Positions 1 through 30,604 of a stretch of DNA of 30,604 bases are shown piece by piece; the stretch's first letter is position 1; every line of letters starts with the position of its first letter. The notes beneath the pieces are model-generated. The model searched no databases. It worked only from the letters and a program-made list of their open reading frames with translations, and was not told the DNA's origin. The position numbers and the translations under genes were made by a program. The DNA comes from Spirochaetaceae bacterium (GTDB taxonomy: Bacteria; Spirochaetota; Spirochaetia; Treponematales; Breznakiellaceae), in contig JAIRMO010000166.1 in NCBI GenBank assembly GCA_031258625.1, positions 1 through 30,604 on the forward strand. The letters run 5' to 3'.

Positions 1-465
1 TATAGTGGAAACCTTGTCGGTCAGTTCACACTGGGTTAACCCCACGTTCAGCAGGGTGGGGAAGGAAGCGTCCGCTTCCCAATGGCCCATGAGCAGGAAG
101 AAGGCGTAGGTTTTATTCAGGGGGAGGGAGTTAATTTGAATCGTCCCGCTTTCGTGGGTCTCGGCAAAGCCCATGATCTTTTTGCTCCCAGTATCCAGGA
201 CCATAAGCTGGGCGAAGTTACGGACCCCGGTCCCTGCTTTGAGCTGGTCCCGTGGCAGCCCGGCGATACTTCGGGAAGAACCGTCCCCATTCACGGCGAT
301 GGTGACGGTAAAGGGGTCGATGTCGTTAAAGACCGCAGTATCGGCGGCGATATCGGCGCCGGATTCCCTGGCAGGGTCGAATACCGGGTTTGCGGGGTTA
401 AAACAGGCTGAACCCACCAGGGCCAGCAGGATACCGAAGAGGAATACGGGATTTGAGGATTTCAT
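1..465 (-). CDS. Lipoprotein, 5' part (runs off the left edge)
   Basis: An open frame on the reverse strand starts with ATG at 465-463 and stays open for 155 codons to base 1, so the gene is partial. AAGGAG lies 7 nt before the ATG. The product begins MKSSNPVFLFGILLALVGSAC: a short basic start, a hydrophobic core and a relaxed spirochaetal lipobox ending in Cys21, so it is probably lipidated and membrane-anchored. The mature part continues FNPANPVFDPARESG and then has beta-rich sequence without a motif I recognise. It resembles the paralogous lipoproteins that termite-gut treponemes carry in large numbers (general knowledge). Upstream of it, at 587-605, is a 19-nt homopolymer which on this strand is poly-C, about 120 nt before the start codon. 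The function is unknown. Confidence 0.75.
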   Translation of the reverse strand, partial: MKSSNPVFLFGILLALVGSACFNPANPVFDPARESGADIAADTAVFNDIDPFTVTIAVNGDGSSRSIAGLPRDQLKAGTGVRNFAQLMVLDTGSKKIMGFAETHESGTIQINSLPLNKTYAFFLLMGHWEADASFPTLLNVGLTQCELTDKVSTI

Positions 466-586
466 AAAAAACTCCTTGGACAATAATGGAGAGGGAGACG
501 AGGGGAAAAGGCCCCTGAACGAAAGAAGGATACGATGAATAAGACGGATTAAAACCGGAAAGAGATGAAGAAGTAGCTTACCATGA

Positions 587-605
587 GGGGGGGGGGGGGG
601 GGGGG
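587..605 (+). repeat. Homopolymeric G tract, 19 nt
   Basis: Nineteen consecutive G residues are seen directly. In Treponema pallidum, poly-G tracts upstream of tpr genes vary in length and change promoter activity (established). Here the tract lies 121 nt upstream of a lipoprotein start codon (reverse strand) and 425 nt upstream of the DUF362 gene. Confidence 0.9.
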
Positions 606-864
606 TTGTGACAAATCTAGCGGAGCATTAAAAACGCCCGAGAAAAAAAACCGTCGGTCAAAACAGCCGGACATAACCACACCCCTTTTAAGGACTCCGC
701 CGGAACCATTCCGAGTAGAGGAGTCCGTATCTCAAATATACGGCGATCAAAACAAAAAGACAAGTTTTTTTGAAAAAAAGGGGTTTTTTAGGGGAAAATT
801 CGAGTGGAAAAGGTGGGTTTTTCAAAAAATATCCCCGGAACGGTAAGAAGAAAATCACCGGTCC

Positions 865-907
865 CAAAGGGTACTTCATTGCCGCCATGAGCTTACGGTA
901 CCCTTTG
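865..907. repeat. Perfect 10-bp inverted repeat (stem-loop)
   Basis: CAAAGGGTAC at 865-874 pairs with GTACCCTTTG at 898-907 around a 23-nt loop. It is the first of several hairpins leading up to the DUF362 gene. No U-run follows, so it is not an obvious terminator. Confidence 0.6.
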
Positions 908-969
908 AAAACCCGCCGGCGGGCGAAGGAGGGAGCGGTCCTCCCTTCCCGCGCTCCGCCCCAGGGGCA

Positions 970-1009
970 GGACTCCCCCGGCGGGGGGGTCCAAAATTGA
1001 CATTTTGGA
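970..1009 (+). repeat. Two abutting hairpins before the DUF362 gene
   Basis: GGACTCCCCC (970-979) pairs with GGGGGGGTCC (983-992) across a GGC loop with one T-G wobble. TCCAAAA (990-996) pairs with TTTTGGA (1003-1009) around TTGACA. The two stems share bases 990-992, so they compete at their junction. The second ends 21 nt before the start codon of the next gene and resembles the ACTGAA-loop hairpins seen elsewhere in the window. Confidence 0.5.
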
Positions 1010-1030
1010 ATCATTTTGAGAGAATAAACT

Positions 1031-2137
1031 ATGGAGAAAAATGAAATTCTGGTGATATACGGGAATAATCCTGAAGAAATGGCCTACAAGCTGGCGGAAG
1101 CGGCGGGCCTTGCGGATCTCATCGGCAGCCGGGAGCGCAGGATCGGGCTTAAACCGAACCTGGTGGTTGCCCGGCCCGCTTCCGAAGGGGCGACGACCCA
1201 CCCGGAAATAGTTCGGGGAGTCGCGGGGTATCTGCAAAACAACGGATTCCGCCGCCTGCTTATTATGGAAGGCGCCTGGGTAGGGGCGCGGACCACGGAG
1301 GCTTTTTCTGTCTGCGGCTATACACAGCTTGCCCGGGATATGGGACTGGATATCATCGATACCCAGGATGACCAGGCCCGGAGGTATGACTGCCGGGGGA
1401 TGGATATAGAAATTTGCGGCAGCGCCATGGGGGTGGATTTTATGATAAATCTCCCGGTGATGAAGGGCCATTGTCAGACCCTCGTAACCTGCGCCTTAAA
1501 AAACAACAAGGGAATTATTCCTAACCGGGAAAAACGCCGGTTTCACCGCCTCGGTCTGCATAAACCCATCGCCCATTTAAATACGGCGGTTAAGAACGAT
1601 TTTATTCTGGTGGATGGGATCTGCGGGGATATGGATTTTGAAGAAGGGGGAAACCCCCTGCCCGCGGGGCGTATGTTCGCCGCCCGGGACCCGGTGCTCT
1701 GTGACGCCTGGGCTGCGGGCCAGATGGGGTATACCCCCGATGAGATCCCCTATATCGGCCTTGCGGAAAAACTGGGGGTGGGGTGCGGGAACCCCGCCGA
1801 AGCCCGGGTGCGGGAGCTTAACCGGAGCGCCGACAGCGGCGCTCTCGCCGGCGGCGTCCCCCTGCCCCATCCGGGGGGCAAGGCCCGGCGGCTTGCCCCC
1901 TACATCCGGGAAGACCGGGCTTGCAGCGCCTGTTACGCGGCCCTGATTTTTGCCCTTTCCCGGATGAGCCGGAACGAGCTGGACCGCCTCCAGGAGCCCA
2001 TATCCATAGGCCAGGGTTTTACGGGGAAAACAGGCTCCCGGGGGGTCGGCCGCTGTACCGCCCGGTTCGATGCCTCCCTGGAGGGATGTCCCCCTTCGGC
2101 TTCAAGGATCCTTGAATTTTTAAGAAAACAACTTTGA
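1031..2137 (+). CDS. DUF362 domain protein with C-terminal cysteines
   Basis: The 368-aa product has the conserved blocks of DUF362 proteins: KPNLV at 41-45, a KGH block at 145-147 after a hydrophobic strand, LKNNKG at 156-161, and a C-terminal part with Cys298-x2-Cys301, Cys342 and Cys353 in an EGCPPSA context. DUF362 proteins are often linked to Fe-S clusters; whether these four cysteines bind metal is inference. The exact reaction is unknown for the family. There is no signal peptide or membrane segment, so it is probably cytoplasmic. The gene stands alone between a structured leader (865-1009) and the convergent glgA. The ATG at 1031 has only a weak GAGAG 8 nt upstream, but the family's N-terminal strand begins right after it. 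Confidence 0.8.
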   Translation: MEKNEILVIYGNNPEEMAYKLAEAAGLADLIGSRERRIGLKPNLVVARPASEGATTHPEIVRGVAGYLQNNGFRRLLIMEGAWVGARTTEAFSVCGYTQLARDMGLDIIDTQDDQARRYDCRGMDIEICGSAMGVDFMINLPVMKGHCQTLVTCALKNNKGIIPNREKRRFHRLGLHKPIAHLNTAVKNDFILVDGICGDMDFEEGGNPLPAGRMFAARDPVLCDAWAAGQMGYTPDEIPYIGLAEKLGVGCGNPAEARVRELNRSADSGALAGGVPLPHPGGKARRLAPYIREDRACSACYAALIFALSRMSRNELDRLQEPISIGQGFTGKTGSRGVGRCTARFDASLEGCPPSASRILEFLRKQL

Positions 2138-2200
2138 ATTGCCGCTTTTTACGGGTTCAAAACCAGGGGATACGGGAAGCGCGTTTTTAAGCCGCCCCTT

Positions 2201-3676
2201 TTAGAGGGCATTCAGGCCCTTTTCGTACAGCTCAAGGTATTTTTTTGCCGATTTTTCCCAGGAAAAATTTTGTTTCATTCCGGTAATACGCATGGCCTCC
2301 ACCCGGGACCGGCGGTTATAATAGGCCCACACCGCCCAGCCGGTGGTATTGTATATGGCGTTTGGGGTAAGATCGTCAAACATAAATCCCGTTCCGGTTC
2401 CGGTTTCCTGGTTAAAGTTTTCCACCGTATCCGCGAGCCCTCCGGTGTTCCGAACAATGGGAGGGGTTCCATAGGCCAGGGAATACAGTTGGTTGAGGCC
2501 GCAGGGTTCGTAACGGCTCGGCATAAGAAAAAAATCGCTTCCCGCCTCAATGAGATGGCTTAAGTCCTCGCTGTATCCGATCCGGGCCTTAAAATTGGAG
2601 AGCCGTGATGAGAGGCTTCGGACTTCATTTTCGCACCAGGCGTCACCGGTTCCCAGGAGAACCAGTTGGATGTTCATGTCCCGGCAGATAGACCAGGCGG
2701 AACCATAGGAGGGGCCGAAAAGGGCTCCCACCCCCTTCTGTTCGGTGAGCCGGGTTACCATACCGATCACCGGGACACTGGAATCCCCGGACAGTCCAAA
2801 GGTCCGCTGGAGGGCCTCCTTGGCTTTGGCTTTTCCCTCCATGTTTTTGATACTGTAGGGTTGAGGAATATGCGGGTCCTTGGCGGGGTTCCAAACATCG
2901 GTGTCTATGCCGTTGAGGATCCCCGAATAATCCGCGGACCGGTACCGGAGCATACCGTCCAGGCGGAAACCGTGGGCTTGGGTCTGGGTTTCCCGGGCAT
3001 AATTCGGGGAGACGGTGTTCAATTTGTCGGCGCAACTGATCCCCGCCTTGAGGAAGTTCATCATATTCCAGTCATCTAAACCGGCTTCAAAAAAAACGTT
3101 CCACCCGAGCCTTGTGTAGGAGTAATTATCCTTGCTGTAAATCCCCTGATACCCCAAATTGTGGATCGTCAGGACCGAAATGGTTTTGGAAAATCCCCCG
3201 ATCCGTTCCCCGAATTTAAGGAAAACCGGTACCAGGGCCGTCGGCCAGTCATGGGCATGAAGCACGTCGGGGTACCAGGACAGTTTTCGGCAAAGTTGAA
3301 ACACGGAACGGGAAAAAAAGCTGAACCGCCGGGGGTTGTCAAGGAAATCCGGCTCCGCGGGGATCCCATAGATGCCGTCCCTGCCGAAAAACTTTTCGTG
3401 TTCGATAAAATAAACGGAAATCGGATTTTTTTGAGGAGACCCCGGCAGGCGTGCCGTATAAACGGCGCTCCATTCCTCACCTCCCCCCACGGGGACCCCC
3501 AGGGCGCCTTCGAGTTTGGTGAGGCTTCCCCGGTCTACAGAATAATACCGGGGTATTACAATCTTCACCTCATGACCCAATTTTGCCAGGGCAATAGATA
3601 AAGCGGATACGGCATCGGCGAGCCCTCCGGTTTTGGCGTAGGGAACGGCTTCGCTGGCAGCCATTAATATCTTCAT
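2201..3676 (-). CDS. glgA: Glycogen synthase (ADP-glucose), GT5
   Basis: This enzyme transfers glucose from ADP-glucose to a growing alpha-1,4-glucan. The 491-aa length is normal for bacterial GlgA. The N-terminal domain opens with the glycogen synthase signature KTGGLAD at 15-21, followed by LHAHDWPTALV near 139-149. The C-terminal Rossmann domain carries RLTEQKG at 309-315, PSRYEPCGL at 386-394 and GGLADTV at 412-418, all hallmarks of the GT5 active site. The start ATG follows AAAGGGGC at about 6 nt. It is the last gene of a reverse-strand run paaK1-ACT-glgA, 23 nt after the ACT gene, so it is probably co-transcribed. No other glycogen gene is in the window. Confidence 0.95.
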   Translation of the reverse strand: MKILMAASEAVPYAKTGGLADAVSALSIALAKLGHEVKIVIPRYYSVDRGSLTKLEGALGVPVGGGEEWSAVYTARLPGSPQKNPISVYFIEHEKFFGRDGIYGIPAEPDFLDNPRRFSFFSRSVFQLCRKLSWYPDVLHAHDWPTALVPVFLKFGERIGGFSKTISVLTIHNLGYQGIYSKDNYSYTRLGWNVFFEAGLDDWNMMNFLKAGISCADKLNTVSPNYARETQTQAHGFRLDGMLRYRSADYSGILNGIDTDVWNPAKDPHIPQPYSIKNMEGKAKAKEALQRTFGLSGDSSVPVIGMVTRLTEQKGVGALFGPSYGSAWSICRDMNIQLVLLGTGDAWCENEVRSLSSRLSNFKARIGYSEDLSHLIEAGSDFFLMPSRYEPCGLNQLYSLAYGTPPIVRNTGGLADTVENFNQETGTGTGFMFDDLTPNAIYNTTGWAVWAYYNRRSRVEAMRITGMKQNFSWEKSAKKYLELYEKGLNAL

Positions 3677-3699
3677 TTTTTGCCCCTTTGTTCAGCGTG

Positions 3700-4116
3700 T
3701 TAAAAGCGGTCGATCATCGCAAGACCATGCTCTTCTATAATTTTAAGTCCTACGTCAAAATTTTCCAGCTTAAAAATGACCACCGCCTTACCGGCTTTAC
3801 CTTCCAAAGAGGCATAAAGATATTCGATGTTAACATCGGATTCCCGGAACAACTCCATCACCTCGGCCAGGCTCCCCGGGGTGTCGTTGATCTCCACCGC
3901 CACCACGCGGGTTTCCCGGGTGGTAAACCCGGCGGCGCTGAGTACCCGGAGGGCCTCGGCGTCATTATCCACGATAAGCCTGAGGATGCCAAAATCAGCC
4001 GTATCCGCAATGGATATGGCCCGGATATTGATGCCCCCCTGGGCAAGAACCCGGGTTACATCCGCCAGACGGCCTGCGTTATTTTCCAAAAATACCGATA
4101 TTTGTTTAATCTGCAT
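3700..4116 (-). CDS. Tandem ACT-domain protein
   Basis: The 138-aa protein consists of two ACT domains, about 1-66 and 70-138. The first shows IKQISVFLENNAGRLADVTR followed by INIRAISIAD; the second shows VVAVEINDTPGSLAEVMELF. ACT domains bind amino acids and allosterically control metabolic enzymes. Stand-alone double-ACT proteins of this type commonly sit beside phenylacetate-CoA ligase and indolepyruvate oxidoreductase genes in anaerobes and archaea (family knowledge). Here it lies 9 nt behind paaK1 and has a GGGGG ribosome-binding site 4 nt before the ATG. A role in sensing aromatic or branched-chain amino acids for the ligase step is inference. Confidence 0.9.
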   Translation of the reverse strand: MQIKQISVFLENNAGRLADVTRVLAQGGINIRAISIADTADFGILRLIVDNDAEALRVLSAAGFTTRETRVVAVEINDTPGSLAEVMELFRESDVNIEYLYASLEGKAGKAVVIFKLENFDVGLKIIEEHGLAMIDRF

Positions 4117-4125
4117 GGTTCCCCC

Positions 4126-5427
4126 TTATATCTTACGGTTATCAACAACCCGTTTTGCCTTACCTATGGACCGTTCTATGGTTTTCGGTTCCACCAGCTT
4201 TACCTTGAGGCCGATCTGCAGTTTGGATTTCATCACGCTTTCGATCTTGGACCGTAACCCTTCAAGATCCCGGGTTTCATCACTGAAAAATTCCTTTTTT
4301 ACCTCTACCTGGAGTTCCACCTCGTCCAGGTGGGAAGCCCCCCGGTTCAGAACGATGAGGTATTGCGGCTCGGTTCCCTCAATTTCAATGAGGGCTTGCT
4401 CTATCTGGCTGGGGAAAACATTGACCCCCCGGATGATGAGCATATCGTCGGTCCTGCCGAAGAGCCGGTGCATCCTCACGGTGGTTCTGCCGCAGGAACA
4501 GGGCTCGGGTATAAAGTAGGTTATGTCCCGGGTCCGGTAACGGAGTAAGGGGGTTCCCTCTTTGGTAAGGGTGGTAAAGACCAATTCTCCCTTTTCCCCA
4601 TAGGGCAGGACCTTTCCCGTATGGGGCTCGATGATCTCCGGATAAAAAAGATCCTCGTTGATATGGAGCCCGTTCTGGGCTTCACACTCAAAGGCCACCC
4701 CGGGTCCGATGATCTCGGTGAGTCCGTAGATATCATAGGCCTTCATATTATAATGGGCTTCGATCTCCTTCCGCATATTCTCACTCCAGGGTTCAGCCCC
4801 AAAACACCCCTTGTTTAGCGGGAGTTTTTTTAAATCAACCCCCGCTTCTTCCGCCTCCTCCGCCATATACAGGGCATACGAGGGGGTACAGGTGAGGATG
4901 GTAGACCCAAAGGCCTGCATCACCTGGAGCTGCCGGGCGGTGTTACCCGACGACATGGGCAAAACGTTTGCCCCCAACACCCGGGCGCCGTAATGGGCCC
5001 CCGGACCCCCGGTAAAAAGACCGTATCCATAACAGTTCTGGACCGTATCGTCCCGGGTACACCCTGCGGCCGCCATGGTCCGGGCCATGGACTCCCCCCA
5101 GATTTCGATGTCCTTGTGGGTATAGGCGTCCACCACGGGGATCCCCGTGGTCCCCGAGGACATGTGGATCTCCTCGATGAGGGACTTCGGACAGGCGAGG
5201 AGCCCATAGGGAAAGGTATCCCGGAGGTCGTCCTTGGTGGTAAAGGGCAATTTTTCGATGTCCTCGATGCGGTGGATGTCCCGGGAGGTTATCCCGAGGT
5301 CGTCCATTTTTTCCCGGTAGAAAGGTACCACCCCATAGAGTTTTTCCACCAAGTTTTTGAGGTGGGCGAGTTGCCGCCTCTTCCGGGTTTCCCTTTCCAT
5401 ACATTCATATTCAGGATTGAAGATCAT
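4126..5427 (-). CDS. paaK: Phenylacetate-CoA ligase family protein 1
   Basis: An AMP-forming acyl-CoA synthetase that would activate an aryl acid such as phenylacetate or indoleacetate to its CoA thioester. The 433-aa length matches PaaK. Visible motifs are the ATP loop SSGTTGIPV at 90-98, YGLTE at 234-238, RYRTRD at 296-301, the Cys pair in EPCSCGRT at 308-315, [20 protein letters not shown] at 324-343, and the C-terminal catalytic lysine region IGKAKRV at 421-427. The start is supported by AAGGA 7 nt upstream. It heads the operon with the ACT gene and glgA. A second homologue lies at 16920-18230. The true substrate cannot be read from the sequence. Confidence 0.93.
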
Positions 5428-5474
5428 GGTTTTGTCCTTACAAAAAAATTTGAGAAAGAAAACGGAATCATTCT

Positions 5475-5504
5475 ATGATATACCTATTTCTTAGATTCCC
5501 TCAA
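5475..5504 (-). promoter_or_regulatory. Possible promoter for the paaK1 operon
   Basis: On the reverse strand TTGAGG (5504-5499) is followed after 18 nt by TATCAT (5480-5475), a reasonable sigma-70-like pair about 50 nt before the paaK1 start. It is called by eye only. Confidence 0.3.
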
Positions 5505-5527
5505 TACCCAATCCGGAAATTACCTAA

Positions 5528-5563
5528 GGGAAGGGCTCAAAATTTCAGTTTTGAACCCTTCCC
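5528..5563 (-). repeat. 15-bp hairpin with ACTGAA-type loop
   Basis: GGGAAGGGCTCAAAA (5528-5542) pairs with TTTTGAACCCTTCCC (5549-5563) around a 6-nt loop. The single imperfect pair is a C-A mismatch on the + strand but a G-U wobble in reverse-strand RNA, which suggests that the reverse strand is the functional sense. The reverse-strand core is CAAAACTGAAATTTTG. It lies 101 nt upstream of paaK1. Confidence 0.6.
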
Positions 5564-5741
5564 CAAATGCCGGAGGGCCCATCCCGCGGCTTAAACCGGT
5601 CCGTTTTTCTCTTAAATTTAGGCTCCTTTTCTCAAAAATTGAAATTCCGACCAGGCCTCCATGATTTTTCATTGTTTTTATTCCGAAGGGTCAAATGCCA
5701 TCTTGCAGGTTAATTAAAATCATGATAAATTCTATCAATAT

Positions 5742-5747
5742 TATAAT
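5742..5747 (+). promoter_or_regulatory. Candidate -10 box for the signalling island
   Basis: A perfect TATAAT lies 20 nt before the first HD-GYP start codon in an AT-rich stretch. No convincing -35 box stands 16-18 nt upstream. Confidence 0.35.
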
Positions 5748-5767
5748 TTCTTGGGACGGATGGTTAT

Positions 5768-6853
5768 ATGGCCAAACAGATCCTGGTGGTGGACGATAAC
5801 ATTTCAAGCCTCAAACAGATAGGCGCCCAGCTTACCTCCCACTATGATGTTTCCCTGGCCAAATCCGGAGCCTTGGCCCTACAGATATGTAAAAAGGAGA
5901 AGCCTGACCTCATCCTTCTGGACATCGAAATGCCCGAAATGGACGGTTTCGAGACCATAAAACAGCTCAAAGAGGACCCGGACCTCCATCCCATACCGGT
6001 TATTTTCCTCACCGGCAACCAGGATACGGCAACGGAGATCCGGGCCCTCCAGTCCGGGGCGATGGATTTTATCACCAAGCCCGCCAATAAAGACATCCTG
6101 TTTCACCGGCTGGAACTCCACCTCCAGTTTGCCGCCTACCAATCCTCCCTGGAGCGTACCGTTCGGGAACTGGAGAACAGCATCGTTACCTCCTTTGCGG
6201 AACTGGTGGAATGTAAGGATGATAATGCCGGGAGCCACGCCCTGCGGACCGGAAAGTACATGGAGACCTTCGGCCAGGAATTGCTTGCCTCGGGGGTTTT
6301 TGCGGGGGAACTCACCGAAACGGATGTGGAGATGATGATCCGGGCCGCCCCTTTCCACGATGTGGGGAAGGTCGGTATCAGCGACGTGTTCCTGCTGAAA
6401 CCCGGGCCGCTGACCGCTGAGGAATTTGAGGAGATCAAAAAGCATACGGTGATCGGCGCCCGGTTTCTCGCCACCATCTATGAGCGTACCCCGGAACAGC
6501 ATTACCTTGACTGCGCCCGGTTGATCGCCGGAGGGCACCACGAGAACTTCGACGGTTCGGGCTACCCCGCCGGCCTCGCGGGGGACCAGATTCCCCTCTG
6601 CGCCCGGATCATGGCGGTCATAAACGTCTATGGGGCCTGCATAACCGATCGGATTTACCGCAAGGCCCTGAGCCACGAAGACGCCTGCCGGATCGTCCGT
6701 GAGGGAAGGGGAACGAAATTTGATCCCCGGCTGGTGGACGCGTTTGAGCGGATTCGGGATAAATTTCCCGATTTGGAACTGCCCCCTGAGTCTTTTGTGA
6801 CCCTTCAGGGAAGGAAGCTGCGCCGTGAAGAAAATCCTGGTAGTGGACGATAA
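5768..6853 (+). CDS. Response regulator with HD-GYP domain, degenerate copy
   Basis: The 361-aa protein has an N-terminal receiver (about 4-120) with acidic pocket DD at 9-10, phospho-acceptor Asp52 in LLDIEMPEMDG, Thr82 and Lys104, then an HD-GYP domain (about 140-320). HD-GYP enzymes hydrolyse cyclic-di-GMP. His197-Asp198 (FHDVGK), His226, His257-His258 and the GYP signature DGSGYP at 262-267 are present. However, the segment that is ADVYDAL in the neighbouring paralogue reads INVYGAC here, with Asn286 in place of the family's metal-binding Asp. Activity may therefore be reduced or altered (inference). It is a tandem duplicate of the next gene, overlapping it by 29 nt. A weak GGACGGATGG precedes the ATG. 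Confidence 0.9.
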   Translation: MAKQILVVDDNISSLKQIGAQLTSHYDVSLAKSGALALQICKKEKPDLILLDIEMPEMDGFETIKQLKEDPDLHPIPVIFLTGNQDTATEIRALQSGAMDFITKPANKDILFHRLELHLQFAAYQSSLERTVRELENSIVTSFAELVECKDDNAGSHALRTGKYMETFGQELLASGVFAGELTETDVEMMIRAAPFHDVGKVGISDVFLLKPGPLTAEEFEEIKKHTVIGARFLATIYERTPEQHYLDCARLIAGGHHENFDGSGYPAGLAGDQIPLCARIMAVINVYGACITDRIYRKALSHEDACRIVREGRGTKFDPRLVDAFERIRDKFPDLELPPESFVTLQGRKLRREENPGSGR

Positions 6854-7850
6854 CATCTCAAGTCTCAAGCAAATCGGCGCCCAGCTTGGGGAGAGCTACG
6901 AGGTCTCCCTGGCAAAATCAGGGGCCCTGGCCCTCCAGATCTGTATGCAGGAAAAACCCGATCTCATCCTTCTGGATATCGAAATGCCCGGGATGGACGG
7001 GTTTGAAACCTTAAAACGGTTCCGGCTGAACCGGTATTTGGGAAGCATTCCCGTAATATTCCTTACCGGCAACCACGATACCGAAACCGAGGTCCGGGCC
7101 CTTCAGTCCGGGGCCCGGGACTTTATTACCAAGCCGGTGGAAAAGGACATCCTCTTCCACCGGATAAAGCTGCACCTGGGGTTTTCCGCCTACCAGGCCC
7201 ATTTGGAAAACACCGTGGCCAATCTATCGGAAAGCGTCGCCTTGTCCTTCGCGGAGCTCATTGAATGCCGGGACGAGAATACCGGGGAGCATGTGGTACG
7301 GACCAGCAAGTATGTGGGGATGCTGGGACGCCGGCTCATCGAAAAGGGGATCTTTGTGGAGGAGCTTACCTCTATGGACCTCAGCATGATGGTCCAGGCG
7401 GCCCCCCTCCATGACATCGGAAAAATCGCCATCAGCGATCGGGTACTCCTCAAGCCTTCCCGGCTGGACGATGAGGAATTCGCCGTCATGAAGCGGCATA
7501 CGGTGATAGGGGAGGAGATCCTGGAGAGCATGATATCCCGAACCCCCACCCAGCAATACCTCCAATACGCAAAGCAGATTGCGGCATCCCATCACGAACG
7601 GTACGACGGCAAGGGGTACCCCCGGGGCCTTACGGGGGACGAGATTCCCCTCTGCGCCCGGCTTATGGCCGTGGCGGATGTGTACGACGCCCTGGTGGAT
7701 GATCGGGTTTACCGCCGGGGCATGCCCCCTACCGAGGCCTGCCGTATCATTCTGGACGGGAAAAATACCAATTTTGACGGCCGGGTGGTGGAGGCCTTTG
7801 AGGATATCCATGAAAAAATAGCGGAGGCGGTGTATAAGAAGGGCGTATAG
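6825..7850 (+). CDS. Response regulator with HD-GYP domain, intact copy
   Basis: This 341-aa receiver/HD-GYP protein is predicted to be a cytoplasmic cyclic-di-GMP phosphodiesterase controlled by phosphorylation. The receiver has DD at 8-9, Asp51, Thr81 and Lys103. The HD-GYP domain has LHDIGK with His196-Asp197, His225, His256-His257, DGKGYP at 261-266 and ADVYDAL with Asp285, so every residue missing from the preceding copy is intact. The start is GTG at 6825, inside the end of the preceding gene, with AAGGAAG about 8 nt upstream; translation is probably coupled. The first 20 residues are nearly identical to those of the preceding protein, showing a tandem duplication. Likely phosphodonors are the hybrid kinases downstream. 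Confidence 0.93.
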   Translation: MKKILVVDDNISSLKQIGAQLGESYEVSLAKSGALALQICMQEKPDLILLDIEMPGMDGFETLKRFRLNRYLGSIPVIFLTGNHDTETEVRALQSGARDFITKPVEKDILFHRIKLHLGFSAYQAHLENTVANLSESVALSFAELIECRDENTGEHVVRTSKYVGMLGRRLIEKGIFVEELTSMDLSMMVQAAPLHDIGKIAISDRVLLKPSRLDDEEFAVMKRHTVIGEEILESMISRTPTQQYLQYAKQIAASHHERYDGKGYPRGLTGDEIPLCARLMAVADVYDALVDDRVYRRGMPPTEACRIILDGKNTNFDGRVVEAFEDIHEKIAEAVYKKGV

Positions 7851-7911
7851 TGTCCGGTGGTCGGTCCGATCTTTCTATTAAATTAAAGAGGCTGTTTCAA
7901 AATTTGGTATA

Positions 7912-7926
7912 TTGAGACCGTCTCAA
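7912..7926. promoter_or_regulatory. Perfect palindrome touching the FIST gene RBS
   Basis: TTGAGAC (7912-7918) and GTCTCAA (7920-7926) are mirror arms around one C. The GGAG of the FIST gene's ribosome-binding site follows immediately at 7927. A 1-nt centre favours a protein-binding operator over an RNA hairpin. Function is unproven. Confidence 0.35.
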
Positions 7927-7936
7927 GGAGTAGGGT

Positions 7937-9091
7937 ATGATTACTATGTTGAACGCTTTTACGGAAGAAGTCGATGATATGGAAGCGGCGGTATCGGAGA
8001 TTCTGGAACAATTGGATGTGGACCATAGGCTTTTGGCGCATTCCCTGGGGATACTGCACTGTTACAGTGAGTTCTGCGAAAACGGGATCGTCAAGGCCCT
8101 CTGCGAAAAGCTGCCCTTTGATGTGGTGGGGAGTACCACCTCAAGCCTTTCGGCGTCGGGACGGATGAGCGAAATGGGGCTCGCCCTTACGGTATTGACC
8201 AGCGATACGGTCCAATTTAAGAGCGGCGTCTCAGAGGAGGTGAAGGACAGCGCCGAAGCTCCGGTAACGGAACTCTACAAAAGGCTTATTGATCCCCTTC
8301 CCCGGAAGCCTGCCCTGCTCTTGCCCTTCATCCCCTTTTTAATGATCCCCGGGGGAGATGAGTTTGTCGCACAAATTGACGCCCTCTCCGGGGGAATCCC
8401 CGCCTTTGGGACCCTTTCCATTTCCAATGAAATCGATTTTTCCCGGTGCTATACCATCTATAACGGCGAGTATTACCCCGCCGCGTTGGTACTGACGGCT
8501 CTGATAGGTGACGTGGAACCGATTTTTATGAATACCTCGATAAATGAGGAGAGCATCCTCAAACAGAAGGCGGTGATAACCGAGGTAAACCGGAACCGGG
8601 TCCAAACCATCAATAATATAAAAGCCGCGGCTTACATGGAATCCATCGGCCTTGCCAAAGACGGTAAGATATCGGGGATGGAGTCCACGCCCTTTGTCGT
8701 CGATCTGGAGGACGGTTCCCGGCTGGTCCGGGCCAATATTGGTTCCAATGAACAGGGGGAGATGATCCTCTGCGGGGCGGTACCGGTTAATTCCCCCGTG
8801 GCCTTCGCATCCCAGGGCTTTAACGACGTGGTGGAAACCGCTTCCGAAAAGGCGGCTGAAGCCGCCAAGGCCGCCCAGGGCAGGGGAATCCTGATGTATT
8901 CCTGCGCGGCCAGGTATTGGGTCCTGGGCTTGCAGATTCGGGCGGAACTTGAAGCGGTGGAGGCATGTATCGCCGGTACGGCGCCCTATCACCTCGTCTG
9001 TTCCGGCGGAGAAATATCCCCGCAATTCTTAAGTAACGGGAAGGTGGCGAACCATCTTCAGAATAATTCCCTCATCATCTGTATTCTCTAG
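7937..9091 (+). CDS. FIST-domain sensory protein
   Basis: The 384-aa protein matches the FIST_N plus FIST_C architecture: an N-terminal alpha/beta sensory part (about 30-220) with [13 protein letters not shown] near 63-75, and a C-terminal part (about 230-375) with [14 protein letters not shown] and the closing Gly-rich [12 protein letters not shown] domains are proposed to bind small ligands, possibly amino acids, and often accompany histidine kinases and c-di-GMP enzymes (established family context). No membrane segment is seen. The ATG has a strong AAGGAG 6 nt upstream. The stop codon is part of the TAGGAG that serves the next gene, a soluble hybrid kinase, so the two proteins are probably made together. 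A ligand-sensing partner role for the kinase is inference. Confidence 0.88.
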
Positions 9092-9099
9092 GAGCCCCT

Positions 9100-11499
9100 A
9101 TGTCCGATGAAAGGCGGAGTCTGCAGGAAGAAAACGCCGCCCTACAGTTACAATTAAAAAAACTCAACCGCCAGCTTGCCGTCCAGCAGAACGCTATGAT
9201 CCGCGCCGAGCGGATGTCCAACCACTGGGATCGGCTGGCTTCGGTGGTCCGGAAGGAGCAGTCCAAGCAGGAAAAATATATGAATATGATGCTGGAAAAC
9301 AGTTCCAACATCATCATCTTACTCGACGGGGAAGGCCGTTTTGCCTATTGTACCAAGACTTTTCTCAGAATCATAGGGATAGAAAATTTCGGCCTTATCG
9401 ACGGACATCCTTTTTTGGACGTTTTTGAACGTTTGGGTAACCCGGTTTTCTCGGAGCATATTAAAACATACATCGACCGCGCGATACAGGAATTCGGGAC
9501 CATCCGGGGGCAGGAAGTCCTGGACCTTTCCGGATCCGGGGAGAGTATGATCTACACCACCAATATCACCGCCATGCGGGACGCGGCGGGGGCCGTGGAA
9601 GGAATCATGCTCCTCTTTCACGATGTTACCGAAACCCTCCGGGCCAAGGAAGCGGCTGAGGCGGCCTCCAAGGCGAAAAGCACCTTCCTGGCTACCATGA
9701 GCCACGAAATCCGTACCCCCCTGAACGCGATTATCGGCCTTTCGGAGATACAGCTCCAGAAGGATCTGCCTGAGGATGTCCACGCCGATCTGGAAAAGAT
9801 CTACAGTTCCGGTTCGGTCCTCCTGGGGATCATCAACGATATCCTGGATATTTCCAAAATCGAAGCGGGGAATTTTGAACTTGTCCCGGTGGAATACGAT
9901 ACCCCCAGCCTTATCAACGATACGGTACAGTTAAACATCGTGCGGATCGGTTCCAAAGCCATTACCTTTAAACTCAACATTGATGAGACCCTACCGGGAA
10001 GATGGTTCGGGGATGAACTGCGGGTAAAGCAGATCCTCAACAATATTCTTTCCAACGCGTTTAAGTACACCCGGGAGGGAACGGTTACCCTCCAGGTCCG
10101 GTGGGAGCGGCGGGGGGAAGATGCCTTTTTGATCTTTATCGTCAAGGACACGGGTATCGGAATCCGGAAGGAAGATATCGGGCGGCTTTTCTCCGAATAC
10201 AGCCAACTGGACACCCAGGCGAACCGGAAGATCGAGGGTACGGGGCTGGGGCTTTCCATCACCAAAAATCTGGTGGAGCTGATGGGGGGCGTCATGAGCG
10301 TGGAAAGTGAATACGGCCGGGGCAGCGCTTTTACGGTGGAGATCCGTCAGAAGATCGTCGATAACCGGCCCATAGGCCCCGACGTGGCCGTCAACCTCCA
10401 GTCGTTCCGGTTTGTTGAGACCCGGGCGAACCGGGGCAGGAATTTGCTGCGGACCCACATGCCCTACGGTAAGGTCCTGGTGGTGGATGATGTGGCGACC
10501 AATTTGGACGTGGCCCAGGGGCTTCTCCTGCCCTACGGCCTGACCATTGACTGCGTTCAGAGCGGACCGGAGGCGATAGAAAAGATCCGATCCGCTTCGG
10601 TGAAATACGACGCGATATTCATGGATCACATGATGCCCGAAATGGACGGCATTGAGGCGGTCCGGATCATCCGTAATGAAATCGACACGGATTATGCCCG
10701 GACCGTACCGATCATCGCCCTTACCGCCAATGCCCTGGCGGGAAATGAGGAAATGTTCCAGGCAGCGGGGTTCAACGCCTTCCTCGCAAAACCCATTGAT
10801 ATTATGCGGCTGGATATCCTGCTTAACCAGTGGGTACGGGACAAGCAGAGTGAAGAAACCCTCTGGAAAGCGGAACAGGAGCAGGGGAGCGGGGACGCTG
10901 CCGGGGAAGCCTCAGGCGGCCTTGAGGGCCTTGAGGTACCGGGGCTGGACCTAAAAGGGGGGATCGCCCGCTACGGCGGGGAAGAGATATACTTCGGGAT
11001 CCTTCGCTCCTATGCGGTCCATACCCCGGAACTCCTGGAACGGCTCCGTTCCCTCGCCCGGGAGACCCTGGGGGACTATGCCGTTACGGTCCACGGTATC
11101 AAGGGGGCCAGCTACGGGATCCGCGCCGAGGAAGTCGGCAAACAGGCGGAGGCCCTGGAAGCGGCCGCCAAGGCCGGGGATTACGAGGAAGTGGCAAGGG
11201 ACAACAACGGCTTTATCGAACAGGCGGAGGCGCTGCTTGCCCGCATTGGGGACGTGCTGCGGAATAGAGAGACGCGGAGGGAGGCAAAGCAAAAGGCCCC
11301 CGCCCCGGATCCGGCCCTCCTGGAGAAACTCCTGGCGGCCAGCAAACGGTTCAAGTCCACCGTAATGGAAGAGATCCTCGCGGAACTTGAAGGGTACGAA
11401 TACGAGTCCGGGGGAGACCTGGTGGAATGGCTTCGGGAACAGATGGACAATCTGGAATATGAGGCCATTCAGGACCGGCTGGAAGGGATGAAAGGATAG
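9100..11499 (+). CDS. Soluble hybrid histidine kinase (PAS-HisKA-HATPase-REC-HPt)
   Basis: The 799-aa protein has no membrane span. Order: N-terminal coiled coil (about 5-65), PAS domain (about 62-180), HisKA with His202 in [14 protein letters not shown], ATPase domain with N-box [14 protein letters not shown] at 311-324, DTGIGI at 350-355 and GTGLGLSI at 380-387, receiver (about 457-580) with Asp509 in [11 protein letters not shown] and Lys564, and HPt with His665 in [10 protein letters not shown] 60-residue helical tail (about 738-799) follows and is shared with the downstream paralogue. All relay residues are present, so a complete His-Asp-His phosphorelay is predicted. The ribosome-binding site AGGAG overlaps the FIST stop codon. 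The FIST protein is the likely sensory partner and the HD-GYP receivers the likely outputs (inference). Confidence 0.95.
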
Positions 11500-11507
11500 C
11501 GGAGCAG

Positions 11508-12530
11508 ATGATATCAACCAGGGAAGATCAGATCGAACGGCGGCACCTCTTTATTATCAATCCCAAGTCTTTCCCCCTGCAGCAGGATCTGAACCGGATC
11601 CTTTCCCATATCGAGGGGTACTTCAAAGAAAATCCGGGGCAAGACTATGACATTCACCTTTCCCGTTATCCCCGGGATGCGGTCAGCGTCGTCAGAAAGC
11701 GGATAGGGCAGATCGGGGCGGACCGGATCCTCCGGGTATATGCCCTGGGAGGGGACGGGATCATCTTTGACTGCCTGAACGGCCTCATCGGGTCCCCTCA
11801 TGTGGAGCTTGCCCTGATGCCCTACGGAACCGGCAGCGATTTTGTCCGCGCCTTTGGGGATGAACATTACACACAATTCCGAAACATCGAATTACAGGTT
11901 AACTCCCCGGTGATCCCCACGGATGTGATCCACTGCGGGAATAACTGTGCGCTGAATTTCTGCGCCGTGGGCCTGGAAGCGGCTTCGGTGATCAAAACCC
12001 TCTCTCTGAACCGGCGTTTTGAGAAGGCCCGTTTCCGCCTTCCCGCCTTGAACGGTTTGTTCTATGTTATTGGGGGGATGGGCGCCGCCTTTGATCGGGA
12101 TGTTATCGGTCAGTACTATGAGATAGATGCCGACGGGGAGGATAGGAGCGGCTTCTATAGTATCATCAATATCGCCAACGGCCCCTGTTACGGATCCGGC
12201 AGGTCCGCGGTTCCCACCGCCGTACCGGATGACGGCGCCTTGGATATGATGGCGGCGCGGCAGGTCGGTTCCCTCAAGATCTTAAGGCTTATCCCCGAAT
12301 ATTTAAAGGGAAGGTACTATAAGTATCCGTCTATCTGTACCCTGAGGCGGGTACAGAAGGTGTCCATCCGTTCCGAATCCCCCCTCCTGGTCAATCTGGA
12401 TGGAGAGTCCTTTTTTGATTCGGAGCTTACCATAGAAATTATCCCCAGTGCGGTGAATATAGTCGCCGTCAACAACCTGGCATATCGGAGGAGGGGAGAA
12501 TACCATGAACCACATTACTCCGTCAAATAA
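11508..12530 (+). CDS. Diacylglycerol-kinase-family protein
   Basis: The 340-aa protein has the fold of the DAGK catalytic family (YegS/DgkB-like lipid kinases). It begins with a beta strand HLFIINPKS (13-21), has the nucleotide loop GGDG at 81-84, the block [13 protein letters not shown] at 105-117 that corresponds to the family's GTxNDFAR motif, and the C-terminal LVNLDGESF motif. The residue after GGDG is Ile rather than the usual Thr, so the site is slightly atypical. Such enzymes phosphorylate diacylglycerol or related lipids at the membrane. It starts 8 nt after the hybrid kinase and overlaps the next kinase by 26 nt, which places it firmly inside the signalling operon. Why a lipid kinase is there is unclear. 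Confidence 0.87.
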
Positions 12531-14274
12531 GACCGGTGATGTTTTGTTTTATCGCCTGGCAAACAGCCTCGCGATCTTTGCCATATTCCTCTTTGGATTT
12601 TTTCGCGGCCTGGATCACGCGGCCCAGGGCGCTTACGGAAAGTTGGTGGAGATGGCAATTTTCGCATCTCTTGCGGTTATCTTGCAGATCCTGATAATCT
12701 GTCTCGTGCGGAATGTCCGGCTTATTGCCCTCTTTGTTCCTTTGGCGGTGTTTACCTCTTATACCATAGGTTCCCTGGTGATCGGGAATTTCCGTCATTA
12801 CTTTATTGTATATATTGCCCTCTGCGTCCTGGCGGGGGTGTACTTTCAGCCCTGGAGCATGTTGAGATTCATCATCATCACCAATATCGGCATTATCACC
12901 ATGGCCTTTTCGGGGATTTTCCTTCAGGGGGATAGGGGCTTTGACCGGGCCAGCACGCTCCTTATCGACTGGATTATGGCCTTCAGCAGTTCCGTGTTTC
13001 TCTATCTGATTGCCGGTTTTACCCGGCGCAAAACCTCCGCGTCGGCTAAGGCGGAAACCGCCTTTAGCACCCTCATGTCGACCACCCCCAATCTTATCGC
13101 CCTGGTGGATGAATTGAACTGTATCACCTACATCAGTAAACCCCTGGCGGAATTTGCCCGCATCAAAAATCCCGCCCTGCCCGTGGGGCGGCCCATCCTC
13201 GATCTCTTTGGGGATATAAACGTCAAAATGATGATCGCCGAAATCCTGGAGAACGGGGGGGCCTACGACGACACCAGGGAGATTGTCTGGAATGGGGAAT
13301 CCCGGTATTTCAAGATCCTTTCCGGTAAATTCTCCGCCGATACCCGGGGGACCTTTATCGATATCACCGACATCAGTTCGGTGGTACAGGCAAAGCTGGA
13401 AGCGGAGGCGGCCAGCCAGTCCAAGAGCGCATTCCTGGCCACCATGAGCCATGAGATCCGCACCCCCCTGAACGCGATCATCGGTCTTTCGGAGATTGAA
13501 ATCCAGAAAGATCTCCCCACGGCGACCCATCAGGATCTGGAAAAAATATATAACTCCGGTTCCAGCCTTTTGGGGATCATCAACGACGTTCTGGATATCT
13601 CCAAGATAGAGGCGGGCAGCTTTGAGCTTATCTCAGTGGAATACGATACCCCGAGTTTGATTAACGATACGGTACAGCTTAACATCGTCCGTATCGGTTC
13701 CAAACCTATCGAATTTGAGTTGGATTTAGATGAAACCACTCCTTCCCGGTTTTGTGGGGATGAGCTGCGGGTAAAGCAGGTTTTGAACAATATCCTCTCC
13801 AACGCCTTTAAGTATACCCAGGAGGGTAAGGTGCTCCTCCGGTTTCGATGGGAAAGGCACGGGGAGGATGCCATACTCTTTTTTACCGTGCGGGATACCG
13901 GCCGGGGGATCAGGCAGGAGGATATAACCAAACTTTTTGCCGAGTACAGTCAACTGGATACCAAGGCGAACCGGAAGATCGAGGGGACCGGACTGGGGCT
14001 TTCCATCACTAAAAAACTCATCGAGATGATGGGGGGAACCATCCTGGTGGAAAGCGAATACGGCCATGGCAGCGCCTTTACCATCTCCCTGCGCCAAAAG
14101 ATCGCCGACGAGCGGCCCATTGGTAAAACGGTAGTAGAAAACCGAAATCCTTCCGGTTCAGGGATGATAAACGCAGCCGGGGGAAAAACCTTATCCGTTC
14201 TTATATGCCCTATGGCCGGGTCCTGGTGGTGGATGACGTGGCTACCAATCTGGATGTGGCCCGGGGGCTCATGA
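12505..14274 (+). CDS. Membrane hybrid histidine kinase, sensor-kinase half (frameshifted)
   Basis: The reading frame gives six hydrophobic segments (about 18-36, 48-68, 72-92, 98-114, 119-140, 150-170), a PAS-like domain (about 183-295), HisKA with His316 in [14 protein letters not shown], and an ATPase domain with [20 protein letters not shown] (464-469) and GTGLGLSI (494-501). After Lys561 the frame stops resembling its paralogue and runs 28 residues of Trp-rich nonsense to a stop at 14274. The receiver continues in the -1 frame (next entry). The crossover lies at G GGA AAA (14181-14187), a canonical slippery heptamer shape. A -1 shift there gives a 920-aa protein matching the upstream hybrid kinase. 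The start is backed by GGAGGAGGGGAG 6 nt upstream. Confidence 0.88.
14181..14187 (+). other. Candidate -1 frameshift heptamer G GGA AAA
   Basis: In the kinase frame the codons are GGG GGA AAA ACC. Re-pairing one base back gives GGG AAA AAC CTT, which enters the receiver frame exactly where the paralogue's [10 protein letters not shown] aligns with [10 protein letters not shown]. The same run of G5A5 would also be a natural site for an indel mutation or a sequencing error. Confidence 0.55.
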
Positions 14275-15266
14275 TGCCCTACGGCCTTTCCATAGACTGC
14301 GCCGGTAGTGGTCAAGAGGCCATCAGAAAAATCCAGGAAGAAAAGATGCGCTACGACGCGATATTTATGGATCACATGATGCCCGAGATGGACGGTATTG
14401 AGGCGACCCGGATTATCCGTAATGAGATTGACACGGAGTACGCAAAAAACGTTCCTATTATTGCCCTCACCGCCAACGCTATTGTGGGGAATGAGGAAAT
14501 GTTCCTTTCCAATGGTTTTAACGCCTTTATCTCAAAACCCATCGATATTATGCGGCTGGATACCATCCTCAACCAGTGGGTACGGGACAGACAGACCGAG
14601 GAGATCCTGCGGCAGGCGAAGAATATGCAAAAAGAGTCCGCTGCCGCCGAACCGGTGGAGGAATTATCCTCCGTGATTCTTGACGGTTTTGAGATAGAAG
14701 GGGTAGACTTGGAAGCGGGGATCGCCCGATATGGGACAAAGGAAACGTACCTGAACATCCTCCGTTCCTATGTGATCCATACCCCGGAACTATTGGAAAA
14801 ACTCCGTAATCTTTCCCGCGAAACCCTTGCCGAATATGCGGTTACGGTCCACGGCATCAAGGGGGCGAGTTACGGTATCTCCGCCGGAGCGGTCGGGGAT
14901 TGGGCGGAAAAACTTGAACACGCGGCCAAGGCCGGGGATTACGATGCGGTGAACGGGGAAAACGCTTCTTTTATAGAAAAAACAGAAGTTCTGGTTGCCG
15001 GAATCTGGAATCTATTACGGGAGGCTTTGGAACAGGACGCTGAAAAACAAAAGGCCGCGGCTCCGGACCGCGTCCTGCTGGAAAAACTACTGGATGCCGG
15101 CAAGCGGTTTAAATCCACGGTGATGGAGGAAGTTTTATCGGAACTCGAAGAATATGAATATGAAGCCGACGGAGACCTGGTAACCTGGCTCCGGGAGCAA
15201 TTGGATAATCTGGAATATGACGCCATTCGGGATCGACTAGAGTCGCTATTATTGGTACAACCATAA
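14205..15266 (+). CDS. Hybrid kinase receiver-HPt half (continues the split kinase)
   Basis: This frame holds a receiver (DD at 10-11, Asp56 in [11 protein letters not shown], Lys111) and an HPt domain with His216 in TVHGIKGAS, followed by the same helical tail as the soluble kinase. The ATG at 14205 has no ribosome-binding site and lies inside the receiver's first strand; the homology begins upstream at 14187. It is therefore best read as the C-terminal part of one hybrid kinase starting at 12505, joined by a -1 shift. In joint numbering the receiver Asp is about 623 and the HPt His about 783. If no frameshifting occurs, it would be unexpressed or a stray receiver-HPt protein. The stop is followed at once by a GC-rich hairpin. 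Confidence 0.82.
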
Positions 15267-15284
15267 CCCCGGTTTAATCCGGGG
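15267..15284 (+). terminator. Short GC hairpin after the split kinase
   Basis: CCCCGG (15267-15272) pairs with CCGGGG (15279-15284) around TTTAAT, directly after the stop codon. T-rich sequence begins about 10 nt later (GGATTTTTG), so it is only a fair candidate terminator. Confidence 0.4.
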
Positions 15285-15342
15285 CGGTCGTGGATTTTTG
15301 TAAATTTTTTAAAAAAAATACCGATAATATCGAGTAGAGGTA

Positions 15343-15348
15343 TATAAT
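15343..15348 (+). promoter_or_regulatory. Candidate -10 box for the kinase-less paralogue
   Basis: TATAAT lies 26 nt before the start codon in an AT-rich gap. A small palindrome CGATA-A-TATCG is just upstream near 15322-15332. With the hairpin at 15267-15284 this suggests that the next gene has its own promoter. No good -35 box is seen. Confidence 0.35.
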
Positions 15349-15374
15349 ATCCAAATAAAGAGGATGGCGGATCC

Positions 15375-16889
15375 ATGGATAGACAAACCCATGATCAGAT
15401 ATATTTAAAAAAATCCAGGTTGCTCTCAATTATTGGGATCACTGCCTATGGATTTATACGCTCGGTGGAGATTATTGCCCGGGGGCCGAATTACCGGAAC
15501 GCCCTGGCGGTAGGTTTATTCTGCGGATGTATTGTGGCGGCCCTGCTTGTCCTTATGTATTTGGTGAAAGATAAGGCGAAGTTGGCCTTTTATGTCCCCT
15601 TTATTACCTTTGTTGGTTTTACGGCGGGATCGGTTTATTTAAAAGATTTTGAGTATTTTTTTATTATCTGGTTAGGCATTTGTGGAATCGGATGTATATA
15701 TCACAACTTTAAAAAACTTTTATCCTTTTTTATAACCTCCAATGTGATAATCTTTTTTTTATTTTTATTTAATTTTATTACCCAAAATACCCTGCCCCAG
15801 GCCATGGCCCAGTGGTTTTTCGCGGTATGTACCTCGACCTTTTTTCTTATATCGGCACAATTTTCATCAAACACAGACGGTCCTGCCGACAAGGTGTTTG
15901 ACGCGTTCTCTCTCCTCATGGAGACCACCCCCCATCTGATGGCGGTGGTGGATGGGGCCGGCGGTATTATCTCTGTGAGCAGGGGGTTAAAGGAATTTAT
16001 CCGGGTTAAGGATCCCGCCGCGATTGCCGGTAGGCCCCTGCTTGATCTTATTGACGATCCTGAATTCAAGATGATGATAAAGGAAATCCTTGAAACCGGG
16101 GAGTTTTTTGAGGGTACTAAAAAAATTACCGATAACAGGGGAACTCCCCGGGGTTTTAAGGTGTTTTCAAAGCGGCTTGAGGGAGATGTCCCGGGGCTTT
16201 TTATCGATATCGCCGATATTACGGATGTCCAGCTCCAAAACAAGATGGAAAAAACACCCCCGGGACAAAAGGCCTTCCGTACCGCCATAAATTATGAAAT
16301 AAGGCCCCCCTTCAACGGCAGCCAAAACAGGACTCCGGTCCGGTCCTATATGCCCTATGGGAAGGTACTGGTCGTGGACGAGGGGATGGTAAGTCCGGAT
16401 GCGGTCAAGAACCTGTTGCTGCCCTATGGGCTTTTAATAGACTGTATCTCAAGCGGCCGGGATGCCGTAGAACGGATCCGGAACGAAACAATAAAATACG
16501 ACGCGGTCTTTATGGATCCCCTGCTGCCCAGGATAGACGGTATTGAAGTAATCCGGATCATCCGGGATAAAATAGGTACGGAATACGCAAAAAACCTTCC
16601 CATTATCGCTTTGACCGTCAGCCCCGCGGGAGACGAGGAACGGCTCCTCTCCGGTGGTTTTAACGCCCTTATCCAAAAACCCATCGACAGCATATACCTG
16701 GATACGATCCTGAATCAGTGGGTGCGGGATAAACAGCCGGAGGAGATCCTGTTGAAAGCAGAACGGGAACAGGCGGAAGGGGGAGGTGTCCAGGATGTGT
16801 TAGAAAACCTGGCCATAAAGGAACCCCATAACCCCCTTCCCGGCAGTGGATTGATTGAAAAAAACGCCGAATGCCGTCACGCGGGTTGA
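15375..16889 (+). CDS. Membrane PAS-receiver protein: hybrid kinase lacking its kinase core
   Basis: The 504-aa protein aligns along its length with the upstream membrane hybrid kinase but lacks the centre. It has six hydrophobic segments within 12-162 and a PAS-like region (about 174-285). The remnant H-box reads FRTAINYEIRPPFN at 301-314: the phospho-His is Tyr307 and the Thr-Pro-Leu of the box is Pro-Pro-Phe. Twelve residues later the receiver begins ([14 protein letters not shown]). About 230 residues, the whole dimerisation/ATPase domain, are missing in frame. The receiver keeps Asp335-Glu336, phospho-acceptor Asp381, Thr414 and Lys435. The HPt and tail are also missing; the protein ends in a divergent 50-residue stretch. 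The frame is otherwise clean, so it looks maintained rather than decaying. It may act as a phosphate sink or dominant partner (inference). Confidence 0.88.
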   Translation: MDRQTHDQIYLKKSRLLSIIGITAYGFIRSVEIIARGPNYRNALAVGLFCGCIVAALLVLMYLVKDKAKLAFYVPFITFVGFTAGSVYLKDFEYFFIIWLGICGIGCIYHNFKKLLSFFITSNVIIFFLFLFNFITQNTLPQAMAQWFFAVCTSTFFLISAQFSSNTDGPADKVFDAFSLLMETTPHLMAVVDGAGGIISVSRGLKEFIRVKDPAAIAGRPLLDLIDDPEFKMMIKEILETGEFFEGTKKITDNRGTPRGFKVFSKRLEGDVPGLFIDIADITDVQLQNKMEKTPPGQKAFRTAINYEIRPPFNGSQNRTPVRSYMPYGKVLVVDEGMVSPDAVKNLLLPYGLLIDCISSGRDAVERIRNETIKYDAVFMDPLLPRIDGIEVIRIIRDKIGTEYAKNLPIIALTVSPAGDEERLLSGGFNALIQKPIDSIYLDTILNQWVRDKQPEEILLKAEREQAEGGGVQDVLENLAIKEPHNPLPGSGLIEKNAECRHAG

Positions 16890-16919
16890 ACCGCCCCGGG
16901 GCCGGGGGATAAAAACCGG

Positions 16920-18230
16920 CTAGACGTTCCGGGGCCGATTGTCCTGGACCCGCTTGGCTTTACCTTCGGATACCGGGAGGCTGCCTGATTCGTGGAGTTC
17001 CACCCGGGGGTTGATGGTGATGGAGGACTGGAGGGTCCGGCGGATCTTTTCCCGCAGGGCGTTTAAAGGCCGGGTGTCGTCCATAAAAATGTCAGGCCCC
17101 ACCTCGGTTTTTACCGTCAGCCGGTCTAACATCCCGTCCTTTTCTATTACGATAAGGTAATTGTTCCCCACCTCCTTGATGGACATGATCACTTCCTCAA
17201 TCTGACTGGGGAAGAGGTTCACTCCGTTGATGATGAGCATGTCGTCGGTACGTCCGGTGATACGGTGGATCCGGCGGTGGGTTCTGCCGCAGGAACAAGG
17301 TTCGGTGTAGAAGGCCGAAAGGTCCCGGGTACGGTAACGCAGGATGGGGGTGGCTTCCCTGCATAATATGGTCAGAACCAGCTCGCCGATTTCTCCGTCC
17401 CGGGCCGGTTCCAGCGTATCGGGGTTGACGATTTCGGCGATATACCCGTCCTCCCAAATATGGAGTCCGTCTTTACCTTGACATTCAAAGGCCACTCCCG
17501 GACCGTTCATTTCCGAAAGTCCGTAGGAATTGTATACGTCAATGTGCAGGAGCTCCTCAATACGCCGGCGGGTATCCTCGGAATAGGGTTCCGCCCCGGC
17601 AAAGGCCCGTTTGAGCTTAATGCTTTCCCGGCTTACCCCCTCTTCCCGCATTTTGGATTCCACATGGAGGAGGAAACTTGGGGTGGCGTGCAGCACGGTG
17701 GTACCAAAATCCTGCATCAGTTTGAATTGCCGGGTGGTGTTCCCCACCCCGGAGGGGATCACCAACATCCCCACCTCCTCAGCTCCGGCATGAAACCCCA
17801 AGCCCCCGGTAAAAAGGCCGTAGGTGATCATGTTCTGGAACACGTCGGTGGCGTTACATCCCGTCCCATAGATACACCGGGCCACAAAACCGGTCCATCG
17901 GCGTATATCTTCCCGGTTAAAATAGATGGTGGTGGGGGTTCCTGTGGTACCGCTTGAGGCGTGGAGCCGGATCACCTCGTCCTTGGGGATGCTGAGAAAA
18001 CCGTAGGGAAAACCTACCCGCAGGTCCTGCTTGGTAGTAAAGGGAATTTGCTTCAGGTCCTCAAGACTTTTTATATCGGCTTCGCTTTTGATCCCCGCCT
18101 TGGGGAGCCGATCCTGATAAAAGGGGGTCCGCAGGGCGTAGCTTACCATGGTTTTAAGCTGTCTAAGCTGCCAGGCTTCCAACTCCCGCCGGGGGAGGGT
18201 CTCCATCTCGGGGTTCCAATACTGGTACAT
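16920..18230 (-). CDS. paaK: Phenylacetate-CoA ligase family protein 2
   Basis: A 436-aa AMP-forming aryl-acid CoA ligase homologous to the one at 4126-5427. Motifs: ASSGTTGTPT at 91-100, SYGLSE at 235-240, RYRTRD at 298-303, EPCSCGRT at 310-317, [20 protein letters not shown] at 326-345 and the catalytic-lysine region EGKAKRV at 422-428. The start ATG shares its A with the stop codon of iorB (TGATG), so the two are translationally coupled. The pairing with iorB fits oxidative decarboxylation of aryl-pyruvates, where the oxidoreductase makes aryl-acetyl-CoA and the ligase interconverts acid and CoA ester (known archaeal/anaerobe theme). It converges on the signalling island. Confidence 0.93.
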   Translation of the reverse strand: MYQYWNPEMETLPRRELEAWQLRQLKTMVSYALRTPFYQDRLPKAGIKSEADIKSLEDLKQIPFTTKQDLRVGFPYGFLSIPKDEVIRLHASSGTTGTPTTIYFNREDIRRWTGFVARCIYGTGCNATDVFQNMITYGLFTGGLGFHAGAEEVGMLVIPSGVGNTTRQFKLMQDFGTTVLHATPSFLLHVESKMREEGVSRESIKLKRAFAGAEPYSEDTRRRIEELLHIDVYNSYGLSEMNGPGVAFECQGKDGLHIWEDGYIAEIVNPDTLEPARDGEIGELVLTILCREATPILRYRTRDLSAFYTEPCSCGRTHRRIHRITGRTDDMLIINGVNLFPSQIEEVIMSIKEVGNNYLIVIEKDGMLDRLTVKTEVGPDIFMDDTRPLNALREKIRRTLQSSITINPRVELHESGSLPVSEGKAKRVQDNRPRNV

Positions 18231-18817
18231 CAGGCATCCCCCGGTAAAGCGGCGGCATTACGGCCCAGGACAAAGGCCTTCCGGTTCGCTTCCGCTATCG
18301 CGGGATCCTTGGAAACAAATTGGGTGATGATGGTGTTTTCCAGGGTTTCCTCCGGGATGGGGAGGAAGGGGGAAGCGGCCCCCACCATGACCATATTTAC
18401 CGCCCGGGGAAGCCCCGCCGCTTTGGCGAGGGCCGCGGCCTCCACGATCCGATAGAGCGGAAAGGCCGTTATGGTTTTAAGTATCCCCTGAAGCTCGGGA
18501 TAATCGGGGATGTTGACAAGGGGTTCCGCCGCGGTAACCAACGCCCCGGCAGGGGAAAGCCAGGAGGCATACCGAAGGCTTTCCAGTACCTCCATGGAGA
18601 TGATGAGATCCGCCCCCCCCTGAGGAACCAGATCCGAAGGGATTACCCTATCGGCGATCCTGAGGTGAGCCAAGACCGCCCCTCCCCGTTGAGCCATACC
18701 GTGAACCTCGGACTGACGGACCGACAGTCCTTCCTGAATAGCGGCCTGGGCGATGATAGCGGCGATGGAAAGCACCCCCTGGCCCCCAACACCCGCAAGG
18801 ATGATGTCTTTTTTCAT
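18230..18817 (-). CDS. iorB: Indolepyruvate ferredoxin oxidoreductase, beta subunit
   Basis: The 195-aa product is the gamma-domain-type subunit of a 2-oxoacid:ferredoxin oxidoreductase. It opens with DIILAGVGGQGVLSIAAIIAQAA, the typical GxGGQG nucleotide-binding-like start, followed by SEVHGMAQRGGAVLAHLRI (37-55), the hallmark of IorB. With the large subunit IorA it oxidises aryl-pyruvates to aryl-acetyl-CoA in the cytoplasm. IorA, which carries thiamine diphosphate and Fe-S clusters, is not in this window, so the partner must be encoded elsewhere. AGGAG stands 7 nt before the ATG. A -35/-10 pair and a 14-bp palindrome lie 120-190 nt upstream. Confidence 0.93.
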   Translation of the reverse strand: MKKDIILAGVGGQGVLSIAAIIAQAAIQEGLSVRQSEVHGMAQRGGAVLAHLRIADRVIPSDLVPQGGADLIISMEVLESLRYASWLSPAGALVTAAEPLVNIPDYPELQGILKTITAFPLYRIVEAAALAKAAGLPRAVNMVMVGAASPFLPIPEETLENTIITQFVSKDPAIAEANRKAFVLGRNAAALPGDA

Positions 18818-18937
18818 GCCCCGCTCCTGTATTCCCTTTTACTCCGGAACCTTTAAACCCCGGCCGGTTTCGGGAAGGCTTTGGAAAAAACGGCAAACCA
18901 AACGTTAAGCCGAGCCGCTTTTTTCTTCTAAATCTAA

Positions 18938-18975
18938 GATTACTGCCCCAAAACTTCAGTCTTGGGGCAGTAATC
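18938..18975 (-). promoter_or_regulatory. Perfect 14-bp inverted repeat at the iorB promoter start site
   Basis: GATTACTGCCCCAA (18938-18951) and TTGGGGCAGTAATC (18962-18975) pair perfectly around 10 nt. The repeat begins 1 nt downstream of the iorB -10 box, so it covers the expected transcription start. It could be an operator or a 5' mRNA hairpin. Its reverse-strand core CAAGACTGAAGTTTTG matches the hairpin upstream of paaK1. Confidence 0.6.
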
Positions 18976-18976
18976 C

Positions 18977-19005
18977 ACTATATCTTTTTTATGGAATTTA
19001 TACAA
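18977..19005 (-). promoter_or_regulatory. Promoter of the iorB-paaK2 operon
   Basis: On the reverse strand TTGTAT (19005-19000) and TATAGT (18982-18977) are separated by exactly 17 nt, a good sigma-70-type arrangement. It lies about 160 nt before iorB. Confidence 0.5.
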
Positions 19006-19099
19006 GTTCCACCGCTTTCTTGACCCAAAAGATATAATAGAGTATTCTCAATATTATAGAGGTTTTTTCAAAATGTCAGCGTTTAAAAAGGACATGGCA

Positions 19100-19150
19100 A
19101 TGAAAAACATTGTATTGGGAGCCGGTTTCAAAACCGGAGGGGTTGTGTAA
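19100..19150 (+). CDS. Possible 16-residue leader peptide
   Basis: ATG at 19100 (or 19094) opens a short frame MKNIVLGAGFKTGGVV ending at TAA 19148-19150. AAAAAGGA lies 7 nt before the second ATG. The frame runs through the first hairpin arms described in the next entry and its stop codon falls at the start of the last arm, the arrangement expected for translation-coupled attenuation. The peptide has no obvious run of a regulatory amino acid. It may be chance. Confidence 0.3.
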   Translation: MKNIVLGAGFKTGGVV

Positions 19151-19160
19151 AACCGGCTCC
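19118..19160 (+). promoter_or_regulatory. Mutually exclusive hairpins in the leader of the 19198 gene
   Basis: GGAGCCGGTTT (19118-19128) can pair with AAACCGGCTCC (19150-19160), 11 bp perfect, or its inner part CCGGTTT (19122-19128) can pair with the adjacent AAACCGG (19131-19137). The two folds exclude each other. The second arm set lies 37 nt before the next start codon. Confidence 0.4.
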
Positions 19161-19197
19161 ATAGACATAAAAACCGTTCCGGTAATGGGGAATATAT

Positions 19198-19608
19198 ATG
19201 ATTCAATTTTATTTTTTATCGATCCTTCTTAACGCGGTTTCAGGGTATGTTTTAATTATGGAAGATACGGAGCAGGACCATGCTTTTGAAACCGGCCCTC
19301 GCTTCTCCCTGAATAACGAGACAATCCGTTTGGTTTTGGGAATTTTAACCCTGGTCGGCGGTTTATTAAAACTTTTGTCCTCGATTCAGGGGGATATTCC
19401 GGTAATCGGGGATTTATTTCCGGCGCTATTTGGGTTATTTGCCGGATTTATCCTGGTTTTTAACTATTACCGTACAAAAACCAGTATTGAGTCGGAAAAA
19501 TCCGAGCTGGTAGAACGGATTTTAACACAAAACAAAAGATGGATAGGTTTTGTAACTATCGCTTCGGCGGTGTTACATTTTCTTTTTCCATCGGTACTGT
19601 TTCTCTAA
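19198..19608 (+). CDS. Small multi-spanning membrane protein, unknown function
   Basis: The 136-aa protein has about four hydrophobic segments (2-20, 43-63, 70-92 and 112-136) separated by short charged loops, with an acidic loop EDTEQDHAFETG after the first. I recognise no characterised family; it resembles small membrane proteins conserved among treponemes. A weak GGGGAAT precedes the ATG by 7 nt. The next gene's GTG directly abuts its stop codon (TAAGTG), so the two are probably co-translated. Upstream is the leader with alternative hairpins (19118-19160), which suggests regulated expression. Confidence 0.7.
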   Translation: MIQFYFLSILLNAVSGYVLIMEDTEQDHAFETGPRFSLNNETIRLVLGILTLVGGLLKLLSSIQGDIPVIGDLFPALFGLFAGFILVFNYYRTKTSIESEKSELVERILTQNKRWIGFVTIASAVLHFLFPSVLFL

Positions 19609-20001
19609 GTGGCGGTTCGGAGATCGGTCGCGGGGATAGCGCTGGAAGGGGGAAAATTTTTTATTGCCCGGCGTTTACCCGGCGGGGATTTGGGTGAAAA
19701 ATGGGAATTTCCCGGAGGTAAGGTAGAAGCGGGGGAATCCGATGAGGATGCCCTTATCCGGGAATACGACGAGGAATTTAAGGTCGCTATAAAACCCGGC
19801 GTTCTTTTGGGAAGCGTTTCATTTGATCACCACGGTATCACCCATACCTTAAGGGCGTACCGGATATATTTCTCCGGCAAGGATTTTACCCTGCGGGAAC
19901 ACACCGAATGGCGTTGGGCCGGCCTTGAGGAGATGGAAAAATTAGATTTTGCCGATTCGGACCGTAAACTCTTTTTTTATCTAAAATCGTATCTTCAGTG
20001 A
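19609..20001 (+). CDS. Nudix hydrolase, MutT-like
   Basis: The 130-aa protein has a Nudix box starting GGKVEAGESDEDALI and continuing REYDEEFKV at about 36-59. The catalytic Glu residues of REx2EE are all present; the usual Gly near the end of the box is Lys. The N-terminal SVAGIALEGGKFFIARR is the MutT/CTP-type first strand and substrate loop. Such proteins hydrolyse oxidised or non-canonical nucleoside triphosphates (8-oxo-dGTP type); the exact substrate is unknown. The start is GTG immediately after the stop codon of the preceding gene, with no own ribosome-binding site, so coupled translation is likely. Its 3' end overlaps the convergent outer-membrane protein gene by 21 nt. Confidence 0.87.
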   Translation: MAVRRSVAGIALEGGKFFIARRLPGGDLGEKWEFPGGKVEAGESDEDALIREYDEEFKVAIKPGVLLGSVSFDHHGITHTLRAYRIYFSGKDFTLREHTEWRWAGLEEMEKLDFADSDRKLFFYLKSYLQ

Positions 20002-20973
20002 AAGCCCTCCACCCAATGCGGAATAGGCCGCCCCCGCTTGATCCTGATAGGTTTTGGCAATAGAGGAGTTGAGATCTTTTTGGACGATATATCCCCGGAG
20101 ATCTTTGATAACCCGGTAAGAAACATAAGCGGAGAGGGCGATTTTTTTATGAAGGGAAAGGACGAACGCGCCCCTGGGTTCAAAAAAAACACCTCCAAAC
20201 ATATAATCGTTAAACTGTAAGCCCCTCTGAATGTGATTGTCCTGATCCAAACAAAATACCAGGGGGCTTATTTGAAAGTCTATATTGACGGAAAAAAACC
20301 GGTACAGGGGAATATATAAAGAAATACCGGGAGTTATGATGAACCAATTCTGGGTATAAAAAATCACCGGCCCGGAATCGGAAATCTTTTTGAGATCCTT
20401 AGTCCAAGGAGAATAACTACCGCCAATATCGCTCCCATATTGGTGATAACCGTCCCGGGCAGCCCATTTGAATTGCATATAATTTAAAGCGGCATAAAAT
20501 TTAAACAACATCTGGGATCTGAGGGGCAAAGAGAATCCCCCGCTCACATCAAAAAACATGGCCCAATAGGTATAATTGTCATGGGAGGAAAAATGGGAAA
20601 GTTGAGACCCCAAGGCAAGCCAATCCCGGTCTTCCATAGTCCCGGTCTTCAAGGGAATGGAGAATTGGGCGGTTAAATTCACAAAAAAACCCCATTTTTC
20701 CATGGGGTAACGGCGATCTAAATCAAGGGAAGCTCCCAATAAAAAGAGCGGTTTTATCTCCCAAATAAGTTGACTTAATAATGTACTGTTTTTGGCCTGT
20801 TTATATACCAGTTCTTCGGATTGCCCATAAAGAAACCCAAAAACCGGAGCAGCCGATAAGGCATAGGCCGTTTCGGGTTTTGGGGGGCCGCCCGTTTGCC
20901 CCGCTAAGGGTAAGACGAAAAAAAATATATACATAATGCTGACTAATATTTTAAAAGAATATATATTTCTCAT
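19981..20973 (-). CDS. Predicted outer-membrane beta-barrel protein
   Basis: The 330-aa product starts with a signal peptide (MRNIYSFKILVSIMYIFFFVLPLAG, probable cleavage after about residue 24-26). The rest alternates short amphipathic strands rich in Tyr, Phe and Trp with turns, and the last residues LSLKIRF end in Phe, as in BAM-assembled outer-membrane proteins. I recognise no named family. No ribosome-binding site of note precedes the ATG. The 3' end overlaps the convergent Nudix gene by 21 nt, and the start faces the lipoprotein gene across a 159-nt gap. Confidence 0.72.
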   Translation of the reverse strand: MRNIYSFKILVSIMYIFFFVLPLAGQTGGPPKPETAYALSAAPVFGFLYGQSEELVYKQAKNSTLLSQLIWEIKPLFLLGASLDLDRRYPMEKWGFFVNLTAQFSIPLKTGTMEDRDWLALGSQLSHFSSHDNYTYWAMFFDVSGGFSLPLRSQMLFKFYAALNYMQFKWAARDGYHQYGSDIGGSYSPWTKDLKKISDSGPVIFYTQNWFIITPGISLYIPLYRFFSVNIDFQISPLVFCLDQDNHIQRGLQFNDYMFGGVFFEPRGAFVLSLHKKIALSAYVSYRVIKDLRGYIVQKDLNSSIAKTYQDQAGAAYSALGGGLSLKIRF

Positions 20974-21132
20974 TATATGAGCATACGGATATCGGCCTTA
21001 ATCGGTCAAGGACCCCTTTTTCAAAATTCGATGGGTTTCAAGAAAGACAGGGGGGAAAGCGGCCTAAAACCAACAACCCCGCAAACGGACGGGGCATATT
21101 ATTCTCATGTTGTTTTTTTTAAGCCCGAGCTC

Positions 21133-21510
21133 TTGAAAAAGCCGCTTCGGTTATTTTTTATCATTATGTCCATAATCGGCCTTGGTTCCTGTACCCGGAG
21201 TTCCGAGGATGTCGCCATTGTTCCCCCTCCAACGCCGCCTCTGTCCCGATATTTTCTGGGATATGGGGTGATAAGCGTTTCCTATACTCAGGTATTAAAG
21301 GAACCGGCCCAGGGATCGGAATCTTTAGGGTACCTGAGAAGAAGTTCCCTGGTGCGGATTTTGGAACGGAAAAAGGTGAATCACCGGGGGGCCTTTGAAT
21401 CCTGGGTCTTGGTGGAGGGAAATTATCGGGGGTGGTTACGGGAAGATATGGTCCGGATCTACGATAACGAAGCCCAGGCAAAAACCGCCGCGGAGTCTAT
21501 GCCCCGATGA
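21133..21510 (+). CDS. Lipoprotein with SH3-like domain
   Basis: I prefer the TTG at 21133, giving a 126-aa product MKKPLRLFFIIMSIIGLGSC, a textbook lipoprotein signal with lipobox LGSC and lipidated Cys20. An upstream ATG at 20977 would put 52 polar residues in front of this signal and overlap the divergent gene's promoter region, so it is unlikely. After a Pro-rich linker (IVPPPTPP), about residues 45-110 read as a bacterial SH3-type domain (VSYTQVLKEPAQGSESLGYLRR, then WVLVEGNYRGWLRED). Such domains bind peptidoglycan or peptides in the cell envelope. The stop codon overlaps the next gene's start by 4 nt (ATGA), so they are coupled. Confidence 0.75.
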   Translation: MKKPLRLFFIIMSIIGLGSCTRSSEDVAIVPPPTPPLSRYFLGYGVISVSYTQVLKEPAQGSESLGYLRRSSLVRILERKKVNHRGAFESWVLVEGNYRGWLREDMVRIYDNEAQAKTAAESMPR

Positions 21511-22898
21511 AGCCCCTTTTGGTATGGCTGTTCCCCCCCCTAGTGGGAGCCTTGATAGGATACGTCACCAACGCGGTGGCAATCAAAATGCTCTTTCGCC
21601 CCCTCAAGGCAATCTTTGTTTGGGGGATACGCCTGCCTTTTACCCCGGGTATCCTGCCCCGGCAACGGCATAAACTTGCGGACAACATAGGGACGATGGT
21701 TGAACGGGAGTTTTTTACCCCTGAAATAATAAAGGCCCGGCTCCGCCGCTCCGATGTCCGGGAGAATATCCGGGAATCCATAGCCCTTTATACGGAAAAA
21801 ATCCTCAACCTTCCCCTGGGGCGGATTACCCAAACCCCGGCAGTCCAGACAAATCAGAGCCCCCCGTTCCCGGAAGCGGGCGCCCAGGAGATTATCCTCC
21901 GGTTTATCCTGGGGTTTATTAAATCCCCGGCCATTGATTCGATTTTGGACAACCTTTTTCTTTCCCTGGCGGATACCTATGGGAACCGTACCCTCCGGGA
22001 TATTGTGGGTAATGACGGGGTATTGGAAAATATACTGGAAGGCATAATCCGGGAGGGCCTTAATTTTTCCGCCCCGGAGATTCAAAACGCCCTTACCCAA
22101 AGGGCCGGACAGGCCGGTTCGGTTTTGATCGATTCCTTGATACAGTTTTTAAAAAAAGAAGATATCCACAGGGAGCTTGAAACCCACGGCCGTATTTTTC
22201 TCAATAGGACTATCCTTAAATTAAACGTCTTTCAGCGCCTTTTTATTTCCGCGGGCCAATACGACAGGACCCTCCACGAGCGGATGCCCGAAATAATTGA
22301 CGATCTTATCCTGGAACTGGAGCATCTGGTGTATGATGAAGATACAAACCAGCGCATTGTTGCTTTTCTCCGGGAAAAAGTCAGGACTTTTGTTTCCGGC
22401 GGGGAATTCTCCGGGGAATTTGCCCGAGAAATTACCAAACCCATCCTGGCCTGTCTGGATCGCCCCCTAGGAGAATTGATTCCCCAGTGGACTGGTATCG
22501 AATTTTCCCATTTGGGACCAAAAATTCTTTTTCTGATTAAAAAAAGGGAAGGGCTGGACATAAAAATACGGCTTGCCCTGGATCGTTTTTTTGAAACCCA
22601 TCGGGAACTCAGCCTGGCGGAACTTTTCTCCCTGGATGCTGAAAAAAAGGAAAAAATTGATGCCCTGATAGGTGATAAGATGCTATTAATAATGGATGAA
22701 CAAATTGAATCCCTCCTGAGGTCCATCAACATCAAGACCCTGGTTGCGGATCGGATAAATTCCCTGGATATGATCCGGGTGGAAGGGATAGTACTGGATG
22801 TAATGGCCCATCAGCTCAAATGGATAAACTTTTTTGGCGCGGTTTTAGGCGCCCTTATCGGGGTATTCCAGTCCTTTTTTTCCTGGCTCATAAAATGA
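21507..22898 (+). CDS. DUF445 family membrane protein
   Basis: The 463-aa protein matches the DUF445 (YheB-like) family. The N-terminal membrane helix holds GYVTNAVAIKMLFRP at 18-32 and is followed by PFTPGILPRQRHKLA at 44-58, the two most conserved blocks. A long helical soluble region follows, and a C-terminal membrane helix (about 439-461) closes the protein, so both ends sit in the membrane. The function of the family is not known. The ATG overlaps the lipoprotein stop codon (ATGA). A run of eight C residues at 21533-21540, within codons 9-11, could be slippage-prone. Confidence 0.9.
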   Translation: MKPLLVWLFPPLVGALIGYVTNAVAIKMLFRPLKAIFVWGIRLPFTPGILPRQRHKLADNIGTMVEREFFTPEIIKARLRRSDVRENIRESIALYTEKILNLPLGRITQTPAVQTNQSPPFPEAGAQEIILRFILGFIKSPAIDSILDNLFLSLADTYGNRTLRDIVGNDGVLENILEGIIREGLNFSAPEIQNALTQRAGQAGSVLIDSLIQFLKKEDIHRELETHGRIFLNRTILKLNVFQRLFISAGQYDRTLHERMPEIIDDLILELEHLVYDEDTNQRIVAFLREKVRTFVSGGEFSGEFAREITKPILACLDRPLGELIPQWTGIEFSHLGPKILFLIKKREGLDIKIRLALDRFFETHRELSLAELFSLDAEKKEKIDALIGDKMLLIMDEQIESLLRSINIKTLVADRINSLDMIRVEGIVLDVMAHQLKWINFFGAVLGALIGVFQSFFSWLIK

Positions 22899-22923
22899 CC
22901 GGAACGAGCATGATCCCCGCCGG

Positions 22924-23685
22924 CTATTCACGCTGATCTGGATGATGATCCTGGATCATGATCCTGCCCAGGGCGGAACAGGCGATACTGATGGTCTCCG
23001 CCATATTCTTAAAGCTCATCACCGCGCCGGCCCGGCAGCCCCGGATAGAAGAAATAACAAAAAGGGCCGCGGTTTCCATCTCGCTGCACATCACGTTGCC
23101 CCGCCGCCAGGCTTCCCATCGTTCCTTTAGGCGGACGGCGTTTGGCATACTGTCCGGGTCGTGTTGGCCGTAGAAACTATCCTTGCACTGAGCCATTCCC
23201 TCCAGGTAATTACGTCCGTGTTCCTTTGCGGCCTCGGCCAAGGCATTTACGATATGCCGGTTAGCCACCGCGGGGTATTCAATAGGGATATAATGTACCG
23301 TGGTTCCTTCATCCCGGACCGACGCGGTTACAATAATACCGTCGAGGGCTTCGTCCCAGGATTCGTCACAAAGACGGCCCGCGGTACCAATACGGATAAA
23401 GGTATCGGCGCCGCAATGGATCAACTCTTCCAGGGCTATGGCCGTGGAAGGACAGCCCATACCGGTGGAACACACCGATACCGGCACCCCCTTTAGGGTT
23501 CCGGTCCAGGTCTTATGTTCCCGGTTGTGGGCTATCAATTTCGGGTTATCAAAATGTTCAGCGATTCGGTCGGTACGGAACGGATCGCCCGGCAACAGCA
23601 CATAACGGCCCACATCCCCCTTGGAACAACAGATATGGTAGTGCTGCCCCTTGTCATTTAATACATCCTTTGATTGGATAGCCAT
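22924..23685 (-). CDS. udp: Uridine phosphorylase
   Basis: This enzyme splits uridine (and often deoxyuridine) with phosphate into uracil and ribose-1-phosphate in the cytoplasm. The 253-aa length is normal. Motifs: phosphate-binding GDPFR at 33-37, STGMGCPSTAI at 73-83, RIGTAG at 98-103, KDSFYGQHDP at 168-177 and the ribose/base-binding SEMETAALF at 201-209. AGGAGG lies 6 nt before the ATG. It follows the ECF transporter genes on the same strand but is separated from them by a 342-nt GC-rich non-coding element, so shared transcription may have been interrupted. The context supports nucleoside salvage. Confidence 0.94.
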   Translation of the reverse strand: MAIQSKDVLNDKGQHYHICCSKGDVGRYVLLPGDPFRTDRIAEHFDNPKLIAHNREHKTWTGTLKGVPVSVCSTGMGCPSTAIALEELIHCGADTFIRIGTAGRLCDESWDEALDGIIVTASVRDEGTTVHYIPIEYPAVANRHIVNALAEAAKEHGRNYLEGMAQCKDSFYGQHDPDSMPNAVRLKERWEAWRRGNVMCSEMETAALFVISSIRGCRAGAVMSFKNMAETISIACSALGRIMIQDHHPDQRE

Positions 23686-23786
23686 AAGAATCCTCCTGCC
23701 TGTTATTGGGAACCATCCGTAATGCCGGCCGCTTTATGGTTCGATGGGACGAACTCTATTATACTTGAGTTTAAAGCAAAAGCGTA

Positions 23787-24046
23787 CCCCCATAGGGGGT
23801 TTTAGGCCCCCAAGTCGGGGCGAAGGGCAGCAAGACCCGCTCCCCCCTTCGCCAACCGGTGGCAGACGGGCGGCCTCGAGCCTTTTCCGTCACCGCGGCC
23901 TTTCCTGGGCCTACGCCGTGCCGCTTCTTTTGGCTTGCCCCGCAATGTTTCGCGTGCATTTGCCGGGCGGGACGCCGCGCGTTCTAATGGGGCCGCGCGG
24001 TGGGGGCATGAAACCCGCTGGTGGGGCCTAAAACCCCTTATGGGGG
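23787..24046. mobile_element. GC-rich element with 25-bp terminal inverted repeats
   Basis: The left end CCCCCATAGGGGGTTTTAGG (23787-23806, continuing GCCCCCA) and the reverse complement of the right end (24022-24046), CCCCCATAAGGGGTTTTAGG and then CCCCA, match at about 24 of 25 positions. The 260 bp between are very GC-rich, with an inner inverted repeat (GGCGAAGGG near 23819 / CCCTTCGCC near 23850) and no credible gene. The right repeat lies over the 3' end of the neighbouring ECF ATPase gene and contains its stop codon (24028-24030). I see no clear target-site duplication. It could be a non-autonomous mobile element or a large hairpin locus. Confidence 0.5.
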
Positions 24047-24855
24047 CGAAGGGCCCGCCGCATTACCGCTTCTACCGCATCCTCCAGGTGAATAATATTA
24101 CCTCCAATATCAAGGCTGCGGCATATACGGCTTACATAGGGCTGCGTCAACCGGGCCTTCTTTAGGGCTTCAAAATTCCAAAAGACATTTTCCGGTTTCC
24201 CGTCTTCTACAACCCGCTTATCCGCCATCAGAATAAGCCGGGAAAAATTCTCGGCCACAAATTCCATATCGTGGGAAATGGTTATCAGGGTTTTACCCCG
24301 GTCCAAAAGGGTTTTAATCACCGCCTGTAACAGCCGGGTCCCCGCCAGATCCTGGCCTGCGGTCGGTTCGTCGAGGATGATCACCTCGGTATTCATGGCA
24401 ATGACGGCGGCGATGGTAATAAATTTCCGCCTTGACCAGGGAAGATTGTAGGGGTTTTCCTCCCCCTCCCGGCTAAGGCCGGTGATCTCCAGAGCGTCAT
24501 CCACCTGCCGCCTTATCTGTCCGGGGGTCAGTTTCATCATTTTCGGCCCGAATTCCACTTCTCTTTCCACGGTCGAGTGGAATATCTGATCATCGGGGTT
24601 CTGGAATACATAACCGACAATCCGGGAAATTTCGGCGGTGGTATGACGCCGGGTGTTTTTTCCCCCGATAAAAACATCTCCTTCAGTGGGACAGAGCAGC
24701 CGATTGCAGAGTTTTACCATGGTTGTCTTACCGGCTCCGTTCTGGCCCAGGACGGCGATATTTTCGCCCCGATCAATATCGATAGTTACGGAATCTACCG
24801 CCCGGAATCCGCCGGGATATTCGTAGCCGGCATTTTTTAAGGAAATAAAACCCAT
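24028..24855 (-). CDS. ECF transporter ATPase, second copy (non-canonical signature)
   Basis: The 275-aa ABC ATPase drives uptake with the T and S components. Walker A GQNGAGKTT is at 37-45, the Q-loop in VFQNPDDQ near 83-90, Walker B VIILDEPTAGQD at 158-169 and the switch His in ISHD. The ABC signature, LSGGQ in its partner, is replaced by LPWSRRKF at 138-145, so the two composite ATP sites should be unequal. I start at ATG 24855, 1 nt after the partner's stop codon; a TTG at 24870 is the alternative. The last codons and stop lie inside the right repeat of the GC-rich element, so the C-terminus (RPHKGF) may have been supplied by that element. Confidence 0.88.
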   Translation of the reverse strand: MGFISLKNAGYEYPGGFRAVDSVTIDIDRGENIAVLGQNGAGKTTMVKLCNRLLCPTEGDVFIGGKNTRRHTTAEISRIVGYVFQNPDDQIFHSTVEREVEFGPKMMKLTPGQIRRQVDDALEITGLSREGEENPYNLPWSRRKFITIAAVIAMNTEVIILDEPTAGQDLAGTRLLQAVIKTLLDRGKTLITISHDMEFVAENFSRLILMADKRVVEDGKPENVFWNFEALKKARLTQPYVSRICRSLDIGGNIIHLEDAVEAVMRRALRPHKGF

Positions 24856-24856
24856 C

Positions 24857-25711
24857 CTACCCGGCCTCAATACAATCCTTAAAAGCCCTGACCGCGGCCT
24901 CCTCGGTGATGGGCGCCGCGCCCAGGGGCAGCCCCCGGCGGATCAACGCGTTACCAAGCAGGGCAATCTGAGGAATCGGCGTACCGTAATCCAAAAGCTT
25001 CTCATCCCCCAGGACTTCCGGCGCCGGGCCCATCCGTACCAGACGGCCCTGGTGTAATACGAGGATCGTATCGGCATATTCGGCCAAAAGATCCACCTTG
25101 TGTTCCACCAAAAAAATAGTTTTTTTTTCTTTTTTCATCGTTTTGACGATCTCAAAGACACTTTCGGTCCCCTCCGGGTCAAGCTGACTGGTAGGCTCGT
25201 CGATCACGAGGATGTCCGGTTTAAGGACGATGATGGATGCCAGGGCTAACCGTTGCTGTTGTCCTCCGGAAAGCTCAAAGGGATTTTTCTCCGCCACCCC
25301 GGTAATATTGGTAAGATCCATGATCTCGACGACCCGCCGCTCAATTTCATCCACCGGGACGCCGAAGTTTTCAAGCCCGAAGGCGACTTCTTCAAATACC
25401 GTATCCTTTACCCCGCAGATCTGATTAAAGGGATTCTGAAAAACATAACCAATCCGCAGGGAAAGTTCCCCCGGCCCGTAGTCTACCGTGGGTTTTCCGT
25501 CTATCAGTACCGTACCTTCAAGGTTCCCCTTGTAAAAACTCGGGGCAAATCCCCGGATCAGGGCGCAAAGGGTGGTTTTACCGCTGCCGTTCCGGCCGAT
25601 AACCCCATAAAACCCGCCTTGTTCCAGGCTAAAGGATATATTCTTAACCGCCGGGACATCGGCCAAAGGATAGGTATAACTGACATTTTTAAATTCTATT
25701 ACCGTACCCAC
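24857..25711 (-). CDS. ECF transporter ATPase, first copy (canonical)
   Basis: An ABC ATPase of about 284 aa in the energy-coupling-factor module. It has Walker A GRNGSGKTT, Q-loop VFQNPFNQI, signature LSGGQQQRLALAS, Walker B ILVIDEPTSQLD and switch His in LVEHKVDLLA. I place the start at GTG 25711, which has GGAG 9 nt upstream; the frame is open to another GTG at 25726. The gene overlaps the 3' end of the T-component gene and its TAG stop is 1 nt from the next ATPase start, so the four ECF genes form one tight operon with polar coupling. It is cytoplasmic at the membrane face. Confidence 0.92.
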   Translation of the reverse strand: MGTVIEFKNVSYTYPLADVPAVKNISFSLEQGGFYGVIGRNGSGKTTLCALIRGFAPSFYKGNLEGTVLIDGKPTVDYGPGELSLRIGYVFQNPFNQICGVKDTVFEEVAFGLENFGVPVDEIERRVVEIMDLTNITGVAEKNPFELSGGQQQRLALASIIVLKPDILVIDEPTSQLDPEGTESVFEIVKTMKKEKKTIFLVEHKVDLLAEYADTILVLHQGRLVRMGPAPEVLGDEKLLDYGTPIPQIALLGNALIRRGLPLGAAPITEEAAVRAFKDCIEAG

Positions 25712-26490
25712 GCCAAAATTCTCCACAAGAGGACGGCAAAAGTAACCGTCAGGGCAATCGCCTTCGCCGCCTTATCATAGGGGCTTCGGTGTAATTCAAA
25801 TATATGGGTTTTTTCCCCCTTTACGTCAAAACCTCTGGATTCCAGAGTAAGCACCCGTTCCTCCGCCGCGGTGACGGAACCCAGAATCAGAGGTACCAGC
25901 AGGGGAAAAAACGCCCTGGCCCGAACCAGGATATTACCCTCCGTTTCTATCCCCCGGGCCTGCTGGGCGTTCATGATCGTCCGGCTGTGGCGGCCCAAAA
26001 CCCGGATCATCCGGAGGGAGGACATAAAAACATAGGTGATCTTATGATTCATCCCCGCCGCGTCCAGGGCCCGGGAAATTTCTTTATTTTCCGTGGTTTT
26101 GAACATCCAGATGAATATCCCCGCGATATTCATCACCGAAAAACTCAGGCTCATACCGGTTACCAGTCCCGGTTTTGAGACCGTTAAAAATCCCATCCGC
26201 CAAAGGATATCGTTACTTTTAATCACAAAACACTGTACCGTCAAGATTACCGCGGAGAGGAACAGGACCTTAAGGAAGCCCCGGCAGAAGGCCCTAAAAA
26301 CACCCGATGCCGCCGTTAGTACCGGCAGGACTAAAAACCAAAACATGACAAACACAGGGTATCCCCCCGGCCGGATAGTCCCTAAAATAACCGAACAGAG
26401 GGAATAAAGGCATACAATAAGCAATTTTACCGAGGGATAAAGAGATTGAATTTTGTTCGTCTTTCGAAGCGACAGTTTTTCCCGCCACAT
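25699..26490 (-). CDS. ecfT: ECF transporter transmembrane component (EcfT)
   Basis: The T component couples the ATPases to the S component. The protein has several membrane helices (about 20-40, 45-65, 75-95, 110-135, and near the C-terminus) and the coupling-helix motifs AQQARGIETEG and LESRGFD, the two Ala/Ser-Arg-Gly motifs that dock onto the ATPases. I choose ATG 26490 (MWREKLSLRKTN), which has GAGGG 4 nt upstream and gives 263 aa, normal for EcfT. An ATG at 26565 overlapping the S-component stop codon would add 25 residues; that extra part contains a 6-bp hairpin (ACAAGC/GCTTGT). Both starts are possible. Confidence 0.88.
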   Translation of the reverse strand: MWREKLSLRKTNKIQSLYPSVKLLIVCLYSLCSVILGTIRPGGYPVFVMFWFLVLPVLTAASGVFRAFCRGFLKVLFLSAVILTVQCFVIKSNDILWRMGFLTVSKPGLVTGMSLSFSVMNIAGIFIWMFKTTENKEISRALDAAGMNHKITYVFMSSLRMIRVLGRHSRTIMNAQQARGIETEGNILVRARAFFPLLVPLILGSVTAAEERVLTLESRGFDVKGEKTHIFELHRSPYDKAAKAIALTVTFAVLLWRILAWVR

Positions 26491-26557
26491 GATACCCTCG
26501 CCTATTTGAATCGCGGATCTTTCAAATATCAAATTTTGAGAAACAAGCTTTTGCTTG

Positions 26558-27199
26558 TCAATCATCCTTGAATCTAACGGGAGCCGTCTTTTTCTTGATA
26601 TAATTTCCGCCGCAGCCGAATTTTATGAGCGTTTTATTCGGAATGACCCTGATGACAAACCAGGAAATAAAATAAGAAATAATCCGATCGATCACGGTAA
26701 AAAACCCGTCGCTGCCTATCACCGCGATCCAGATATTGGTCCCCGTAGTCATGAGCGCGGCCGCGACGAACGATGTGCCGCTTCCCGTTACCCCGCCAAA
26801 CATGAGTACCACAATGGGAGCGGCGGAAATAATAGACGCCAAGGTCATGAGAATGATCGAGACAAGCCATTTCCACCAAACACTAAACATATTGCCCCGG
26901 GCCAGAAAACCGGTTACCAGGCCGACGATGACGTTAACCGGTATAAAAGCGAGGTTAACCGGATTGGCGATACCGTTAATTATATTGGTAAGCCCCCCGG
27001 CCAGGGCTCCTACCCAGGGCCCGCACAGCATGGAAACAAAAATAGTCCCGATGGTATCCAAATACAGGGGCAGCTTGAGCAGCAACGCCAATTGACCCGC
27101 GACAAAATTTACCGCTACTGCTACAGGAATAATAAGAATAGCGAGCAGAGAAAAATCCGTCTGAATCGAATAGGGTTTTTCTTTTTTTTCACCGCCCAT
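26558..27199 (-). CDS. ECF transporter substrate-binding S component
   Basis: The 213-aa membrane protein has about six hydrophobic segments (16-38, 48-74, 83-101, 109-135, 143-160, 166-187) and the block LPLYLDTIGTIFVSMLCGPWVGALAGGLTNII at 43-74, typical of ECF S components. It heads the operon S-T-A-A. The substrate is not readable directly. Because uridine phosphorylase lies downstream and a nucleoside hydrolase is divergently next door, a nucleoside or nucleobase is my inference; a vitamin remains possible. GGGGAGG lies 7 nt before the ATG. An extended -10 promoter is visible about 45 nt upstream. Confidence 0.85.
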   Translation of the reverse strand: MGGEKKEKPYSIQTDFSLLAILIIPVAVAVNFVAGQLALLLKLPLYLDTIGTIFVSMLCGPWVGALAGGLTNIINGIANPVNLAFIPVNVIVGLVTGFLARGNMFSVWWKWLVSIILMTLASIISAAPIVVLMFGGVTGSGTSFVAAALMTTGTNIWIAVIGSDGFFTVIDRIISYFISWFVIRVIPNKTLIKFGCGGNYIKKKTAPVRFKDD

Positions 27200-27243
27200 A
27201 TTTAAGCCTCCCCATACTCTTATAGATAAAAAAATCCATTTAT

Positions 27244-27270
27244 ATTATAACATATCTTAATATAATGCAA
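27244..27270 (-). promoter_or_regulatory. Promoter of the ECF operon
   Basis: On the reverse strand TGTTATAAT (ending at 27244) is an extended -10 box. TTGCAT stands 15 nt upstream (27270-27265). It lies 45 nt before the S-component ATG and 24 nt from the mobile-element insertion. Confidence 0.5.
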
Positions 27271-27293
27271 TGCAACGGTTCATGGTAAGTGTT

Positions 27294-27602
27294 CAGTAAT
27301 TCTCAGTTTAAAATAGGCAAAAGAGAAAAGACGCCTAAAAGAACTTCCGGGGGTCCTGTCGGCCGGGCAAATAGAGGTTTCCCCCGGAGGGTCCCCCCCC
27401 TATTTGCCCGCCGACACCCCAGAGGAACTTTTTTGGGCGTCTTTTCTCTCCGAAATAAAGTAAAAATTACTGCAAGAAAGAGGGAGCGTTATGGTAAAAA
27501 ATGCCCAAATAGTTACCGTACTGAATTAAGACGGCCTTATACTTCAAAACTATTTGGTCATTTTTAGATTGAACGAACCTTTTTTTAAACTGAGAATTGC
27601 TG
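27294..27602. mobile_element. MITE-like element, 309 bp, with TIRs and 9-bp target duplication
   Basis: Left end CAGTAATTCTCAGTTTAAAA (27294-27313) and the reverse complement of the right end (27583-27602), CAGCAATTCTCAGTTTAAAA, match at 19 of 20 positions. GTAAGTGTT (27285-27293) and GTAAGTGCT (27603-27611) flank it as a 9-bp target-site duplication with one difference. Inside are two large hairpins: arms about 27323-27374 with 27400-27448, and 27496-27514 with 27548-27565. A frame of 92 codons crosses the element but has no recognisable domain. It sits in the intergenic space between the ECF operon and the nucleoside hydrolase and ends 25 nt before the latter's start codon. Confidence 0.75.
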
Positions 27603-27626
27603 GTAAGTGCTGAGGTAGGGCGGTTT

Positions 27627-28562
27627 ATGAAGAAACAAAAATTGATAATTGATACCGATTGTGGTTCCGATGACGCTATGGCGATTGCTATGGCTTTACG
27701 CGATCCGGGGTATGAGGTTCTTTTTTTTACGGTGGTTGCGGGAAATGTCTCCTTGGATCAGGCGGTACAGAACACTTTGCTGACCATTGAGACGGCAGGT
27801 TCCTACGAACCTCCGGTGTATCCCGGCTGCCGGGATATGCTGCTGCGGGACTTGGTTTTCGCCCACGAGACCCACGGTACCGACGGCATGGGGGATATGG
27901 GGCTAAAGCCGCGGCGGCTCAAGGCTGCCGATTGTCACGGGGCGATCAAGCTGATCGAGGCCCTCAAGGCCCACGAGCCCGGGGAGATCGAAATCGTTAC
28001 CCTTGGTCCCCTGACGAACCTGGCCGTCGCCCTCCGGTTGGACGCCGAAGCCTTGGGGAGGGTAAAACGAATATCGGTCATGGGCAGTGCGGGTCTGGGG
28101 GCCGGTAATGTGAGTCCCTTGGCGGAATTCAATATCTGGCAGGACGCGGAAGCCGCCAAAATTCTTCTTGAGGCGGGGCTTCCCCTCCTCCTCGTGGGCT
28201 GGGACGCCTGCCTGGACAAGGCCATGCTGGAGGAAGAGGACCTCAAGCGGCTGCGGGAAAGCGGGCCCCTGGGCCGGTTTACGGTTGAATGTAATCGCCG
28301 GCTTTTGGAACTGAATATCGGACGTTTCGGCCGTCCTTGCCTGGATATGGCGGATCCCGCCGCCATGGCCGCGGCGCTCTACCCGGACTGTATTGCCCAG
28401 TGCGACGAATATTACTGCGCGGTGGAAACCGCCCCGGGAATCAGCTACGGAGCGGTACTGGTGGACCGGTATCGGTTCAGCGGAAAGCCTCCCAACGCCT
28501 GGGTCTGTTCCAAACTGAAGCCGGAAAAGTACAAAGAATATATCTTCCGTACCCTGACCTAA
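27627..28562 (+). CDS. Nucleoside hydrolase (inosine-uridine type)
   Basis: The enzyme cleaves ribonucleosides to base and ribose using a Ca2+ bound by N-terminal aspartates. The 311-aa protein has DTDCGSDDA at 9-17 (family DTDPGxDDA, with Cys for Pro), HGTDGMGD at 83-90, AEFNIWQDAEAA at 166-177 and a late acidic block DMADPAA at 240-246. The ATG at 27627 is preceded by GAGG and AGGG 6-11 nt upstream. A TTG at 27597 would start inside the mobile element and is unlikely. The insertion at 27294-27602 lies directly upstream, so the native promoter may have been displaced. Base specificity is not certain. Confidence 0.92.
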   Translation: MKKQKLIIDTDCGSDDAMAIAMALRDPGYEVLFFTVVAGNVSLDQAVQNTLLTIETAGSYEPPVYPGCRDMLLRDLVFAHETHGTDGMGDMGLKPRRLKAADCHGAIKLIEALKAHEPGEIEIVTLGPLTNLAVALRLDAEALGRVKRISVMGSAGLGAGNVSPLAEFNIWQDAEAAKILLEAGLPLLLVGWDACLDKAMLEEEDLKRLRESGPLGRFTVECNRRLLELNIGRFGRPCLDMADPAAMAAALYPDCIAQCDEYYCAVETAPGISYGAVLVDRYRFSGKPPNAWVCSKLKPEKYKEYIFRTLT

Positions 28563-28566
28563 ACGC

Positions 28567-28583
28567 GCCCCGCAATTCGGGGC
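28567..28583 (+). terminator. Hairpin after the nucleoside hydrolase
   Basis: GCCCCG (28567-28572) pairs with CGGGGC (28578-28583) around CAATT, 4 nt after the stop codon. No T-run follows, so termination is uncertain. Confidence 0.35.
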
Positions 28584-28770
28584 ACAGCGCCTTTCCTACC
28601 CCCGGACGCATTCTTGCATAAATATACGCAAAGGGTCAGACCCCGGACGCATATTTATGCAAGCCTCCGGGGGCACAGCCCCTTTCCTAATGAGTCATAA
28701 GTTAAAATTTTTGACCCGTATTGTACCGAATGCCCCCCGGGGAACTGTGCCCCTCTGAAAGGGGCTATGC
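28579..28770. repeat. REP-like palindrome cluster
   Basis: GGGGCACAG occurs at 28579-28587 and 28671-28679, and its complement CTGTGCCCC at 28745-28753. CTTGCATAAATAT (28613-28625) pairs with ATATTTATGCAAG (28651-28663) around a loop containing the palindrome GGGTC-A-GACCC (28633-28643). The stretch CCCCGGACGCAT is repeated on both sides. A further hairpin CCCCT-ctgaa-AGGGG is near 28750-28764. The GGGTCAGACCC motif recalls REP sequences mobilised by RAYT transposases; no such gene is in the window. Confidence 0.55.
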
Positions 28771-28774
28771 CCCG

Positions 28775-29590
28775 TTATAAATACCGTTTCGGCTCCTTTC
28801 CGTTTTCCGTGGCGTAGAGTTCAATATACCCCTTGACGGTACTGGCGGCGATCTTTCCCAGGAGTACCTCCTCTATCTGGAAAAGCCCCACCTCACCGGA
28901 CATGGACACGTCGATACGGATGGGTTTTTCTTTCCCCGCGGAGATCCCTACATGTTCTATGGAATTGGCGGAATATTTGTGAATATCCCCTACCCGGGGC
29001 TCATTTGCCAGGGCTATGGGGATCCGGGCCCGGCCTTTTTCCATATCACAACCATCGGCAACCAGGATCACCCCCGCTTCCAGGGAATGGATGATCCGGG
29101 TCCCCATATGCCCACTGATACCCTCCAGGGCCACGGACCGGACCGAAACCCGCAACGGTATATTGTCGGTATAGACCTTTCGGAGTACCCGGTCAATAAT
29201 GGGGGCGGACAGATAACTCCCATGAAGCTCGTGGTCCTGACGTCCCATGGTCATCCCCAAGTCATGGAGAAAACCCGCCATAAGTACCGCCACCAGGCTG
29301 TCTTCAAAATCCCCGGATTCTTCAAGTTCAATACTGGTTTTGATATCCGCCTTCCTGAGCAATTCCATCATCCGCAGGGTGTTCAAGGCAACCATACGCA
29401 TATGGACCGGACCGTGGTCATTATAACCCAGCCGTTTTATGGAAACCGTATTGGCGTAATCTTGCAGGGCATGTATTTCTTCATCCCCCAAGAGAAATTT
29501 TGCCACCTTGAGCGCCTTGCCCAAGGGGGACAACGGCTTAACCGCCGTAAGAATTTTAACATCCAGCGCTATTTCTTTTGATGATCGCAT
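28775..29590 (-). CDS. HD-domain phosphohydrolase-like protein
   Basis: The 271-aa protein contains an HD superfamily core: His59/His63 in NDHGPVHMRMV, the HD pair His109-Asp110 in GFLHDLGM, further histidines around HDHELHG (about 119-123) and SGHMG, and an Asp in VADGCDMEKGR (177-187) expected to complete the metal site. HD proteins hydrolyse phosphoesters of nucleotides; the substrate here is unknown. The C-terminal 70 residues (IRIDVSMSGEVGLFQIEEVLLGKI) form an added beta-rich domain. There is no membrane segment. The ATG has only a weak purine stretch upstream. The 186-nt gap to the next gene holds two hairpins. Confidence 0.82.
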   Translation of the reverse strand: MRSSKEIALDVKILTAVKPLSPLGKALKVAKFLLGDEEIHALQDYANTVSIKRLGYNDHGPVHMRMVALNTLRMMELLRKADIKTSIELEESGDFEDSLVAVLMAGFLHDLGMTMGRQDHELHGSYLSAPIIDRVLRKVYTDNIPLRVSVRSVALEGISGHMGTRIIHSLEAGVILVADGCDMEKGRARIPIALANEPRVGDIHKYSANSIEHVGISAGKEKPIRIDVSMSGEVGLFQIEEVLLGKIAASTVKGYIELYATENGKEPKRYL

Positions 29591-29691
29591 ATCTTTAACT
29601 ATAAGTTACCGGAAAAATCGAATCTCCCCATTTGTTACGTTTGCAGAAAAAATCCTACAAACAACAAAAACTATTTCAAAATCCAAAGAAA

Positions 29692-29720
29692 CTGTTCCAA
29701 AAACTGAATTTTTGGAACAG
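29692..29720 (-). terminator. 12-bp hairpin between dehydrogenase and HD gene
   Basis: CTGTTCCAAAAA (29692-29703) pairs perfectly with TTTTTGGAACAG (29709-29720) around CTGAA. It lies 58 nt past the dehydrogenase stop codon. It may end that transcript, but it also belongs to the ACTGAA-loop hairpin family, here in the opposite orientation to the genes. Confidence 0.5.
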
Positions 29721-29741
29721 CCGCAAAGGTCAAATTTTGAA

Positions 29742-29759
29742 ACCGGTTCAACAACCGGT
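29742..29759 (-). terminator. Hairpin just after the dehydrogenase gene
   Basis: ACCGGTT (29742-29748) pairs with AACCGGT (29753-29759) around CAAC, 18 nt after the stop codon on the reverse strand. TTTCAAAATTTG follows, giving a weak U-rich tail. Confidence 0.4.
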
Positions 29760-29777
29760 CCCACAGGTACCGGCTCC

Positions 29778-30604
29778 TCAAATTTCCGGGGCGTTTTCCA
29801 AAAGGTATTTTTCCGCCTCCCGGTTCCACAGCCCCTGATAACGGCCGCAGATCTCCGCGAGTTTTGCGAAGAAGGGATCTTTTTTCCCCTTCTCCCCAAA
29901 GTCGCTTATGGCGGTAAGCTCCAGTTTTTTGTGGGTATAAATGAGTTTTTTGCCCCCGGGGATTTTGTCCAGATCGATGGTGGTCCCGGCCACGGAGTCC
30001 AGCCCCCCCACATGGGTGATCATAAAGACCGGGTTGAGTTCCCCCTTGGCCATCATGGACAGGGATTCGATCATATCATCGGTGTTCCCCCCGGAGGTTC
30101 CCACGATATGGTGGGATTCATAATGGACATTATAGAAGTTGAAAGACGCGGAAAAGGCCGTATCCGTGGGGCCGGCAAAAAAGTTAAGGCAGCCGTCCTT
30201 TCCCAGAAGCCGATCCCCCATTTCCAGAACCGGTTTAACCGGGGCAAAAACAAACACGTCGTCGTAAAGTTTATCCCCGTTCAGGTCCTTGAGACGAACC
30301 ACGGGATCCGCCATCTCCCGGGTATTCACATAGATGAGTTCTACCCCGTTTCTTTTCGCCTCCTCCACAGTTAAAAGCTGGGCGGCCCGGGCCAGCCGGG
30401 TTTCGTCAATGTCGGTTACCACCAGCCGGGATGGCTTACGGGGGTTGTGGACGGCATAATCAATGGCTCCCAATCCCATGGGGCCCACCCCCGCCAGCAG
30501 GGCCAGGGAGCCCCCTTCGGTGATCCCCATGGAGTGGACATAGGACCCCCCTTTGGTGTGATACTGGGCATGGAAGGCCCCCACAATACAGGAAACAGGT
30601 TCCG
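29778..30604 (-). CDS. Zinc-type sorbitol/L-sorbose-phosphate dehydrogenase-like protein, 3' part
   Basis: The frame is open to the right edge, beginning EPVSCIVGAFHAQYHTKGG, so the N-terminal catalytic domain is mostly outside the window. About 275 residues remain. The Rossmann nucleotide-binding part has LLAGVGPMGLGAIDYA (GxGPxG) and the acidic end of strand two in VVTDIDETR, which suggests NAD rather than NADP. The HVGGLDSV and CLNFFAGP segments fit the medium-chain dehydrogenase superfamily; overall the sequence resembles the SorE-like L-sorbose-1-phosphate reductase group. Family assignment is fairly firm, the substrate is not. The gene is followed by two hairpins. Confidence 0.83.
   Translation of the reverse strand, partial: EPVSCIVGAFHAQYHTKGGSYVHSMGITEGGSLALLAGVGPMGLGAIDYAVHNPRKPSRLVVTDIDETRLARAAQLLTVEEAKRNGVELIYVNTREMADPVVRLKDLNGDKLYDDVFVFAPVKPVLEMGDRLLGKDGCLNFFAGPTDTAFSASFNFYNVHYESHHIVGTSGGNTDDMIESLSMMAKGELNPVFMITHVGGLDSVAGTTIDLDKIPGGKKLIYTHKKLELTAISDFGEKGKKDPFFAKLAEICGRYQGLWNREAEKYLLENAPEI

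Follow-up and report, generated by a model that had tools for sequence, protein, structure and literature searches.

A pseudo-histidine kinase is defined as a protein that derives from a sensor kinase and is without catalytic function (PMC12632262). RocA of group A Streptococcus is such a pseudokinase; it has six putative membrane helices, does not need kinase activity, and interacts at the membrane with an intact sensor kinase, CovS (PMC7028121). DivL of Caulobacter works without the autophosphorylation residue or the ATPase domain (PMC9491836). In C. glutamicum a frameshift in the CA part of ChrS produced a laboratory-evolved pseudokinase that keeps the conserved His, and in which the catalytic loss led to a regulatory effect that depends on the paralogous kinase. 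Native ChrS and HrrS heterodimerised in the assay described in that report, whereas truncated ChrS gave no interaction (PMC9491836). Related ideas apply to receivers. In pseudo-receivers (PsR) one of five catalytic residues is absent and regulation takes another form, and a review describes the alpha4-beta5-alpha5 surface as one that commonly serves in dimerization, in the binding of partners, or in both (PMC12632262).

Here we describe a kinase-less hybrid sensor protein, X, encoded in a stretch of 30,604 nucleotides of spirochaete DNA (the window). How does X compare with these systems? The pseudo-histidine kinases compared here keep DHp or a degraded catalytic region, whereas X is without the DHp/CA part. 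DivL has a Tyr at the position of the His, as X does, but it retains the DHp/CA architecture and, to our knowledge, has no receiver. We likewise know of no receiver in the ChrS variant, again unlike X. The likeness of X to RocA lies in the six membrane helices; RocA retains DHp and CA, and no receiver is included in its quoted domain analysis, whereas X has a PAS domain and a receiver (PMC7028121). By analogy with these kinase-dead sensors, X could plausibly regulate through contact.

An earlier note on this DNA knew of no described family with exactly this layout. A limited literature search also found none among the papers listed first, and papers that mention termite gut, treponemes and histidine kinases together present no such protein in title or abstract. 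Kinase-dead sensors as such are known, however, and X is a variant of the pseudo-histidine kinase idea.

Architecture of X

The reading frame of X is 1515 nt long, encodes 504 aa and has no internal stops (Table 1). The open frame, the Tyr in place of the acceptor His (codon TAT, 16293-16295) and the box NYEIRPPFN were all as the earlier note had claimed. The retention of Asp381, Thr414 and Lys435 and the loss of the HPt were likewise confirmed by the sequence and by Pfam, where X has no HisKA, HATPase or HPt match. Between the H-box and the MPYG motif that precedes the receiver there are 19 residues in X versus 252 in the intact kinase encoded at 9100-11499, so that 233 are missing, close to the 230 or so first estimated. 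Of the parts of a hybrid histidine kinase, X has the attached receiver and lacks both a DHp with an acceptor His and the HATPase. It has the membrane-PAS part and receiver that are common to kinase-bearing proteins and the core is absent, which places it among pseudo-histidine kinases as these are defined in PMC12632262.

Table 1. Features of X and of the adjoining DNA, in window positions
Feature	Position	Strand	Basis or remark
Kinase-less hybrid sensor protein X, 504 aa	15375..16889	+	ORF and Pfam
Membrane domain, six predicted helices, residues 3-165	15381..15869	+	AlphaFold
PAS domain, residues 173-288	15891..16238	+	PAS_9, TIGR00229, AlphaFold
H-box stub NYEIRPPFN, residues 306-314	16290..16316	+	Tyr307 replaces His
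Receiver domain, residues 326-452	16350..16730	+	Pfam, fold match
Approximate HPt junction	16764..16790	+	About 116 extra residues with HPt here in P0005-P0008; none in X or P0004
Conserved C-terminal tail GLIEKNAECRHAG	16848..16886	+	Motif scan
Membrane hybrid kinase in two frames, distant paralogue and possible partner of X, not part of X	12505..15266	+	
Spacer before X	15267..15374	.	Consensus scan

In the AlphaFold model of X the helices of the membrane domain span residues 3-36, 40-63, 67-88, 90-110, 112-131 and 140-165, with moderate confidence (block pLDDT 42-87). This domain has no Pfam match above the cut-off, and the match lists of structure searches, in which it was covered only within the larger model, were taken up by receivers and PAS domains. 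The PAS block is modelled confidently (pLDDT 68-94); it matches TIGR00229 above the cut-off and PAS_9 below the gathering score (E 5e-5). The H-box stub lies in a linker, residues 292-322, with pLDDT below 50. The receiver matches PF00072 (E 6.4e-12), has a fold match as well, is for the most part confidently modelled, and contains Asp335/Glu336, Asp381, Thr414 and Lys435.

The GC3 of X (0.547) is lower than that of all the neighbours measured (0.590-0.731). Its membrane part, 15375-15899, has a GC3 of 0.451, the lowest of any stretch measured (others 0.547-0.731).

Relatives and lineage

The protein search returned five relatives with 74-88% identity to X, all of which are without the same kinase core. 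These are P0004 (88%, 506 aa), P0005 (87%, 621 aa), P0006 (74%, 614 aa), P0007 (75%, 592 aa) and P0008 (84%, probably a fragment). The H-box His position is Y/H/Y/Y/S/Y in X (P0001) and P0004-P0008, respectively. The HPt region is retained in P0005-P0008 and about 116 of its residues are gone in both X and P0004; the two motifs that flank the junction are 48-50 residues apart in these two versus 164-167 in the other four. Three further proteins, P0009-P0011, have 62-68% identity over about 56% of X and have lost the receiver as well. The most distant relatives, P0012 (39% over 89% of X) and P0013 (64% over 35%), retain the HATPase and have no PAS or HisKA match, and P0012 has a Gln in place of the receiver Asp. 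P0005, P0006 and P0008 have His at the phospho-His position of the HPt; P0007 has Arg there, and P0009-P0011 have Ala, Cys or Gly. Comparison of relatives that are missing different domains offers a way to look for the part responsible for the function.

A tree of the membrane-PAS part was built from 46 sequences: of 58 rows, 14 that were duplicate or overlapping were removed, and P0012 and P0013 joined the rest with their membrane part only. Ten clade members group together with 100/99 support on a long stem; P0008, which is without the membrane part, lies outside this tree and brings the known members to 11. The membrane kinase of the window pairs at 100/100 with that of a sister species (G002), apart from the X clade; X therefore did not arise as a recent copy of the neighbouring kinase. 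The clade is a lineage of its own, in which the kinase core has been lost and, in some members, also the receiver, the PAS domain or the HPt.

Had X been cut out of the kinase just upstream, as a paralogue aligned with that kinase might suggest? Paralogy stands, at a distance: the membrane-PAS half of X is 34% identical to that of the upstream membrane kinase and belongs to the separate lineage. The upstream kinase is not one open frame, a point that the earlier note leaves out. HisKA and HATPase are encoded at 12505-14274, and receiver and HPt in a different frame at 14205-15266, the two overlapping at 14205-14274. A recent local deletion from that kinase, which the same note had named as fatal to its proposal, is ruled out by the lack of the core in P0004-P0008 and by the separate clade. 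Copying of the receiver from the neighbour is likewise ruled out by a receiver tree (70 of 89 receivers used), in which the six clade members stand apart at 100/100. The dS between the two receivers is 0.85, a figure obtained without a saturation control.

The C-terminal tail, EKNAECRHAV or a sequence near it, ends nine of the 11 clade members, the exceptions being P0012 and P0013. In a motif scan of 1474 frames (1402 distinct) there were nine matches, all in the X clade, and none in the other 1,465. The tail is present even in clade members without a receiver.

The receiver surface

Does an orphan receiver still belong to a phosphorelay? Change of its contact surface suggests a test of this at the level of sequence. 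The contacts of a receiver with an HPt are in the beta1-alpha1 loop, alpha1, and the beta3-alpha3, beta4-alpha4 and beta5-alpha5 loops of a described complex (PMC11224324), and those of a regulator with a kinase mainly in alpha1 and the beta5-alpha5 loop (PMC5231405). The reference set comprised 83 receivers, taken from the best 110 of 245, de-duplicated and without the six clade members. At least 95% invariance among these close receivers was found at 72 positions. The 86 controls were the remaining distinct, more divergent receivers in frames of more than 600 aa with an H-box motif, and a GTGLGL-type motif is present in 82 of these 86 frames.

The published HPt contacts were transferred to X by motif, and with contact sets that were fixed after the changed positions were known, the clade has changed 9 of 11 invariant contact positions versus 11 of 61 other invariant positions (Fisher p 8e-5). 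By whole contact segments the figures are 15/24 versus 5/48 elsewhere (p 8e-6). Each of the six clade receivers has changed 64-82% of the invariant positions at contacts (n=11) and 20-25% elsewhere, counts that are non-independent since the surface change is one event on one stem. In the 86 controls the mean change is 17% at contacts and 24% elsewhere; 16 of them change more at contacts than elsewhere, the contact maximum is 55% and none reaches 64%. Among the 44 controls of matched overall divergence the contact mean is 11% and the maximum 36%.

Variation at contact positions is not confined to the clade: among the controls, 337 is kept in 40/86 and 339 in 46/86. Asn340, however, is kept in all 83 close and all 86 divergent receivers, and each of the six clade members has Ser or Thr there. 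Residue 336 is Asp in the same 83/83 and 86/86 receivers, Glu in four of the six clade members and Ala in the other two (P0006 and P0008). These last two are like the PsR in lacking the second acidic residue, and would qualify as pseudo-receivers when defined by the absence of D, T/S, K or one of the two acidic residues. X, unlike a PsR, has all five residues provided that Glu is taken as acidic, and so falls outside this definition.

In these comparisons the change is specific to the HPt contact surface, and simple decay is not expected to give it. The rest of the receiver of X is, by the same counts, as conserved as kinase-attached receivers of similar divergence.

Function and selection

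The kinase-less sensor lineage is real and probably functional. Since the docking surface for phosphate transfer has changed and the receiver core has been kept, X probably acts through the binding of partners and not through phosphate transfer. We give about an even chance to the reading that X is a pseudo-histidine kinase, a hybrid kinase that is catalytically dead yet maintained and that would act by protein contacts. Its six-helix and PAS part may still sense a signal or pair with another membrane sensor. The faces left to the receiver, those on the alpha4-beta5-alpha5 side, would make it a binding module, and X could then tune or titrate the partners of the intact kinases outside the phosphorelay. 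A more specific version, which we hold tentatively and at somewhat less than even chance, concerns the whole treponeme membrane clade. One hybrid kinase would have lost its core in several in-frame layouts, and its receiver would have become a phosphorelay-blind decoy or adaptor, with the surface for docking His partners rewritten and the other faces, which the receivers of the intact kinases have as well, kept along with the C-terminal tail seen in none of the other frames scanned.

One form of the preferred reading, and in overlap with it, is that X forms a heterodimer with intact membrane kinases through its membrane and PAS parts and tunes them as RocA does CovS. The membrane domain of X is 90% identical to those of P0004 and P0005 and 71-74% identical to those of members without a receiver, and the six helices of RocA and its binding of CovS offer a precedent. 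Pairing in this way is nevertheless on the unlikely side, given that X and the neighbouring membrane kinase are only 34% identical over the membrane-PAS part, that the frame of this kinase is itself interrupted in this assembly, and that X has no DHp. The dimerisation partner proposed in the earlier note therefore survives only as one that pairs through the membrane/PAS part.

Is X maintained at all? The earlier note took the open 1515-nt frame as an argument for selection. Alone this argument is weak; the relatives do show constraint, which is strong along the deep branches and weak toward P0004 and P0005, the closest of them. In a neutral simulation the sequence of X was evolved to the number of differences observed for each relative, with 300 runs each. 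Runs free of stops numbered 0/300 for both P0006 and P0007, 17/300 for P0004 and 11/300 for P0005. Runs with replacements at least as conservative as those observed numbered 0/300, 0/300, 38/300 and 210/300 for P0006, P0007, P0004 and P0005, respectively. The protein search admits only open frames of similar length, and database bias thus favours these results. In all four comparisons the differences are unevenly spread, and the membrane domain plus receiver have proportionally fewer of them than the remainder of X (p 0.012, 0.0002, 0.044 and 0.001 for P0004-P0007), the p values being uncorrected and the split into domains picked after inspection of the table; on this comparison these two domains are the best-conserved parts of X.

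Between X and P0004 there are 61 differences, with 117/127 receiver and 97/116 PAS residues identical. For the kinase at 9100-11499 and P0041 there are 57 differences in 797 residues, with 120/127 and 118/125 identical in receiver and PAS. If P0004 and P0041, both of which come only from ena, are from one organism, then the receiver of X would change about as slowly as that of this kinase, and the PAS domain and X as a whole would change faster.

These data bear on the reading that the clade is a family of relics, in which a kinase duplicate, its catalysis gone, is eroding piecemeal by in-frame deletions, with frames open by chance and through database bias. Its members have lost different parts and phospho-sites, including the HPt His in P0007 and P0009-P0011 and the receiver Asp in P0012; X is rare, missing from the corresponding site in G002 and low in GC3; and the replacements to P0004 and P0005 look neutral. 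We consider such erosion rather unlikely in the face of the deep branches, where no neutral run of 300 was without stops, of the tail conserved in nine of 11 members, and of the non-contact change in the receivers (0.20-0.25), set against a mean of 0.24 in controls of the kinase type. Pure decay of the clade is unlikely on the deep branches; at the tips (P0004 and P0005) there is little evidence against it.

The phosphate sink or receiver fed in trans of the earlier note, with Asp381 phosphorylated by the HPt of the intact kinases or by a His protein to which X has been rewired, and X draining or storing phosphate at the membrane, is quite improbable, being weakened by a contact surface that has changed in all six receivers and more than in any of the 86 controls, with residue 336 altered in every one and Ala in two; the same pattern would, however, result if the surface had been rewired to some other His protein.

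The locus and other genomes

Upstream of X are two receiver-HD proteins (5768-6853 and 6825-7850), a FIST protein (7937-9091), the PAS hybrid kinase (9100-11499), a diacylglycerol-kinase-like gene (11508-12530) and then the membrane hybrid kinase. Downstream is a convergent gene, which we take to be PaaK-like and which is 89% identical to its counterpart in G002. A scan of 15200-17000 for promoter and terminator consensus sequences found no excess over shuffles.

The sister species G002 is of the same genus, its genome is 92% complete, and it has the same neighbours as at the X locus. Its membrane kinase and convergent gene are 67 bases apart with no X between, and the sole membrane-PAS match in this genome at E <= 1e-9 is the membrane kinase. 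X is thus a variable gene at this site. The G002 kinase is one 923-aa frame (L093 2109-4880, minus strand), and the two pieces of the window's kinase have dN/dS of 0.19 and 0.20 against it, so that the break in the frame is either recent or an assembly error.

The X gene is rare. In 195 genomes of the family its orthologue was found in its own genome only, the other match at E <= 1e-58 (G116) being the receiver of an 800-aa kinase frame, and in 390 genomes of the order at E <= 1e-65 it was again in its own genome only. A scan of genome contigs with X gave 48 loci with best-segment identity never above 63%, and the sole match across most of X was a kinase-bearing frame (L045). Viral contigs searched with X gave no match.

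Short membrane-PAS frames (<600 aa) in other genomes numbered 11 besides that of the window. Eight were rejected as kinase-less copies since they match the neighbour's kinase core (L099, L109, L114, L116, L126, L129, L130 and the longer frame of G148:C589). The second G148:C589 frame adjoins the longer one and its match has internal stops, and the G186 frame runs off its contig; these were also rejected. The frame at 748-2532 of L135 (G077:C24:2500-8000), 594 aa, resembles X in its PAS domain only and has no match to the neighbour's kinase core.

The related Treponema sp. contigs are presumably of termite-gut origin. The diacylglycerol-kinase-like gene overlaps the start of the membrane kinase, and a relative of this gene adjoins or is near that type of kinase in L096, L097, L098 (where it is fused to another kinase) and L099-L102. 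The cassette at 5768-11499, comprising the two receiver-HD proteins, the FIST protein and the PAS hybrid kinase, recurs in L046 and in L048, L049, L050, L051, L052, L053, L054 and L055.
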